Assembly (NCBI RefSeq): GCF_004209775.1
Contig: NZ_CP035914.1
Coordinates: 2,418,001-2,482,000 of the forward strand
From: Synechococcus sp. WH 8101
GTDB lineage: Bacteria; Cyanobacteriota; Cyanobacteriia; PCC-6307; Cyanobiaceae
DNA: 64,000 nt
Direction of reading: 5' to 3'
A program made the translations under genes and the position numbers. Positions 1-64,000 of the stretch are shown here, in pieces (position 1 is the first letter of the stretch; each line of letters starts with the position of its first letter). The notes beneath the pieces are model-generated. The model saw only the letters and a list, made by a program, of their open reading frames with translations, ran no database searches and was not told where the DNA came from.

Positions 1-214
1 GGTTCTCCCAGAGGAGCAGGAGCACCGCCGCAACCAGAAAGCCGAGAAACTGGCCCCAGCGCACCGTCTGGGCACTACCGAGACGCCAGCCCGCCGCCAG
101 CACCACCGGCATCACGGCCACCGAATACATCGGCCACTTGATGGCGGCTTTCCACAACCGCCGGCGATCGCCTGCAGGGGCGTGAAGGGATGCAACAGCC
201 TGGCGATCTGGCAT
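1..214 (-). CDS. menA: MenA, prenyl/phytyltransferase of phylloquinone synthesis (N-terminal part, cut by window edge)
   Basis: Only the first 71 codons lie in the window. The protein starts MPDRQAVASL and runs into LWKAAIKWPMYSVAVMPV, the N-terminal signature of cyanobacterial MenA, followed by hydrophobic segments of a polytopic UbiA-type enzyme. In cyanobacteria MenA attaches a phytyl chain to 1,4-dihydroxy-2-naphthoate on the way to phylloquinone, the photosystem I quinone. It is divergent from menF, which acts in the same pathway, and this supports the call. An in-frame ATG eight codons upstream (position 238) is an alternative start. Confidence 0.85.
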   Translation of the reverse strand, partial: MPDRQAVASLHAPAGDRRRLWKAAIKWPMYSVAVMPVVLAAGWRLGSAQTVRWGQFLGFLVAAVLLLLWEN

Positions 215-282
215 GGACTGGACCCCTGAGGCCCGCATGAAGGCCCATACATTTGAGCAGCATCCCTTTCCCCGCCGCCCGG

Positions 283-1698
283 ATGACGGCCGCGCCCGCC
301 AATCCCCACGCTGTCTGCAGCTTCAGTGATCTGCTGGATCAGGCCCTGACGGCCTGGCGCGGGCGCCAGGGGGAGGAAGGGGTGGTCAGCCTGGCCTTGC
401 CGCTGCATGGGGTCGATCCCCTGCTCCAGCTGCCGTTGCTGAGTGCCGCCGATCCGTTCCGCTTCCTGTGGGACAGCGCACCAGGCCTGAGCCTGGCCGC
501 AGCTGGACGCTGCCATCACCTCGACCTGGCTGGCCCGCGTCGGTTTGAACTGGCCCAGCGCTTCAGCGATACAACCCTGTCGCGAATTCTCGATGCAACG
601 CCGGAGGCCCCGGCACAGGCGCGCTCGCGAATCCTGTTGGCCTTCGCGTTTTTCGAGAGCAACAGCGAACAGCACCCCAAACCAGCCATGCCATCGGTGC
701 AGGCGGTGCTGCCGCGCTGGCAACTCAGTCGCCATGGCCGCCAGGGCTGGCTGCGACTGCATGGCAGCGTCAGCCAGAGTGCGGATGTGCGCCACCTGGC
801 GGAAACCCTCTGGCAGATGGCCCAACGGCTGGAGCAGAGTGTTCACGCCCCCTTGCCCGCGTGGTCAACTGCCGTCAGTGGCACCACCACGCCTGGAGCC
901 TGGCAGGAGCGCTATGCCCCGGCTCTGCGCCGAGGCCTGGATCTGGTGAATGGGGGCGACCTGCACAAACTGGTGCTGGCGGTGCGCCAGTCGATTCAGC
1001 TCCGGGCCCCGCTCGACCCCCTGCCACTCCTGCAGCGTCTGCGGCAGCAGCAAGCCGGCAGCTGCCGGTTCCTCTGGCAACGCAACAGCGACGACAGCTT
1101 CTTCGGCGCCTCGCCAGAACGGTTGCTCTGCCTGCGCAGCGATCAGCTGCGCAGCGATGCCCTGGCAGGGACAGCCGGCCAAGGCGATCGCGGTGATGCC
1201 CTGCTCCGTTCCGACAAAGATCGGCGCGAGCACGAGCTGGTGGTGCAGGCAATCACCGACCACCTGCGCGCCCAGGGGCTCAGCCCCCGCAGGCCGCGCC
1301 GCCCCCAGCTGGCGCGCCATGGCCAACTGGTGCATCTCCACACCCCGATCACGGCCGCTGCCGCTGGGCGGGCACCGCTTGCTCTCGCGGAGGCCCTCCA
1401 CCCCACACCCGCCGTGGCCGGCCTGCCACGGCGGGAGGCGATCAGCTGGCTGCGCAGCCTGGAGCCCTTTGAACGCGGGGGCTATGCGGCACCGATCGGC
1501 TGGATCGACAACGCCGGCGATGCCGACCTGCGTGTGGCCATCCGCTGCGGCCATGCCAATGGCTGCCAGCTCGATCTCACCGCGGGGGCCGGGCTCGTGC
1601 GCGGTTCGGTGGCGGAACGGGAACTGCAGGAAGTGGGCCTCAAACTCACCGTGCTGGCCGATCAGCTGGAGCTTCAGTCCGTTCCGCTCACCACCTGA
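283..1698 (+). CDS. menF: Isochorismate synthase MenF
   Basis: Converts chorismate to isochorismate, the first committed step to phylloquinone. The C-terminal half is a typical chorismate-binding domain, with the conserved stretches [47 protein letters not shown] and [17 protein letters not shown] near the end. The LHPTPAVAG and GAGLVxGS boxes fit isochorismate synthases, as does the neighbour menA. The reading frame opens at a TTG at 253, but the ATG at 283 is the more likely start. The 3' end overlaps the end of the convergent gshB by about 25 bases. Confidence 0.9.
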
Positions 1699-2612
1699 GC
1701 CTGAAGCCGTTCGATCACCTGATCCGCAAGCGGTTGATCCATCAGTCGCTCCACCTCTCGAATGCCGGTGGGGCTGGTGACGTTGATCTCACTGAGCATG
1801 CCGCCGATCACATCAATCCCCACGAAGAACAGGCCCTCGGCACGCAGCGATGGGGCCAGCGCCGCACAGATGTGCCGTTCGCGCTCACTCAGTTCCGTGG
1901 CTTCGGGATGGCCCCCGACTGCGAGATTGCTGCGGAACTCCCCCTGTTTCGGGCGGCGATTGACGGCGCCGAGCGGTTCACCGTCCACCAGCAGAATCCG
2001 CTTGTCACCGTCACTGACTTGGGGCAGGAAGCGCTGGGCCATCACCGGCAGGCGTTCCTGCTCGGTGACCAGTTCCAGGAGCGCCCCGAGGCCAGGCGCA
2101 TCCGCCGCCACCCGAATCACACCCAGACCGGCACGACCGCCGAGGGGTTTGAGCACGATGTCGCCCTGCTCCTGGGCAAAGGCCGTTAACTCGGCGACAC
2201 GACCGGCCACCAGGGTGGGGGCCATCCAACGGCTGAAACGGAGGGCGCCGAGCTTTTCATTCCAGGCCCGCAGGGACGACGGACGATTGAGCACGCGCAC
2301 CCCGGCCCGCTCCGCCACCTCCAGCAGATGGGTGGCGTAGAGATAGGCCTCATCCACCGGCGGATCCTTCCGCATCCAGATCACGCTGAACCCTTCGAGG
2401 GGTAGGCGTTCGAGAGCACCGACCTCGAGCCATGGCTCGGGCTGAACCATCGCCGCCATCGCGATCGGGGCATCGCCCATGGCGATCAGATCGGCGGGCG
2501 TGCAGGCCCAAAGTTCATGGCCAGCTCTGGCGGCGGCCTGCATCAGGGCTGCAGTGGAATCTTTGGCTGGATTGATGCGCTGGAGCGGATCCAGCACGAA
2601 CAGGTGACGCAT
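1674..2612 (-). CDS. gshB: Glutathione synthetase GshB
   Basis: ATP-grasp ligase that joins gamma-glutamylcysteine and glycine to give glutathione in the cytoplasm. It is about 312 residues long, close to E. coli GshB. It begins [20 protein letters not shown], the usual GshB N-terminus that names the start. Family segments include [20 protein letters not shown], the [16 protein letters not shown] nucleotide loop, [17 protein letters not shown], and [15 protein letters not shown] at the C-terminus. It lies 11 bases downstream of grxC on the same strand, a common glutathione/glutaredoxin pair in cyanobacteria. Confidence 0.93.
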
Positions 2613-2623
2613 GAAGGGGAGCC

Positions 2624-2887
2624 TCAGGCGGCGCCAGCGAGCAGGGCGTCGAGCTCTCCGGCCCGTTCCATCGCATGCAGATCGTCGCAACCGCCGATGT
2701 GGCGATCGGCGATGAAAATCTGCGGCACGCTGCGGCGACCATCACCGCGGGCTGCCATCGCATCGCGCGCCGGCTCATCCCCATCAATGGCGTACTCGGT
2801 GTAAGCCACACCCTTGCGATCGAGCATCTGTTTCGCCCGGACGCAGAACGGGCAGAAACGCCAGGTGTAGATCTCGACGCTCGGCAT
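2624..2887 (-). CDS. grxC: Glutaredoxin 3 (GrxC type)
   Basis: An 87-residue dithiol glutaredoxin that reduces protein disulfides and mixed disulfides with glutathione. The start MPSVEIYTW is followed by the active site CPFC (residues about 12-15), then the cis-proline box SVPQIFI and the glutathione-binding GGCDDL motif. The length is standard for bacterial Grx3. It is upstream of gshB with an 11-base gap, so the two are probably co-transcribed. Confidence 0.92.
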
Positions 2888-2939
2888 AAACCCATCATTA
2901 TGGATCTGGATTTTATGCGGAGCTGACTGCAACGGAGTG

Positions 2940-3734
2940 ATGGCTCTCCGCCCACCTTCAGCCCAACAAATCCGCAACGCTTTCCAGGTGGGGTTCGCAG
3001 GCTTCCTGGCCACTGGCCTGTATCTGACCGCTGGCGACGAAGCCCTCCGCGTCGATGCCTTTTACCTGGTTTACGGAGTAGCGCGCAGCCTGCTGCCCAC
3101 CCCTGAAGCCTCGCTGAAGGCAGCAAGGGCGAGGGTCGTAGGCACAGTCTTCGGTGGCTTCGTGGTGGCGATGCTGATCAAAGCGGTGAGCAACTGGCCC
3201 GCCGTGGGCATCGGTTACGTCCTCGTGAAACTGCTGGGACGGCGTCTGGGCATGGATGAAGCCACCTTGATGAATGGCGTGATCATGGCGTTGATGCTGG
3301 TGGCCGTGCCCGGATACCAGGAGCTAGGGGGCCTGTACGTGATGTACAGGACTGGCTGGCATCTGATCGGTCTGATGCTCGGCATGGCCGTTGAACGGTT
3401 GTTTTGGTTCAGTCCTCTGCTGAAGCGACTGCAAAGAAGCGAAATGGCGCTGATCGCCCTACTGGAAAATCTGCTGAAACAGGCACCGGCCCAACGCGAC
3501 TTGGAATTAATCGGCGCGTATGACTCCCACTGCAGCCTGCGCAGCATCGTGCTGAGAAGCGGTCAAGCCGCCATGCTCAGCACTCCTGAATCCCAACAAC
3601 GGCAAGAGTGGCTGGAACAGGCAGTTCGCCATGGCGTCGCTCGGCAACGGGTCAAGGGACCGCTCGTAAGCATCGATGCGGATGAATGCCTTGAAGCCCT
3701 GCGTCAGCTCAAGCGGAATAGCGGTATCGCGTGA
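2940..3734 (+). CDS. FUSC-like integral membrane protein, first of a pair
   Basis: About 264 residues. The N-terminal half has several hydrophobic segments, including QVGFAGFLATGLYLTAG, VVGTVFGGFVVAMLI and GVIMALMLVAVPGYQ. A soluble, helical C-terminal tail follows. The arrangement and the ARVVGTVFGG and WHLIGLMLGMAVERL patterns resemble the FUSC/aromatic-acid-exporter family. The start is taken as the ATG directly after an in-frame GTG (GTG-ATG). The stop overlaps the start of the next gene, so translation is probably coupled. The substrate is unknown; family membership is by pattern only. Confidence 0.6.
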   Translation: MALRPPSAQQIRNAFQVGFAGFLATGLYLTAGDEALRVDAFYLVYGVARSLLPTPEASLKAARARVVGTVFGGFVVAMLIKAVSNWPAVGIGYVLVKLLGRRLGMDEATLMNGVIMALMLVAVPGYQELGGLYVMYRTGWHLIGLMLGMAVERLFWFSPLLKRLQRSEMALIALLENLLKQAPAQRDLELIGAYDSHCSLRSIVLRSGQAAMLSTPESQQRQEWLEQAVRHGVARQRVKGPLVSIDADECLEALRQLKRNSGIA

Positions 3735-4762
3735 AGGCGACCCCTCAACTGGCCCTGATCCTGCGCAACGGGTTCGTCCTGATGCTGGCCGTAGCAGCCG
3801 TGAACCAGGTCGGTCTTCCTGAGGGGCTATTTCTCGCCCTCGCCATGCTGACGGTTCTTGAGTCGGATCTGGGTGGTGGCGTCATCGCCGGCCGGGAACG
3901 AGTTACGGGAACGATCTTGGGATTGCTTGCAGTGGTTATCACCGTGGGAATCTCTCCGGCACTTCCACTGCCGGCACGGGTATTCAGCGGCCTGCTTCTT
4001 GTACGCCTGTTCGGCTTCACCGCAGGACTGAACAATGGCTTCATCGTGGGCGGCCATGTGGTGGCCGGCAGCCTCCTTCACGATCTCGACACCTGGTGGC
4101 ATTACGCCTCATGGCGCACGTTGATGACCATCCTCGGAGTTCTGATCGGCGTGCTTTTGTCCCAGCGCATTTACAGCCAGCGCTCGGAGAGTCACTGGAG
4201 AGAGCGATGCCACAGCTGGACCGAAGATTTGGCGGATGCCCTGCTTCATCTCAACGTGATCCCTGACCAGGATCCGTTGTTTCTGACTCTTCGAGAGAGA
4301 CGCAATGCGCTGCGCCGCAGCCTCCCCCAGCTTGTCGCTGAACAATCTTTGACACAAAGCAATCAGGATGCTGTTCTCTGGGCGCAGGCGGTTCTGCAGC
4401 ACTGCAGCACTGTGATGAGCAGCTGCAGGGACATCAGTGCCTTGCTTCAGAGCCAGAGGGATCTGACACCTGCTCTGACGAAAACAACGCAAGAATTGCA
4501 GCGCTTGGGCAGCCACCGCCTGCGCGCGATCGGTCGTGGGACCTCCGTGCAGCAAGACGAATGGCCCCTTGTTCGCTGTCAACTGCAACAGGCGATCGAA
4601 ACAGATCTCCTCCAGCCTCAGGGATCTGAAGGCCCCTTCCAGGATTCAGAGCAACAGGGGAGAGTTCTTCTGGCCAGTCGCCTGCTGCTGCTCGCGGATG
4701 CCCTTGAGCGACTGGCCGACTTGCCCATGGGGATGGAAAGACACCATGACTCGCTGAGATAA
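3731..4762 (+). CDS. FUSC-like integral membrane protein, second of a pair
   Basis: A 343-residue protein with the same plan as its upstream neighbour: hydrophobic N-terminal half (NGFVLMLAVAAVNQVGLPEG, GTILGLLAVVITVGISPALP, GFIVGGHVVAGSL, LMTILGVLIGVLLSQRI) and a long helical cytoplasmic tail from about residue 150. It starts at a GTG that overlaps the stop of the preceding gene. The RVTGTILGLL and LGVLIGVLLS elements are those of FUSC-type transporters. The two genes probably form a two-subunit membrane complex. Transport of an aromatic or other small organic acid would be a guess. Confidence 0.58.
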   Translation: MKATPQLALILRNGFVLMLAVAAVNQVGLPEGLFLALAMLTVLESDLGGGVIAGRERVTGTILGLLAVVITVGISPALPLPARVFSGLLLVRLFGFTAGLNNGFIVGGHVVAGSLLHDLDTWWHYASWRTLMTILGVLIGVLLSQRIYSQRSESHWRERCHSWTEDLADALLHLNVIPDQDPLFLTLRERRNALRRSLPQLVAEQSLTQSNQDAVLWAQAVLQHCSTVMSSCRDISALLQSQRDLTPALTKTTQELQRLGSHRLRAIGRGTSVQQDEWPLVRCQLQQAIETDLLQPQGSEGPFQDSEQQGRVLLASRLLLLADALERLADLPMGMERHHDSLR

Positions 4763-4782
4763 GGTCTCAAAATCTTGCCTTT

Positions 4783-5920
4783 ATGCAACCGTTGCTCGAC
4801 CTCACCGACTTCAAGCGCGACCTCTCCGAGCTCACTGACCGCCTGGGCCATGCCCAGGACTGTCTTTGACGTTCCTGCTCTGAAAGCCAGGCAACAGGAT
4901 CTCGAACAACTGGCCTCCCAACCGGATTTCTGGGACGACCAGCAGAACGCTCAGAAGCAGATGCGCCGCCTTGACGAGGTGAAGGCCCAACTGCAGCAAC
5001 TGGAGCAATGGCGTGGAGCGATCGATGACGCCCAGGCCACCCTGGAGCTCTACGACCTCGAACCAGACGACGACATGCTCAGCGAGGCCCAGGAGGGTCT
5101 CACCAACCTGCGCCAGGCCCTCGACCGTTGGGAGCTGGAACGGCTGCTGAGCGGCGAATACGACAAGGAAGGCGCCGTGCTCTCGATCAATGCCGGCGCG
5201 GGCGGCACCGACGCCCAGGACTGGGCCCAGATGCTGCTGCGCATGTACACGCGCTGGGCCGAGGATCACGGCATGAAGGTGAGCGTGGATGAACTCTCCG
5301 AGGGGGAGGAAGCAGGCATCAAAAGCGCCACGATCGAAATTGATGGCCGCTACGCCTATGGCTATCTGCGCAACGAGAAAGGCACGCACCGGCTCGTGCG
5401 CATCTCACCGTTCAACGCCAACGACAAGCGCCAGACCAGCTTCGCCGGCGTGGAGGTGATGCCCAAGCTGGATGACGAGGTCGACATCGACATTCCAGAC
5501 AAAGACCTGGAAGTCACCACGTCCCGCTCCGGTGGGGCCGGTGGACAGAACGTCAACAAGGTGGAAACGGCCGTGCGGATCCTGCACATCCCCACCGGTC
5601 TGGCCGTGCGCTGCACCCAGGAACGCTCCCAGCTGCAGAACAAGGAAAAGGCGATGGCCCTTTTGAAGGCCAAGCTGCTGGTGATCGCCCAGGAACAGCG
5701 TGCTGCTGAGATCGCCGACATCCGCGGCGACATCGTCGAGGCGGCCTGGGGCAACCAGATCCGCAACTACGTGTTTCACCCGTATCAGATGGTCAAGGAT
5801 CTGCGCACCCAGGAGGAGACCACCGATGTACAGGGGGTGATGGATGGCCATCTCGATCCTTTCATCCAGGCCCTGCTGCGCCAGGGTGTGGACAGTCCTG
5901 GACGCGATGAGGACGGCTAA
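4783..5920 (+). CDS. prfB: Peptide chain release factor 2 (RF2), made by programmed +1 frameshift
   Basis: RF2 recognises UGA and UAA and triggers peptide release. A short first frame ([14 protein letters not shown]...AQDCL) runs from the ATG at 4783 to an in-frame TGA at 4867-4869. The rest of RF2 is read in the +1 frame from 4868. The second part carries the SPF tripeptide for stop-codon recognition (RISPFNAN) and the catalytic GGQ loop ([13 protein letters not shown]). Joining 4783-4866 to 4868-5920 gives about 378 residues, a normal RF2 length. The frameshift autoregulates RF2: when RF2 is plentiful the UGA is read as a stop. Confidence 0.95.
4861..4870 (+). promoter_or_regulatory. prfB: prfB programmed frameshift site (CTT TGA C)
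   Basis: The slippery heptamer CTTTGAC is present, as in nearly all frameshifting prfB genes: CTT is codon 28, followed by the in-frame TGA and then C. The E. coli site has a strong internal Shine-Dalgarno-like AGGGGG three bases before CTT. Here only a weak AGGA (4856-4859) is seen. Confidence 0.9.
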
Positions 5921-5923
5921 ACC

Positions 5924-6112
5924 ATGCAAGACGAACCCCAGTCCACTCCGCCGACCCCCTCCTCACCGCCACCCAGCTTCGTGAAGCAGGCGATGCGAAA
6001 CATGGTGCGCAAGGGGCGCCAGAGCCTGGTGCACTTCGGCCTGACCGCCGTGGGCTTCCTCGGCTTCATCCTTCTGGTCGCCTGGCTGGGGCGACCCACC
6101 CTGCCGCAATGA
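5924..6112 (+). CDS. Small DUF3285-type membrane protein
   Basis: 62 residues. A proline-rich N-terminus is followed by FVKQAMRNMVRKGRQSL and one membrane segment (LTAVGFLGFILLVAWLG). The FVKxAMRNMVRKG motif is the hallmark of DUF3285, a cyanobacteria-specific small protein family of unknown function. It begins four bases after the prfB stop, and its stop overlaps the ybeY start (ATGA), so it sits in a tight prfB-DUF3285-ybeY-dgkA operon. Confidence 0.8.
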   Translation: MQDEPQSTPPTPSSPPPSFVKQAMRNMVRKGRQSLVHFGLTAVGFLGFILLVAWLGRPTLPQ

Positions 6113-6699
6113 CCCCAGGGTTCGAGCTTGATCTGGCCTTCGCCCCTGCCCCGGCAGGCCTGATCCCGGAACCCGGCGACCCTCCGACGCTGGCACGTCT
6201 CAGCGACCCGGCCCCCTGGATGGCCGATCTTTCCGCCTGGCTCACCCTGCTGTGTGCCGATGCCAACCTGACCTGCCCCGGGCCGGTGCGCACGGCCCAG
6301 GCGATCAGCCTCGGGCTCCAGTTCTGTGACGACGCCACGATTGCCACCCTCAACGGCACCTGGCGCCACAAACCCCAGGCCACTGATGTGCTCTCCTTCG
6401 CCGCCTTGGACGGGGATGGACCGATGCCTGACGCTCCCTGCGTGGAATTGGGAGACATCATCGTTTCAGTCGACACCGCCCGCCGCCAGGCCAAAGAGCA
6501 TGGCCATGGGCTGGTGCATGAACTGCGCTGGCTGGTCAGCCACGGGCTGCTCCATCTGCTGGGCTGGGATCACCCGGATGAAACACAGCTGACCGCCATG
6601 CTCCAGTGTCAGGAGCGTCTCCTCGCCATCAGCGGTAAGGTTCAAACCCACGGTGAGATCAGCTGTGAATCAACAGATGGGATCACTGCTGCACTCTGA
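6109..6699 (+). CDS. ybeY: Endoribonuclease YbeY (rRNA maturation factor)
   Basis: Metal-dependent RNase of 16S rRNA maturation and ribosome quality control. The family signature H-x3-H-x5-H zinc site is visible in HELRWLVSHGLLHLLGWDH near residue 145. Upstream are the LNGTWRHKPQATDVLSF and GDIIVSVDTARRQA segments. The N-terminal 45 residues are longer than in E. coli, as is usual in cyanobacteria. The ATG overlaps the preceding stop and the 3' end overlaps dgkA. Confidence 0.93.
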   Translation: MTPGFELDLAFAPAPAGLIPEPGDPPTLARLSDPAPWMADLSAWLTLLCADANLTCPGPVRTAQAISLGLQFCDDATIATLNGTWRHKPQATDVLSFAALDGDGPMPDAPCVELGDIIVSVDTARRQAKEHGHGLVHELRWLVSHGLLHLLGWDHPDETQLTAMLQCQERLLAISGKVQTHGEISCESTDGITAAL

Positions 6700-7141
6700 G
6701 GACGACCGGACCTTGACGGACGAGCTCAGCCAGGCCAGCAGGCAAAGAGCCGCCCATCGCGGCGCCTGGCGCATTGCCGGCGACCTCCCCGCCAGCTTCC
6801 GCTATGCCGCCCAAGGCCTGGGCTACGGCTTCATCAGCCAGCGCAACTTCCGCATTCACGTGATCATTGGTGCGGTGGTGTTCGCACTCGGCCTGTGGCT
6901 GCAGCTGGCGGCCCTGCCCATGGCTGTTCTGGTGCTGACCGTGGCCGCCGTGCTCGTGCTCGAGCTGCTCAACACCGCCATCGAAGCGGTGGTGGATCTG
7001 GCGATCGGTCGTCGCTTCCACCCCCTGGCCCGGATCGCCAAGGATTGCGCCGCGGCGGCCGTGCTGGTGGCGGCGATCAGCTCCTTGCTGATCGCCCTGC
7101 TCCTGCTGCTGCCACCTCTGATGGAGCGCCTGCAGGGATAA
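6677..7141 (+). CDS. dgkA: Diacylglycerol kinase / undecaprenol kinase family (DgkA)
   Basis: Small integral membrane lipid kinase. It has the typical [18 protein letters not shown] entry, three hydrophobic segments and the active-site box [12 protein letters not shown] followed by [10 protein letters not shown]. The start is taken as the ATG inside the end of ybeY, giving about 154 residues. A GTG at 6653 would add eight residues. Gram-positive homologues phosphorylate undecaprenol, so recycling of the peptidoglycan lipid carrier is also possible. Confidence 0.9.
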
Positions 7142-7149
7142 TCGACGCC

Positions 7150-7740
7150 ATGCTTCTGGTCATCGACAACTACGACAGCTTCACCTTCAACCTGGTGCAG
7201 TATCTGGGGGAGCTGGCCGCTGAGCATCCTGTTGCCGCAGAGCTGCGGGTGGAACGCAACGACGCCCTCAACCTGGAGCAGATTCGCGCTCTGACTCCAG
7301 ACGCGATCCTGCTCTCCCCAGGCCCCGGCGATCCGGACCAGTCGGGTATTTGCCTCGAGGTGCTGCGGGAGCTTTCACCCACGGTTCCGACCCTGGGCGT
7401 CTGCCTTGGCCATCAGGCCCTCGCCCAGGTGTATGGCGGCCGGGTCGTGCGCGCCTCGGAACTGATGCATGGCAAAACCTCCCCGGTGCTGCATGCCGGT
7501 GAAGGGGTGTTCGCCGGGCTGCCCCAACCACTCACCGCCACCCGCTATCACAGCCTCATCGCGGATCGCGCCAGCCTGCCCGACTGCCTGGAAGTGACGG
7601 CCTGGCTCGAGGACGGCACCATCATGGGTCTGCGCCACCGCAACCACCGCCATCTGCAGGGGGTGCAGTTTCATCCGGAAAGCGTGCTCACCGAAGCTGG
7701 TCATCAGCTCCTGGCCAACTTCCTGCGTGACGCGGAGTGA
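7150..7740 (+). CDS. trpG: Glutamine amidotransferase of anthranilate / aminodeoxychorismate synthase
   Basis: Class I glutamine amidotransferase subunit of 196 residues that feeds ammonia to TrpE or PabB. It starts [19 protein letters not shown] and contains LLSPGPGDP, the nucleophile elbow GVCLGHQ and the catalytic His-Glu pair in VQFHPESV. TrpG and PabA cannot be separated from sequence alone, and many bacteria use one protein for both. It follows dgkA by eight bases. Confidence 0.88.
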
Positions 7741-7785
7741 TGGCGTCACCGCTGCTAGTTTCCACACCCACCAGGATTCCGCTCC

Positions 7786-8523
7786 ATGCCTGACCGTCCG
7801 ATGGTTCCGGCCCTGCGGCCCGCCGCAACCCTCCTCGGTGCGGCAATGGCTTGCACCATGGCGGCGCCCATGTGGGCCGGCGGCGTCACGATCACCAGCT
7901 ACGGCCACAGCGCTCTGCTGATCAATGGCGGTGGACAGACTGTTCTGGTGAATCCCTTCAAAGCGGTGGGATGCGCCCAAGGCCTGCGAGAACCGCGGCT
8001 GAACGCCACGGTGGTGCTGGCCAGTTCGGAGTTGCCCGATGAGGGCGCGCGCATCGCCGGCGGCACTTTTCTCTCGAAGCCCGGGTCCTATCGGGTCGGC
8101 GGCCTGAAACTGGAGGGATTCGCAGCTCCCCACGACCGCCTTGGCGGGCGGCGCTTCGGTCAGGCGACGATCTGGCGATGGCAGCAGGGTGGCCTGAGCT
8201 TCGCCCATCTGGGTGGCACCGCTGCGCAGCTGAGCGGCGAAGACAAAGTGTTGCTGGGCCGCCCGGATGTGCTGATCATCGGCGTCGGTGGTGGCGCCAA
8301 GGTCTACAACGGCGAGGAGGCCGCCAAGGTGGTGAGGGAACTCAATCCCCGTCGTGTGATTCCGGTGCAATACGTGAACGGGGACGCTCCCAGCGGCTGC
8401 GATCAAGGCGGCGTCGATCCTTTCCTGGAGGCGATGGCCGGCACGGAGGTGCGCCGGGTCGGCGCCACCCTCTCACTCCCGAGCGGCCTGGGTGACAGCA
8501 CCGTGATCGATGTGATGCGTTGA
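7786..8523 (+). CDS. Exported MBL-fold (UlaG-like) protein
   Basis: 245 residues. The hydrophobic N-terminus ending near MAAPMWAG looks like a signal peptide. The remainder follows the metallo-beta-lactamase pattern of the UlaG-like type: ITSYGHSALLINGGGQTVLVNP, then APHDR, FAHLGGTAAQL, DVLIIGVGGG and NPRRVIPVQY. The canonical HxHxDH motif is not seen, so metal hydrolase activity is uncertain. Substrate unknown. Confidence 0.65.
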   Translation: MPDRPMVPALRPAATLLGAAMACTMAAPMWAGGVTITSYGHSALLINGGGQTVLVNPFKAVGCAQGLREPRLNATVVLASSELPDEGARIAGGTFLSKPGSYRVGGLKLEGFAAPHDRLGGRRFGQATIWRWQQGGLSFAHLGGTAAQLSGEDKVLLGRPDVLIIGVGGGAKVYNGEEAAKVVRELNPRRVIPVQYVNGDAPSGCDQGGVDPFLEAMAGTEVRRVGATLSLPSGLGDSTVIDVMR

Positions 8524-8538
8524 GCACCCTTGGTGGGG

Positions 8539-9594
8539 TCAGTGCGTCAGCAACAGCTCAGCGATCCGACCGCGATCCATCCCCTGCAACAGAGCCAGCA
8601 ACACCAACACCCTGGCTTTCTGGGGGCTGAGGTCATCGGCGGCCAGCAATCCGAGCGAGGCATCGTCGTTGCGGGCTGGCACCCGGCCGTTCCCCGTGCG
8701 TGAGGACCTCACGATCACCGGAGTCGCCTGACCGGCCTGCTGCCGCTGCCGACAGGCCTCCTCCAGGGCATCGCGCTCGAAACAGGAGAGCTGACCAGCC
8801 CCCGTTCCGGCCACAACCAGGGCATCAACGCCGCTTTGCAGCACACAGGCGAGCCAGGTGGCGGAAGGCTGCACGTAGCCATACAGGATCTCCACTGAAG
8901 GCCAGGCCTTCACCTCGGGCCAGGCCTCGAAGCTGGCGCCGCGAACTGCCAAGGCCGACGCCACGGTATGCCGATGACTGGGTGTGCGGGTGAAGCGCAC
9001 CCCATCACCATCGACCGTGCCGAGGCGACCGTGACCTGGCGAGCGGAAGGCACCGACGCCGGCACAGGCCGCTTTGGTCACCTCCCGCGCACCATGAATC
9101 ACGCCATCCATCAGCACCAGCACACCCCGACCCATCGCCTGGGGATCCACCGCCAGCTGCAGCGCCTGCAACAGATTCAGAGGGCCATCCGCACTGAGGG
9201 CCGTGGCCGGTCGCATCGCCCCCACCAGCACCACCGGTCGCGCATGGGCCAGGGCGAGATGCAACCAATAGGCGGTTTCCTCCAGGGTGTTGGTGCCGTG
9301 GGTGATCACCACCCCCGTGAGGTCTGGATCGGCCCTGAAGGCGGCATCAATCCGTTGCAGCAACCGGAACCAGAGTGCATGGCTCATGTCGGCGCTGTCG
9401 ATGTTGGCGATCTGCTCCACCGTGAGCTCCGCCACGGCACGGGCTTCCGGAAGGGCTGCCAACAACTGTTCGCCGCTGTGCACGCCAGCGCTGTAGGTCT
9501 CGAGATCGCAACTGGAGGCCCCCGCACCAGCGATGGTGCCACCGGTGCAGAGCACCAGCAGCCGCGGGCGAGACTGGGAGGAGCACTCGTTCAT
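8539..9594 (-). CDS. L-asparaginase
   Basis: About 351 residues. The two threonine active-site boxes of the asparaginase family are visible: VLCTGGTIAGAG near the N-terminus and VITHGTNTLEETAYWL in the middle. A conserved AMRPATALSADGPLNLLQA follows. It would hydrolyse asparagine to aspartate and ammonia. No signal peptide is evident with the start MNECSSQSRP, so it is probably cytoplasmic. It lies 13 bases downstream of hisC on the same strand. Confidence 0.88.
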   Translation of the reverse strand: MNECSSQSRPRLLVLCTGGTIAGAGASSCDLETYSAGVHSGEQLLAALPEARAVAELTVEQIANIDSADMSHALWFRLLQRIDAAFRADPDLTGVVITHGTNTLEETAYWLHLALAHARPVVLVGAMRPATALSADGPLNLLQALQLAVDPQAMGRGVLVLMDGVIHGAREVTKAACAGVGAFRSPGHGRLGTVDGDGVRFTRTPSHRHTVASALAVRGASFEAWPEVKAWPSVEILYGYVQPSATWLACVLQSGVDALVVAGTGAGQLSCFERDALEEACRQRQQAGQATPVIVRSSRTGNGRVPARNDDASLGLLAADDLSPQKARVLVLLALLQGMDRGRIAELLLTH

Positions 9595-9607
9595 GTTCGA
9601 CCAGCCC

Positions 9608-10810
9608 TCAGGAAAGCGAGGCCAGTGCATCCAGGGAGACATACACCTCCCAGAACCATTGCATCTGCTCCAGCGTGCCGATACTGACCCGAAGGGAGCC
9701 ATCGATCTGGGGTTTACCGGCCATCGAACGCACCAGGATGCCGGCCGTGCGCAGGTCAGCCTCCACCTCTTGAACAGACCGCTGCGGCCAGATCAGCAGA
9801 TAGTTGCCGCCAGCGGCATGGTGCCTCACCTTGTGTTGCTCAAGCATCGACAGAAGCCAGCGGCGCGCTTGCTTCACCTCCGCCACATAGGCATCGGTGT
9901 AGGGCTGATCGCTGAGGGCTGCGAAGGCGGCCGTCACCGCCACGCTGTTGACGTCGTAGGGGCCGGTGACCCGACTGACGCGATCGACAACGGCGGCATG
10001 GCCGATGGCGAAACCGATGCGCAAACCGGCCAAGCCGGCGGTCTTGGCCAGGGATCGCAGCACCAGCAGGTTGGGCGTGACCTCGAAATCAGCGATGGGG
10101 AGAACGCTGTCGCCCGTAAAGGCCTCATACAGCTCATCCACCACCACGAGGGTGTCGGGAGCGGCCGCCGCCAACTCCAGCACCTGATCCGCCGCCAGGC
10201 GAGTGCCGGTGGGGTTGTTGGGATTGCAGAGCATCAGGATCCGTGGCGTCAGATCCAGAGCCCTTCGGATCGCGGCGAATGGGAAGGCGAAACCCGGCAT
10301 TGCATGGGGGATCGCCTCGATCGCCATCCCCTGCATTGCCGCACAGGGGGCGTAGTAGCCGAAAGTGGGGCTGGTGGTGAGCAGACCATCACCGGGGCCG
10401 CCATAAGCATGGATCACGGCGTGAATCGCCGCATCCACGCCGTTGAAAATACCGATCTGATCCGGGCTCAAGGCACAGCCCAGTCCGGCTGGGGCAGCCG
10501 CCAGGTTGGCCAGCACCGCCTCCCTCAGGCCGGCGTATTCGGGATAGATGGCGAGGTGATCGGCGGGAATGGCGCGCAACGCCTCCAGCACCTTCGGGCT
10601 GGGGCCAATGGTGTTTTCGTTGAAATCCAGCCGCAACAAGCCGCGACGTCCTTCCAGAGGAGCGCTGTAGGCATGCAGACCCTCCACCTCTTGGCGGGGC
10701 TTGGGGAAGGGGGGGTGCACAGCGCTCAAGACTTCAGATCGCTCTAATCGCCACGGTGTCGCAAAGCCGGGTGGGGTTCTGTGCCAGTCGGCTGAGAGGG
10801 GCGTCACCAC
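9608..10810 (-). CDS. hisC: Histidinol-phosphate aminotransferase HisC
   Basis: PLP-dependent fold-type I aminotransferase of histidine synthesis. Visible motifs are RLDFNENTIGPSPKV, CNPNNPTGTRL, VVVDELYEAF, the PLP-lysine box RSLAKTAGLAGLRIGFAIG and RVSIGTLEQM. The frame is open up to a GTG at 10810. Homologous sequence begins only around FPKPRQEVEGL, so a TTG at 10729 may be the real start. It follows argS by 22 bases on the same strand. A related aromatic aminotransferase role cannot be excluded. Confidence 0.85.
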   Translation of the reverse strand: MVTPLSADWHRTPPGFATPWRLERSEVLSAVHPPFPKPRQEVEGLHAYSAPLEGRRGLLRLDFNENTIGPSPKVLEALRAIPADHLAIYPEYAGLREAVLANLAAAPAGLGCALSPDQIGIFNGVDAAIHAVIHAYGGPGDGLLTTSPTFGYYAPCAAMQGMAIEAIPHAMPGFAFPFAAIRRALDLTPRILMLCNPNNPTGTRLAADQVLELAAAAPDTLVVVDELYEAFTGDSVLPIADFEVTPNLLVLRSLAKTAGLAGLRIGFAIGHAAVVDRVSRVTGPYDVNSVAVTAAFAALSDQPYTDAYVAEVKQARRWLLSMLEQHKVRHHAAGGNYLLIWPQRSVQEVEADLRTAGILVRSMAGKPQIDGSLRVSIGTLEQMQWFWEVYVSLDALASLS

Positions 10811-10832
10811 TCACGCTAGTCGCGGGCACGAA

Positions 10833-12650
10833 TCACATGCGCTCGAGGGTGGCAATGCCCAACAGACCCAGACCCAGGTTGAGGGTGTCGGCCGTGAGGC
10901 GGCACAGGGCCAGACGCGAGCGGAGTGTGGCCCCCTCAGCCTTGAGCACCGGCACCTGGTCGTAGAAGCGGTTGAACACCTGGCTGAGTTCGAACAGGTA
11001 GGTGCAGAGGCGGTTGGGCAGCAACTCCTCCTCCACCTCGGCGATCACCGCATCGAACCTGAGCAGCTCGCGCACCAGGGCCCACTCCTGCGGTTCGTTG
11101 AAGTGGAGATCCGCACCGGAGCCTGCCGCAGCACCAGTGCCCGCCGCCGCCAGATCACCCCCCTTGCGGGCGATGCCGGCGATGCGCACCACCGCGTAGA
11201 GCAGGTAGGGCGCCGTGTTTCCCTGCAGCGCCAGCATCCGGTCAAAGCTGAACTGGTAGTTGGTGATCCGGTTCTGGCTGAGGTCGGCGTACTTCACCGC
11301 CGCCAGGCCCACGGTGGTGGCCACATGGTGGATGAAGGCCTCGTCTTCGTTGCGGCCCTCCTCCTCAAGGCGGCGGCGCAGGTCGGCCTCGGCGCGCTCC
11401 ACCGCCTCATCGAGCAGGTCGCGCAGACGCACGGTGTCACCGGCGCGGGTTTTGAGCTTCTTGCCGTCTTCACCCTGCACCAGCCCGAAGGGCACGTGCT
11501 CGAGCCGGCCGTCTTCCGGCACCCAACCGGCGCGGCGCGCCACCTGGAACACACCGGCGAAATGGTTGGCCTGGCCGGCATCGGTCACATAAATCACCCG
11601 GCGGGCGCCATCGCCATCCGGGGCCCCGCCGAAGCGGAAGCGGATCGCCGCCAGGTCGGTGGTGGCGTAGTTAAAACCGCCGTCGCTTTTCTGCACGATC
11701 ACCGGCAGCGGCTTGCCGTCCTTGCCGCTCACCCCCTCGAGGAACACGCAACGGGCGCCGTCGTCGACCACCAGCAGGCCGGCGGCCTCGAGATCGGCCA
11801 CCACACCCTCCAGGTAGGGGTTGTAGAAAGATTCGCCGCGCTCGCTCAGGCGAATATCGAGGCGGTCGTAGATCTTCTGGAATTCACGGCGGCTCTGGTC
11901 GCAAAGCAGACCCCAGGCCTTGAGCGACACGGGATCACCGCCCTGCAGCTTCACCACCTCTTCCCGCGAAGTGGCCTGGAAGGCGTCGTCGTCGTCGAAC
12001 CGCTTCTTGGCCTCGCGATAGAAGGCCACCAGATCACCGAGATCCACCGCATCGGCGGTGTCGAGCGCCTCGGGCGCCACCTGCTTGAGGTGGGTGATCA
12101 GCATGCCGAACTGGGTGCCCCAGTCACCCACATGGTTGAGGCGCAGCACGGGGTGGCCGCGGAACTCGAGCACCCGCGCCAGCGAGTCGCCGATGATCGT
12201 GGAGCGCAGGTGGCCCACGTGCATCTCCTTGGCGATGTTGGGGCTGGAGAAATCCACCACCACCGGCGCGCTGCCCTGCACCGATGGCACCCCCAGGCGC
12301 GGATCCCCCAGGCGCTCAGCCACCTCGGCCGTGAGCCGCTCGGGCCTGAGCGTGAGGTTGATGAAACCCGGGCCGGCGATCACGGGTTCCAGGCAGAGCG
12401 CGGTAAACGAGGGATCCGCCTGCAGTTGCTCCACAATCGCGCTGGCGATCTGCCGAGGCGCCTGCTTCAGCGGCTTGGCCAGGGGCAGGGCACCATTCGC
12501 CTGGAAATCCCCGAATTCGGGCTTGCTGGCCGGGGCGAGCTGGGGATCGAGGGGCTGCCCAGCCTCACGCGCTTGCGCTGCCGCGTCTGGAAACGCCCGG
12601 TCCATCGCGCCGCGCAACTGGTTCTCCAGGGTGTGGGCAATGCGCAGCAT
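10833..12650 (-). CDS. argS: Arginyl-tRNA synthetase
   Basis: Class I synthetase of 605 residues that charges tRNA-Arg. The HIGH-like motif is [20 protein letters not shown] and the KMSKS-like region is [17 protein letters not shown]. The N-terminal Add1 domain ([12 protein letters not shown] start) and the C-terminal DALR anticodon-binding domain, ending near [11 protein letters not shown], are both present, so the gene is complete. It is followed by hisC. Confidence 0.95.
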
Positions 12651-12751
12651 GAACAGAAATGGGGCGAAGCCAAGCGTTGATCATCCCCCGGCGGGTGGAA
12701 CCAGCAGCATGAAGTGGTTCACCCACAGGCCCCCGATGGGGAGCGAAACCG

Positions 12752-13468
12752 ATGGCGAGTTCAGGGCACGGCGGTCTACGCCGTGACGCTCTCCGCGCAG
12801 CACTCAGCCTGCTCGAAACCGCACGGGACCCGCGCCGCGCAGATCGCATGTATGCGCTGCTGGATGTGGTGACAGCGACGCCGCTGATGGATGCCTGCTT
12901 TGCACGACAGGCGCAGCGCTCTGATTTAAGGGAGCTGGTGATCAGCCGATACAGCGCGCCATGGCCCGATCCCGACGCCATGCGCTCCCTGCACCCCGAC
13001 AGTCTCGGAGCCTGTCTGCAAAGGCGTTCGGATGCTCTGGGGCTCCCTGCCCTGAGGCCGCCCGCTGTGCCGGAGGGCTCCGATGCGACCTATCTGATGC
13101 ACCGTTTGCGGATCACCCACGACATTCATCACCTGATCCTCGGATTACCGACCACGGTGGCTGGTGAAGCGGCCGCTGCGGCTCACTACGCCGCAGCACT
13201 GCAATCCCCTTCGGCCACTGCCGTGCTCACAGCCTGGATGACCCATGGCCTGATGGCGCCCGATCAACATGAATCGATCTGGAAAGGGATTCGTTTCGCC
13301 ACCGATCTGGCCCTGGACTGGAGCAGCTGCCTGCTGGCCTGGCGATGGGAAGACGCCTGGGACCGACCACTCCAGGACTGGCGAACGCTGGTGGGGCTGG
13401 ATCCGCTTCTGAAGCGTTCCCCTTTCCAGGAGGAACTTCGGCGCTGGATCACCCCCCGGCGGGGCTGA
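12752..13468 (+). CDS. Coq4-like protein
   Basis: 238 residues, with the Coq4 metal motif HDxxH-x11-E seen in ITHDIHHLILGLPTTVAGE (residues about 120-138). The surrounding helical pattern (YLMHRLRITHD, WKGIRFATDLALDWSS) also fits. In yeast and animals Coq4 acts on the ring of the ubiquinone precursor; cyanobacteria make plastoquinone and phylloquinone instead. A role in quinone or other hydrophobic-ring chemistry is an inference. It is divergent from argS, and its last 20 bases overlap the end of nadC. Confidence 0.7.
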   Translation: MASSGHGGLRRDALRAALSLLETARDPRRADRMYALLDVVTATPLMDACFARQAQRSDLRELVISRYSAPWPDPDAMRSLHPDSLGACLQRRSDALGLPALRPPAVPEGSDATYLMHRLRITHDIHHLILGLPTTVAGEAAAAAHYAAALQSPSATAVLTAWMTHGLMAPDQHESIWKGIRFATDLALDWSSCLLAWRWEDAWDRPLQDWRTLVGLDPLLKRSPFQEELRRWITPRRG

Positions 13469-14333
13469 AGCGCATGCTCAGATCCAGCCAGCTGCTGCGC
13501 GTGATCGGTGCACTGGTGGAAATCAGATCGATGCCGGTGGCCGCGTAGGCGGCGAGCGCCTCGGGCTGAAGACCCGAGGCCTCCAGCACCACCGGTGCCG
13601 CATCCCTACGGGCACGCGCCTCATCCCGGAGTTTGGGCACCAACATCGCCAGCTCATCCGGGCTGAATTCATCCAGCAGCACCCCATCGGCGCCGGCGCG
13701 CACGGCGGCGATCGCTTCCTGCTCGGTTTCCGCCTCCACGATCACCCGCGCCGGCCAGGGGGCCGAAGCCCGCACTGCCGCGATCGCCGGCTCGACCCCA
13801 CCGGCCCAGGCCAGATGGTTCTCCTTGAGCATGGCCGCATCATCAAGGCCCATGCGGTGGTTCAGCCCACCGCCGCAGCGCACGGCGTATTTCTCCAGAA
13901 CCCGCAGGCCCGGCGTGGTTTTGCGGGTGTCGACGAGCTGCACCCCCGAACCCTCCAGTTGGGCAATCAGCGCTGCGGTCGCCGTGGCGATGCCGGAGAG
14001 GCGCATGGCCAGATTGAGGGCCGTGCGCTCCACTGCCACCAGGGCCTGGGCGGAACCCTCCAGCTCCAGCAACCGCTGTCCAGGCCTGACCCACTCCCCC
14101 TCGGCCACCCGCAGCCGCACCCGGGCGGCAGGGTCGAGCAAGCACAGCAAGGGCTCGAGCAACACCCCCCCGCAAAAACGCCCCTCAGCCTTGGCGAGCC
14201 AGTGGGCCGCACCCTCGCAACCCTGTAAGGCGGCTGCACTGAGATCGCCGCGGCCGAGGTCCTCCATCAGCCAGGCCTGCAGCTGCCCGCGGAGCTGCGG
14301 GGTGATCGGCAAAGGAGTCACCATCAGAGCCAA
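13449..14333 (-). CDS. nadC: Nicotinate-nucleotide pyrophosphorylase (quinolinate phosphoribosyltransferase)
   Basis: Makes nicotinate mononucleotide from quinolinate and PRPP in de novo NAD synthesis. Typical elements are WLMEDLGRGDLS, ERTALNLAMRLSGIAT, VDTRKTTPGLRVLEKYAVRCGGG, NHRMGLDDAAMLKENHL and the C-terminal GIDLISTSAPI. The length of 294 is standard. The start overlaps the 3' end of the TerB-like gene by 10 bases, so mnmE-terB-nadC look like one operon. Confidence 0.95.
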   Translation of the reverse strand: MALMVTPLPITPQLRGQLQAWLMEDLGRGDLSAAALQGCEGAAHWLAKAEGRFCGGVLLEPLLCLLDPAARVRLRVAEGEWVRPGQRLLELEGSAQALVAVERTALNLAMRLSGIATATAALIAQLEGSGVQLVDTRKTTPGLRVLEKYAVRCGGGLNHRMGLDDAAMLKENHLAWAGGVEPAIAAVRASAPWPARVIVEAETEQEAIAAVRAGADGVLLDEFSPDELAMLVPKLRDEARARRDAAPVVLEASGLQPEALAAYAATGIDLISTSAPITRSSWLDLSMRFSPAGG

Positions 14334-14857
14334 CTGGTTCCGGATGCTTCAAGGGCTTCGATCGAAGGCCAGGCCCCCCAGCCAAACAGGAGCTGATTCA
14401 GACGGTCGATCAGGGCCGGCGTTTCCTTGAGAGCCTGACGGGCGGCCCATTCGGCCTCCTGCACCTGGGACTCGGGCAGGTTGAGGGCCTCCAGCAGGCG
14501 TCGGTAGGCCACCCGCTCGGCGGCATTGATGGCACTGGCCTCATCCGGTGCCTGACTGCTGCAGGCCATCTGGAAGGCGAGCGACACCATCGCCAAGCGC
14601 TCGTCCCTGCCCTGAAGCTGGGCCACCTGGGCCTCGAGATCCAAGGTCTCCTCCGCCTGCAAGGCCGCTAGCGCATCCTCTGGGTCCACCTGGGGCAGCA
14701 GCCGGGCCGACAGCTTGTTGAGCAGCGATCGCTCCTCGGCCGCCACATCCCCATCCACACCCGCCACCCAACACAGCAACGTCAACTGGGCCCGTTGGGC
14801 AGGGGTGAGACCAGCCAATGGATCAGTCACCGGATACACCGAGCGATGGATGTTCAT
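14324..14857 (-). CDS. TerB-like domain protein
   Basis: 177 residues, mostly helical, starting MNIHRSVYPVTDPLAGLT. The segment AQLTLLCWVAGVDGDVAAEE with acidic residues, and the later AERVAYRRLLEALNLPES, match the tellurite-resistance TerB/DUF533-like helical fold. Its function in cyanobacteria is not established. It lies between mnmE (19 bases upstream) and nadC (10-base overlap) on the same strand. Confidence 0.6.
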   Translation of the reverse strand: MNIHRSVYPVTDPLAGLTPAQRAQLTLLCWVAGVDGDVAAEERSLLNKLSARLLPQVDPEDALAALQAEETLDLEAQVAQLQGRDERLAMVSLAFQMACSSQAPDEASAINAAERVAYRRLLEALNLPESQVQEAEWAARQALKETPALIDRLNQLLFGWGAWPSIEALEASGTSWL

Positions 14858-14876
14858 TCTGAGAGCCCAGCGGCCC

Positions 14877-16259
14877 TCACTTGCCGATGCAGAAGCGGGA
14901 GAAAATGCGATCCAGAACGGATTCGCTGAGCTCCTCGCCGGTGATCGCGCCGAGGCTCTGGATCGCCTGGCGTAGATCGATCGTCCAGAAGTCCCAGGGC
15001 AGCCCCTCGGCAGCCACCTGCTCACTGCGGGCGAGGGCTTCAGCCGCTTGCTGAGCCAGATCGGCCTGGCGCTGGTTGAGGGCCAGCAGCAGGGAGCCAT
15101 CGGTGAGGGCACCGCAACGGGCCAACAGGGTCTGAATCAACTCCGCCTCCCCGACACCGGTGCTGGCGCTGAGGCAAACGTCGGCTGCCACCGCAGCCCC
15201 CACCCCCGACCCAGCGGAGGGCCTCAGATCCGCCTTGTTGCCCACCAGCAGATGGGGCACAACGTCAGGGATGCGTTGCCGCAGCGCCTCATCGTCTGCG
15301 GTCCAGCCCGCGCTCAGGTCGAACAGGAGCAGCACCAGATCGGCGCTGGCCAGAGCGTCGTGGCTGCGCGCAATACCGAGCTGCTCCACCGCATCGTTCG
15401 TCGCCCGAATGCCCGCGGTGTCGAGCAAGGTGATCGGCACCCCCTCCAGCACGATCTCGCTCTCAAGCAGATCCCGGGTGGTGCCGGGCAGGTCGGTCAC
15501 GATCGCCCGCTCCCGGCGGCTGAGCCGGTTGAGCAGGGAGCTCTTGCCCACATTCGGACGCCCCACCAGGGCCACCCGCAGGCCACTACGCAGGGCGGCG
15601 CTCCGTTCACCATCCGCCACCAGGTTGAGCAGATCCCGGCGCACCGCCTGCAGCTCCTCCAGTAAGGCCGCACCATCAAGCGGGGGCAGATCCTCCTCGA
15701 AATCCACGCGCGCCTCCAGCTCGCTGAGCTGATCGAGCAAGCGTTCACGCAGGGCCGTGATCCGTTGCTGAATCCCCCCATCCACGCCGGCCATCGCCAG
15801 CTGCGCCGCCCGCTGACTGCGCGCCGCCACCAGATCACTGATCGCTTCAGCCCGAGTCAGATCCAAGCGCCCATTGAGCACTGCGCGCTGGCTGAACTCT
15901 CCCGGCAGAGCCCGGCGCACCCCGGGCTGCGCCAACACCCGCGCCAACACCCGCTGCACGGCGATCACACCGCCGTGGCAATGGATCTCCACCACGTCTT
16001 CGGCGGTGAAACTGCGGGGCGCCAGCATGGGTAGCACCAGCACCTCATCAATCCGCTCCTGCCCGTCAGCAGCGAGCACATGGCCATAGAGCACCCGATG
16101 GCTCTCCCAGGGCTGACGGCCGGGAATGCGAGTGATGGTGCGAACAGCGGGCTGCGCGTCAGGGCCGGAGAGACGGATCACGGCAATCCCGCCCTGCCCC
16201 GGGGCCACGGCCGTTGCAATCGCTGCAATGGTGTCTCCACTGGGGCTGCACTCAGGCAT
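14877..16259 (-). CDS. mnmE: tRNA modification GTPase MnmE (TrmE)
   Basis: With MnmG it installs the carboxymethylaminomethyl group on wobble uridine of certain tRNAs. The N-terminal folate-binding domain starts after DTIAAIATAVAPGQGGIAVIR. The inserted G domain shows P-loop GRPNVGKSSLLN, DLPGTTRD, DTAGI and NKADL. The protein ends in the obligatory C-terminal FCIGK containing the catalytic cysteine. It is 460 residues and complete. Confidence 0.96.
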   Translation of the reverse strand: MPECSPSGDTIAAIATAVAPGQGGIAVIRLSGPDAQPAVRTITRIPGRQPWESHRVLYGHVLAADGQERIDEVLVLPMLAPRSFTAEDVVEIHCHGGVIAVQRVLARVLAQPGVRRALPGEFSQRAVLNGRLDLTRAEAISDLVAARSQRAAQLAMAGVDGGIQQRITALRERLLDQLSELEARVDFEEDLPPLDGAALLEELQAVRRDLLNLVADGERSAALRSGLRVALVGRPNVGKSSLLNRLSRRERAIVTDLPGTTRDLLESEIVLEGVPITLLDTAGIRATNDAVEQLGIARSHDALASADLVLLLFDLSAGWTADDEALRQRIPDVVPHLLVGNKADLRPSAGSGVGAAVAADVCLSASTGVGEAELIQTLLARCGALTDGSLLLALNQRQADLAQQAAEALARSEQVAAEGLPWDFWTIDLRQAIQSLGAITGEELSESVLDRIFSRFCIGK

Positions 16260-16339
16260 GGGCGCGTCAGACCGGTTCCAGCTCTCTCCTCTCTACGATC
16301 ACAGGCCCTTTCCCATCCCGAAGGCGTCGGACAGCAGCC

Positions 16340-16825
16340 ATGGCCCGGATGCTCCTGAAGGATGTGCGCTCCAGAGCCAGTCGAGCGATCACCTGGGTCT
16401 GGGAGCAGGAGGGGACGCCCGGTCAAAGGGCGCGGGGTGTCGGCGCTGGCGTCTTCTGCGGCTGCTTTCCCTTCTTCGGGCTGCAGATCATCCTCAGCGT
16501 GGGCGTGGCGTCGCTGCTGCGGGGCAATCACCTGCTCGCCGCCGCCGCCACCCTGATCAGCAACCCCTTCACCTATGTGCCGCTCTACTGGTTCAACTAC
16601 CGGGTAGGTGAAGCACTGCTGGGGAACAACACAGCCCCGATCATGGGCGCCATCAACGCCAACACGCTCTGGGAACACGGCTGGGGCTTCACCGGACGCC
16701 TTCTTCTAGGTTCAGCCGTGGTGGCCACAGTCCTCGGCGCCGTGCTCGGCCTGGCGGCCTACGCCGTGTTTCACGCCCGAGAGTCAGCGGCACTGCCGAA
16801 TGGCAGCAACGGCTCACACAGCTGA
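16340..16825 (+). CDS. DUF2062 membrane protein
   Basis: 161 residues. The motif GTPGQRARGVGAGVFCGCFPFFGLQ followed by hydrophobic helices and TLISNPFTYVPLYWFNYRVG is the DUF2062 signature. It is a small inner-membrane protein of unknown function. The ATG at 16340 is chosen because the family begins with a short helix before the GxxxxxAxGxAxG segment. It is divergent from mnmE. Confidence 0.78.
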   Translation: MARMLLKDVRSRASRAITWVWEQEGTPGQRARGVGAGVFCGCFPFFGLQIILSVGVASLLRGNHLLAAAATLISNPFTYVPLYWFNYRVGEALLGNNTAPIMGAINANTLWEHGWGFTGRLLLGSAVVATVLGAVLGLAAYAVFHARESAALPNGSNGSHS

Positions 16826-16872
16826 ACACGCCAATCGCTGCTAAATCCTGGGAGACACGCGGATCGTTCTCA

Positions 16873-17625
16873 GTGGCGACCCTCCGGCAGCGCCGCTTTG
16901 GCGCTCTGTTGATCAGCCCGGTGCTGCTGCTGATCACCAGCCTGTGCTGCGGGCCTCTCCAGGCGGTGCCCCGGCGTCTGATCATCCTGCGCCATGGCGA
17001 AAAAGCGAATCCCTATGCCCTCTGCGGCATCGGCCAGCAACGGGCCATCGCTCTGCGCGACACCTATCTGGGCCGCGACGCCACCGAATCCGTGATTCCT
17101 CCCGGGGAATCCCCGGCAGCTTTCTTAGCCATGACCCTGCACACGGTGGAACTGGCCACACCCTCCGCCCAGAGTTGGGGACTGCCGGTCACCACCTACG
17201 CCGTGGTGCCGATGGAGGGCCGCCCGGAACACGTGAAACGCGAGCAAGAAATCGAGAGCGTGCAAACCGCCGCCGCCGATGTGCTGAACAACCCGGCCTG
17301 GCATGACCGCACCGTGGTGATCACCTGGGAACACAGCACCATTGCCCGCGAAAAGCTCGAACGCGAACACCCGGGCGAAGCCGTGACCTTCCGCCAGCTG
17401 CTGCACCTCGACACCCTCGCGAACGTGCCCAAGAGCTGGGCCGGCAACAACTACGACTACCTCTGGATCGTGGACTATGCCCCGGAGATCTCCGACCAAC
17501 CCACAGGGTTCAGGCTGCAACGGCAACTATTTTCAGCTCCGTTCCAGGCTCTCCCCCACAACCTCTGGGGCGCCCCACTGCCCGCCGATTACCCAGCGAG
17601 CTGTGAACGCAAGGTGAGCAACTGA
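16873..17625 (+). CDS. Exported histidine-phosphatase-like protein, first of a tandem pair
   Basis: About 250 residues starting at a GTG. A signal-peptide-like N-terminus (GALLISPVLLLITSLCCG) is followed by LIILRHGEKANPYALC, the RHGE phosphohistidine motif of the phosphoglycerate-mutase/acid-phosphatase superfamily. A second conserved histidine is probably the one in ITWEHSTIAREKL. The substrate is unknown. It is directly followed, with one base between stop and start, by a paralogue with the same architecture. Confidence 0.68.
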   Translation: MATLRQRRFGALLISPVLLLITSLCCGPLQAVPRRLIILRHGEKANPYALCGIGQQRAIALRDTYLGRDATESVIPPGESPAAFLAMTLHTVELATPSAQSWGLPVTTYAVVPMEGRPEHVKREQEIESVQTAAADVLNNPAWHDRTVVITWEHSTIAREKLEREHPGEAVTFRQLLHLDTLANVPKSWAGNNYDYLWIVDYAPEISDQPTGFRLQRQLFSAPFQALPHNLWGAPLPADYPASCERKVSN

Positions 17626-17626
17626 G

Positions 17627-18367
17627 ATGGGCCGATTCCACACTCCGCCTTCAAGGGAATGGCACCGTTTCGTGGTGGCGCTGTGCATGGCCATCGCCGC
17701 AGGCAGCATGTCCACGGCTGAAGCCGTTCCCCGCCGCATCATCCTGGGGCGCCATGGCGAAAAAGCGAATGCCTATGCCCTCTGCACACGAGGGCAGCAA
17801 CGCTCCCTCGCCCTGCGCGATCAGTTTCTGGGACGTTCCGCCCGCAGCCAGGCTCTGCTGGAAGGACAACAACCGGTCGCCTTCCTGGCGATCACCCCGC
17901 ACACCCTGGAAACCCTCGCTCCCTCCGCGCGCAGCTGGTCGCTGCCGGTGGTGATGTTTTCCCAGGTGCCCCAACAAGGGGAGTCGACCGCCACCAAGCG
18001 ACAGCTGCAGCAGCAACGCACCCGCGAAGCGGCCGCTCAAGTGCTGAGCAATCCGACCTGGGCGGGCGGCACCGTGGTGATGGCCTGGGAGCATCGCACC
18101 ATTGCCAACCAACAACTCGCCGAACGCTTCCCTGATCAGCCGGTGACCCTGCGACAGCTCCTGAACCTCGATCAGCTGCAGGGTGTTCCCGACACCTGGC
18201 CCGACGACACCTACGGCTGGATCTGGATCATCGACTATGACAACGCTCCCTCTCCCATCCCCACGGGCTTCCGGATGGTGCGGGAAGCCTTCGCCGCTCC
18301 CTACAGCCACCTGAAGGCTCCGGCCTGGGGAAGGCCGGTGCCACAGGCTGACGGCTGCCTGCCCTGA
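17627..18367 (+). CDS. Exported histidine-phosphatase-like protein, second of a tandem pair
   Basis: 246 residues with signal peptide (VVALCMAIAAGSMSTAEA). The conserved stretch IILGRHGEKANAYALC is near-identical to the upstream neighbour, and AWEHRTIANQQLAERF carries the second histidine. Both genes share order and spacing of motifs, including LRQLLNLDQL and the WIWIIDYD end, so they arose by tandem duplication. Catalytic residues are kept in both, so neither looks like a decayed copy. Confidence 0.68.
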   Translation: MGRFHTPPSREWHRFVVALCMAIAAGSMSTAEAVPRRIILGRHGEKANAYALCTRGQQRSLALRDQFLGRSARSQALLEGQQPVAFLAITPHTLETLAPSARSWSLPVVMFSQVPQQGESTATKRQLQQQRTREAAAQVLSNPTWAGGTVVMAWEHRTIANQQLAERFPDQPVTLRQLLNLDQLQGVPDTWPDDTYGWIWIIDYDNAPSPIPTGFRMVREAFAAPYSHLKAPAWGRPVPQADGCLP

Positions 18368-18374
18368 ACCGCCG

Positions 18375-19676
18375 TCAGGTCAACGCACGGCACAACCCCT
18401 CGGTGCCGTGTTCATTCCAGCCGGTGCCGCGCAGGGGAGCAGCGCAAGCGACAGCGACGGCACTACAGAGCAGCAGCAACGGCAAGATCTGCGGATCCCC
18501 CTGAAGCGTGAACACAAACAGGGCACAGAACACCGGCGTGCCGCAGGCAGCGGCAAACAGGGCCGTCGCCCCGACTGCCGCCAGCTGCCCCCGTTCCGCC
18601 GGCACCATCACCCCATGCCAGGCGCCAGTCCAGGCGATCACCCGCTCCGAGAGGAGGGAGCCGAGGGTCATGGTGTCGTGCATCAGCCCGCCGGGGGCTC
18701 CGGCCGCGATGCTCAACCAGGAGGAGAGCGTGCGCCAGAGAACGGTGGCCGGAACTCCGCCCGATCTGCCCGCCAGCGCCGCATCCAGAGACAGCCCACC
18801 GTCGTTGAGGCTGAGACCACCACTCCCGAGGGCAATCAGAAGCAGCGCCAGAGCGATCAGCGCTGAACCCCACCAGCGCTGCCGGCGCAGACCAGCCGCC
18901 AACCAGCCGGAGAGCGGGATCAACACCTTCACAAACAGAGCACCGGCCATCGCAGCGATCAGCGTGATCACCAGAGCCAGGCCCCACAACTGGATCGGAA
19001 CCGCGACGAACGCCTGACCCCCAGGCGCTGCCTGCGGCAGTACAGCCTGCAGGAGCAGGGTGCCGCTGCCACCAAGGAGCAGCGTGGGCAACACGAGATC
19101 GAGCCCCTTCTGCCGGCTCAGCTCCTCCAGGGCATAGGCCGTGCCCAGCAGAGGCGAGCGGAACGCTGCACCGAGTCCGGCACCGCCGCCGATGGCGGCG
19201 ACAAGGGGAAGCGACAGACCCGCCAGGGGCTGGGCGGCAGGCCAGCGGCGTCGAATCGCCAACAGCAGCGCCGCCCCCAGGGAAGCCGATGGCGACTCGA
19301 TCCCAACCGTGAGCCCGCCCAGGTGGGTGAAGAGCATCAAGGGAAGACGCCGAAGCTGAGTGCGCAGGTCGAGGCGATCGAGCAGGGAAGCCTGCTGAGC
19401 CGACGGCGCCTGTTGCAGCGCCAGCAAGGGGGGCAAGCCGCCGCCACGGGCTCCGCGCAAGGGTCCCCAGGCCAGCCACACCGTGAGGAAGGAACCGGCG
19501 AACACCAGCAAGGCGCCACCACCCCGATGTACAGCAGCTCCCCCCACCAGCCCAGGCAACGCCCAGAAGCGCTGCTGCAACTCAAAACCGAGGGCAGACA
19601 GTGCCTGGTAAGGCTGCTCCACCAGGGCCAGCAGAAGGCCGAGCGCCAGGAAAGCAACCAATCGCAAGGCGGTCAT
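18375..19676 (-). CDS. ClC-type chloride channel / transporter
   Basis: 433 residues with ten or more hydrophobic segments. The ClC elements seen are GIESPSASLGAALLL (the GxxGPxxxxG position), GGGAGLGAAFRSPLLGTAYALEEL and AAGAPGGLMHDTMTLGSLL. The full-length ClC core is present and no CBS domain follows. It is the last gene in a same-strand row with the methyltransferase, the acyltransferase/cNMP fusion and the (p)ppGpp synthetase. Ion selectivity cannot be read from the sequence. Confidence 0.8.
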   Translation of the reverse strand: MTALRLVAFLALGLLLALVEQPYQALSALGFELQQRFWALPGLVGGAAVHRGGGALLVFAGSFLTVWLAWGPLRGARGGGLPPLLALQQAPSAQQASLLDRLDLRTQLRRLPLMLFTHLGGLTVGIESPSASLGAALLLAIRRRWPAAQPLAGLSLPLVAAIGGGAGLGAAFRSPLLGTAYALEELSRQKGLDLVLPTLLLGGSGTLLLQAVLPQAAPGGQAFVAVPIQLWGLALVITLIAAMAGALFVKVLIPLSGWLAAGLRRQRWWGSALIALALLLIALGSGGLSLNDGGLSLDAALAGRSGGVPATVLWRTLSSWLSIAAGAPGGLMHDTMTLGSLLSERVIAWTGAWHGVMVPAERGQLAAVGATALFAAACGTPVFCALFVFTLQGDPQILPLLLLCSAVAVACAAPLRGTGWNEHGTEGLCRALT

Positions 19677-19688
19677 GCCGGTTCAGCC

Positions 19689-20504
19689 TCAGGGGCGCAC
19701 GCCCCGGGCGAGGAACACCCCTACAAAGGCCCAGGCTCTGGGATCATCCACCAGGGCATCGGCGGACTCCAAGGTGGCGCGAGCCGCTTCGAGTTCCTCT
19801 CCTTCAAGCAACAGGCGCTTGAATCCGAGCGTGATATCGAGAAACGCCCGCATCCCGAGCTGTCGCGACGTCACCGTCTCCACATGCACGTCGACCGGGT
19901 TGTAGCCGCTCTCCTCCAGCAGGCGACCGAGCTGGCGACCGATCAAGCGATTGCCACCGCGCCGCTCCTGGGCGCGAGCCGCAGCCGCCGTGAAGGTGGC
20001 GAAGCCTTCCGGTTCTGGAACCAACGTCAACCAGCTGTCGTCGATATCAAAAATGCACAGCACACCACCGGGCTTCAGCAGGGCCCGGATTGCTTCCAGC
20101 GCCTGCAACGGCTGCTCAAGGTGCTGGAAGAGCAGCCGGGCATAAATGAAGTCAAACTGACCCTGCTCCAGGGGAGGGGCATACACATCTCCCTGCACAA
20201 ACCGAATCGACGCCAACCCCGCGGTCGCCGCTTCCTCGCGGGCGGCGGCGAGCAACGCACCGTTGAGATCCATGGCCGTAACCCGCGACTTGGGATGGGC
20301 CTGGGCGATCAATCGACTGATCACACCGGGGCCGCAGGCCAGATCGAGCACCGCCTGACCATCCGCCAATCCCATCCTCTCGAGCAGCTGCAGTTCGAGC
20401 TGGGCCGAACGCTGAGCCTGAAGCTGCAGCCGCTCCAATTCACCGCTCGCATCACCGAGGGCGGTGAAGTCATAGGAGCCGGCGGCGTTGGGGTTGGTCG
20501 TCAT
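19689..20504 (-). CDS. SAM-dependent methyltransferase
   Basis: Class I Rossmann methyltransferase of about 271 residues. The SAM-binding box VLDLACGPGVISRLI, the acidic TAMDLN strand end, VQGDVYAPP and LLKPGGVLCIFDID (motif post-III) appear in order. The substrate cannot be inferred. The start region overlaps the end of the upstream fusion gene by about 35 bases (ATG at 20504, alternative at 20513), indicating coupled translation and possibly joint action on an acylated product. Confidence 0.8.
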   Translation of the reverse strand: MTTNPNAAGSYDFTALGDASGELERLQLQAQRSAQLELQLLERMGLADGQAVLDLACGPGVISRLIAQAHPKSRVTAMDLNGALLAAAREEAATAGLASIRFVQGDVYAPPLEQGQFDFIYARLLFQHLEQPLQALEAIRALLKPGGVLCIFDIDDSWLTLVPEPEGFATFTAAAARAQERRGGNRLIGRQLGRLLEESGYNPVDVHVETVTSRQLGMRAFLDITLGFKRLLLEGEELEAARATLESADALVDDPRAWAFVGVFLARGVRP

Positions 20505-21675
20505 CGGGGGCATCCCAGCTGAGCTGAAGTAGGCGTTCCGTTGTGCTGGAGAGGCGTTCCGACAGCACCAGCGCCAGGTTACGCAGCACGAGCGCCATGG
20601 CATCCGGTTGGGTGCGCAGCGCCTTGTTCAGAAAGGCCTGGGTGAGCACCAGCACCCGCATGTCCGTGGCCGCCACCACATCGGCACTGCGTTGCCTGCG
20701 GCCGAGGAAGCCCATCTCACCGAACACATCACCGGGCTTGAGCACAGCAAGCTCAAGCCGTTGTCCCTGATGCTGCCGACTCACCTCGGCAAAGCCCTCC
20801 ATCACCACGAACAGATCCTGCCGAGGTTCCCCCTCCGAAACGATGCGATCTCCGGCGGCGCACTGCAGCACGGTGCCGGTTTTCAGGAGACGACGGGACT
20901 GCTCATCGCTCAACCCCTGCAGAAGCGGCAGACCCTGCCCCGGCCGACGCAAGGCCTCGCCAGCCAGCTCCCAAAACTGATCGGGATCCACCAGGCGATG
21001 GTTCAGGCCCCAATACCTCTGAGACTGTTGATCGAGCCAAATCCCATCGGCCTCTGCGGCGCCCTCTGCATCAACACATCGCGCCAGCGCCGGATGACGC
21101 ATCAGGGGAGAACGACTCCGGCGCAGATGGTCGCGATCGCGGAGGGCCAGCAACATCGGCACCTGATAGCCCACACCAGGCCAGGCGATGCCGGCACAGA
21201 AGCGGCGATACCCCAGCTGCTCATACAGCTCGATCAATCCGGGATGGGCGTGGCAGAGGTCCAATCGGATGCCCTGATCGAGGGCATCGGCAAAACAACG
21301 GTTGAACAACAACCCGAGGGAGCCGCCGCCGCGCCAGTCGGCGCGAAGCATGAGCCTGGAGGTGTAAGACAGCGCTTCAAGGGGCGCCTGCTCCAGCAGA
21401 GGCTCCAGGGCAATCGGGCGCAAGGCCTCCCGAGCTGACGCCAGGGCTGCGAGGCGATTGAAACGCAGCGTGCCGACCAGGGCACCGTCTCCATCTCGGA
21501 GCACATACAGGCTGGCACTAACATCAAAGCGGTCGGTGAGCTCACGGCGCTCATGGTCGGCATCCGGTGGAGACTTGCCCATCTCCTCCACATACACGGC
21601 GTAGCGAAAGCGATACACCTCCTGCCGCTCAGCCTCCGAAACGGCCAGCGCCACACTCGTGTGCTGATCGGTCAA
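20470..21675 (-). CDS. FeeM-type N-acyltransferase fused to a cyclic-nucleotide-binding domain
   Basis: 401 residues in two parts. Residues about 1-185 follow the N-acyl amino acid synthase / autoinducer-synthase (GNAT-like) pattern: YRFRYAVYVEEMGKSPPDAD, ALVGTLRFNR, SYTSRLMLRADWRGGGSLGLL, CHAHPGLIELYEQLGYRRF. Residues about 255-370 form a CRP-type cNMP-binding domain with GDRIVSEGEPRQDLFVVMEG and the phosphate cassette VFGEMGFLGRRQRSADVVAA. Fusion of a catalytic acyltransferase to a ligand sensor suggests ligand-gated acylation, but ligand and substrate are unknown. Confidence 0.75.
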   Translation of the reverse strand: MTDQHTSVALAVSEAERQEVYRFRYAVYVEEMGKSPPDADHERRELTDRFDVSASLYVLRDGDGALVGTLRFNRLAALASAREALRPIALEPLLEQAPLEALSYTSRLMLRADWRGGGSLGLLFNRCFADALDQGIRLDLCHAHPGLIELYEQLGYRRFCAGIAWPGVGYQVPMLLALRDRDHLRRSRSPLMRHPALARCVDAEGAAEADGIWLDQQSQRYWGLNHRLVDPDQFWELAGEALRRPGQGLPLLQGLSDEQSRRLLKTGTVLQCAAGDRIVSEGEPRQDLFVVMEGFAEVSRQHQGQRLELAVLKPGDVFGEMGFLGRRQRSADVVAATDMRVLVLTQAFLNKALRTQPDAMALVLRNLALVLSERLSSTTERLLQLSWDAPDDDQPQRRRLL

Positions 21676-21693
21676 CGCCCCATCTCCCGGCAG

Positions 21694-24027
21694 TCAGCTC
21701 TGCCCGGTGCGGGCGATGTCGAGCACATCGGCCATGGAGCGGATCTGCGCCATGGTGCGTTGCAACTGCTCAACGCTGCTGATCTCCACCCGCAGATCAA
21801 TCCGAGCCGGTTTGTCGTAAGCGGTTTTCACCCGAGCATCACTCACGTTGATCGAACCATCAGACAGACGCATGAGGATGTCCTTGAGAATGCCGACGCG
21901 GTCGATCACCTCAATGCGCAACTGGGCCGGGAAACGCTGACCATGGCGGGCCACCGCAGGATTCCAGCTCACCGGCAGACGACGTTCACTGGGAATCGCC
22001 TCCACATTGGCGCATTCCTGCCGGTGAATCGTGATGCCGTGATTCCCAAGGGCCACCGTGCCCACGATCGCTTCACCCGGCAAGGGGCTGCAACACCCAC
22101 CGAGCCTGTAGTCGAGTCCTTCGACGCCGAGAATCGGCACCGAGGATCCCTGGGATGAACGTGGAGATGACGCTTCCGCCTGCTCCACCAAGCGACGCGC
22201 CACATCCTCATTGCTGAGGGGCTGGGCCTCGGCCGCGGTCTGCAGGCGGATTTCCTCCCGCAGGCGATTGAGCACCTGATGCAGTGTGACAGCACCAAAC
22301 CCCAGGGCCGCCAACAGATCATCCGTGCTGTGAAGATTGCAGCGCTCGGCCACCCGCGTCATCGCGTCGCTGTGCAACAAGGCATCGAATCCATTGCGAC
22401 CTAGCTCCTTCTCCAACAGATCCTTGCCCCGCTGGATCGTTTCATCCCGATGGCTGCGCTTGTACCACTGGCGAATGCGGTTGCGTGCGGTAGGGGTGGC
22501 AACGAAATTCAGCCAATCGAGGCTGGGATGGGCTGTTTTGCTGGTAAGGATCGTGATGAAGTCGCCGTTTTGCAGAGGGGTCGACAACGGGGAGAGGCGA
22601 TCGTTGATGCGCACGCCATGGCAGTGATTTCCCACTTCGGAATGGATGCGATAGGCGAAATCCACGGCCGTTGATCCCTTACGAAGGCCCACCACATCCC
22701 CCTTCGGGGTAAACACGAACACCTCCTCATCGAAGAGATCTTCTTTGATCGAGGCGAGGTAGTCGTTGTGGTCATCAGCGCCACCCTCCTGCTGCCAATC
22801 GACCAGTTGCCGCAACCAGTTGAAGCGTTCGGTGTCACCTCCCGCAGCCGGCGAGCCTCCCTCCTTGTATTTCCAGTGGGCCGCAATGCCGAACTCGGCC
22901 ACCTGGTGCATCTCCAGAGTGCGGATCTGCACTTCAATCGGTCGGTGCCGGCCGATCACGGCCGTGTGCAACGACTGATAGCCATTCGGTTTGGGCAGAC
23001 CGATGTAGTCCTTGAAGCGTCCGGGGATCGGCCGAAACGTGTCGTGCACCACCGCCAGCGCCCGGTAGCAACTCTCCACGTTGGGCGTCAGGATCCGCAG
23101 CGCGGCCACGTCGTAGATCTCGTGGAACGCCTTCTGCTGCCGCTGCATCTTGCTCCAGATGCCATAGAGATGCTTCGGCCTGCCGCTCACCTCACAGCTG
23201 TCGAGACCGACCGCTGCCAGACGATCGCTCAGCAGTTTGACGGTGACGCCGAGCCGTTCCTCCCGCTCGCTGCGTTTGGTGGCCACCTCCTGCTGGATCT
23301 CGCGGAACGCGTCGGGTTCCAGCAGCTTGAAGGCGAGATCCTCGAGCTCCCACTTGAAACGACCAATGCCCAGACGGTTGGCCAGGGGGGCGTAAATCTC
23401 CCGCGTTTCCCGGGCAATGCGCTGGCGTTTCTCTTCCTTGAGCGCCCCCAGGGTGCGCATGTTGTGCAGCCGATCGGCCAGCTTCACCAGCACCACACGG
23501 ATGTCGCTGGCCATGGCCAGAAACATCTTGCGCAGGTTCTCCGCCTGGGCTTCCGTGCGGTTGGTGAAGTGGAGGCCGCCCAGCTTGGTGACCCCCTCCA
23601 CCAGCTCCCGCACTTCCGCACCGAAGTGACTTTCGAGCTGGGCAGGAGTTAGGTCGGTGTCTTCCACCACATCATGGAGAAAGCCGGCGGCGATCACCGG
23701 CGCACTGGCGCCGATGTCGCGGAGCAGATCGGCCACCGCCACCGGGTGCACGATGTAGGGGTCACCACTGGCCCGGAACTGGCCCTGATGCAGCTGGAAG
23801 GCAAAATCGAAGGCCGCCGCCAGCAACGCCTCCGGATCGGTTGGACAGCTGTAGCCCTCGCCGGGAGGCACATGGGTGAGGCACTCCCGCAGCCAGTCGG
23901 GCAGATCGATGCCGTAATCCTCGATCGTGCGAATCGGATGCACGCGCTGCATCGGCTGGTCGCAGGGCTCTGCAGCACGGACCGCATCGGCCTGGGGCTG
24001 TTCCGGCGCAGAGGTGACGTTCAGCAT
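21694..24027 (-). CDS. spoT: Bifunctional (p)ppGpp synthetase/hydrolase (RelA/SpoT family)
   Basis: 777 residues, the full RSH length. The HD hydrolase domain carries FLHDVVEDTDLT, and the synthetase domain has AVVHDTFRPIPGRFKDYIGLPKPNGYQSLHTAV. These are followed by a TGS domain (VFTPKGDVVGLRKGSTAVDFAYRIHSEVG) and a C-terminal ACT domain. It makes and degrades the stringent-response alarmone. The start MLNVTSAPEQPQ is chosen because upstream sequence has no family similarity. It heads the same-strand row that includes the acyltransferase/cNMP fusion. Confidence 0.93.
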   Translation of the reverse strand: MLNVTSAPEQPQADAVRAAEPCDQPMQRVHPIRTIEDYGIDLPDWLRECLTHVPPGEGYSCPTDPEALLAAAFDFAFQLHQGQFRASGDPYIVHPVAVADLLRDIGASAPVIAAGFLHDVVEDTDLTPAQLESHFGAEVRELVEGVTKLGGLHFTNRTEAQAENLRKMFLAMASDIRVVLVKLADRLHNMRTLGALKEEKRQRIARETREIYAPLANRLGIGRFKWELEDLAFKLLEPDAFREIQQEVATKRSEREERLGVTVKLLSDRLAAVGLDSCEVSGRPKHLYGIWSKMQRQQKAFHEIYDVAALRILTPNVESCYRALAVVHDTFRPIPGRFKDYIGLPKPNGYQSLHTAVIGRHRPIEVQIRTLEMHQVAEFGIAAHWKYKEGGSPAAGGDTERFNWLRQLVDWQQEGGADDHNDYLASIKEDLFDEEVFVFTPKGDVVGLRKGSTAVDFAYRIHSEVGNHCHGVRINDRLSPLSTPLQNGDFITILTSKTAHPSLDWLNFVATPTARNRIRQWYKRSHRDETIQRGKDLLEKELGRNGFDALLHSDAMTRVAERCNLHSTDDLLAALGFGAVTLHQVLNRLREEIRLQTAAEAQPLSNEDVARRLVEQAEASSPRSSQGSSVPILGVEGLDYRLGGCCSPLPGEAIVGTVALGNHGITIHRQECANVEAIPSERRLPVSWNPAVARHGQRFPAQLRIEVIDRVGILKDILMRLSDGSINVSDARVKTAYDKPARIDLRVEISSVEQLQRTMAQIRSMADVLDIARTGQS

Positions 24028-24083
24028 CCGACCCGACGGGGTCAATCCATGGTATTGACTCAGGTGTCCCCGTGCTCCCCCTG

Positions 24084-25691
24084 ATGTCCACCCCGGCGGC
24101 AGCAGTGCTGGAGCTGGACCAGCTGCAATTGCGTTACCCGGGCAGCGAACGCTGGACCCTCGATGGGTTGGATCTGCAGCTGGCGCAAGGGGAGCGGCTC
24201 GCTCTGGTGGGCCCGTCTGGCTGCGGCAAAAGCACGGTGGCGCGGGCGGTGCTCCAGTTGCTGCCAACGGGCAGCCTTTGCCGGGGTGGCCTGCGCCTGC
24301 GCGGGCAGGATCCGCGCCAGCTGAGCCGCAGCGCCCTGCGCCGCTTGCGCGGTGAGGCGGTGGGCCTTGTGTTTCAGGATCCGATGACGCGGCTGAACCC
24401 GCTGATGACCGTGGGACGTCACCTGACCGACACCCTCAGCGCCCACCGGACAACATGGTCGGCAACCGCCAAGCGAGAACGGGCGGAACAGTTGCTGGAA
24501 TCGGTGGGCATCGGCGCCGAGCGCTTCAGCGCCTACCCGCATGAATTCAGCGGTGGCATGCGACAGCGCCTGGCGATCGCCCTGGCCATCGCCCTCGATC
24601 CGCCGCTGGTGATCGCCGATGAACCCACCACCAGCCTCGATGTGGCCGTGGCGAATCAGGTGATGGCCGTCCTGCAGGGCCTCTGTGCGGAGCGGGGAAG
24701 TGCCCTGCTGCTGATCAGCCATGATCTGGCCATGGCCCACCGCTGGTGCGAGCGGATGGCGGTGCTGGATCAGGGCCGGGTGACCGAGCTCAGCAGCAGC
24801 CAGGCGGTGCTGACGCAGCCCCACTCCGACGTGGGCCGGCGTCTGGTGGCGGCAGCGCGCCTGCGGGAGGGAGGGCAGACACCTACTGCGCCAGAGAGCC
24901 GACTGCTGCTCCGTGTGGAGAACCTGCGTTGCTGGCACAACCTGGGAGGACCTCCCTGGTCGCCCACCTGGCTGAAAGCGGTGGATGGTGTGAGTTTTGC
25001 CCTCCAGGCCGGCGAATCCCTGGGGGTGGTGGGCGGCTCCGGTTGTGGCAAAAGCACGCTCTGCCGCGCCCTCATGGGACTGAACCCGATTCGGGGTGGG
25101 CGGGTGTGGCTCAAAGGTGAGGATCTGTTGCGCCTGCGAGGGGAGCGGGAACGAGCGGCACGACGCTCCCTCCAGATGGTGTTTCAGGACCCGCTCGCCT
25201 GCCTCAACCCGGCCATGCCGGTGGGGGAAGCGATCGCCGATCCGCTCCTGATCCATAGGCTGGCCAGCACGGCAGCCGCCCGGGAACGGGCCCGGGAGCT
25301 GCTGGAGCTGGTGGGCCTGACTCCAGCCGAAGAGTTTCAGAACCGTCGGCCCCGACAGCTCTCAGGTGGGCAGCAACAACGAGTGGCAATCGCCCGTGCC
25401 CTCGCTCTCGAACCGCAGGTGCTGATCTGTGATGAAAGCGTGAGCATGCTCGATGCCGAGATTCAAGCGGAGGTGCTCGGCCTGTTGCGGGCGCTGCAGC
25501 AACGCCTGGGTCTGGCCCTGATCTTCATCACCCACGACCTGTCGGTGGCCAGTGGGTTCTGCCACAGGGTGATCGTGCTCGACAAGGGCAAGATCGTGGA
25601 GGAAGGCCCCGGTGATCAGCTGCTGATTGCACCCCATGCGGCGATCACCCGAAAGCTGGTGGCGGCATGTCCGCGATTGCCGGAGGGCTGA
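24084..25691 (+). CDS. ABC transporter with two fused ATPase domains (DppD/DppF-like)
   Basis: About 535 residues made of two complete nucleotide-binding domains. Domain 1 has Walker A GPSGCGKST, signature EFSGGMRQRLAIALAIA and Walker B VIADEPTTSLD. Domain 2 has Walker A GGSGCGKST, signature LSGGQQQRVAIARALALEP and LICDESVSMLD. The RLNPLMTVG and CLNPAMPVGE motifs are typical of the oligopeptide/nickel class. No permease or classical binding protein sits beside it. The ATG at 24084 is chosen over a GTG at 24072. Confidence 0.85.
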   Translation: MSTPAAAVLELDQLQLRYPGSERWTLDGLDLQLAQGERLALVGPSGCGKSTVARAVLQLLPTGSLCRGGLRLRGQDPRQLSRSALRRLRGEAVGLVFQDPMTRLNPLMTVGRHLTDTLSAHRTTWSATAKRERAEQLLESVGIGAERFSAYPHEFSGGMRQRLAIALAIALDPPLVIADEPTTSLDVAVANQVMAVLQGLCAERGSALLLISHDLAMAHRWCERMAVLDQGRVTELSSSQAVLTQPHSDVGRRLVAAARLREGGQTPTAPESRLLLRVENLRCWHNLGGPPWSPTWLKAVDGVSFALQAGESLGVVGGSGCGKSTLCRALMGLNPIRGGRVWLKGEDLLRLRGERERAARRSLQMVFQDPLACLNPAMPVGEAIADPLLIHRLASTAAARERARELLELVGLTPAEEFQNRRPRQLSGGQQQRVAIARALALEPQVLICDESVSMLDAEIQAEVLGLLRALQQRLGLALIFITHDLSVASGFCHRVIVLDKGKIVEEGPGDQLLIAPHAAITRKLVAACPRLPEG

Positions 25692-25697
25692 TCCGTG

Positions 25698-26825
25698 ATG
25701 TCGCGTCACTCCCAGCCTGGCTGGAGATTCCGCCTGCCCACACTCCTGAGCTGCGGGACCATGGCGTTCAGCCTGCTGGGGGGATCCCTTCAGGCTCAGG
25801 AGTGGCTGCCCGAGCGGCCGCCGGCTGCGCCGGTGCGGGTGATCTGGTTCCCGAATCCTCCCTATGCCATGGACGCCAAAGGTGTTCCATCGGGGCTGGA
25901 AATCGACCTCTGGCGCATGATCGCCGAAACGCGGCAGATTCCCTACGAAATCCAACGGGCCCCAAGTTTCAAAGAATTGCTCGCGGCCATCCGTTCGGGA
26001 GAGGCCGATGTGGGCATTTCAGGCGTGCTGATTAACGAAAATCGCAGCAAACAATTTCGCTTCTCCTTCCCAACCGCGAGCAGCCATCTGAAGGCTTACA
26101 CACTGGAACGCCAGGAACCGGTCGCACTCCAGCTGCTGCACATCATCATCTCCAAGGAAGTGATGTTGATCTTTCTCGGCCTGATCCTGATCGCCTGCCT
26201 GTTTGCCATCCCGGTGTGGCTTTTAGAGCGCCACCGCCCTGACTTTGCCAATCTGAACAAACGTCATCAACTGATCTTCATCCTTCAGAAAACCCTGCTG
26301 CTCTCCACGGATCACACCAAACGCACCAAAACGCGACTGATCTCCATCGGCTCGTTGTTTGCACGTGTGTTGCTCACGGCCTATTTCGCCTCGTATGTGC
26401 TGCGCCTGGCCAGCCAGGATGCCCTGGAGTTCCAGGCCGACACCACCCCGGAGGTACAGATGGACACTCTGAATCAGTTCACCTTTGCGGCGATCCCCGG
26501 CTACATCCAAACCTCGATCCTGAAGAGTAATGGCGCCAAAACCATCGACTGCGACGTGGCGCGAACCTGCATCGCCATGCTGCAAAAGGGAAAAGTCAAC
26601 GCCATTCTTGATGATGTGCAGACCATGAAAACCGCCCTCGCCACCATGCCAGCCACACCGAAAGTGGCGGCGGCTTCCGGAGAACTGATGCCGCTGTTCA
26701 TGGCCTTTGCCTTCTCCAACGACTTCAACGATGATCCACGATCACGGCAGATTGATGACGCCATTTCCCGCAGTTACTACGACGGCACCTACACCAAACT
26801 GCAACAGCATTGGCTGAAAGACTAG
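25698..26825 (+). CDS. Ionotropic-glutamate-receptor-like binding protein with membrane core
   Basis: About 375 residues. A signal peptide is followed by the first lobe of a family-3 solute-binding domain (VIWFPNPPYAM, GLEIDLWRMIAE, SGEADVGISGVLINENRS). Then come membrane segments around residues 150-178 (EVMLIFLGLILIACLFAIPV) and 225-245 (FARVLLTAYFASYVLRLAS), and then the second lobe. This split-lobe layout is that of GluR0-type prokaryotic glutamate receptors. The potassium filter TVGYG is absent between the segments, so channel activity is doubtful. It starts seven bases after the ABC gene. Confidence 0.65.
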   Translation: MSRHSQPGWRFRLPTLLSCGTMAFSLLGGSLQAQEWLPERPPAAPVRVIWFPNPPYAMDAKGVPSGLEIDLWRMIAETRQIPYEIQRAPSFKELLAAIRSGEADVGISGVLINENRSKQFRFSFPTASSHLKAYTLERQEPVALQLLHIIISKEVMLIFLGLILIACLFAIPVWLLERHRPDFANLNKRHQLIFILQKTLLLSTDHTKRTKTRLISIGSLFARVLLTAYFASYVLRLASQDALEFQADTTPEVQMDTLNQFTFAAIPGYIQTSILKSNGAKTIDCDVARTCIAMLQKGKVNAILDDVQTMKTALATMPATPKVAAASGELMPLFMAFAFSNDFNDDPRSRQIDDAISRSYYDGTYTKLQQHWLKD

Positions 26826-27796
26826 CGACGCCTGAGCACCGCCAGAAGCTTCTCCATTACGGCCGGCAACGGCGCCTCAAACAGCATCCGCTCGCGCGTG
26901 ATCGGATGGTCGAGGCCGAGTTGAAAGGCGTGCAAGGCCTGGCCGGGCAGCTCCACGGGCAGCTTGCGGCAGCGGCTGTAGGTGGGGTCCCCCACCACCG
27001 GGTGGTTCATGTGGGCGCAATGCACCCGAATCTGGTGGGTGCGACCGGTGTCGAGCTTGAAACGCAGCAGCGAGTAATCGCCCAACCGCTCCTGCAGGCT
27101 CCAGTGGGTGCAGGCATAACGCCCGTTCTCGCCACTCACCACCGCATATTTCTTGCGATCGGCTGGATGGCGACCGATCGCGCCCACGATCGTGCCGCTG
27201 TCGCCCCGCGGCACCCCATGCACCACCGCCAGATACTCCCGTGAGGCAATCCGCTTCTGAATCTGCACCTGCAGTTTCACCAGCGCCTCCTGGGATTTGG
27301 CGATCACGATGCAACCGGTGGTGTCTTTGTCGAGCCGATGCACGATGCCCGGCCTGAGCTTGCCGCTGATGCCCGGAAGATCGGGGCAGTGATGCAGCAG
27401 GCCATTCACCAGGGTTCCATCTTTATTGCCCGGTGCCGGATGCACCGTGAGCCCCGCTGGTTTGTTGATCACGATCAGGTGCTCGTCTTCAAACAGCACA
27501 TCGAGATCCATCGGCTCCGGCTTCAGGTAGGGCAACGGCTCCGGTGGCGGCATCCACAGCTGCACCGCATCGCCCTGGCGCAGGGGGGTTTTGGCCTTCC
27601 CGGTCTTGCCATTCACCCGCACAAAGCCGGCATCAATGAACTTCTGAATCCGGGCCCGGCTCTGCTCACTGCGCTGGCTCACCAACCAACGATCGAGGCG
27701 CATCGGCAACGGTTTGGGGTAGGTGAGCTGCACCAGCTCCCCCTCGCCTTCCCCGAAGGCCTGGGTGAAGGTCTCCTCCGGCAGCGGTGGCCTCAA
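26822..27796 (-). CDS. rluD: Large-subunit rRNA pseudouridine synthase, RluD family
   Basis: 324 residues. An N-terminal S4 RNA-binding domain (RLDRWLVSQRSEQSRARIQKFI...VRVNG) precedes the catalytic domain with the aspartate box GIVHRLDKDTTG. DTGRTHQIRVHCAHMNHPVVGD completes the family signature. It isomerises uridines in 23S rRNA. Its start overlaps the stop of ylqF by four bases, and its end overlaps the convergent receptor-like gene by four. Confidence 0.9.
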   Translation of the reverse strand: MRPPLPEETFTQAFGEGEGELVQLTYPKPLPMRLDRWLVSQRSEQSRARIQKFIDAGFVRVNGKTGKAKTPLRQGDAVQLWMPPPEPLPYLKPEPMDLDVLFEDEHLIVINKPAGLTVHPAPGNKDGTLVNGLLHHCPDLPGISGKLRPGIVHRLDKDTTGCIVIAKSQEALVKLQVQIQKRIASREYLAVVHGVPRGDSGTIVGAIGRHPADRKKYAVVSGENGRYACTHWSLQERLGDYSLLRFKLDTGRTHQIRVHCAHMNHPVVGDPTYSRCRKLPVELPGQALHAFQLGLDHPITRERMLFEAPLPAVMEKLLAVLRRR

Positions 27797-28659
27797 ACCG
27801 GCAGCTCCAGGGCAATGCTGCCGAGGGCCGACTTGCGGAAGTCATCCATCAAACGCTGACTCATCCGCGCCGTATCGGCGGAGGTATGCCGCTCTGCGGC
27901 TGCCTGGATCCAGAGGGCGGGATCGGCCGTGTCGCCTGCCAGGGGGATGCCGTAGCGCGTCTCCAGAAGAGACAGCGACACCCCGGAACCCTGACGCGGC
28001 TCGAGGGCAGCCAACAGACGCAGAAACGACTGGGCGGCCCACTCACCGTCGTAGGCGGCCTGGCCGATGTCATCACAGAGGGCCAGGTGCAGCGCCGCCC
28101 GTTGATCGTCGAGCCGTGGCGGCAGCACCCCGGGGGCATCGAGCAGATCCAGGTCTTGCCCGAGGCGCACCCAGCGCAGGGTGCGGGTGACGCCAGCGCG
28201 GCGAGCACTGGCCACCACCTTCTGCTTCACCAGGCGGTTGATCAGGGCCGACTTGCCCACATTTGGGAAGCCCAGCGTGAGCGCCCGCACCGCCCGGGGG
28301 CGCATGCCGCGGTTGCGCCGCCGCTCATTGAGCTGATCACCGGCGCGGATCGCCGCCTGCTGCAGCTGTTTCACCCCCGTTCCGGCTTTGGCATCACACC
28401 AGACCGTGCTCTGGCCCTGCCCCTTGAACCACTGCTGCCAGGCGTCCCGCGCCTCCGCCGTGACCATGTCGCGTCGATTGATCACCAACACGTGCTGCTT
28501 GCCGTTGATCCAGCGGTTGAGGTGGGGATGACCCGTGGCACGCGGAATCCGGGCGTCGCGCACCTCGATCACCAGATCCACCTTGTCGAGATGGCGCCTG
28601 AGCTGTTGCTCCGCTTTAGCGATATGACCTGGATACCACTGAATCGGGGGTGAGGTCAC
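27793..28659 (-). CDS. ylqF: Ribosome biogenesis GTPase YlqF/RbgA
   Basis: 288 residues with circularly permuted GTPase motifs. The G4-like NRRDMVT comes first, then the P-loop FPNVGKSALINRL and the G3 DAPGVLPP. The N-terminus IQWYPGHIAKAEQQL is the YlqF hallmark. It takes part in late assembly of the 50S subunit. It is translationally coupled to rluD (ATGA) and overlaps the usp gene by four bases, giving a usp-ylqF-rluD operon. Confidence 0.93.
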   Translation of the reverse strand: MTSPPIQWYPGHIAKAEQQLRRHLDKVDLVIEVRDARIPRATGHPHLNRWINGKQHVLVINRRDMVTAEARDAWQQWFKGQGQSTVWCDAKAGTGVKQLQQAAIRAGDQLNERRRNRGMRPRAVRALTLGFPNVGKSALINRLVKQKVVASARRAGVTRTLRWVRLGQDLDLLDAPGVLPPRLDDQRAALHLALCDDIGQAAYDGEWAAQSFLRLLAALEPRQGSGVSLSLLETRYGIPLAGDTADPALWIQAAAERHTSADTARMSQRLMDDFRKSALGSIALELPV

Positions 28660-29039
28660 GGCACCACCAGCACCGGGCAGGGGGCCAGCTGGATCACCCG
28701 CGCCGCCGTGCTCTCGCTGTCGTCCTCCAGATTCACCCCCCGAGTTCCCATCACGATCACATCCACATTCAACTCGTCGGCGACATCGCAGATCACAAAG
28801 GCCGGCTTGCCTTCGCGCTCCACCACCTCGCAGGGCAGGCCGGCATCAACAAAGCGTTGTCGGGCCTGCTCGAGCAGCCCGGCCACCGCCGCCGGATCGT
28901 GCATGTCCGGCCGATCGGGCTGCACCACTGAGAGCACGATCAAGCGACTGTCGTGACTGCGGGCCAGCTCCAAGGCCTTGCTGGCGGTCTCCATCGCCTC
29001 CCGGCTCTGGTCGATTGGAAAGAGAACGGTGTTGAACAT
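28656..29039 (-). CDS. Universal stress protein (UspA family)
   Basis: 127 residues starting [19 protein letters not shown]. The ATP-binding-type motif VIVMGTRG followed by [15 protein letters not shown] is the standard UspA end. The G-2x-G-9x-G-(S/T) pattern is only partly kept, so ATP binding is uncertain. It heads the operon with ylqF and rluD and is divergent from pgk. Confidence 0.87.
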
Positions 29040-29136
29040 GACGCGTCCTGTCCTCGGGCCCTGTGAACGTCTTAGCGCTGGAGCCGCGACACTCGGGTTA
29101 ATCTCTCCCCGTTTTCATACCGCACGACACAACCCC

Positions 29137-30345
29137 ATGGCGAAGCGTTCCCTGGCCAGCCTCAGCGGCACCGATCTCAGCGGCAAACGCGTTCTCGTGC
29201 GGGTTGATTTCAATGTGCCCCTCAACGATGCCGGTGCGATCACCGACGACACCCGCATCCGTGCCGCCCTTCCCACGATCAAGGATCTGATCGACAAAGG
29301 GGCCAAGGTGATCCTTTCCGCTCACTTCGGTCGCCCCAAGGGTCAAGTGAATGAGGGCATGCGTCTCACTCCCGTGGCCGCCCGGCTGGGCGAGCTGCTG
29401 GGCAAGCCGGTGGTGAAGACCGACAGCTGCATCGGCCCGGATGCCGAGGCCAAGGTGGCCGCCATGGCCAACGGCGACGTGGTGCTGCTGGAGAACGTGC
29501 GCTTCTTCGCTGAAGAAGAAAAGAACGACGACGGTTTCGCTGAAAAGCTGGCTGGCCTGGCCGATGTGTATGTGAACGACGCCTTCGGCGCCGCCCACCG
29601 CGCCCACGCCTCCACAGAAGGGGTCACCAAGTTCCTGAAGCCCTCCGTCGCCGGTTTCCTGATGGAGAAGGAGTTGCAATACCTGCAGGGTGCGGTGGAT
29701 GAGCCCAAGCGCCCCCTGGCGGCGATCGTGGGCGGCTCCAAGGTGAGCTCCAAGATCGGCGTGCTCGAAGCCCTGATCGACAAGTGCGACAAGGTGCTGA
29801 TCGGCGGCGGCATGATCTTCACCTTCTACAAGGCCCGCGGTCTTGCGGTGGGCAAGAGCCTGGTGGAAGAGGACAAGCTGGAGCTGGCCAAGGAGCTGGA
29901 GGCCAAGGCCAAGGCCAAGGGCGTGCAACTGCTCCTGCCCACCGATGTGGTGCTCGCCGACAACTTCGCCCCCGATGCCAACAGCCAGGTGACTGCGATT
30001 GATGCCATTCCCGAAGGCTGGATGGGCCTCGACATCGGCCCCGACTCCGTGAAGGTGTTCCAGGAGGCACTGGCCGACTGCCAGACCGTGATCTGGAACG
30101 GCCCCATGGGCGTGTTCGAGTTCGATAAGTTCGCCGCCGGCACCAACGCCATCGCCACCACCCTGGCGGATCTGAGCGGCAAGGGCTGCTGCACCATCAT
30201 CGGTGGCGGCGACTCGGTGGCCGCGGTGGAAAAGGCTGGCCTGGCCGACAAGATGTCGCACATCTCCACCGGTGGTGGTGCCAGCCTCGAGCTGCTCGAA
30301 GGGAAGGTGCTGCCCGGCGTCGCCGCCCTCGATGAGGCTGTTTGA
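29137..30345 (+). CDS. pgk: Phosphoglycerate kinase
   Basis: 402 residues. It interconverts 3-phosphoglycerate and 1,3-bisphosphoglycerate, serving both the Calvin cycle and glycolysis. The N-terminal [12 protein letters not shown] signature, [44 protein letters not shown] and the C-terminal [11 protein letters not shown] and [13 protein letters not shown] are all present. The stop is followed at once by two copies of CTGATCAG (30347-30376), which may form a weak hairpin before the convergent gene. Confidence 0.97.
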
Positions 30346-30367
30346 TCTGATCAGCTGCTCGACCTGA

Positions 30368-30787
30368 TCAGCCTTTGCGCGGGCCGTTCCCCCAGGGTCG
30401 GCCCTGCCGCTCCGGCATCGGCGGTAAGCTGAGCTTGCTCCGTTCCGCGTTCATCACCTCACGGCCCTGCGCCTGCAGGGCACGCCAGGCCTGACGCTGC
30501 TCCTGTTTGCAACCTCGATACGCCTCAAGCGTGGTTGCTCCCTGCAGGCAGCTCTGGCCTTGGCGCAGCATGGCCAGGCGTTGGTCGTAGCTCCGCAGTT
30601 CCCAGGCGCGTCGCGTCTGGAACAACTGCTGTTTCTGGCTGTCGGTGAGGCTGGCCTCGGGCCCGCGACCGCCCACGCGACGGCCCGGCTCCGGATCCGC
30701 CAAAGAAAGACCGGGCTGGATCGCGGCGGCAGCAAGCGCGGCACAGGGAATCAACAGGGCACGTTGCCAACGCAATGGGAGGGCCAT
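30368..30787 (-). CDS. Small exported protein of unknown function
   Basis: About 139 residues from the ATG at 30787. This start gives a clean signal peptide (RALLIPCAALAAAAIQPGLSLA) with a plausible SLA-D cleavage site. The ATG at 30814 would add nine polar residues. The mature part is basic and rich in glutamine and arginine, with two cysteines (QSCLQGATTLEAYRGCKQEQ) that could form a disulfide. I do not recognise the family. It is divergent from the dehydrogenase gene. Confidence 0.6.
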   Translation of the reverse strand: MALPLRWQRALLIPCAALAAAAIQPGLSLADPEPGRRVGGRGPEASLTDSQKQQLFQTRRAWELRSYDQRLAMLRQGQSCLQGATTLEAYRGCKQEQRQAWRALQAQGREVMNAERSKLSLPPMPERQGRPWGNGPRKG

Positions 30788-30861
30788 GGGATTCGGGTCG
30801 ATGGACTCCGTCATGCTGCGCCGGTTGCGGCGGCAGGATCTGACTGGAATGGCCGCAAACG

Positions 30862-31773
30862 ATGACCGGATCTGACCTGACCTCCCCGGCGCCACTCGCC
30901 TTCGTTGGCCTCGGTGCCCTCGGCCTGCCGATGGCGATCAACCTGCATCGCGCCGGCTATCCCCTGCGGCTGCACACGCGCAGCCGGGAGGCAGAGCGCC
31001 ATCCCGACCTGGCGGGAGCCCTGCCCTGCGCCTCACCAGCCGCCGCCGCAACAGACTGCCGGGCCCTGGTGCTTTGCGTCAGCGATGACGCGGCGGTCGA
31101 GGCGGTGTTGTGGGGAGCCGGCGGAGCCGGCAGCACCCTGCCCGCGGGGAGCCTGGTGATCGACTGCTCCACGATCAAACCCGACACGGCCCAAGCGATG
31201 GCCCAGAGGCTGGCCGAACGGGACGTGCGCTACCTCGATGCCCCGGTCACCGGCGGCACGGAAGGGGCTCGAGCCGGCAGCCTCACCGTGCTCTGTGGCG
31301 GCGCCGAGGCCGACCTCGAGCGGGCACGGCCGCTGCTCGAGGTGCTGTGCAGCGCGATTCACCACTTCGGCGCGGTGGGCGCAGGCCAGCAGGTGAAAGC
31401 GATCAATCAGGTGCTGGTGGCCGGTAGTTATGCCGCCGTCGCCGAAGCGGTCGCCCTCGGCCAGCACCTGCGGCTGCCGATGGAGCAGGTGGTGGCGGCA
31501 CTCCGCCACGGCGCTGCCGGCTCCTGGGCGCTGACTCACCGAGCCGGCGCGATGCTTGCGGATCACTATCCCCTCGGTTTCAAACTGGCCCTGCATCACA
31601 AAGACCTGGCCATTGCCCTAGAAGCCGCGGCCGGCGTTGGACTCGAGCTTCCGATCAGCCAGCGGGTGCAGGCCATGGAGGCGGCCCTGATGGCGGACGG
31701 GTGGGGCGAGGCGGATGTGTCCGCCCTGCGCCGCAGCCTGCCCCAGCCCCCCGACAACGAGGTCAGAGCCTGA
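30862..31773 (+). CDS. NAD(P)-dependent beta-hydroxyacid dehydrogenase family protein
   Basis: 303 residues. The Rossmann dinucleotide loop is FVGLGALGLPMAINLHRAGY. The family boxes VIDCSTIKPDTAQ and YLDAPVTGGTEGARAGSLTVLCGG follow, then the catalytic lysine segment GAGQQVKAINQVL. These fit 3-hydroxyisobutyrate / tartronate-semialdehyde reductases (GlxR-like). Which acid is used cannot be told; a photorespiratory role would be a guess. Confidence 0.82.
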   Translation: MTGSDLTSPAPLAFVGLGALGLPMAINLHRAGYPLRLHTRSREAERHPDLAGALPCASPAAAATDCRALVLCVSDDAAVEAVLWGAGGAGSTLPAGSLVIDCSTIKPDTAQAMAQRLAERDVRYLDAPVTGGTEGARAGSLTVLCGGAEADLERARPLLEVLCSAIHHFGAVGAGQQVKAINQVLVAGSYAAVAEAVALGQHLRLPMEQVVAALRHGAAGSWALTHRAGAMLADHYPLGFKLALHHKDLAIALEAAAGVGLELPISQRVQAMEAALMADGWGEADVSALRRSLPQPPDNEVRA

Positions 31774-32554
31774 GCTGGCTCTTGTCACTCACCACGCGCA
31801 CCCGCTTGGTGACCGTAATCACGCCTTCCGGATGCACCACCAGAGCCGCCCAGGTCTGACTGCCGGGCTGATACGGCGCCTTCACGGATTTGAACAGGCC
31901 GCCACCACCGAGGGGCTCGAGCTGAATGTCGGGGCTCTGCTGCGCGGCCACCTGCTCCGGGGTCAGACCGATCAAGCCACCGGCGAGCATGGCGTCGCCC
32001 AGCGGTTGCTCCAACACCACGTCGACGTCGTAACGACTGCCGGTGAGCACCGCATCCGGGATCAGGAGGCTCACGGGGAAGGGCTGGCTGGCGCTGGAGA
32101 GCACCGACTCTTCCTGCAGCACCTCCTGCCCGGTGATCCGACCGCCCGCCACCGTGAGGGCGAGCTGCTGACTCGCCTGCAGCGTGAAGCGCTGGCCATC
32201 CAGTTCACGGCTGGCGCTCACCGCGAGCGCCAGGGTCTGACGCCCATCCGCCATCGGCTGACCCGCCTTCAGGCTCCAGCGCGCATCGGGGAAATCCGCG
32301 GCGAAACGACGGAAACGACGGCCGATCAACTCTTGCTGATCCGGGGCCAACAGGGCATCAAGACCGTTCTGGTCGGGGGCGTTGAGGGCCTGCTGCAGGC
32401 GCGTCACCAGCCCCGAAGCGGTGGCATTGGCGGTGGCGTTGCTGGCCTCAGCGGCGCGGCCGGGCAGGGCAGCGGCGATCCCAGAGGCAGACACCAGAAG
32501 GGCCGACAAGGCGGCAAGGGCGGAGCGACGCACGCGGCTGGATCTCTTCGGCAC
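31763..32554 (-). CDS. Exported protein of unknown function
   Basis: About 263 residues from a GTG at 32554. A basic N-terminus (PKRSSRVRRSA) and hydrophobic stretch (LAALSALLVSASGIAAALPG) form a signal peptide. The rest is a soluble, beta-rich protein with a helical start (TRLQQALNAPDQNGLDALLA) and no cysteine cluster or known motif that I can name. The pattern is common in picocyanobacteria as a conserved hypothetical. It is divergent from murG and its stop overlaps the end of the dehydrogenase gene. Confidence 0.62.
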   Translation of the reverse strand: MPKRSSRVRRSALAALSALLVSASGIAAALPGRAAEASNATANATASGLVTRLQQALNAPDQNGLDALLAPDQQELIGRRFRRFAADFPDARWSLKAGQPMADGRQTLALAVSASRELDGQRFTLQASQQLALTVAGGRITGQEVLQEESVLSSASQPFPVSLLIPDAVLTGSRYDVDVVLEQPLGDAMLAGGLIGLTPEQVAAQQSPDIQLEPLGGGGLFKSVKAPYQPGSQTWAALVVHPEGVITVTKRVRVVSDKSQLRL

Positions 32555-32595
32555 TGCCCTTAAGTTAAGGCGCCTTTCGCAAGCCGCCCGTTGCC

Positions 32596-33672
32596 ATGTC
32601 TCGGCTTCTGATCGCTGCCAGCGGCACCGGCGGCCATCTGTTTCCAGCCCTGGCGGTGGCCGAAGCACTTCCAGAGAGCTGGAGCGTGCGCTGGCTGGGC
32701 GTGCCCGACCGGCTGGAGACCCGCCTGGTGCCAGAACGCTACGGGCTGGTGACCGTGCAGGCCGGTGGACTGCAGGGGCGGGGCCTGCGCAAGCTGCTGC
32801 AGCTGGTGAAGCTGATCGCCGCCGCTGGTGCCGTGCGCCGCCTGATCCGACGCGAGCGGCGCACGGTGGTGTTCACCACCGGGGGCTACATCGCCGCACC
32901 GGCGATCCTGGCGGCGCGCTGGTGCGGCATTCCGGTGGTGCTGCATGAATCCAATGCCATTCCCGGTCGGGTGACCCGCTTGCTGGGGCGCTTTTGCCAG
33001 CAGGTGGCGGTGGGCCTTCCGGCGGCAGCGGCGCGGATCCCGGGCTGCAAGGCCCTGGTCACCGGAACGCCGGTGCGACGCGAGTTTCTGGAAGCGCAGG
33101 CGCTGCCCGACTGGGCACCCCATGGCGATGGCCCGCTCCTGGTGGTGATGGGCGGCAGCCAGGGCGCCGTGGGCCTGAACCGCATGGTGCGCGCCATGCT
33201 GCCCGACCTGCTCACCGCCGGTTGCCGGGTGGTGCATCTCAGTGGCAGCCAGGACCCCGAAGCCGGCAGCCTCAACCACCCGGCGCTGGTGGAACGCCCC
33301 TTCAGCGACGAGATCCCCGGGTTGCTGCAACACGCCGATCTGGTGATCAGCCGTGCCGGCGCCGGCAGCCTCAGTGAACTGTCGGTGTGCCGCACCCCCA
33401 CCGTGCTGGTGCCCTTCCCCCAGGCGGCGGATCAGCACCAGGACGCCAATGCCGCCTGCGCCGCCGCTCTGGGCGCTGCGGTGATCGTGCACCAACACCA
33501 ACCGGAGCACTCCACCCTGCGCACCACCCTCTGGCGCCTGCTCGGCCCACGCCTGCGGGGCTGCGATCCAGCAGCGGATCCACTGCTGCAGCTTGCTGAG
33601 GGGATGGAACGGCTGGCGGTGCGCGATGCCGAGCAGCGGCTGGTGGAAGTGCTACAAGATCAGCTGCTCTGA
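32596..33672 (+). CDS. murG: UDP-GlcNAc transferase MurG (lipid II synthesis)
   Basis: 358 residues. It adds GlcNAc to lipid I at the inner face of the plasma membrane, the last cytoplasmic step of peptidoglycan precursor synthesis. GT-B fold motifs are clear: [17 protein letters not shown] at the N-terminus, [34 protein letters not shown], and [23 protein letters not shown] with the donor-binding [13 protein letters not shown]. Confidence 0.95.
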
Positions 33673-33691
33673 AGTCCGGCTATCGGCGGTT

Positions 33692-34828
33692 TCACACACC
33701 CAGCTCCTGGCGCAGCGCCCGCACGATGCGGCGATTGCCGCGCCGACTCTGCAGGCCGATGCGCAACCAGCGCTCGCCCAATCCATCGAAGGAGCGGCAA
33801 TCACGCAGCAGCACACCACGGCGGGCCACCCGTTCGCGCAACTCCAGTAAAGAACGTTCTCCCTCCAGCAGCAGATAGTTGGCGTGGGAGGGGCGAGGGT
33901 CCAGGCCTGGCAGCTGCTGGAGCTGGGCCCGCATCCAGGCCCCTTCCTGCTGCACCCAGCGCTGCACGCGGGCCTGCCAACGGCGTAACCCCTGGGCATC
34001 GGCCATCACCGCCGTACCGGCGGCCAACGCCAGACCGTTCACCGGCCAGGGATCACGCCAGGCACTCCAACGCTGCAAACGCTCCGGCGCAGCGATCGCA
34101 TAGCCCAAACGCAAGCCGGCGATCGCAAACAACTTGGTGAGGCTGCGGATCACCACCAGGTTGGGGTGCTGGGCCACCAGCGGAATCAGCGACTGAGATT
34201 CGCCCTGGGGCAGCAGGGGCAGAAAGGCTTCATCGCAGATCACCAGGGCATGCCGCGCCAGCAGGGGCTGCAGCGAGTCGCGGCTCCAGAGCTGCCCGGT
34301 GGGGTTGTGGGGATTGGTGATCCACACCGCCGAGGCGCGCTCCAGAGACTTCGATCCAATCGGAAACGGATGGGGATCGATCGGATCAGGCCAGACGAGC
34401 GGCAGCGACACAGGCACGCTGGTGGCATCCCAGCAGTGCAGGGCGCGGGCGTAATCGGCGAAGCCCGGCTGGGGCAAGGCACTCACACCGGCAGCGGCGG
34501 CATCACGCGCAGCCCAGGTGAACAGTTCAGCGGCGCCATTGCCGGGCAGAACCGCCTCGGGCATGACGCTGTGCCAGGCAGCGATCGCGTGCCGCAACTC
34601 GGCCTGCGAACGGTCGGGATAATCGCGCAGAGCACGTCCGTGCACCGCCTGATGCAGGGCTAAACGCAATGGGCGCGGCGTCGTGAAAGGCACCAGCGAG
34701 GCGCTGGCATCCAGGAGCCGCTCAGGCCTTAAACCCAGACGGGCCGCTTCCTGACTGAGGTTGCCGCCATGGCGAGGAACGGTGCTGGGCACGGCAGGAC
34801 AACGGCAGCGGAAGGGGACCGCCACCAT
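33692..34828 (-). CDS. PLP-dependent aminotransferase, CobD/CobC-like (threonine-phosphate decarboxylase type)
   Basis: 378 residues of fold-type I. PRHGGNLSQEAARLGL and DASASLVPF match the N-terminus of cobalamin-pathway CobD/CobC proteins. AVWITNPHNPTGQLW, VICDEAFLPLLP and the PLP-lysine segment RSLTKLFAIAGLRLGY follow. In cobalamin-making organisms this enzyme yields the aminopropanol arm. A histidinol-phosphate aminotransferase paralogue is the alternative. A GTG at 34792 may be the true start. Confidence 0.75.
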   Translation of the reverse strand: MVAVPFRCRCPAVPSTVPRHGGNLSQEAARLGLRPERLLDASASLVPFTTPRPLRLALHQAVHGRALRDYPDRSQAELRHAIAAWHSVMPEAVLPGNGAAELFTWAARDAAAAGVSALPQPGFADYARALHCWDATSVPVSLPLVWPDPIDPHPFPIGSKSLERASAVWITNPHNPTGQLWSRDSLQPLLARHALVICDEAFLPLLPQGESQSLIPLVAQHPNLVVIRSLTKLFAIAGLRLGYAIAAPERLQRWSAWRDPWPVNGLALAAGTAVMADAQGLRRWQARVQRWVQQEGAWMRAQLQQLPGLDPRPSHANYLLLEGERSLLELRERVARRGVLLRDCRSFDGLGERWLRIGLQSRRGNRRIVRALRQELGV

Positions 34829-34899
34829 CCTGGACAGGCGAACGCAGTCGACACGACTCTCGGAAGCCGATACAACTCATCTGGTTCATCCCCTGTGCT

Positions 34900-35724
34900 G
34901 TGGTGACGCTGCGTTGCAGCCTCGTTGGTTTGGCCATGGCCATGGGAGCGGTCATCGCTGAGCAAGCACCGCTCAAAGCAGAAGACGCTGCAGACCTCAT
35001 CCGACTGCTACAGAGTCGTCAGTGCCCCAACTGTCGATTAGCGGATGCGGATCTTGTGCACGCAAATCTGCGTGATGCAGATCTCAAAGGCGCCCGATTA
35101 CAACGCGCCAACCTTGGACAGGCTCGACTGGATGGTGCGGATCTGAGCGGTGCGGATCTCAGCTTCACAAGTCTGCGGGGTGCCTCACTACGGGGCGCCA
35201 ATCTATTGGGGGCCAAGATTTATGGAACAGATCTGCGGGACGCCGACCTCGCAGGTGCCACGCTGGACAATGATGCACTTGAAGAAGCGCACTGGCAGGG
35301 AGCCAAAGCAATTGCGACTGAAGCACGCAGCCATGCGGCCCTACACAATGCAGGCGTTGAGGCTGCGCAGAATGGCCGTTGGCCTGAAGCAGAACACTTG
35401 TTCAGCGAAGCCATCATGCGTCAGCCGAAAGAACCGTTGAGCTGGGTCGCGAGGGGGATCGCGCGCAGCGAACAAGCGAAGGATGATCTGGCAGCGAGCG
35501 ATTTTCGCTATGCAGGGTCGCTGTTTCAATCCAAAGGCAACTCAGCACTCTCTGATCAGTTACGGCAGGCCGCCGACACTGTTCAGAAACGTCGCACCCA
35601 AACCAATAAACAACCACCGGGCAATGGCTGGGGCGGACACATTCTGAGCGGGATGACCGCCGCAGCCCAGGTTCTGGCACCACTGGCCATCAAAGCGTTT
35701 GTGCCGATGGGCCTGGGCTTCTAA
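34900..35724 (+). CDS. Exported pentapeptide-repeat protein with TPR-like tail
   Basis: 274 residues from a GTG. The N-terminus (LVGLAMAMGAVIAEQ) is a signal peptide or anchor. QCPNCRLADADLVHANLRDA opens a block of roughly 18 pentapeptide repeats of the A(D/N)Lxx type, to about residue 125. These are predicted to form a right-handed quadrilateral beta-helix. The part from about 145 (ALHNAGVEAAQNGRWPEAEHLFSEAI) looks like TPR. The C-terminus ends in a hydrophobic stretch. Function unknown. Confidence 0.72.
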   Translation: MVTLRCSLVGLAMAMGAVIAEQAPLKAEDAADLIRLLQSRQCPNCRLADADLVHANLRDADLKGARLQRANLGQARLDGADLSGADLSFTSLRGASLRGANLLGAKIYGTDLRDADLAGATLDNDALEEAHWQGAKAIATEARSHAALHNAGVEAAQNGRWPEAEHLFSEAIMRQPKEPLSWVARGIARSEQAKDDLAASDFRYAGSLFQSKGNSALSDQLRQAADTVQKRRTQTNKQPPGNGWGGHILSGMTAAAQVLAPLAIKAFVPMGLGF

Positions 35725-35738
35725 ACACTGACAATCCG

Positions 35739-37988
35739 TCAAAGATTGCCCTGCAGTAACTGACGCGCGGCAGGCAACGATGGTTGATAGCCGTAACCAT
35801 AAGAGCCGCCATCTCGATCATCAATGATTCGTGGCGTGACAAGAATCACCAGTTCACGCTTCTGCCGCTGGCCATCACTACCCCTGAAAAACTGACCGAC
35901 CAAAGGAAGATCACCGAGGATGGGCCACTTCCGCACCCGCTGAAGATCCGAATCTGAAATCACACCCGTGAGGATCAATGTCTGTCCATCGCGAACACGG
36001 AGACTGCCCGTATCAAGCCGACGCACGCTCAAAATCGTGACATTTCCGCATCCAGACACACTTTGCTGCTGGTCCGTGGGAGCAGCGATGGACGGCGAGA
36101 GCGTAAATGTGACGAAACCATTGTCATCAATCTTGGACACTCTCGCCCCAAATGTCAGGCCCGCAGTGCCAAATTCGGGCTGACAGGAATTGGGTGCACC
36201 ATTCTGACCAGCCTGAACCGTATAGCTAATGATTTCCTGCGTGCCCACCGTGATGAAGGACTCATTCGCCCTTGGCCGTCCGATTGTTGCCGCATTAAAG
36301 GCAGAATCAGCCCCAGAAACAGACACTTCGGCTCCACCGGAGATTTCCGAAGGATTTTCACTCAAAATTAACGTTGGCGATGCTAGTGTTTTCGTACTAC
36401 TAGAGGTAATCATCGCCCTAACAAAATCAAAGAAATTATCTTTTGGATAAACAGTCCCAGGATTGATTCGCGCCGGGGCGATCGGATCGAGAACCGTGTC
36501 AGCGACCTGAGCATTTTCACCGGAAGCCGTAACACGCTCCGGCTTACCACTCTGAGCCTCCCCAGAGATCGTGTCAAAATTATTGTTATTTGGCGGCAGC
36601 AAATTACCAAACGCGCCAACAAGCTCACCCCTGTCACTCACAATAAAATTATTACCATAGCGAAAAGCAAAGCTATTATTAATAGCAGCGTCATTATCCA
36701 GCGTGACATCCAATATTCGCACCGAAAGAGCAACCTGTCGCTGCCTGAGATCAATCTGCTTGAGATAACTTTCTGCCACTGCAACAAGATTGGAGTCACC
36801 CACAAGGGTGATGGTCTGCAAGCGCGAGTCGGTCGTGCCGCTCAAGCCACGCAGGGGCCCAACAGAGGCGCCATAGGTCTCGATATTGGTCAACTGAGAC
36901 GTCGTCGCAGTGCTGGCAGCGGTGTTATTGGCAGGTGTGCCGGAGGACGCGGTTTCACTCGATGTGATGCTGGTGGTGTTGACCTTGCTGATCGAAGCAC
37001 CGAGGCTGGCGAGATAATCAGCAGCCGAAGCAGCACTGGCCTGATTCAGGCGATACACCTTCGACACCTGAGGACCGAAGGTCTTTGCTGAAACAGCCGA
37101 ACCGACCAGCAGGGTGCGCCCATCCAACTTCCCTTGCAGACCCGATGCCAGCAGAACACCGTTCAAAGCTCTGGCATACGACTCGTTCTGAAAGGCCATC
37201 GACACAGGTCGCCCACCACCCCCTGAAGCCCCAGGTGCCGTCGAGGCTCCTGATGCATTCGCGGTGGTCACACCTGGAGAAGCGGCATCATCTCCCAAAT
37301 ACACAAAGCCGTAGCCACCGAGCCTGGCCAGCGCCATCAAGGCATCTTTGGCAGGAGCATTGTTGAGCGTGAGCGTCACCGGAGGGCCGCTCACATTCAC
37401 ATAACTCCGGTTCTGCAACACCATGGTGCCCACCGCCATATCACCAAGTGGGGGGGCGACTGCTCTCGGACGCAGCGGTGGTGCATAACGCGGCTGAGGC
37501 AGGCGCCCCGGAGTATTCAGATCCAACCGCCCGGTCTGCAAACTTGGGGGAAGAACCAGACCAGAAAACTGAAGAATCAGGTCCTGACCATCAGCGCTGA
37601 CGACCGGTTCAGACAGGGGCTGCCCCTCCACGAGCTCTACATTGACGCTGTAGGTGGAACCCGCCCCGGAGAGACTGACCTGAGCCAAGCCCAGGCTGGG
37701 ATCTGAGATCTGCTGCTGACCATTCCGGACACCGGGGGTACCCCGCGTCTGCAAACGGCCCTGCCACTGGCCAGCCTGGATCCGCTGTTGCAATACGGGC
37801 TGCTCTCCAACCCCAGCGATCACGACCTCCACGCCATTGGCCGTGCGCCGCATGGCGAGAGACATCACCCCCTGACTCTGGGCCATCACAGAACGACGAC
37901 CAAGCCCGCCCAAAAGACACGTAGCGTCGGCGGCCACACAACTGATCAGACAACAGGCAGAGATCAGGCGGGTTGAAATCAAGCGCAT
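35739..37988 (-). CDS. pilQ: Type IV pilus secretin PilQ
   Basis: 749 residues. A signal sequence is followed by an AMIN-like N-terminal part, then the secretin/TonB short N-terminal region (ALMALARLGGYGFVYLGDD), NolW-type repeats and the C-terminal secretin domain. That domain has LVGDSNLVAVAESYLKQIDLRQRQVALSVRILDV and VRDGQTLILTGVISDSDLQRVRKWPILGDLPLVGQFFRG near the end. It forms the outer-membrane pore for pili and DNA uptake. The stretch encoding the middle of the secretin domain (about 36,350-36,720) is visibly AT-richer than its flanks. Confidence 0.9.
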   Translation of the reverse strand: MRLISTRLISACCLISCVAADATCLLGGLGRRSVMAQSQGVMSLAMRRTANGVEVVIAGVGEQPVLQQRIQAGQWQGRLQTRGTPGVRNGQQQISDPSLGLAQVSLSGAGSTYSVNVELVEGQPLSEPVVSADGQDLILQFSGLVLPPSLQTGRLDLNTPGRLPQPRYAPPLRPRAVAPPLGDMAVGTMVLQNRSYVNVSGPPVTLTLNNAPAKDALMALARLGGYGFVYLGDDAASPGVTTANASGASTAPGASGGGGRPVSMAFQNESYARALNGVLLASGLQGKLDGRTLLVGSAVSAKTFGPQVSKVYRLNQASAASAADYLASLGASISKVNTTSITSSETASSGTPANNTAASTATTSQLTNIETYGASVGPLRGLSGTTDSRLQTITLVGDSNLVAVAESYLKQIDLRQRQVALSVRILDVTLDNDAAINNSFAFRYGNNFIVSDRGELVGAFGNLLPPNNNNFDTISGEAQSGKPERVTASGENAQVADTVLDPIAPARINPGTVYPKDNFFDFVRAMITSSSTKTLASPTLILSENPSEISGGAEVSVSGADSAFNAATIGRPRANESFITVGTQEIISYTVQAGQNGAPNSCQPEFGTAGLTFGARVSKIDDNGFVTFTLSPSIAAPTDQQQSVSGCGNVTILSVRRLDTGSLRVRDGQTLILTGVISDSDLQRVRKWPILGDLPLVGQFFRGSDGQRQKRELVILVTPRIIDDRDGGSYGYGYQPSLPAARQLLQGNL

Positions 37989-38054
37989 ACCCAGGCCCGA
38001 TCAACGCAGAGGCTGGCCGGATGGTATCGATCCGATCCGGCTCCAGCCAGCCCG

Positions 38055-38798
38055 CTACGACGGCGGTGTCGCGGTCTTTGCCTCGTTGGCCTTCTGGGCC
38101 TTGGGCGGCAGGGTGTCGTAGAAGCTCAGACGCAGCTTCAGCTCGGTGAGCACCGGCCCGGTGTCCTCATCAGCCCCTGCGTCGTCGTCCGTGGCGCTTG
38201 CCACTCCGTTCAGCTCCAGGTCGCTGGGGCGCACCAGCAGATCCAGCGATTCCATCCGCCGCAGAAACGCCAGCACGTTGGGATAGGAGCCGCGCACCTG
38301 GAGCAGCACGCTGGTGATGGTGTAGCCGAGCGCCTCCAGAGGATCGCTCGGCGGCTTCGCCGCCTTCTCCTCTTTGCCCTTGTTGGGCTTCGCGGCGCCT
38401 TGAGGGTCAGGAGCCTCGGGCTTGGCGGGCACCGGTTCATAGAGCTCGATCTCCACCCCGGTGGCGCGCGCCGCCCGGCTCAGCTCGGCGAGGAAGGTGC
38501 GGATCTGGCCCTGGCCCGCCAACAACTCCACAAGCAGGGCCTGCTGGTCGCGCGCTGCCTGCTCCTGCTGCTCCGCCTTCGCCAGCTGCGTCTCGAGCAG
38601 GGGCAGGCTCGACTGCTTGGCGCGCAGGGCCTCCAGCCGCTGATGCTGCTGCTGGAGACTCCCCCAGCGGGGCCAGCCAGCGATCAACAGCAAGGCTGCA
38701 GCCAGCAGCCCCCCCACAAGAATCGGCAGCCCGAACAGGAGGCGTTCTCCTGTGAATCGCTGGGCCCAGGCTGGCTGATCCGGGCTGAGATTGGTCAC
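38055..38798 (-). CDS. pilO: Type IV pilus assembly protein PilO
   Basis: 247 residues. One N-terminal membrane segment (LLFGLPILVGGLLAAALLLIAGW) precedes a coiled coil (QQQHQRLEALRAKQSSLPLLETQLAKAEQQEQAA in outline) and a periplasmic ferredoxin-like domain (VEIELYEP, VLLQVRGSYPNVLAFLRRMESLDLLVRPSDLEL). A charged Lys/Pro-rich loop sits in the middle. It overlaps the end of the pilMN gene by four bases, and PilO normally pairs with PilN, which supports the call. Confidence 0.85.
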   Translation of the reverse strand: MTNLSPDQPAWAQRFTGERLLFGLPILVGGLLAAALLLIAGWPRWGSLQQQHQRLEALRAKQSSLPLLETQLAKAEQQEQAARDQQALLVELLAGQGQIRTFLAELSRAARATGVEIELYEPVPAKPEAPDPQGAAKPNKGKEEKAAKPPSDPLEALGYTITSVLLQVRGSYPNVLAFLRRMESLDLLVRPSDLELNGVASATDDDAGADEDTGPVLTELKLRLSFYDTLPPKAQKANEAKTATPPS

Positions 38799-40414
38799 AG
38801 GGCAACCCCCGCCTGCTGCAGCAACTGGAAGCGCCGCGCCAGCCCATCGGCCCCAAGGGCCTTCAGCGTGGCCAACGAGGGGCGAGCGGCCGGATCCAGC
38901 CCCCAGGTGAGGCTGAAGGTCACCGCTTGCACGGGCCCCCCGTCATCGCCGGAGCGCGTCACCTTCACCACCTTTACCCCATCGGACTCGCTGATCGGCA
39001 ACGCTGCGAGGGCCAGCACCAGGGCATTGATCCGCTCCAGGGGTCCGGGATCCAGCGACGCCTGCGCTTCACCCGACAGTTCGATCGCATTCCCCTGCAC
39101 GCGCAGGCTCTGGAGCTGCACCCCCGCGGGGGTCACCCGCCGCAGTTGCTCCAGCAGCGCTGAACCGGAGGGCACCGCCACCAGCTGCTCCGCCAAACGG
39201 GTGTTGTTTTTGCGCAGAGCCATCGTGGTCGCGCGCAGGCGACGCAAGCGCGATTCCGCCCGCGTCACCCGCTGCTCCACCGGCATCAGTTGCGCCAGCT
39301 GCTGGGCCTGCTGCCCCTCCTGCCAGCCCATCAGGGCGAGCAACAGCAGCGACGCCAGCACCAGGCCGCCGCCCCAGAGGCTGCCCTGCAGCAGCAGAGC
39401 CCGCGCGGGCGGCGCCCCGGACCCAGCCCCAACCCCGGCGACCGATGCCGCCAGGCCCAGCTCCCGGCGGCGCTCCTCGAGCAGATCCAACCCCGGTGGC
39501 GGCGCCTCCGCCTCCGAGCCCGGGTCGGGGAGCGCCAGGCTCTCGAGCGACGCAAAGCGCGCACCGCCCGCCTCCTCGGCCCAACGACCGCCCAGCCCCC
39601 CCTGCAGCTGCTGCCGCGCCTCCGCAGGCGCCGTGATCCAACAGCGCATCGCTGGCGATGACGCACCGGCATGGCGCTCCCAGGCCAGCAGCAGCGCCTC
39701 TAGATCGCTGCGCAGGGCATCGGCGGAGGAGAACACCCGCTCCAGCTCCGGCCAGCCATCCCGCAGCACTAGCAACCGCCAGGCGCTGCCCTGCTGGAGC
39801 AGCCAGGCCAGATCACCGCTCAATGGCATCCCCTCCGCTTCGCACCGCGCCAGCAAGCCCCGCCGGGCGGCGGGCAACAGCCCGTCCACACGCTCCAGAC
39901 GAAGATCCGCCGCTTCGATCACAGCCAGCCAAGACTGAAACAGCAGCCGCTCCGCTCCCACCAGCAGCTGCGACCCCGACGGCAGGCCAGACGACTCCAA
40001 AGCCAGCACCAGCTCAGGCAAAGGAAGCGACCAACCCAGATCCGGTTGGAGGCTGCGCAGGGCTTCAGTGCTGATCGGGGCCTGAGCGTCAGGGGGCACC
40101 ACCAGGCGCCAATGGCAGCACTGCAGCGGCAGCAACAGCACCAGGTCCACCACCGGAGGCGGCAGCCCGTTCTCCAGCAGCCAATCGGCGAGGAAATCCG
40201 CCAGAGCATCGCGCTGCAGGGGCAAACCGTCCCGGCACACGTCCTCCGGCAACGGCACACACCGCTGCTCCCACACGCGTCCCTGGCACCAGGCCAGGGT
40301 CAGCTGCGCATCGTTGGGAGCGAGCCACACGGTCTGGCGCCGGGCGAGGGCACGCCAGGCGAGCATCGACCGCTCCAGGGCCGGGAACCGTTCGCGCAGT
40401 GCCGCCAGCTCCAA
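38795..40414 (-). CDS. PilM-PilN-like fusion protein of the type IV pilus
   Basis: 539 residues. The N-terminal about 350 residues resemble a diverged actin-like PilM in layout, with no strong ATP-binding motif. Residues 352-370 are a membrane helix (GGGLVLASLLLLALMGWQEG). The periplasmic part has a coiled coil and TPAGVQLQSLRVQGNAIELSGEAQ, typical of PilN. In most bacteria PilM and PilN are separate, so this looks like a fusion. The frame opens at a TTG (40414); an ATG at 40366 is the alternative start. Confidence 0.7.
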   Translation of the reverse strand: MELAALRERFPALERSMLAWRALARRQTVWLAPNDAQLTLAWCQGRVWEQRCVPLPEDVCRDGLPLQRDALADFLADWLLENGLPPPVVDLVLLLPLQCCHWRLVVPPDAQAPISTEALRSLQPDLGWSLPLPELVLALESSGLPSGSQLLVGAERLLFQSWLAVIEAADLRLERVDGLLPAARRGLLARCEAEGMPLSGDLAWLLQQGSAWRLLVLRDGWPELERVFSSADALRSDLEALLLAWERHAGASSPAMRCWITAPAEARQQLQGGLGGRWAEEAGGARFASLESLALPDPGSEAEAPPPGLDLLEERRRELGLAASVAGVGAGSGAPPARALLLQGSLWGGGLVLASLLLLALMGWQEGQQAQQLAQLMPVEQRVTRAESRLRRLRATTMALRKNNTRLAEQLVAVPSGSALLEQLRRVTPAGVQLQSLRVQGNAIELSGEAQASLDPGPLERINALVLALAALPISESDGVKVVKVTRSGDDGGPVQAVTFSLTWGLDPAARPSLATLKALGADGLARRFQLLQQAGVAL

Positions 40415-40452
40415 AGGTGTGTGGCATACCGCCGCTGCCGGAAGGGTATCGA

Positions 40453-41616
40453 CTATTGCCAGGGCACGCCGCTGCCCACCGCATCGCGGAGATGGCGAAA
40501 GCCATGGCGGTCGAGCTGTTGCAACAGACCCTCCAGAATTCTCGGAACGAGATCAGGGCCTTCAAAAATCCAGCCCGTGTAGAGCTGAATCAGGGAAGCG
40601 CCGGCGGTGATCCGTTCCCAGGCCGACTCAGGAGACTCAATCCCTCCCACCCCGATCAGGGGCAGGGAAGGGCCGGCGGTGGCCCGCAGGCGCCGTATCA
40701 CCTCCAGGGCGCGAGGACGCAGGGGTGCACCGCTGAGTCCACCGGCCTCCTCCGCCAGAGTGCGGCCGGTCTGGGCCAGGCGCCGCTGCTCCAGCCCGAG
40801 CCGATCCAGGCTGGTGTTGACGGCGATCACCCCAGCCAGACCCTCCTCGTAGGCGAGGCGGGCGATGCCATCGATCGCGTCATCCTCCAGATCCGGCGCG
40901 ATCTTCACCAGCAGGGGCGGACAGGCCGGCAGGCGACGCAGGCGCTCCACCAGACGACGCAGCTGGGCGGAATCCTGCAGCTCCCGCAGGCCGGGGGTGT
41001 TGGGGGAGCTGACATTGATCACGGCATAGTCGGCCAGGGGAGCGAGCAGCTCCAGCGAAGAGGCGTAATCGTCGGGGGCCTGCTCCAGCGACGTGACCTT
41101 GGACTTGCCCAGATTGATGCCCAGAACAGCCGGCCGCTGTCCGGGAGGAGGCAGGGCCTGCCGCTCCAGGGTGCGGCGCATCGCTTCGGCACCGTTGTTG
41201 TTGAAGCCCATCCGGTTCAGGGCGGCCCGTTCCGCCGCCAAACGGAACAGACGCGGCCTGGGGTTACCCGGCTGACCATGCCAGGTGACCGTTCCCACCT
41301 CGGCGAAACCGAACCCGAAGCGATCCCACACGCCGGCAGCGACGCCGTTCTTATCGAAACCGGCCGCCAGACCTACCGGGTTGGCAAAACGACAGCCAAA
41401 CAACACCTGCTCCAAGCGGAGATCACGACGATTCAGTTCGCCGGCCACCCCCTGCAGCACCGTCGACACCCCGGGCCACTGGCGCCTGAGGCTGGCCTGA
41501 CCCAGAGCCAACAGGGCCGAGCGACTCAATTGCTCCGCATCCAGCCCCTCATCGCGGGCCAACACCGGACCGAGCCAGCGGCGGTAAAAGCTCCCGGTGG
41601 AGAACGGCTCGGCCAT
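40453..41616 (-). CDS. pyrD: Dihydroorotate dehydrogenase (class 2, quinone-dependent)
   Basis: 387 residues. It oxidises dihydroorotate to orotate in pyrimidine synthesis, delivering electrons to membrane quinones. [63 protein letters not shown] and the C-terminal [30 protein letters not shown] are class 2 features, as is the N-terminal extension. It lies 11 bases downstream of rnhA and 38 upstream of the pilMN gene on the same strand. Confidence 0.95.
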
Positions 41617-41628
41617 CAGCCCGCCCAG

Positions 41629-42117
41629 TCAGTGCAACTCTGATCCTGCCGTGCCACGGGAGAAGGCGACAGCGATCTGGTCGACGCGATCGTTATCGGG
41701 ATCCCCACTGTGCCCTTTGACGTAACGCAAGGGCACATCCGCCAAGCGGGCGCTGTCGAGTGCCTTCCACAGGTCTTGATTGAGCACGGGTTTGCCTGCC
41801 GCCGTCTTCCAACCCTTGCGTTTCCAACCAGCCATCCAAGACCCAAGGCCATCAATCAGGTATTTGCTGTCGGTGCGCAGAGTCAGATCGGGGTGCCTGG
41901 GGAGATCCTTCAGCCGTTCCAGGGCCGCAAGCGCGGCCTGCAGTTCCATCCGGTTGTTGGTGGTAGCCGGATCGAAGCCGCCGAACTCCTCGACGCTGCC
42001 ATCCTCAAACCGAATCAGAACACCCCAGCCGCCGGGGCCCGGATTGCCACTGCAGGCCCCATCCGTGGCCACGGCCACGACCCGACCGCGGCCATCAGCA
42101 TCGGAGCGCTCAGCCAT
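41629..42117 (-). CDS. rnhA: Ribonuclease HI
   Basis: 162 residues. It cleaves RNA in RNA-DNA hybrids. The acidic active site appears in order: [19 protein letters not shown] (first Asp), [13 protein letters not shown] (Glu), [12 protein letters not shown] (Asp) and [12 protein letters not shown] (last Asp). HSGDPDN with the catalytic His loop is preserved. It is followed by pyrD on the same strand. Confidence 0.95.
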
Positions 42118-42178
42118 TGGTCACCTCGGGGCATGTTCGATACAACACGGTGACGTCCCCGCCAAGGAGAACACCGCC

Positions 42179-42874
42179 ATGTCGCGAACCTACCCTGGAA
42201 GCCTGGCGGCGGGCCTGCTGCTGAGCCTCACGGGCCTGCCCCTGCTGGCAGCCGGCCTGTTCGACAGCCAACCCCTCGACGAGGAGCGGTTTGCCGTGCT
42301 GGCCCAGGCCGTGGGGAGCAACAGCTGGAAGTTGCTGGTGCTGGAGCAGATCAAAGCGCGACCGCTCTGCTGGGAGGATCGGGCCGATGGCCTCGTGAAG
42401 CCTTCACTGAACGACTTCGACTTCACAGGCATCTGCAGCCGCTATCTCGACAGCAACGGCTATTCCCTGCGCGCCGGTGGTGAAGACATGGACCGCAGCT
42501 TCCGGCTGCGGCTCCAGCAGGATCGCGACGATCTGGTGCTGATGGCGATTGATCCGGATCAGGGCGTGCCGATCCCGGTGGCCCGCGCCAACCGTCCGCG
42601 TCGCGACCGGAACGCCTTCGTGAAACTGAACCTGGATCCAGGCTGGAGCCTGGAGCGACGGGCCTACCAAGGGCGCACCCTCAGCCATGTCTATTTCGCC
42701 CACCAGAACTCCACCCCCCAACTGCTGGCCAAGGCGCGGGGCGGCGAACCGCCCCAACGCTTCCGAGGCCTGGGGCTACCGCCGACACCCAGCGGGCCGC
42801 AACTGGCGTCCCGCGGCGGCCGCCTGCAAGGTCAGGGACCGATCCGGCTGGAGGTGATCCCCTACCGCCCCTGA
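42179..42874 (+). CDS. Exported DUF3747-type protein
   Basis: 231 residues with an N-terminal signal peptide (LAAGLLLSLTGLPLLAAG). FDSQPLDEERFAVLAQAVG, NSWKLLVLEQIKARPLCWE, FDFTGICSRYLDSNGYSLRAGGEDM and KLNLDPGWSLERRAYQGRTLSHVYFAHQ match DUF3747, a cyanobacterial exported family of unknown role. It contains conserved cysteines in PLCWE and TGICSRY. It is divergent from rnhA and followed by the Yfr2-like RNA on the same strand. Confidence 0.8.
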   Translation: MSRTYPGSLAAGLLLSLTGLPLLAAGLFDSQPLDEERFAVLAQAVGSNSWKLLVLEQIKARPLCWEDRADGLVKPSLNDFDFTGICSRYLDSNGYSLRAGGEDMDRSFRLRLQQDRDDLVLMAIDPDQGVPIPVARANRPRRDRNAFVKLNLDPGWSLERRAYQGRTLSHVYFAHQNSTPQLLAKARGGEPPQRFRGLGLPPTPSGPQLASRGGRLQGQGPIRLEVIPYRP

Positions 42875-42943
42875 GGGCAGGGACAGTTCCAGGAGCGCCC
42901 CTGAAGGAGCACATCCACCGATTCACGACCTTAATTTTGTGAT

Positions 42944-43037
42944 GTGAGGAGTGCCGAGCGCCTCTTCAGGGTCGAAACAAGGACAGACTCCTGCAAAGCG
43001 TTCCACTCAAGACTTCGCCTTTGGCGGGGTCTTTTTT
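42944..43037 (+). ncRNA. Yfr2-family small RNA (candidate)
   Basis: A short transcript unit is suggested between DUF3747 and the ribosomal protein genes. A stem made of CAGGGTC (42967-42973) and GACTCCTG (42986-42993, one bulged T) presents the loop GAAACAAGGACA. This matches the conserved unpaired Yfr2 motif, which I recall as AGGAAACA(A/T)GGA. An AT-rich -10-like TAATTT (42932-42937) lies upstream, and a Rho-independent terminator follows at 43009-43037. The 5' end is an estimate. Yfr2 RNAs are abundant in cyanobacteria. Confidence 0.72.
43009..43037 (+). terminator. Rho-independent terminator of the Yfr2-like RNA
   Basis: On the + strand, AAGAC and GTCTT pair around an inner CGCC/GGCG stem, and a run of six T follows. 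It would end the small RNA, and also any read-through from the DUF3747 gene. Confidence 0.8.
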
Positions 43038-43080
43038 ATTGGACGGGTTACCGCCGCGACAGCAGAGACGACGCCCCATC

Positions 43081-43107
43081 AAAAAAGCCGGCCCCTGGGG
43101 GCCGGCC
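43081..43107 (-). terminator. Rho-independent terminator of the rpl operon
   Basis: Read on the - strand, GCCGGCCCC and GGGGCCGGC form a strong stem with a very short loop, followed by six T. It sits about 40 bases after the rplL stop and faces the Yfr2-like RNA terminator. Confidence 0.88.
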
Positions 43108-43144
43108 TAGTGCTTGCAACAGCAGGAGCCTCAGCCCCTGACGA

Positions 43145-43537
43145 TCACTTGAGGGTGACCTTGCCGCCGGCCTCTTCGATGGCCTTCTTGAGGGCTTCAG
43201 CCTCATCCTTCGACACACCTTCCTTGATGGCCTTAGGAGCGGCTTCCACCATGGCTTTCGCATCGCCGAGGCCGAGGCCGGTGGCTTCGCGAACAGCCTT
43301 GAGGACCTTGATCTTGGCGGAAGCTTCGAAGCTTTCCAGCACAACATCGAATTCGGTCTTTTCTTCAGCAGCTTCAGCACCACCGCCAGCAGCGGCGCCA
43401 GGAGCGGCCATCACCACACCAGCGGATGCGGCAGCAGACACACCGAAAGCCTCCTCGATCTGCTTGACAAGCTCAGAGGCTTCCAGCAGGGAGAGAGATT
43501 TCAGTGATTCGAGAATTTCGTCGGTTTTTGCAGACAT
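43145..43537 (-). CDS. rplL: Ribosomal protein bL12 (L7/L12)
   Basis: 130 residues, forming the mobile stalk of the 50S subunit that recruits translation GTPases. The N-terminal dimerisation helices ([29 protein letters not shown]), an Ala/Gly-rich hinge and the C-terminal domain ([37 protein letters not shown] in outline) are complete. It follows rplJ by 47 bases. Confidence 0.97.
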
Positions 43538-43584
43538 GGTTGGGAATCAGCAACAGATCAAATAAACAGTCGGGTCGAAGACGA

Positions 43585-44112
43585 TCAGCTGTCGCCGGAT
43601 TCGGCGTGCTGCTTGAGCGCCCGAGCGAGACCGGAGGGAACCTCGTTGATGCCAACAGCCACCTTGGTGGCCACTGCATTGATGGCACCGGCAATCTGGG
43701 CCATGAGCACTTCCTTGGAGGGAAGGTCACCGATGGCTTTGATCTCGTCCTGAGAGAGAAGCTTGCCTTCGAAAAGGCCGCCCTTGGTCTCGGATTTCTT
43801 GGTGTCCTTCTGGAAAGCCTGAACGGCTTTCACGGCACCACCCACATCGCCCTTCACCAGGACGAAGGCGTTGGTGCCGGTCAGCAGGGAGTCGAGGTTT
43901 GACCATGCACTGTCACCATCAATGGCACGACGCATCAAGGTGTTTTTGGTCACCTTGCACACACCGTTGCTGGCCTGCAGACGCGTCCGCAGATCAGACA
44001 TCTCTTTGATGGAAAGGCCCTGATAATCCAGAACCAGTGCCATTTCGGCCTCGCCGAGGAGCTGCTTGAGCTCTTCGACGATCTGTTGCTTGCTCTCCAG
44101 CGTGCGGCCCAT
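43585..44112 (-). CDS. rplJ: Ribosomal protein uL10
   Basis: 175 residues. It anchors the L12 dimers to 23S rRNA. The start [19 protein letters not shown], the [18 protein letters not shown] segment and [12 protein letters not shown] are the usual L10 landmarks. The C-terminal helix that binds L12 dimers is present. It is preceded by a 238-base leader after rplA. Confidence 0.96.
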
Positions 44113-44350
44113 AGGAATTGGATCGGATCGAGGGGAACAAGCTGGGCACGCGGCCGATCAACACCCCTGTGAGAGAGCGGAGGCCGCGTGTCGATCCAAT
44201 CCCGTCAGGGAAAAACCGTCGCGTCTGCCTCGGCAGGACTTATGGCGTTCAACTCTTGATTCAAAAAACCAGGAGTGATCGTCACCTGCTGTCTATGGCC
44301 GGGCGCGTGCCCGTCTGGCAATAGCCAGTCAATCAATCTACACGAGAGCG
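44113..44350 (-). promoter_or_regulatory. rplA-rplJ intergenic region, probable L10 leader
   Basis: This 238-base gap within the ribosomal protein row is much longer than its neighbours (47-110 bases). In most bacteria this spot carries the L10(L12)4-binding leader that represses rplJL. Several inverted GC-rich stretches are visible, for example around 44150-44195 (GCGGCC...GGCCGC), consistent with a structured RNA. I did not fold it, so the call rests mainly on position. Confidence 0.45.
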
Positions 44351-45058
44351 TCAGCCCTCCTGTTTGATGTCCTGCAGCGCAGCCACATCCACTTCCACAG
44401 AAGGCCCCATGGTGGAGGTCACGTAGAGGCTCTTCCAGTACCGGCCTTTGGCACCACTGGGCTTGTTGCGATCAATCGTTTCCTGAAGCGTCTTCAGATT
44501 CTCCAGCAGCGCATCCGCCGCAAAGCTGGCCTTGCCAAAGCGCACATGCACGATGCCGGTGCGATCAGCGCGGAATTCCAGCTTGCCCGCTTTGAATTCC
44601 TTAATTGCGCCGGCGAGATCGGTGGTGACGGTGCCGGCCTTCGGATTCGGCATCAGGCCACGGGGACCGAGCACACGACCCAATTTCGCCACCTTAGGCA
44701 TCATGTCGGGGGTGGCGATCAGCAGATCGAAGTCCATCTCCCCCTTGGCGATGGTCTCCACCAGGTCGTCATCACCAGCGAGTTCAGCGCCGGCAGCCTT
44801 GGCTTCCGCCACCTTTTCACCGCGGGTCACCACGGCGATGCGCACGGTCTGCCCCGTGCCATTCGGCAGTGCCACGGTGGTGCGCAGCTGCTGATCGGTG
44901 TACTTGGGGTCGATGCCGAGGCGCACATGGGCCTCCATCGTTTCGTCGAACTTGGCGGTGGCGTTGTCTTTGACGAGCTGAATCGCCTCAAGCGGCTCGT
45001 ACGCACGCTCCTCGATCTTCTGAACGAGGCTGGCCAGACGTTTGGAGAGTTTTGGCAT
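44351..45058 (-). CDS. rplA: Ribosomal protein uL1
   Basis: 235 residues, binding the E-site side of 23S r[23 protein letters not shown] start, [50 protein letters not shown] and the C-terminal [27 protein letters not shown] are canonical. It is preceded by rplK in the order rplK-rplA-rplJ-rplL. Confidence 0.97.
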
Positions 45059-45138
45059 AGCAGAGATGGGGTGCAGACGATCGGCGCGATCTCCCCCGAA
45101 AATGAACAGTTGGGTGAAACGGAGTGGACGACCGCTGA

Positions 45139-45564
45139 TCAGTCGTTGATGGCCACGCCCATGTTGCGGGCTGTGCCTTCAATGATGCGCATGGCTGACT
45201 CAACGCTGGTGCAGTTGAGGTCAGGCAGCTTGGTCTTGGCGATCTCCTCGAGCTGGGTGCGACTGATCGAGCCAACGCTGCCCTTGGCGGATTCACCGGA
45301 ACCTTTCTCGATTCCAGCGGCCTTGGTGATCAGCACCGACGCCGGAGGCGTTTTGGTGATGAAGGTGAAACTGCGGTCTTCAAAGACCGAAATCTCAACC
45401 GGGATCACAAACCCGGCCTTGTCCTGAGTGCGGGCGTTGTACTCCTTGCAGAACGCCATGATGTTGACCCCGTGTTGACCGAGGGCAGGACCCACGGGCG
45501 GTGCAGGGTTGGCTTTGCCGGCCTGAAGGGCCAGCTTGATCACAGCTACGACTTTCTTGGCCAT
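45139..45564 (-). CDS. rplK: Ribosomal protein uL11
   Basis: 141 residues, part of the GTPase-associated centre. [36 protein letters not shown] at the N-terminus (positions about 9-45) and the C-terminal [23 protein letters not shown] are diagnostic. It lies downstream of nusG, as usual. Confidence 0.98.
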
Positions 45565-45673
45565 CGGCGAGCGGAGTTGAACATCTGCGGATCACCTGAC
45601 CCGTGGGCCAGGTGCGGCGGGATGACGAAGCATCCCTCAGGCCGTCCTCCGCAGGGAGACGGCCGCCGCCCAT

Positions 45674-46336
45674 TCAGTTCTGTTTGCTGACCTGGGAGAA
45701 CTCAAGCTCCACAGGTGTCTCCCGACCGAAGATCGAAAGCAGAGCCTTGAGCTTGCTCCGTTCTCCGGACACCTCGATCACCTCACCCTGGAAGTCCTTG
45801 AATGGACCTGCCGTGACGAGGATCTGATCGCCTTCGGTGAGATCGACCTTCACCACGGTTTTCTTCTCTGCCGCCCGCTTGAAGATGCGATCCACCTCCG
45901 AGCGACTGAGGGGGCGAGGTTTGATGTGCCCCCGGGCCTTCCCGGTGGCGCGGCGATCTTCGGCACCCACGAAATTGATCACGTTCGGGGTGCTGCGCAC
46001 CGCCATCATCGTGTCTTCATCGAGCACCATCCGCACCAACACATACCCCGGAAACACCTTTTCCTCGGTCGACTGACGGCTGCCGTCCTTTTTGACCTTC
46101 ACCGCCGGTGTTTCCGGAATCTCAATCTCCAGAATCCGGTTGCTGACGCCGAGGGTGACCGCCCGTTGCTCCAACGTGGCCTTCACTTTCTTCTCGCAGC
46201 TGGATGCCACCTGCACGGCATACCAGCGGGCTACGGACGTGCGGGCCGCCGTCGACGCCGTGCCCTGCTCACCCTCATTCGGTGCGGGAAGATCGAGAAC
46301 TTCAGGAGTCTCGCTGGTGAGATCGACGTCAGACAC
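45674..46336 (-). CDS. nusG: Transcription elongation/antitermination factor NusG
   Basis: 220 residues. An acidic, poorly conserved N-terminal extension of about 35 residues precedes the NGN domain (RWYAVQVASSCEKKVKATLE, EEKVFPGYVLVRM). The KOW domain follows (LTEGDQILVTAGPFKDFQGEVIEV). It couples RNA polymerase to the ribosome and termination machinery. It sits between secE and rplK. Confidence 0.96.
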   Translation of the reverse strand: MSDVDLTSETPEVLDLPAPNEGEQGTASTAARTSVARWYAVQVASSCEKKVKATLEQRAVTLGVSNRILEIEIPETPAVKVKKDGSRQSTEEKVFPGYVLVRMVLDEDTMMAVRSTPNVINFVGAEDRRATGKARGHIKPRPLSRSEVDRIFKRAAEKKTVVKVDLTEGDQILVTAGPFKDFQGEVIEVSGERSKLKALLSIFGRETPVELEFSQVSKQN

Positions 46337-46396
46337 TGGCGGGGGATGAAGAAATGCGGAAATGAAAAGCTCGAAGGGAAGGGCCTCGCCCTGGCC

Positions 46397-46669
46397 TCAA
46401 CGGAACAGCTGGGATGCCGCCCAGCCATAGAACCGACTGAGCGCAGCGATGGCTGCCGCCGACAGACTCACCATCAAGATCACAGCGATGGATTCGCTGA
46501 ACAGCTGCTGACGGCTGGGCCAGACCACCAATTTCAGCTCCTCGACCGTGGCTGCCAGAAATCCCCCCTTCCGACCCTCGGCGGAAGGAGCCTGCGGCTT
46601 GCTCGCTGCTTTGTCCTCGGAAGTGGGGGTGGTCACGGTTTCGGAGCCGGAATTGCCGTCGGCGTGCAT
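46397..46669 (-). CDS. secE: Preprotein translocase subunit SecE
   Basis: About 90 residues from MHADGNSGS. A disordered polar N-terminus precedes the amphipathic helix GGFLAATVEELKLVVWPSRQQL and one membrane segment (AVILMVSLSAAAIAALSRFYG). This is the minimal single-span SecE. It is upstream of nusG in the standard secE-nusG-rplK order. An in-frame ATG at 46684 is an alternative start. Confidence 0.93.
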   Translation of the reverse strand: MHADGNSGSETVTTPTSEDKAASKPQAPSAEGRKGGFLAATVEELKLVVWPSRQQLFSESIAVILMVSLSAAAIAALSRFYGWAASQLFR

Positions 46670-46713
46670 GACACCTGTCGGCAAACAGTCACCTTACCGG
46701 ATGCCTGACAGGC

Positions 46714-49461
46714 TCAATCCTCTGGCGCGAACAGGAACGACTCCAAGGCCCCGTCGCCGCAACGCACACGCACGGCGGACGCGCCGCTGAAGCGATCCTC
46801 GAGAAGCTGGGTCGCCAGAGGATTCTCCAACTGGCGACGCAACACCCGACGCAGGGGCCGAGCACCGTATTCCGGCTCAAAGCCCTGCTCCGCCAGCGCC
46901 CGCACCACCGCCGGATCGACCCGCAGCTCCAGATCCTGCTCACGCATCAACTGGGCCAGTTCGGCGAGTTGCAAGTGCACGATGCGCTCCAGATCCTCGA
47001 TCGCCAGAGGCCGGAAGCGAATCACCTCATCAATGCGATTGAGAAATTCCGGCCGGAACTGCCTGGCGAGCGCCTCATCCACCCGGGCCGCAAGCGCCTG
47101 ATCGAGGGCCGCCTGATCCGCATCGGGCTGCTGTCCCTCGCGGGCCCGATCGAGGATGGCGCGACTGGCGAGATTGCTGGTCATCACCACCACCGTGTGG
47201 CGGAAATCCACGGTGCGGCCCTGGGAATCGGTGAGACGCCCGTCATCGAGCACCTGCAGCAGCACGTTGAACACATCCGGATGGGCCTTCTCCACCTCGT
47301 CGAGCAAGAGCAACGCATAGGGGCGACGCCGCACCGCCTCGGTGAGCTGCCCTCCTTCCTCGTAGCCCACATAACCAGGCGGCGCCCCGAGCAGACGGGC
47401 CACCGCATTGCGCTCCATGAACTCGCTCATGTCGAGACGCACGAGCGCCTCCTCCTCATCGAACAGCAGGGCCGCCAGGGCCTTGGCCAACTCGGTCTTA
47501 CCGACACCGGTGGGTCCGAGAAACAGGAAGGAGCCCACGGGGCGGCGTGGATCCTTCATCCCGGCCCGGGCCCGACGGATCGCCGACGCCACCGCCTGCA
47601 CCGCCTCGGGCTGCCCAACCACCCGCTGCTGGAGCTGGGTCTCCAGCTCCAGCAGCTTCTGACGCTCACCGGCCAGCAGACGCTGCACAGGAATCCCGGT
47701 CCAGCGGGCCACCACATCGGCGATGTCGCCGGCTTCCACCTGCTCGCGCAGCAGGGCCGTGCCTTGCTCCTGGGCCTCCACCAACACCTGCTCCAGGTCG
47801 GTGCGGCGCTGCTGAACGCGATGCAGCTGGTCGTATTCCAACCGGGCCGCCTCCTCCAGATCACCGTTGCGTTCGGCTTCGGCGATCGCATGGCGAAGGG
47901 TTTCGTCCTCCTGGAGCAACTGACGCAGTTCCTCCAACTGGTCCCGTTCCGCCTGCCAACGACCGCGCAAATCTTCAAGACAGGCCGAGGCCTCCAGGCG
48001 GGAGCGCTGGAGCTGCACCCGCTCCGCCTCCGGAGCCTGTTCCGCCGCCAGCAAGGCCAGTTCAACCCGCCGCAGCTCGGTTTCGGCGTCCTCCACCACC
48101 TGGGGCTTGGAGGTCACGTCCATCTTGAGCTGGGCGGCTGCCTCGTCGATCAGATCGATCGCCTTATCGGGCAGGCAACGGTCGCTGATGTAGCGATCGG
48201 CGAGCCGAGCGGCGGCGGTGAGGGCCCCGTCGGTGATCGTCACCCCGTGGTGGAGCTCATAGCGCTCCTTCAGGCCGCGCAGGATCTCGATGCTGAGTTC
48301 AATCGAGGGCTCGAGGATCGGCACCTGCTGAAAGCGCCGGCTAAGAGCGGGATCCTTCTCAACGGTGCGGCGATAGTCCTCTGGAGTGGTGGCGGCGATG
48401 CAGCGCAGTTCACCACGCGCCAGGGCCGGCTTGAGCAAGCTGCCCGCATCAGCACTGGAGCGATCACTGCTCACCACCGTGTGCAGTTCGTCGATGAACA
48501 ACACGACGCCGGCATCGGCATCACTCACCTCCGCCAGCACGGAACGGAGGCGCTCTTCAAATTGGCCGCGAAATTTGGCGCCGGCAATCAGCGCCCCCAC
48601 ATCGAGGGCGACCAAGCGCTGGCCCCGCAGCGAATCGGGCACCTCACCGGCCACGATCCGCTGGGCCAGACATTCGGCAATCGCCGTTTTGCCCACACCC
48701 GGAGCCCCGATCAGCACAGGGTTGTTCTTGCCGCGACGGGACAGCACCTTGATCAGGCGCCGGATCTCCCCATCCCGGCCAATCACCGGATCCAGCTGTC
48801 CAGCCTCCGCCGCCGCAGTCAGATCACGCCCATACAACTGAAGCGCAGACGGTTCCTCCGGCTCGGCGCTGACCGACACCGCGGCAGGCGATGGGGGTGG
48901 CGGGGTCGCTGCCGGCGCAGGGGCAGCTGGAGTGGGGGTCGCTGGCGATGCTGGCACTGGCGGCGGCGACACCGGAGCAGCTGCTGCGGTCGGCCTCTGG
49001 CGACGCAACTCCGACTCGAGCCGGTCGGCTGGCAATCCAGCGCTGGCCAAGCAATCGGCACCGATGCGTGGATCGCGCCCCATGGCGATCAACAGGTGGG
49101 ATAGTTCGATCAGGCGGGATCCCCACAGGGCGCGCACCCGGTCAGCCACCTCCAACAGCTGTTCGAGGTCTTCACCGATGAACAGATCCTCGCTGCGGGC
49201 TACGGGCTGCTCCGCCAGAAAGCCCTCCAGCTGATCGAGCAGGTCGTCCGCATCAAGCGACAACCCCCGCAGCGAGCCGGCAAAACGCCTGTCGCTGAAC
49301 AGCACCTGCATCAGGTGCTCCACATCGAGCTCACCGTGGCGCCAGCGGCGCGCCAGATCCTGGCCAGCCAGAAGCAGCTCCCAGGCCTCGTCGCTGAACC
49401 GGTCCGGCTCCGACGTGAGACTGACAGGGAAATCGATGGCGGGACGGTCTTCAGAGAGCAT
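46714..49461 (-). CDS. clpB: ClpB-type AAA+ disaggregase, second-type paralogue
   Basis: 915 residues with two AAA+ modules. Module 1 has Walker [19 protein letters not shown] and a Walker B near [10 protein letters not shown]; module 2 has [19 protein letters not shown] and [15 protein letters not shown]. Between them is the ClpB M-domain coiled coil (about residues 400-520), which sets ClpB apart from ClpC. The N domain is diverged, and a proline/alanine-rich linker of about 45 residues separates it from module 1. It resembles the ClpB2 type found in cyanobacteria beside the primary heat-shock ClpB. Confidence 0.85.
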
Positions 49462-49479
49462 GCGGTTGCGCCGAAGCGA

Positions 49480-49878
49480 TCAGGACGACGCCCTGGACGC
49501 GAGCTGAATCAACTCCACTTTGTAGCCATCCGGATCCTCCACGAAGGCGATCACCGTGCTGCCGTGCTTCATCGGCCCCGGTTCCCGCACCACGCGCCCA
49601 CCCTTCTCGGCAATCGCCGCACAGGTGGCATGGATGTCGTCCACACCGAGGGCGATGTGGCCGTAGCCATCACCCAGGGCGTAATGGTCGGTGTCCCAGT
49701 TATGGGTCAGCTCCAGCACGGTGTGATCGCTCTCCTCGCCGTATCCCACAAAAGCAAGCGTGAACCGGCCGGAGGGGTAGTCCTTGCGGCGCAGCAACTG
49801 CATCCCCAGCACCTCGGTGTAGAAGCGCAGCGATCGCTCCAGATCCCCCACACGCAGCATCGTGTGCAGCATGCGCAT
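49480..49878 (-). CDS. gloA: Lactoylglutathione lyase (glyoxalase I)
   Basis: 132 residues. It isomerises the methylglyoxal-glutathione adduct to S-lactoylglutathione. The start [20 protein letters not shown] has the first metal histidine. [22 protein letters not shown] gives the glutamate, [16 protein letters not shown] the second histidine, and [15 protein letters not shown] the last glutamate. It is downstream of the ClpB-type gene's start region on the same strand, and divergent from eno. Confidence 0.93.
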
Positions 49879-49951
49879 TGGCGTCAACTCCCAGCCCTTC
49901 TCCCAGCATGGTGCCAAAGCACACCAAGAGGGGTCAGGGGGAGACCCATAA

Positions 49952-51271
<1,320 letters not shown>

Positions 51272-51284
51272 CCGCCTTCGATCG

Positions 51285-52040
51285 ATGCCCGCGGATTCTG
51301 GCGGTCATTGGCTGATCCCTCAACTACTTGACCCCAAGCGGTTGAGCAAGATGCGTGATCAGCTGATTGCACGGGCAGATTCGAAGACGCTGCAATCAGG
51401 ACGCCAGGCCTTACTCGGAATCCAGGCCGATGGTTCCCACCTGGCACGATCATCCTTGGATGAGGATCTGTTTGCCCTTCTGACAGATCCCGCCCTGATC
51501 GCAGCGGTGAAACGGGTGAGCGGATGCCCAATGGTGCGCCCTTTCCAATTCGATCTGCTCACGAAGGCGCCCGGAGCACCTGAAACCCCTTGGCATAGAG
51601 ATCGCGATTTTCTTCCAATTGATCGGCAGAGTTACACCTGCTGGATTCCCCTCGATCCCATCCCTGAGGACTGCACCCTGGTGTACGCGGAAGGTACGGC
51701 CTCGATGGCCCCCACCTGCACAGATATGCCTGACCCCGCAAGCCTCAAGTGCCTGCTCGAGAACCATGGTTCACCGTTCCGGCGGCTGCCGGAGATGAAG
51801 CCTGGCGATGTGGACATCCACGAAGGACACGTCTGGCACTTCGGCCCTGCCAACAGCACACCGCACTGGCGTCGGGCTCTCGGCGTGGCCTTCGTTGAAC
51901 ATGGAACCTTGCTTTGCACCGATCCCGAAGGCTTTTCAGGCCCTGCAGGAGCACGGATGCGGCGCGCAACCTTGCACTCGCTCTTCGGCCCGAATGCCGA
52001 GGGCCAACCCGTCGAGGGCGAGCGACATCCGCTTCTTTGA
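51285..52040 (+). CDS. Phytanoyl-CoA dioxygenase (PhyH) family oxygenase
   Basis: 251 residues. An Fe(II)/2-oxoglutarate oxygenase pattern is visible: FQFDLLTKAPGAPETPWHRDRDFLP, with the HxD metal motif (WHRD), then CTLVYAEGT. EGHVWHFGPANSTPHWRRALGVAFVEHG provides the distal histidine and the arginine that binds 2-oxoglutarate. The substrate is unknown. Its stop overlaps the start of the next gene (TGATG), so the two are translationally coupled. No promoter is evident in the 13 bases after eno. Confidence 0.75.
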   Translation: MPADSGGHWLIPQLLDPKRLSKMRDQLIARADSKTLQSGRQALLGIQADGSHLARSSLDEDLFALLTDPALIAAVKRVSGCPMVRPFQFDLLTKAPGAPETPWHRDRDFLPIDRQSYTCWIPLDPIPEDCTLVYAEGTASMAPTCTDMPDPASLKCLLENHGSPFRRLPEMKPGDVDIHEGHVWHFGPANSTPHWRRALGVAFVEHGTLLCTDPEGFSGPAGARMRRATLHSLFGPNAEGQPVEGERHPLL

Positions 52041-52822
52041 TGGTGTCATTTGAAGCCTTCACGGCGGAGATCACGCGTGGCAAGCATGACCACCTCCTGC
52101 CAGAACACACCTTCGTGCAATGTCTACCCAAGATGGGCTCAACGGCGTTGAGCGCATCACTCAACAATGCCATTCACGAGTTCGAGATGGACTCAGCGCC
52201 ACAGCTGGCAGCTCAGCGCAATCAGCCAGGCTTTACATCAGCCCGCTGGCAGTGGCTTCATCATCGCCGCCTGACGCTTAAGGGAAAAACAGACGTCTGC
52301 ACCAGCCTTTTTCTGCTGACGGCTGATCTTCCCACCACCGAGTTGGAAGCCAGGGGATTCCGCCGCCTTTTCTTGAACCGCTCCCTGAGACCCTGGCTTC
52401 AAAGTATCGCCAACTGGAGCTTTCAACACCGTCAGAACCCGCTCCGCGACACATGGCAACGGAGCTATCAGCAATTCGTCAGCACAAGTGACCCATCCCT
52501 GGCAGACACCATGCCTCCATCCTTAACAACGTTGAAGGAGATGGTTCGCTTCTGGATCCCCATTTGGCTGACTTATCAACACTGGATCGCGACCGCCCAT
52601 CTCGCCACAGCACCCAGTTCAAACCAGCACCAGACTGTGTTGATCATCGACCATCACTCCATCCCCAAAGTCGCTAACAAAAGTCAGTTTTCCAGTCAGT
52701 TCAAAAGAGAGTTCGATCGGCTGATCCCTGCCATGCCAACCCTGAGTGGCAATCCAGCCAAAGACAACGCTTTCCACCAGGCTGTTCGGGCGAAACTTCT
52801 CAACGACAAATCAACGCTCTGA
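52040..52822 (+). CDS. Sulfotransferase-like protein
   Basis: About 260 residues. The N-terminus HTFVQCLPKMGSTALSASLN resembles the PAPS-binding loop (PxxGTTxL type) of sulfotransferases, and RRLFLNRSLRPWLQSIANW resembles the second PAPS-contacting strand. The base composition is clearly lower in GC than in the neighbouring genes. It is coupled to the oxygenase upstream, suggesting sequential hydroxylation and sulfation of one product, though this is inference. The 3' end overlaps the convergent UbiB-like gene by 12 bases. Confidence 0.5.
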   Translation: MVSFEAFTAEITRGKHDHLLPEHTFVQCLPKMGSTALSASLNNAIHEFEMDSAPQLAAQRNQPGFTSARWQWLHHRRLTLKGKTDVCTSLFLLTADLPTTELEARGFRRLFLNRSLRPWLQSIANWSFQHRQNPLRDTWQRSYQQFVSTSDPSLADTMPPSLTTLKEMVRFWIPIWLTYQHWIATAHLATAPSSNQHQTVLIIDHHSIPKVANKSQFSSQFKREFDRLIPAMPTLSGNPAKDNAFHQAVRAKLLNDKSTL

Positions 52823-54490
52823 AGACGAGAACGATTCCAATCGCCCATCGCGTCGCAACTTGATTTGCAAGCGCAACCAACCGCTCCCGACCGGAACAGC
52901 AGCTGCCAGAGGCAGCAGGGCCCACAAAGGCCTCGGGCCCGCCCCGAGCAGGGCGGCGGCCAACGCCAGAGAACCCAGCAACACCGACTGACCCACCGCA
53001 TGCTGGGCCGTCACCATGCGGCGGAACTGGCGGTCGGATTCACCCATGCGGATCTGCAGTTGCAGATCTCCCTGTTCGAGGCGTTCGAGACTTTCGTCCA
53101 GGCGCCTGGGAATCCCTGCGGCCCGACTGCTGAGCGCCCCCACCTGGCGGCCGAGCTCGTTGAACAGGTCATTGGGGCCGGATCCGCTGGCACTCATCAG
53201 GGGAAGCAGGTAGGGCTTGGCGATCGCAACCAGGCTAAAGCTGGGATCGAGGCTGCGTCCGACCCCTTCAAAGGTGGAGAGAGCCCGCATCACAAAGATC
53301 AGCTCCACCGGCAGACGGAACGGCTGGCCATACACCAGCTCGTAGAGATCTCCCGACAATTTGTCGATCACATTGGCAGTGAACGGAGGCGTGAGGGCTT
53401 CCTGCAACATCAAACGCACCAGACGACGCACGGGGCCGAGATCGACCCCTCCGGCAATCACCCCGGCGGCCTGCATTTCACTGACCAGAGCCGACGCATC
53501 CCGGGTCGCAGCCGCCCGGACCATGGCCCCAAGCCGTCGGCGCAGACCATCAGACAGCAGGCCCATCATGCCGAAGTCGTAGTAGATCAGGGCGCCATCA
53601 CTGGCCACCGCCAGATTGCCGGGATGGGGGTCGGCGTGGAAGAAGCCGTAACGCACCAATTGCTGCAGATAGCTGGCTGCACCGATCTCCGCCACGGCTG
53701 CCGGGTCAATCCCCGCCGCCAACAGGGCCTCGCGATCATTCACCTTGGTCCCCGGCAGATAATCCAGACAGAGCACCCGCCGGCTGCTCAATTCCCAGAT
53801 CACGCCAGGCACACGGATGCGCGGATCTTCCAGAAACTGCTGCCGGAAACGGGCGGCGTACTGGGCCTCCACGCGGAAATCGAGTTCCCGCAACAACACT
53901 CGGCGGCATTCCTGGGCGATCGCCACCCAATCGCGCCCGCGCCCCCAGCTGGGATGGCGCTGCAGCACAGCGGCCACCTGCTGCATCACCTCAAGATCGA
54001 GCCGGAACACCCGTTCCAGACCCGGGCGCTGAATCTTGAGCACCACCTGCCTTCCACTGCGCAAGCTGGCGCGATGCACCTGGGCAAGCGAAGCCGCACC
54101 GAGCGGCTGCTCATCCAGGTCGATGATTTCGGCGCAACGGGCGCCCAGCTCCTCCTCCAGCACCGCCTGAGCCCGATCGAAGGGAAAGGGGGGCACCCGA
54201 TCCTGCAGGTCGGCCAACTCAGCGACCCAGCCCGCCGGGAGCACATCCGGACGCGCGGAGAGCAACTGACCGAGTTTGATGAAGGCTGAGCCCAGCGCGA
54301 GAAGCTCTGCCGTCAGCCAGCGGGCCCGGCGTTGCTGACGTGCTTCACGTCGCTCTGGTGTGCAACCCCCCGGATAGGTCCAGCGGCGACCATCCCACCA
54401 CAACAGAACCATCAAGGTGAGCACGGCGCGCCAAATGCGCAGAGCCCTCAGAGCGCTGGGCACCACGGCACCACCGAGCCTGCCGGCCAT
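52811..54490 (-). CDS. ABC1/UbiB family atypical kinase
   Basis: 559 residues. The family-specific KLGQLLSARPDVLPAGWVAEL (KxGQ motif), the alanine-rich nucleotide loop GAASLAQVHRASLRSG, VVLKIQRPG, FHADPHPGNLAVASDGALIYYDFGMMG and C-terminal hydrophobic segments are all present. Cyanobacterial ABC1 kinases are linked to quinone and tocopherol metabolism. The ATG at 54490 overlaps the stop of the preceding small gene (TGATG), which fixes the start. Confidence 0.88.
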   Translation of the reverse strand: MAGRLGGAVVPSALRALRIWRAVLTLMVLLWWDGRRWTYPGGCTPERREARQQRRARWLTAELLALGSAFIKLGQLLSARPDVLPAGWVAELADLQDRVPPFPFDRAQAVLEEELGARCAEIIDLDEQPLGAASLAQVHRASLRSGRQVVLKIQRPGLERVFRLDLEVMQQVAAVLQRHPSWGRGRDWVAIAQECRRVLLRELDFRVEAQYAARFRQQFLEDPRIRVPGVIWELSSRRVLCLDYLPGTKVNDREALLAAGIDPAAVAEIGAASYLQQLVRYGFFHADPHPGNLAVASDGALIYYDFGMMGLLSDGLRRRLGAMVRAAATRDASALVSEMQAAGVIAGGVDLGPVRRLVRLMLQEALTPPFTANVIDKLSGDLYELVYGQPFRLPVELIFVMRALSTFEGVGRSLDPSFSLVAIAKPYLLPLMSASGSGPNDLFNELGRQVGALSSRAAGIPRRLDESLERLEQGDLQLQIRMGESDRQFRRMVTAQHAVGQSVLLGSLALAAALLGAGPRPLWALLPLAAAVPVGSGWLRLQIKLRRDGRLESFSSSER

Positions 54491-54804
54491 CACGGCGACT
54501 CCTCGAGGGTCCGACACAACTCAGCCACCTGGGCACGGAGACGATCGATCTGCTGCTGAGGGTCGTCTGTGGTGGCCGAGGTGGCCGACGCCGCCTCAGT
54601 CGCCGCCGCTTCTGGCTGGTCCGAATCCAGCCGTTCCGCTTCGGCTTTCACTTCCTCCTGAAACAGATCCCATTCGCGCCGCAGACGCTCCGGTGCGTCC
54701 TGGGCAAGAACAGCCACTTCGGCGGCCGCTCCCGCCAGACCATGGCCGAGTCGGGCCGCAAGCCGGTTCACGGTGGCTCTGAGCAGGGCATCGGGGGAGG
54801 GCAT
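54490..54804 (-). CDS. Small conserved helical protein upstream of the UbiB-like kinase
   Basis: 104 residues, mostly helical, starting MPSPDALLRATVNRLAARLG. It has an acidic middle, an Ala/Thr-rich linker and a short coiled coil at the end (QQQIDRLRAQVAELCRTLEE). I do not recognise a domain. It is translationally coupled to the UbiB-like kinase, so it may act with it. A phasin-like helical protein would be a guess. Confidence 0.6.
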   Translation of the reverse strand: MPSPDALLRATVNRLAARLGHGLAGAAAEVAVLAQDAPERLRREWDLFQEEVKAEAERLDSDQPEAAATEAASATSATTDDPQQQIDRLRAQVAELCRTLEESP

Positions 54805-54873
54805 GGCCTCGGCAGAGCTGATGGGGAAACTGTGGCAGATCCCGAGTGCGGCGCGTGATCAGTCGCTCCAGCG

Positions 54874-55452
54874 TCAGGGGCTGGGAGGGGCCACCGGCGG
54901 TGCCGGGAAGGGAGCGGCCACTGGAGCCGGCTCCGCCAGCACAGGAGCGGGACTGGGCGGCAGTGCCGGTGCGGGCTCAGCCACAACGGGTTGCGGTTTC
55001 GGCTCGGGCTTCGGAAGCACAGGTGCCGGCATCGCCTGCTCCGGCTGTGTCCAGGCTGGCTCGGGCAGCACAGGTTCCGGCGCCACCGCCGGAAGCAGCG
55101 CCTGCTGTTCAGCGCGGCGCTTGGCTTCAGCGGCGATGCGCTCCGCCTCCTGCCGCGACTTTTCAGCCTCCCGTTCCCGGGCCAGCTCCGCCTCCTTGGT
55201 GGCCACATCAGCCGTGAGATCACGGGAGAACTCGCCATGGCGACGGCGCAAGGCCTCGAGGCCCTCGCCCGGGAACGCCTGGCTGGCAAAGGCTTCGCGA
55301 CGCGGCTCCTGCAGGGCTCCCTGCATCACGATGATCCGCTGGGTGATGCCGTAACCGAGCGCAAAACACCCTCCCGCCACCAATGGGCCGACCCAGAAAC
55401 GTGGACGCTTGGCTTGCTCTCCCTCGCGTGCAGACCCCGATGCCTTGGCCAC
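54874..55452 (-). CDS. Single-pass membrane protein with coiled coil and Pro/Ala-rich tail
   Basis: About 192 residues from a GTG (a further GTG lies at 55476). A short basic N-terminus, one membrane span (FWVGPLVAGGCFALGYGITQ), a charged coiled coil (REREAEKSRQEAERIAAEAK) and a long proline/alanine-rich tail make up the protein. It resembles TonB- or envelope-spanning linkers but has no recognisable C-terminal domain. It begins about 50 bases past the displaced argJ end at 55505, so before the island arrived it was directly downstream of argJ. Confidence 0.6.
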   Translation of the reverse strand: MAKASGSAREGEQAKRPRFWVGPLVAGGCFALGYGITQRIIVMQGALQEPRREAFASQAFPGEGLEALRRRHGEFSRDLTADVATKEAELAREREAEKSRQEAERIAAEAKRRAEQQALLPAVAPEPVLPEPAWTQPEQAMPAPVLPKPEPKPQPVVAEPAPALPPSPAPVLAEPAPVAAPFPAPPVAPPSP

Positions 55453-55503
55453 AGCTTCGAATCCCCCGCACCACACCGGCGATTCTGACAGGGTCGGTCA
55501 GCG

Positions 55504-55530
55504 CCTACGTCGTGTAATCGGCGTTGATAC
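55504..55530. repeat. Distal attachment site, displaced original argJ 3' end
   Basis: Read on the - strand, this sequence encodes I-N-A-D-Y-T-T-stop in the same frame as ArgJ, with host-like wobble bases (GAT, ACG, ACG). It is 24 of 27 identical to the repeat at 62168-62194. The identical core TCGGCGTTGATAC is at 55518-55530. Just to its right the element contributes TACACA (55528-55533), half of the presumed integrase core site. Confidence 0.92.
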
Positions 55531-55875
55531 ACACGGACACTTCATAAGTATACACACCTAACCCCTAGACGATTGCTACCACTACGCTGGGTCAACAGGG
55601 CAGTTATCACAGAATTATCACAAGTGATGGAAATTATTATCACATGTGCCAGTAGAGGAACCTTGCCATGGCACGACACTTGCCACCCTGACTGGGAATT
55701 GGCAGGTGTGTATCGCCACTGACATCACAAAGCGATCACACAACGAGGAGAGGTGGGCATAACTCCAGACCTCGACAAGCGCCCTCAAGAAAGATACCCA
55801 ATACTGGGCAGGAGTCACCAAACACAACCAGCAATCATGTTAATGTGGTAAAATATATTTAGAGCACTCGGATCA
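55531..55875. other. Left end of the island: non-coding, with TTATCACA integrase arm-site candidates
   Basis: No convincing gene is seen in these 345 bases. TTATCACA occurs at 55604-55611, 55615-55622 and 55637-55644 on the + strand, three exact copies within 41 bases. A fourth copy sits at 55889-55896 at the start of the next gene. The same octamer occurs at the other end of the island. In tyrosine-recombinase systems such direct repeats flanking the core are arm-type integrase or excisionase sites. The stretch just before 55876 is AT-rich (AAAATATATTT) and may hold a promoter. Confidence 0.6.
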
Positions 55876-56412
55876 ATGATAAGGAAAATTATCACATCAC
55901 TTACACCCTTGTCAGTTCTATTATTTTCCTGTGGGTTCGCCGCCCAATCCAGCGTTTCAGTTCCAGACGAATTTGAGGGAGATATTTTAGTAGCCAAGAA
56001 TCTCGAGATCAACAAAAAGACTCCCAAAGACAGCCTTACTCCCAGCCTCTCATCCAGTCTTCCGATATCTCGGGATCTTTTACGTAAATTCCAGAGAACA
56101 GGTCAGACCTATCGGTACGAATCATCTTTGGCAATTTCAAAACTCTGGGAGGAAGGTCAAATCAAACAAGCAACATTTGAAATATATCGTGTAGACACGA
56201 CAACAGGAAAAGAGTCAAAGCGGAAAAGGGCAAATATATATTGCCTCGGATCAGCGGTGCCCGACAAGGAGGAAACACAAAAGCAAGTGAGAAGCCTGTA
56301 TGGAAGCACTGTTACTAATCCGTACTACTACAAAGGGCTTCGTGAGCTCTATTCGTATACGCCCCAAGAACACGCTTTGCTCTTGAAAGTCTGTTCATCG
56401 ATAGTGAAGTAA
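55876..56412 (+). CDS. Secreted protein of unknown function, island cargo
   Basis: 178 residues. A classic signal peptide (KIITSLTPLSVLLFSCGFAA) opens the protein. SPase I cleavage after FAA is likely, although the cysteine in FSCG could instead be a poor lipobox. The mature part is polar with a basic, tyrosine-rich C-terminal half (QIKQATFEIYRVDTT, NPYYYKGLRELYSYTPQEHA) and two cysteines that may pair. It matches no family that I know. It is the only obvious exported product of the island and may be cargo. Confidence 0.6.
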   Translation: MIRKIITSLTPLSVLLFSCGFAAQSSVSVPDEFEGDILVAKNLEINKKTPKDSLTPSLSSSLPISRDLLRKFQRTGQTYRYESSLAISKLWEEGQIKQATFEIYRVDTTTGKESKRKRANIYCLGSAVPDKEETQKQVRSLYGSTVTNPYYYKGLRELYSYTPQEHALLLKVCSSIVK

Positions 56413-56416
56413 TCAT

Positions 56417-56432
56417 CCTTTTTTAAAAAAGG
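56417..56432. repeat. Perfect 16-bp palindrome after the secreted-protein gene
   Basis: CCTTTTTTAAAAAAGG is a perfect palindrome five bases after the stop codon. It could act as a weak bidirectional terminator or protein-binding site. The rest of the gap to 56727 shows a small GGCG/CGCC hairpin at about 56440 and no gene. Confidence 0.5.
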
Positions 56433-56727
56433 CATTGGAGGCGAATGACGCCACCATCCTCACTAACCGCCAACAACACCAGGACCCTGGTTATACATCA
56501 GATTCTCTATACCACATAAAGACTCTTTAGGCAAATCAACTCGTAGCCATCTGTAGCAAATATCATCCCATGGGCGTCTTGAGATTGCTCATTCTCAGAT
56601 ATCAAGACATAGCCTGTTTTTATACTTGGTAAAATTGACAGAAGACAAAGTTAGAATGATGGAGAGGCAAGGTTGATGGTCCTGTGTGACCTCCCACGCC
56701 ACTAATCAGTCTTCTAAGTCCAAATTC

Positions 56728-57327
56728 ATGTGTAAGACAAACAGGAGTGGTAAGTCTGCTGTGCTCAACAAGAGGCAGCTGGAGATGGTCTTCGCTTCTC
56801 TACCTGAGAAGTATTCACTATTGGCGGAGATTCTCTACTACTCAGCGGGCAGGGTCTCGGAAGTTACCAACCTCAAGGTCAACAACATCAACTTCACGGA
56901 TGGTCTGGTGACCTTTGAGAAGTCCTCTACCAAAACGAAAGAGACCCGCCAGGTGCCACTACCGCCATCAGTCTTGGACAACTTATCCATATGGGTAGGT
57001 AGTCATGGTCTAAAGGGTGATGACTACATCTTCTTCACCAACTCTAGAAACATGAAACTCAAGGCAGGTGAGAAGTCTGTATCCACTCAGTCTGTAGACA
57101 ACTTCCTTCGTAAGGCATACGACTGGACTGGCATACAAGGAGCTTCTACACACTCCATGAGACGCTCACGCCTGACTCATCTTCATATTGAGGAGTCATG
57201 GTCACTACGAGAAATCATGAATATCAGCGGTCACAGAAATCTGATGTCTCTACAACAATACCTGGATAGCGACAGACGCCAAACCTTTGACAAATACAGA
57301 GAATTATTTGTGAAGGAGGGTGTTTGA
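56728..57327 (+). CDS. Small tyrosine recombinase, catalytic domain only
   Basis: 199 residues from the ATG at 56728; a GTG at 56686 would add 14. All catalytic residues are in place: Arg in SAGRVSEVTNL, Lys in the TKTKETRQVPLP hairpin, HSMRRS (HxxR), SGHRN (second His) and Tyr in LQQYLDSD. The N-terminal arm-binding and SAM-like core-binding domains of standard integrases are missing or very short. It may be a resolvase or excision partner, or may act on a different site from the large integrase. Confidence 0.85.
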   Translation: MCKTNRSGKSAVLNKRQLEMVFASLPEKYSLLAEILYYSAGRVSEVTNLKVNNINFTDGLVTFEKSSTKTKETRQVPLPPSVLDNLSIWVGSHGLKGDDYIFFTNSRNMKLKAGEKSVSTQSVDNFLRKAYDWTGIQGASTHSMRRSRLTHLHIEESWSLREIMNISGHRNLMSLQQYLDSDRRQTFDKYRELFVKEGV

Positions 57328-57357
57328 TTATCCTATCATTATAATATTGATGACAGT

Positions 57358-57417
57358 TATTGTCAACATAGTAAGTATCATCCAGGGGTTGACAATATAC
57401 AATAACTTGAGTAGAAT
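57358..57417 (+). promoter_or_regulatory. Sigma-70-type promoter with overlapping inverted repeats, driving the ParB-methyltransferase gene
   Basis: TTGACA (57389-57394) and TAGAAT (57412-57417) are separated by exactly 17 bases. The -35 box lies inside an inverted repeat: TATTGTCAAC at 57358-57367 and GTTGACAATA at 57388-57397. A second nested pair (GTTATTGT at 57356 and ACAATAAC at 57399) surrounds it. This looks like a repressible promoter with operator sites over the -35 box. It lies about 120 bases upstream of the start at 57539. Confidence 0.7.
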
Positions 57418-57476
57418 AACTCTGTAGCAGTTTCAAGGAAGTTATAGCTACTAAGTTACTTCAAGGTCAGGGATGA

Positions 57477-57495
57477 CGAAAAGTTTTTCATGACC
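57477..57495. repeat. Near-palindromic motif, left copy of an inverted pair
   Basis: The sequence ACGAAAGTTTTTCATGACC lies 44 bases before the ParB-methyltransferase start. Its reverse complement matches GGTCATGAAAAGTTTTTCGT at 60458-60477 apart from a one-base length difference and the centre. AAGGTCA at 57464-57470 with TGACCT at 57491-57496 adds a further inverted pair. It is a candidate binding site for an island-encoded regulator. Confidence 0.5.
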
Positions 57496-57538
57496 TCCAG
57501 ATTGAGCTACTATCGCCAAGAGTCTTGGTGTCACAGGC

Positions 57539-59041
57539 GTGAAGGTAGTAGAGGTCCCAGTTGATGCCATCAAGGTTAGGGTCCGAATGAGGACACCATC
57601 TGATGAAAAGGTGGAAGGGTTGGCAGAGTCTATTAGAGATATTGGGACACTAATCAATCCCATCACTATTGATGGTAACTACAACCTTATCGCTGGTTAC
57701 CATCGTCTACTGGCATTCCAGTCCTTAGGTAAAGAGACTATCCCTGCCACCATCCAGGAAGAAAGTAATGATACCTTCAACGAGCTCCTGGAGATTGATG
57801 AAAATCTTCTCCGTAATGAGTTGGATTACATAGAGGAAGCAGACCATCTAGTAAGGCGAGAGGAGTTGATGGCATCTCTCGGCACTATCTACAGGACAGG
57901 TGACAATCAACACACTAGTGGTGAAAGTAAAGTAAGCGTAGAAGAATTAGCTAGTAGCGTTGGACTATCCAAGAGGTCGTATCAACAACGAAAACAGATT
58001 TATAAACTACATCCTGAGGTAAAGTCATTTCTATCTGGCACAGAATTTGCTAAGTCACTTGTAGACCTTATAAAACTATCATCAGAAGAAGACCACATTC
58101 AGATTGAAATCGCCAACCTACTTATTACTGGTGAATGTAGGACATGGAAACAATCATTCTTCCAGGCGAAGATGAAGGACCATAAGTTGAAGACCACACC
58201 TCAGGTGGACTTCAACATCAAAGAGCGTTGGGGTGGAATGCCAAAGTCGTTGATGAAATTCCCGAGAGTGGAAGATGACTTACGGAAGGTATGTAACTTA
58301 GTCAACCACACAGAAGACTTGAGGCACACAAAAGCGACACTTGCCTTTGGTGACATGCCGATACGACTACATCAGCAGAATCCTGACCAATCTAGATTCT
58401 CTATTGATTACTACACTCGTCCAGGTCACTTAGTGTGTGACCCATTCAACGGCAGAGCTACTACAGCAGTCACGGCACTCCACCTCCAGAGAAGGTTTAT
58501 TGGGTTTGAGATAAACGCTCTAGCGGCACGGAAGACTAGAGAAGTCATCACTACCCATATGGAGGTTGAGGACTCTTCCTGGACCTTGTATGAAGAGTGT
58601 GGCGTTGAAATGGAAAGTCTCCGTAACGAGAGCGGAATCTTGGATGCCATATACACCAGTCCTCCGTATTTCAATTTTGCTGAGAGCTACAACACGGAAG
58701 ATGAAAGAGACCTATCTAACATGCCACTCCCTCAGTTTCTAGAGAAGATAGATATCCTCTTCGGCAACATCAGCAGACTAATCAAGACTAGTAACTACAA
58801 GGATAGAATCTTCCATCCAATCATCATGACCTTAGGCACAGCTAGAGATGGTGAGAATGGCATCCTAGACATGTCATACCACTTCCAGACAATTGCCAAG
58901 AGTCATGGTCTAACTCTGTGGGACCAAATGTTTGTAGAGGTCAACAATCCCTTCGCTTGGTCATCACATCAAACAAACTACAATCTAGGTTTCGTCACCA
59001 AAAACTATGAGACACAGGTGGCATGGGTAAAATTCAATTAG
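57539..59041 (+). CDS. ParB-domain / DNA methyltransferase fusion
   Basis: 500 residues from a GTG. Residues 1-70 are a ParB/sulfiredoxin-type nuclease domain (VPVDAIKVR, LAESIRDIGTLINPITI, IAGYHRLLAF). Residues about 130-160 look like a helix-turn-helix (SVEELASSVGLSKRSYQQRK). The methyltransferase part has SAM motif CDPFNGRATT at 300-309, RRFIGFEIN and the catalytic TSPPYFNF at 373-380, an amino-methyltransferase (N4-cytosine or N6-adenine) signature. Motif I precedes motif IV. No cognate endonuclease is seen, so it is an orphan methylase possibly used for regulation or protection. Confidence 0.82.
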   Translation: MKVVEVPVDAIKVRVRMRTPSDEKVEGLAESIRDIGTLINPITIDGNYNLIAGYHRLLAFQSLGKETIPATIQEESNDTFNELLEIDENLLRNELDYIEEADHLVRREELMASLGTIYRTGDNQHTSGESKVSVEELASSVGLSKRSYQQRKQIYKLHPEVKSFLSGTEFAKSLVDLIKLSSEEDHIQIEIANLLITGECRTWKQSFFQAKMKDHKLKTTPQVDFNIKERWGGMPKSLMKFPRVEDDLRKVCNLVNHTEDLRHTKATLAFGDMPIRLHQQNPDQSRFSIDYYTRPGHLVCDPFNGRATTAVTALHLQRRFIGFEINALAARKTREVITTHMEVEDSSWTLYEECGVEMESLRNESGILDAIYTSPPYFNFAESYNTEDERDLSNMPLPQFLEKIDILFGNISRLIKTSNYKDRIFHPIIMTLGTARDGENGILDMSYHFQTIAKSHGLTLWDQMFVEVNNPFAWSSHQTNYNLGFVTKNYETQVAWVKFN

Positions 59042-59275
59042 TCCATCTTGATTGTTACAATCTTCTGACACTTCCGTAAGTTTTCAGTAAAACTATTATA
59101 GATAGAATGTGATGAGATTTCCTTTAGAGACTTACTTAGAGAATCTTCTGGGCATGAAGACACCCAAAACCAATTTTTTATATCTAAATAAACATAGGTG
59201 GGAAGTGTGCCTTAGACCGAAAGTCATGGGGACAACATTTACACCAGAAGTTTTCCTACTGAAGTCTTATTGAAT
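59042..59275. other. Non-coding gap after the methyltransferase gene
   Basis: 234 bases without a supportable gene. It holds a hairpin AGTTTT-CAGT-AAAACT at 59079-59094 and a TATTATAGATAGAAT stretch at about 59093-59108 that resembles a -10 region for the following tiny ORFs. Confidence 0.4.
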
Positions 59276-59446
59276 ATGCTACCTACATCTCACTCCACAC
59301 CTGTTGTGTTGTCCATCTCTTACAGGACCAACGATGACAAGATTCTAATGATGGAAGATTGGTTGATGAATCAGATGGGTTACAACAGAAGTCAACTTCA
59401 TAAACAATTAGTCCGTAAAGAATACCTAGCACAAAGGATGATGTGA
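59276..59446 (+). CDS. Tiny ORF 1 of the island (56 aa)
   Basis: Starts MLPTSHSTPVVLSISYRTND and ends RKEYLAQRMM. It is amphipathic and methionine-rich. It ends one base before the ATG of the next small ORF, the kind of spacing seen in coupled genes, which supports it being real. No homologue is recognised. Confidence 0.5.
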   Translation: MLPTSHSTPVVLSISYRTNDDKILMMEDWLMNQMGYNRSQLHKQLVRKEYLAQRMM

Positions 59447-59447
59447 G

Positions 59448-59660
59448 ATGAATCTCCAGAAAGAATTTGACAGACTTGAGTCAACACTAGAATTCCTATA
59501 TTCCAAGATGGAGTTACTAGGCGAAGACGAATTAGTCCAACACCAAATGATGTATCTTTCCGAAGAGATAGACATCACAAAGGCGAAGCTCCTAGACATA
59601 GAGATGAAAATCTTTCTATCCACACTCTCTAACGACGAAGAAGATGAATCCATTCACTAA
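59448..59660 (+). CDS. Tiny ORF 2 of the island, coiled-coil protein (70 aa)
   Basis: Nearly all helical and acidic, starting MNLQKEFDRLESTLEFLYSK. Heptad-like leucines (LESTLEFLYSKMELL) suggest a coiled coil or small helical hairpin. It sits one base after the stop of tiny ORF 1 and overlaps tiny ORF 3 by 17 bases. Function unknown. Confidence 0.55.
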   Translation: MNLQKEFDRLESTLEFLYSKMELLGEDELVQHQMMYLSEEIDITKAKLLDIEMKIFLSTLSNDEEDESIH

Positions 59661-59778
59661 AGTAAAGGACCAAGTTATTGTTGAGATGCTGAAGGATATC
59701 TCAAAGAGAAAGAAACTTACACCTGAGAAGATGATTGAGAAACTTGTATATGATGCCTATCACAATCCTAAGTTTTAG
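59644..59778 (+). CDS. Tiny ORF 3 of the island, possibly ribbon-helix-helix (44 aa)
   Basis: MNPFTKVKDQVIVEMLKDIS is followed by KRKKLTPEKMIEKLVYDAYH. A short strand, a helix, a turn with LTPEKM and a second helix fit the plan of ribbon-helix-helix DNA-binding proteins, but the match is by eye and weak. It overlaps the 3' end of tiny ORF 2 by 17 bases. If it is a repressor, the inverted repeats on the island are obvious targets. Confidence 0.5.
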   Translation: MNPFTKVKDQVIVEMLKDISKRKKLTPEKMIEKLVYDAYHNPKF

Positions 59779-59915
59779 AGTACAATTAGACAGCGATTCA
59801 GATTGTTATATTTGGGTCCCATCTAGGGATGACAATCTATAACACCCTTTTGCCATAACCAACATATCGCTATCAGAAAAATTTCGCCAGGTAAACCATC
59901 TCCCGTAAGTTGAAT

Positions 59916-60365
59916 ATGAATAGACTTGACCGCTACCAATTATCAGTCCATGCCTCAAAACTAGCTACCGAGTTGAAAGGTATCAGTAGAAAGACAGAAG
60001 GTGGAATGCCAAAGTTTGTCAATCTTGAGTGTCCTGTATGTAAGTCCACCAAGTGTTGTGGACTCATTCCAACTGAGAGTAGAGACAACTACCGACTGAT
60101 ATGTAAGAGAGACTCTTGTGGATTGAATTCCATCTCTCTCAATATGGCGATGGAAGAATATGCTACACACCAGACCAAATCAGATTGGCGTGATGCCTTG
60201 GGATGGCGTCCTAAGAATGAGTGGCATGGAATCAAACACAGACGACCTAGAGGAAAGAGTCAGAAGAGTGATGCCACTTCCTTTAGAGAGTCACAACAAC
60301 AGAGACAGACACTCCAACACCTGAAGCTCCTACGAGATTTCCAGAGAGAGCGTGGCGAGTGGTAA
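59916..60365 (+). CDS. Zinc-ribbon protein of the island
   Basis: 149 residues from the ATG (a TTG at 59910 is two codons earlier). Cysteines in CPVCKSTKCCG (39, 42) and ICKRDSCG (63, 68) form a treble-clef or ribbon-like zinc site, as in primase-type and other DNA-binding zinc ribbons. A very basic segment follows (KHRRPRGKSQK), then a glutamine/arginine-rich helix (ESQQQRQTLQHLKLLRDFQR). Nucleic-acid binding is likely. The 131 bases before it (59779-59909) show no gene. Confidence 0.6.
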   Translation: MNRLDRYQLSVHASKLATELKGISRKTEGGMPKFVNLECPVCKSTKCCGLIPTESRDNYRLICKRDSCGLNSISLNMAMEEYATHQTKSDWRDALGWRPKNEWHGIKHRRPRGKSQKSDATSFRESQQQRQTLQHLKLLRDFQRERGEW

Positions 60366-60512
60366 TACCAAGTCTCTAGGTCATTCTTCAATTGATAGAG
60401 GCAAGGACACCTAGTCCACCTGACAGGCACCTTCTAGGTCCTTCTAGACATGCCTGAGGTCATGAAAAGTTTTTCGTGGTCACCATGTCAATGTTGACAT
60501 GATGCTACCCAC
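60366..60512. repeat. Cluster of palindromes and repeats in a non-coding island segment
   Basis: These 147 bases hold several elements in close succession. There is an inverted repeat CAGGCA/TGCCTG (60424-60429 and 60451-60456) whose loop contains CTTCTAG twice with a 10-base period. The GGTCATGAAAAGTTTTTCGT motif (60458-60477) follows. Last is the perfect 18-bp palindrome CATGTCAATGTTGACATG (60484-60501). Its TGTCAA/TTGACA half-sites recur in the promoter repeat at 57358-57397. The density suggests an operator, a partition-like site or a replication origin. Confidence 0.55.
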
Positions 60513-60689
60513 ATGATGATGAAACTAGTGATTGAGTATCAGGACCAACATGGTTACTGGAAGAGATATCAAACATGCCACCATCAGCAGAATGCTTACA
60601 AAACTGCTGTCATACGAGCTAGACAGACAGGCAAGCGTTTTCGGTTAGTAGATGACGATGGTCATCTTCTGGACCTTATCAATCCTTAG
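60513..60689 (+). CDS. Tiny ORF 4 of the island (58 aa)
   Basis: Three consecutive ATG codons open the frame (MMMKLVIEYQDQHGYWKRYQ), which ends RLVDDDGHLLDLINP. The pattern of a short strand, a basic middle (RARQTGKRFR) and an acidic C-terminus looks like a small folded protein. It begins 11 bases after the 18-bp palindrome and overlaps the 3' end of the convergent integrase gene by 11 bases. No family recognised. Confidence 0.5.
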   Translation: MMMKLVIEYQDQHGYWKRYQTCHHQQNAYKTAVIRARQTGKRFRLVDDDGHLLDLINP

Positions 60690-62046
60690 GGTCTACATCC
60701 ATGATGTCCTCAATCTCCACCAGGACATAATTTTCATGTCGCTTCAACTTATTGAAGAAGACTCTATTCTGAGAAAGTGTCTCCCATGTCTGCTTAGATT
60801 CACTCTCATGATGAAAGTAGACATCTTCTAAGTATCGTGTGCCTGTGCCACAATTCCTACTCAGCAGTAGCATCGGCACGCCTCTACTCACAGCGAAACT
60901 GATTCCTGTGTGCCTGAAGCTATACCAAGTTATATTTTTCTGATTCCAATATCGGTCGGCACATTCAGACTTGATATCTTTCCAGAGTCTGTCCCATGTG
61001 CCTTGTCCCATGGGTTGGTCTGGGTGACCAAACTTACTAATAACAAAATCATTCAACCTATCGGGAGGGACATGTGGGAATGGACCTCTGTGTTTAGGGA
61101 TGCCAGATAACTCACGAATGGTCTGAAAATGCTTAGTAGTAGGAGACTGAATAGTCCTTGACTCACCAGTCTTTGTTGCCTCAGGTCTGATACGAATCAG
61201 ATGACCAACCTTCTGGTCCTCCTTACTCAAATTCGTATTGGGGTCTAGGTCACGCCAGCGTAGCTTCCTCAATTCACCCACTCGCTGGCAACTATTAGAC
61301 ATCACAAGAATCGCCTGGTAGATAACCTGGCGGTTGTATTCCTGAGATGGCGTCAGATTCTTAGACTTGGACCACGCCCTAATAGTGTTGATAGTTTGCT
61401 GATACTGGCGTGGTGACAAGTAGTCACGCCTGTTATTTCTAAGCGACTCACTTCTAACCTTCTCAAACTCAGGTTTCCTAGGTAGCAGACCTTTCTCAAA
61501 TAGAAAATCAAAATATGCTTTTATGGTTGTGAGCTCTGTCCTGATGGTGTGTTGAGTCTTAGGTGGTGAAGGATTCCAGGTTTCATCTTTAGTCCTACGC
61601 CATGTCGGATATTTCTGTAGTTTAGGATAATCTAAATCTTCTAACCTAATACTTCTATCATGATAAAACCTCTTCAGCATCTTCAGATGATGTGACTTTA
61701 TCCTGAAGGTCTCAGAAGTTATGTGATTAGGTTTGTTGTAGTCAGCGACACGCTCCTTCTCAGATGCCAGATATTCATCTATGAAATCAAACATCTTTTT
61801 GACACGCCGTGCCTTGAGACCTTGCTTCTGTCTCATCATCACTTCAAGTTTTCTGTCCCTAGCTACCTGGAGTGCCTCTACCTGATTCTTCTTCTTCGTA
61901 GATTTACGCTCAACACCCTCACCAGGGATAGTCAGAAAATATTGCCAGGTGCCTGAGTTGGGTCGTTTGTAGATGTAGCAATCCTCCTCTGGAGGAAACA
62001 CCAGCGTCTTCTCCTGGACCCACTTGCCTTCGGATGGTCTCGCCAC
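60679..62046 (-). CDS. int: Tyrosine-type site-specific integrase
   Basis: 455 residues from a GTG. An N-terminal arm-binding part (KRPNSGTWQYFLTIPG), a SAM-like core-binding domain (about 85-185) and the catalytic domain are present. Catalytic residues: R255 in QRVGELRKLRW, K292 in ATKTGESRTI, Y375-S-F-R378-H-T and nucleophile Y410 in YLEDVYFHH. The YSxRHT box with a GT in place of the usual GH places it with phage-type integrases that carry Tyr at the first His position. It lies 122 bases inside the argJ-proximal junction, as expected for the integrase of this element. Confidence 0.92.
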   Translation of the reverse strand: MARPSEGKWVQEKTLVFPPEEDCYIYKRPNSGTWQYFLTIPGEGVERKSTKKKNQVEALQVARDRKLEVMMRQKQGLKARRVKKMFDFIDEYLASEKERVADYNKPNHITSETFRIKSHHLKMLKRFYHDRSIRLEDLDYPKLQKYPTWRRTKDETWNPSPPKTQHTIRTELTTIKAYFDFLFEKGLLPRKPEFEKVRSESLRNNRRDYLSPRQYQQTINTIRAWSKSKNLTPSQEYNRQVIYQAILVMSNSCQRVGELRKLRWRDLDPNTNLSKEDQKVGHLIRIRPEATKTGESRTIQSPTTKHFQTIRELSGIPKHRGPFPHVPPDRLNDFVISKFGHPDQPMGQGTWDRLWKDIKSECADRYWNQKNITWYSFRHTGISFAVSRGVPMLLLSRNCGTGTRYLEDVYFHHESESKQTWETLSQNRVFFNKLKRHENYVLVEIEDIMDVDPKD

Positions 62047-62077
62047 GACAGGCGTAACAAAGATTTCGTGTGTAGCA

Positions 62078-62164
62078 TTATCACACTATTGTCACAGGTC
62101 AGCAAGGTATGTAGTCAGCAGGCAGGCAAAATGCTTGGCATGACTAGAGAGTCTACTTATCACA
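62078..62164. promoter_or_regulatory. Right-end TTATCACA integrase arm-site candidates
   Basis: TTATCACA occurs at 62078-62085 and 62157-62164, and the variant TTGTCACA at 62089-62096, in the same orientation as the copies at the left end. They lie between the integrase start (62046) and the attachment repeat (62168), so binding here could both build the recombination complex and regulate int. Confidence 0.6.
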
Positions 62165-62167
62165 ATA

Positions 62168-62194
62168 CCTATGTTGTGTAGTCGGCGTTGATAC
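62168..62194. repeat. argJ-proximal attachment site
   Basis: The right copy of the 27-bp direct repeat forms the present 3' end of argJ. It differs from the left copy at three bases (62172, 62175 and 62181), all wobble positions and all on the stop-codon side of the 13-bp identical core 62182-62194. TGTGTA at 62175-62180 is the mirror half-site of TACACA at 55528-55533. Confidence 0.92.
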
Positions 62195-63422
62195 GGACAT
62201 ACTGATCGGAGAGATCGCAACCCCAGGCCTGGCCCTGACCGGGGCCATCACCGACCCGCAACCGGATCCTCACACTGTCGTCCTGCAAGTAGGCACCCGC
62301 CGCTCGCTCGCGCAGGTATCGGGACGCTGCAGGACGATCAAAAGGCAGGGGCTGTCCAGCGGCCATTAATTGATGCTCGCCAAGCCAGAGCGCCACGGTC
62401 TCGGGGTCAAAGTGCACCCCGGCGCGGCCAGCGGCGGCAATGATCCGGCCCCAGTTGGGATCGCGACCATGAATGGCGGTTTTCACCAACGACGACCCAC
62501 ACACGGTGCGAGCGATCCGCTGCGCCTCCGCTTCCGAGGCGGCACCGTCCACCCGCACATCCATCAGACAGGTGGCCCCTTCACCGTCACGGGCAATGGC
62601 GCGGGCCAGATGCTGAGCCACCTGGGTCACACCCTCTTCCAAGGCCGCCAGCTGATCCGGCGGCAAGGGGGCTCCGGCGGCAAACGCCAGAAACGAATCA
62701 TTGGTGCTCGTGTCACCGTCCACGGTGATGGCGTTGAACGACCGCTGCACCGCCCGCTGCACCAGCGCCTGCCACTGATCCGCGGGCACCGCAGCATCAC
62801 AGGTGAGGTAGCCGAGCATCGTGGCCATATCGGGATGAATCATTCCCGACCCCTTGGCCATGCCACCGATGCGCACGCGCCGGCCGCCGAGATTGGCCTC
62901 CAGGGCGATCTGCTTGTCGATCAGATCGGTGGTGAGAATCGCTGTGGCAGCTGCCGCGCCACCATCGCCGCTCAAGGCCGACGCCAGAGGATCGATCCCC
63001 GCCAACAAAATATCCATCGGGATCGGCACCCCGATCACACCGGTGGAGCAGATCAGCACCTCCTCTGCCGTCAGCCCCAGCCGATCCGCCAGCGCCTGGG
63101 TGGCCCGCTGGCTATCGATCAAGCCGCGATCCCCCGTGCAGGCATTGGCCTGACCGGAATTGGTGAGCACCGCCCGCACCTGGCCACCACGGCGCTGCAA
63201 CCGTTCGATGCAAAGATCCACGCAGGCCGCCCGCACCACCGATGTGGTGAAGGTGCCGGCACACACCGCTCCCTCCGGCGCCAACAGCAGAGCGAGATCT
63301 GGTTTCCCGGAAGCCTTCAGCCCGGCGGTGAAGCCTGAGGCCTGAAACCCATCCGGAGCCGTGAGGCCTCCCGGCACGGCAACCCAAGTGGGCGAGAGGG
63401 ATCCGCTGTTGGCCACCATCAC
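62169..63422 (-). CDS. argJ: Bifunctional ornithine acetyltransferase / N-acetylglutamate synthase ArgJ
   Basis: About 417 residues from MVANSGSLSP. It recycles the acetyl group in arginine synthesis. The self-cleavage site lies in MIHPDMATMLGYLTCDA (between Ala and Thr). VLTNSGQANACTG, STGVIGVPIPMD and the C-terminal NWGRIIAAAGRAGV are conserved. The last codons (D-Y-T-T-stop) now come from the inserted island, but the protein sequence is unchanged. In-frame ATGs at 63464 and 63512 exist; the one at 63464 would share CATG with the divergent coaE start. Confidence 0.93.
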   Translation of the reverse strand: MMVANSGSLSPTWVAVPGGLTAPDGFQASGFTAGLKASGKPDLALLLAPEGAVCAGTFTTSVVRAACVDLCIERLQRRGGQVRAVLTNSGQANACTGDRGLIDSQRATQALADRLGLTAEEVLICSTGVIGVPIPMDILLAGIDPLASALSGDGGAAAATAILTTDLIDKQIALEANLGGRRVRIGGMAKGSGMIHPDMATMLGYLTCDAAVPADQWQALVQRAVQRSFNAITVDGDTSTNDSFLAFAAGAPLPPDQLAALEEGVTQVAQHLARAIARDGEGATCLMDVRVDGAASEAEAQRIARTVCGSSLVKTAIHGRDPNWGRIIAAAGRAGVHFDPETVALWLGEHQLMAAGQPLPFDRPAASRYLRERAAGAYLQDDSVRIRLRVGDGPGQGQAWGCDLSDQYVRINADYTT

Positions 63423-63462
63423 GCCTGCAGGGGAGACACTGGATCCATCCTCACCCCGCGCC

Positions 63463-64000
63463 ATGCCCAGCCAACGCCGGATTGGCCTCACCGGAGGGAT
63501 TGCCAGCGGCAAGAGCAGCGTCGGTCGCTGGCTGGCGCAACGGGGTATTCCCGTGCTCGATGCCGATCAGGTCGCGCGGGAGGTTTTGGCTTCAGGCAGC
63601 GAAGCCACCCGGCAAGTGATCGCCCATTTCGGCGATCGGGTGCGCGCCAAGGGCGCCACAGGGGAGGAGGCTTGTCTCGATCGCGCGGCCCTGGGCCGGA
63701 TCGTGTTCAGCGACCCAGACGAGCGACGCTGGCTGGAGCAGCTGGTGCACCCTCGCGTGCGTGATCACTTCGATGTGGAGCTGCTGAGGCTCCAGCAGGA
63801 GCCAATCGTGGTGCTGATGATTCCGCTGCTGTTTGAAGCAGGCCTGGAGAGCCTCTGCACAGAAATCTGGGTCGTGACCTGCTCAGAACAGCAGCAACAA
63901 GAACGACTCATGGCCCGAGACGGCCTGACGGTCGAAGAAGCCCGGCTCAGGATCGCCGCCCAGATGCCCCTCGCCAGCAAATGCGCCAGAGCAGACCTGG
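63463..64000 (+). CDS. coaE: Dephospho-CoA kinase CoaE (cut by window edge)
   Basis: The last step of coenzyme A synthesis, phosphorylating the ribose 3' hydroxyl. The P-loop IGLTGGIASGKSSVGRWLA opens the protein. DADQVAREVL, FSDPDERRWLEQLVHPRVR, VVLMIPLLFEAGLE and the lid region with ERLMARDGLT follow. About 179 codons are inside the window and the C-terminus is missing. It starts 41 bases from the argJ ATG used here, divergently. Confidence 0.93.
   Translation, partial: MPSQRRIGLTGGIASGKSSVGRWLAQRGIPVLDADQVAREVLASGSEATRQVIAHFGDRVRAKGATGEEACLDRAALGRIVFSDPDERRWLEQLVHPRVRDHFDVELLRLQQEPIVVLMIPLLFEAGLESLCTEIWVVTCSEQQQQERLMARDGLTVEEARLRIAAQMPLASKCARADL

Follow-up and report, generated by a model that had tools for sequence, protein, structure and literature searches.

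For e14 in icd, the account given in PMC11148124 reports a duplicated segment of 165 bp with 12 nucleotide exchanges and two conservative residue changes, the reading frame being intact. A passage of a review (PMC5704250) describes mobilizable elements at gene ends as leaving the gene undisrupted and as accreting in tandem, and the introduction of a further paper (PMC12884075) remarks that genomic islands often reconstitute the genes that they have entered. Tycheposons are characterized, in a passage of a paper on Methylophilaceae (PMC10872708), as integrative elements of 4-200 kb with a tyrosine recombinase, which are found at tRNA genes and have Prochlorococcus among their hosts. Our analysis of the window, by which we mean the whole 64,000-nucleotide stretch of Synechococcus sp. 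WH 8101 studied here, points with high probability to a 6.66-kb tyrosine-integrase element at the 3' end of argJ, which swapped in a surrogate tail that leaves ArgJ unchanged, the carried tail being kept functional by selection on argJ.

The argJ frame terminates at 62169 on the minus strand, within one of two direct repeats (55504-55530 and 62168-62194) that are identical at 24 of 27 positions, each of these 27-base copies being the only match of the other in the window with up to 6 mismatches allowed. The features of this end of the gene are as follows:

62169..63512, minus strand: argJ open frame, with a mechanically assigned TTG start, a match to PF01960 (E 4.7e-140) and the end INADYTT-stop
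62168..62194, minus strand: argJ-attached repeat copy (attR-like), consisting of the core and the element-side tail GAC TAC ACA ACA TAG
55504..55530, minus strand: displaced repeat copy (attL-like), with the native tail GAT TAC ACG ACG TAG, followed by native flank
62182..62194, minus strand: identical core of 13 bp, the putative region of the exchange point

In the argJ frame both copies begin with ATC AAC GCC and continue into their respective tails, and the core of the displaced copy (55518-55530) pairs with 62182-62194 without a difference over its 13 bp. The first-pass annotation of this DNA had stated that the three differences between the copies are synonymous, that D-Y-T-T-stop is kept and that all three lie on the stop side of the core. 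The comparison of the repeats bears this out, the differences falling at third codon positions of ArgJ. The same annotation had the element supplying the whole of D-Y-T-T-stop, which stands only in part: the empty site of a relative (see below) puts ACA-ACA on the element side, but bases 1-2 of the Asp codon are inside the core, so that the element side would give only the third base of Asp together with Y-T-T-stop.

The polarity of the exchange is provided by a close relative of the same genus, G003 (locus L067), with an empty site that joins both flanks of the window across a single 25-bp copy. Its argJ end and downstream DNA align to the window as two segments sharing 25 bases, with 91% identity on the argJ side and 93% in the far flank, and from ATC through the stop codon its 24 bases are the same as in the displaced copy of the window, including the ACG-ACG tail. 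As the empty site has the displaced type of tail, the displaced copy is the native one and ACA-ACA belongs to the element side. An empty relative already carrying ACA-ACA, which had been named beforehand as a case against this assignment, is not seen among the 21 same-genus loci without a detected displaced copy (such a copy was found in 4 of 25). The locus has flanking direct repeats, one of them in the end of the target gene, an integrase at the attachment site, an empty site in a relative and an intact target protein, all of which are marks of an element that restores its target.

The 6.66-kb insert has a G+C content of 43% in neighbouring DNA of mostly 60-70%, and this low value would fit the A-ending threonine codons of the element tail. 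It contains the following features:

60679..62046, minus strand: tyrosine integrase of clade int1, in the same direction as argJ, with its start about 123 nt past the argJ stop
56686..57327, plus strand: second, small tyrosine recombinase (PF00589, E 7.3e-22)
57539..59041, plus strand: fusion protein of ParB-N and a DNA methylase, also present in two related elements
55876..56412, plus strand: ORF of 178 aa with no family match in Pfam or PHROGs
59910..60365, plus strand: ORF of 151 aa with no family match in Pfam or PHROGs
62157..62164, minus strand: TGTGATAA direct repeat, 4 nt past the argJ stop, a probable integrase arm site
62078..62096, minus strand: two further copies, TGTGATAA at 62078-62085 and TGTGACAA at 62089-62096
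55604..55644, minus strand: three TGTGATAA copies at the other end on the same strand (55604-55611, 55615-55622 and 55637-55644)

The int1 integrase matches a PHROG integrase family (E 1.3e-26) and scores above the cut-off for PF13102 and below that for PF00589 (21 vs 27.1 bits). The small recombinase and the ParB-methylase both recur in related elements of Prochlorococcus AG-311-D23 and G058, and tblastn matches the 151-aa ORF weakly (29%) to the G058 elements. Near each end of the element there are three direct repeats of the form TGTGAYAA, with 6 occurrences in 500 bp at the ends vs 0.57 per 500 bp inside when one mismatch is allowed. Two related elements are likewise enriched at their ends (7 vs 1.2 and 6 vs 0.29), and we interpret these repeats as candidate arm sites of the integrase. 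In the five larger element proteins, which our Pfam and PHROGs scan covered, no relaxase or mobilization, capsid, packaging, capsid-remodelling or phage structural genes were recognised. With PADLOC only the ParB-methylase was matched among the five, and among the matches listed these were to methyltransferase models only.

Several origins were tried and rejected. A tRNA is not the target, as ARAGORN finds none in the window; a phage origin of the integrase was dismissed since it has no match in phages, and a plasmid origin since the single match, in a Rhizobium plasmid, has 23% identity. As to viral contigs, none was confirmed as a source of the integrase by a search sensitive to close relatives only. 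The ParB-methylase and the small recombinase have distant phage matches only, none of them confirmed in viral contigs. The intact-tail pattern occurs in 0 viral contigs, and no free circle or attP was seen.

Searches with the integrase gave one named relative and, at 1e-25, matches in 19 of 400 genomes of the family. The int1 clade, defined by at least 45% identity, comprises 8 genes from 7 genomes, the window included (among them those of loci L025, L026, L027, L029 and L033 and the gene at 60679-62046), and all 8 begin about 120-133 nt past an argJ tail and in the same direction. With this co-directional placement just after the tail, the integrase might be expressed by read-through from argJ. 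In two more remote clades, int2 and int3, the integrase gene is found next to the displaced copy, at the end of the element away from argJ, and points toward argJ; the proteins compared share about 23-33% identity from one of the three clades to another. The pattern AAYGCNGAYTAYNNNACNTRR is present in 263 of 400 genomes, 62 of which have at least 2 copies anywhere in the genome, while the reversed control gave five matches in all. ArgJ of the genus g18 ends in INSEYTT, and the NSE pattern (NSEYTT) was found in 57 of 61 g18 genomes, with at least 2 copies in 25, and in 0 of 41 genomes of g56; the NAD pattern (NADY) was found in 0 of 68 g18 genomes. The restriction of NSE to g18 as against g56, together with the lack of NAD in g18, implies that carried tails follow the residues of the host clade. 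Based on these comparisons of sequences the argJ end looks like an integration hot spot of this family that is common to three integrase clades.

Individual loci offer further observations. Two different int1 elements stand in tandem behind one argJ in L025 (G058), at offsets 127 and 6178. The tail GAC TAC ACA ACA TAG is also present at argJ in L082 (G022, with an int2 element) and in L213 (G366), these two loci and the window sharing the tail but differing in the sequence past the stop. In the g18 loci L157, L175, L176 and L177 closely similar argJ genes alternate between AGC and TCG for a serine in the core region and the downstream DNA stays similar, as if earlier insertions had overwritten the argJ end. 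In L108 (G137) three argJ-tail copies, lying about 5-9 kb past argJ, are inverted, which suggests an inversion between attachment sites; the inverted copies of G137 were left out of the tests described below.

Across 79 loci with an argJ end, downstream copies were sought by a seed ending before the tail, and the attached tail was compared with the first displaced tail. In the resulting 36 pairs, many of them from loci picked by a pattern favouring intact tails, sense wobble cells differ in 80 of 144 cases and positions 1-2 in 5 of 216. The stop codon accounts for 19 differences, none at its first base, and past it the mean identity of the 36 pairs falls to 0.31, i.e. background level. Confinement of the substitutions to wobble positions, which had been proposed as a check, is thus seen as a pronounced bias accompanied by rare changes at positions 1-2. 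To the repeats, the polarity relative to the empty site and the neutral differences of the window this adds a wobble bias seen throughout the family and ending at the stop codon. As a control we used the upstream part of the displaced copy, which is not translated as ArgJ. Here positions 1-2 differ in 25/66 cases in class 1 and 38/150 in class 2 (63/216 in total), against 2/66 and 3/150 in the tail (p 5e-7 and 1e-9, respectively). The control is itself biased towards wobble positions (34/75 vs 38/150 in class 2, p 0.004; 20/33 vs 25/66 in class 1, p 0.053), and recognition of a coding site as DNA can therefore account for some of the signature.

Three seed matches with more than 6/13 tail mismatches (L091 16210, L100 11810 and L114 15311) were set aside as chance matches, as were sixteen in the g18 loci, where 19 were kept, five of them without EYTT-stop; because the AT-rich g18 sequence makes this list unreliable, the g18 displaced counts enter no test. 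In L025, L027 and L029 the seed found no displaced copy, and L027 and L029 have weak candidates (8 and 7 of 27 mismatches), which were not counted and whose tails would be altered if real. An 11-pair subset, with 2/66 differences at positions 1-2 and 24/44 at wobble positions, is superseded by a set of 9 tail-blind pairs.

The integrity of the encoded residues separates the two kinds of tail. From Asp onwards 78 of 79 attached tails read DYTT and one DYHT, whereas among the displaced tails 45 of 53 read DYTT and 8 are altered, with a nonsense change and the loss of a stop codon among the alterations (Fisher p 0.003). In the tail-blind sample, chosen by an upstream pattern only and comprising the window, 25 loci of the same genus and 20 newly added ones, tails are intact in 46/46 attached and 6/9 displaced copies (Fisher p 0.003, or 0.02 without L206, whose displaced copy could be a match by chance). 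In the 9 pairs of this sample the differences amount to 20/36 at wobble positions, 5/54 at positions 1-2 and 15/54 at upstream positions 1-2 (positions 1-2 vs wobble, p 2e-6; vs upstream, p 0.024), a contrast that is weaker than in the 36 pairs and unchanged in direction, with only 9 displaced copies behind it. All 38 attached ends found in the 40 g18 loci read INSEYTT.

The first-pass annotation had counted a related element that changes the C-terminus of ArgJ as evidence against its proposal, and such a case exists: in Prochlorococcus AG-311-D23 (G317), which has the nearest element, the attached end reads DYHT and the displaced copy DYTT. The altered residue varies among solved ArgJ structures, 1vz6 ending in EYTT and 1vra in GYRT, with R at this position. 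The attached end of G114 reads INSDYTT, a change outside the tail, and together these two cases demonstrate that the argJ end can change. In view of the DYHT exception, coding neutrality is true of the window element and nearly all others seen, as the probable outcome of selection on the integrated argJ. Of the proposal that selection acts on attP to preserve the enzyme, the protein-level constraint on the tail survives; its placement on attP as such does not sit with the DYHT case and the decay of displaced tails. As attached tails are intact and displaced ones altered, the constraint appears best placed on argJ during integration, to judge from the aligned tails.

Recognition of DNA might by itself have produced these patterns, if attP mimics attB for the integrase and the wobble differences mirror host argJ variation with no coding selection. 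The wobble bias of the untranslated upstream side indeed needs no coding role. However, tail positions 1-2 are far more conserved than those upstream (less markedly in the tail-blind pairs, as noted), the similarity ends at the stop codon, and attached and displaced tails meet the same integrase yet differ in amino-acid integrity; we regard this explanation as unlikely. An insertion that brought in a native-like tail, with later change of the attached end at three wobble sites, is to us just as doubtful. Just upstream, 26 of 120 third positions of argJ differ from those of G003, but at this local divergence the required three or more changes at 4 wobble positions have a probability of 0.034, and in the same genus attached and displaced copies differ even in the stop codon (TAA vs TGA in G006). 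The three differences in the window could have arisen partly after insertion.

Taken by itself, the synonymous pattern in the window is weak evidence. Of the 7722 possible triple substitutions of the 13-nt tail, 54 (0.7%) retain DYTT-stop and, all three differences being transitions, so do 14 of 286 triples of transitions (4.9%), a fraction that leaves some room for three random transitions that merely happened to be synonymous. The recurrence of the pattern across 36 pairs makes such a coincidence exceedingly improbable. The reading we favour, that the element brought the argJ tail with it, would involve the entry of an integrative element with a tyrosine integrase into argJ at its 3' end, with the attachment site of the element terminating in a surrogate argJ end. 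Strand exchange, presumably inside the 13-bp core, would then replace the native GAT-TAC-ACG-ACG-TAG with GAC-TAC-ACA-ACA-TAG and leave ArgJ unchanged. Because the element carries its own copy of the last argJ codons the enzyme would stay intact, and ordinary purifying selection on argJ at each integration may maintain the carried tail, with selection on the free attP being unnecessary.

In five loci (L090, L112, L113, L114 and L115) argJ tails recur downstream of argJ every 0.7-4.9 kb, each segment having one to a few ORFs and no recognised int1-3 integrase between the tails. An array of argJ tails was also noticed in L169. By eye, ORFs of the arrays were named as barrel-like membrane proteins, a cytosine methylase and a HupE-like protein. 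In L095 a short ORF inside a tail-bounded segment, at offset 3023-3289 after the argJ stop, resembles by eye the N-terminus of int1, and this int1-like start makes it probable that some array segments are remnants. The arrays look like decayed or trans-mobilised elements that became stacked at argJ. As a tentative extension, more doubtful than the single insertion, the last codons of picocyanobacterial argJ might anchor a gene-cassette system of non-autonomous segments of one to a few genes, each closed by a translatable ArgJ tail of the host clade's type and added behind argJ by related tyrosine recombinases in trans, the tail on duty being under selection on ArgJ and older copies decaying.

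The locus puts numbers on a mobile element that compensates for its landing site by bringing the end of the host gene, with a built-in control in the form of attached tails that are intact and displaced tails that decay. The argJ end looks like a hot spot of gene gain in Prochlorococcus and Synechococcus relatives, and among the papers listed from the one collection searched, some of them judged by title, we found no account of integration at argJ.

Among known systems, e14 and phage 21, on which Wang et al. are said to have worked in 1997, share with the argJ element a protein-coding target, icd of E. coli, and a replacement 3' end. However, e14 is a lambdoid prophage in another gene with a much longer replaced segment, as compared to the 27-bp repeat at argJ. 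Integrative and mobilizable elements at the 3' ends of housekeeping genes, with their CIME accretion, resemble the argJ loci in tandem stacking at shared sites, but none of the scanned proteins of the argJ element was recognised as a relaxase or another mobilization protein. Like tycheposons, it is an integrative element with a tyrosine recombinase, but its site is argJ and not a tRNA gene. It also differs from PICI-like phage satellites in that PHROGs recognised no packaging or capsid-remodelling genes in the five larger proteins scanned. The arrays might be compared with integron-like cassette arrays, in which small gene segments, each bounded by one recombination site, lack an integrase of their own; the segments of 0.7-4.9 kb between argJ tails would be a possible counterpart. 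Restoration of a gene end by an inserted element is thus already known and classical, as in the case of e14 in icd, and it is argJ as a much-used landing site that goes beyond it.
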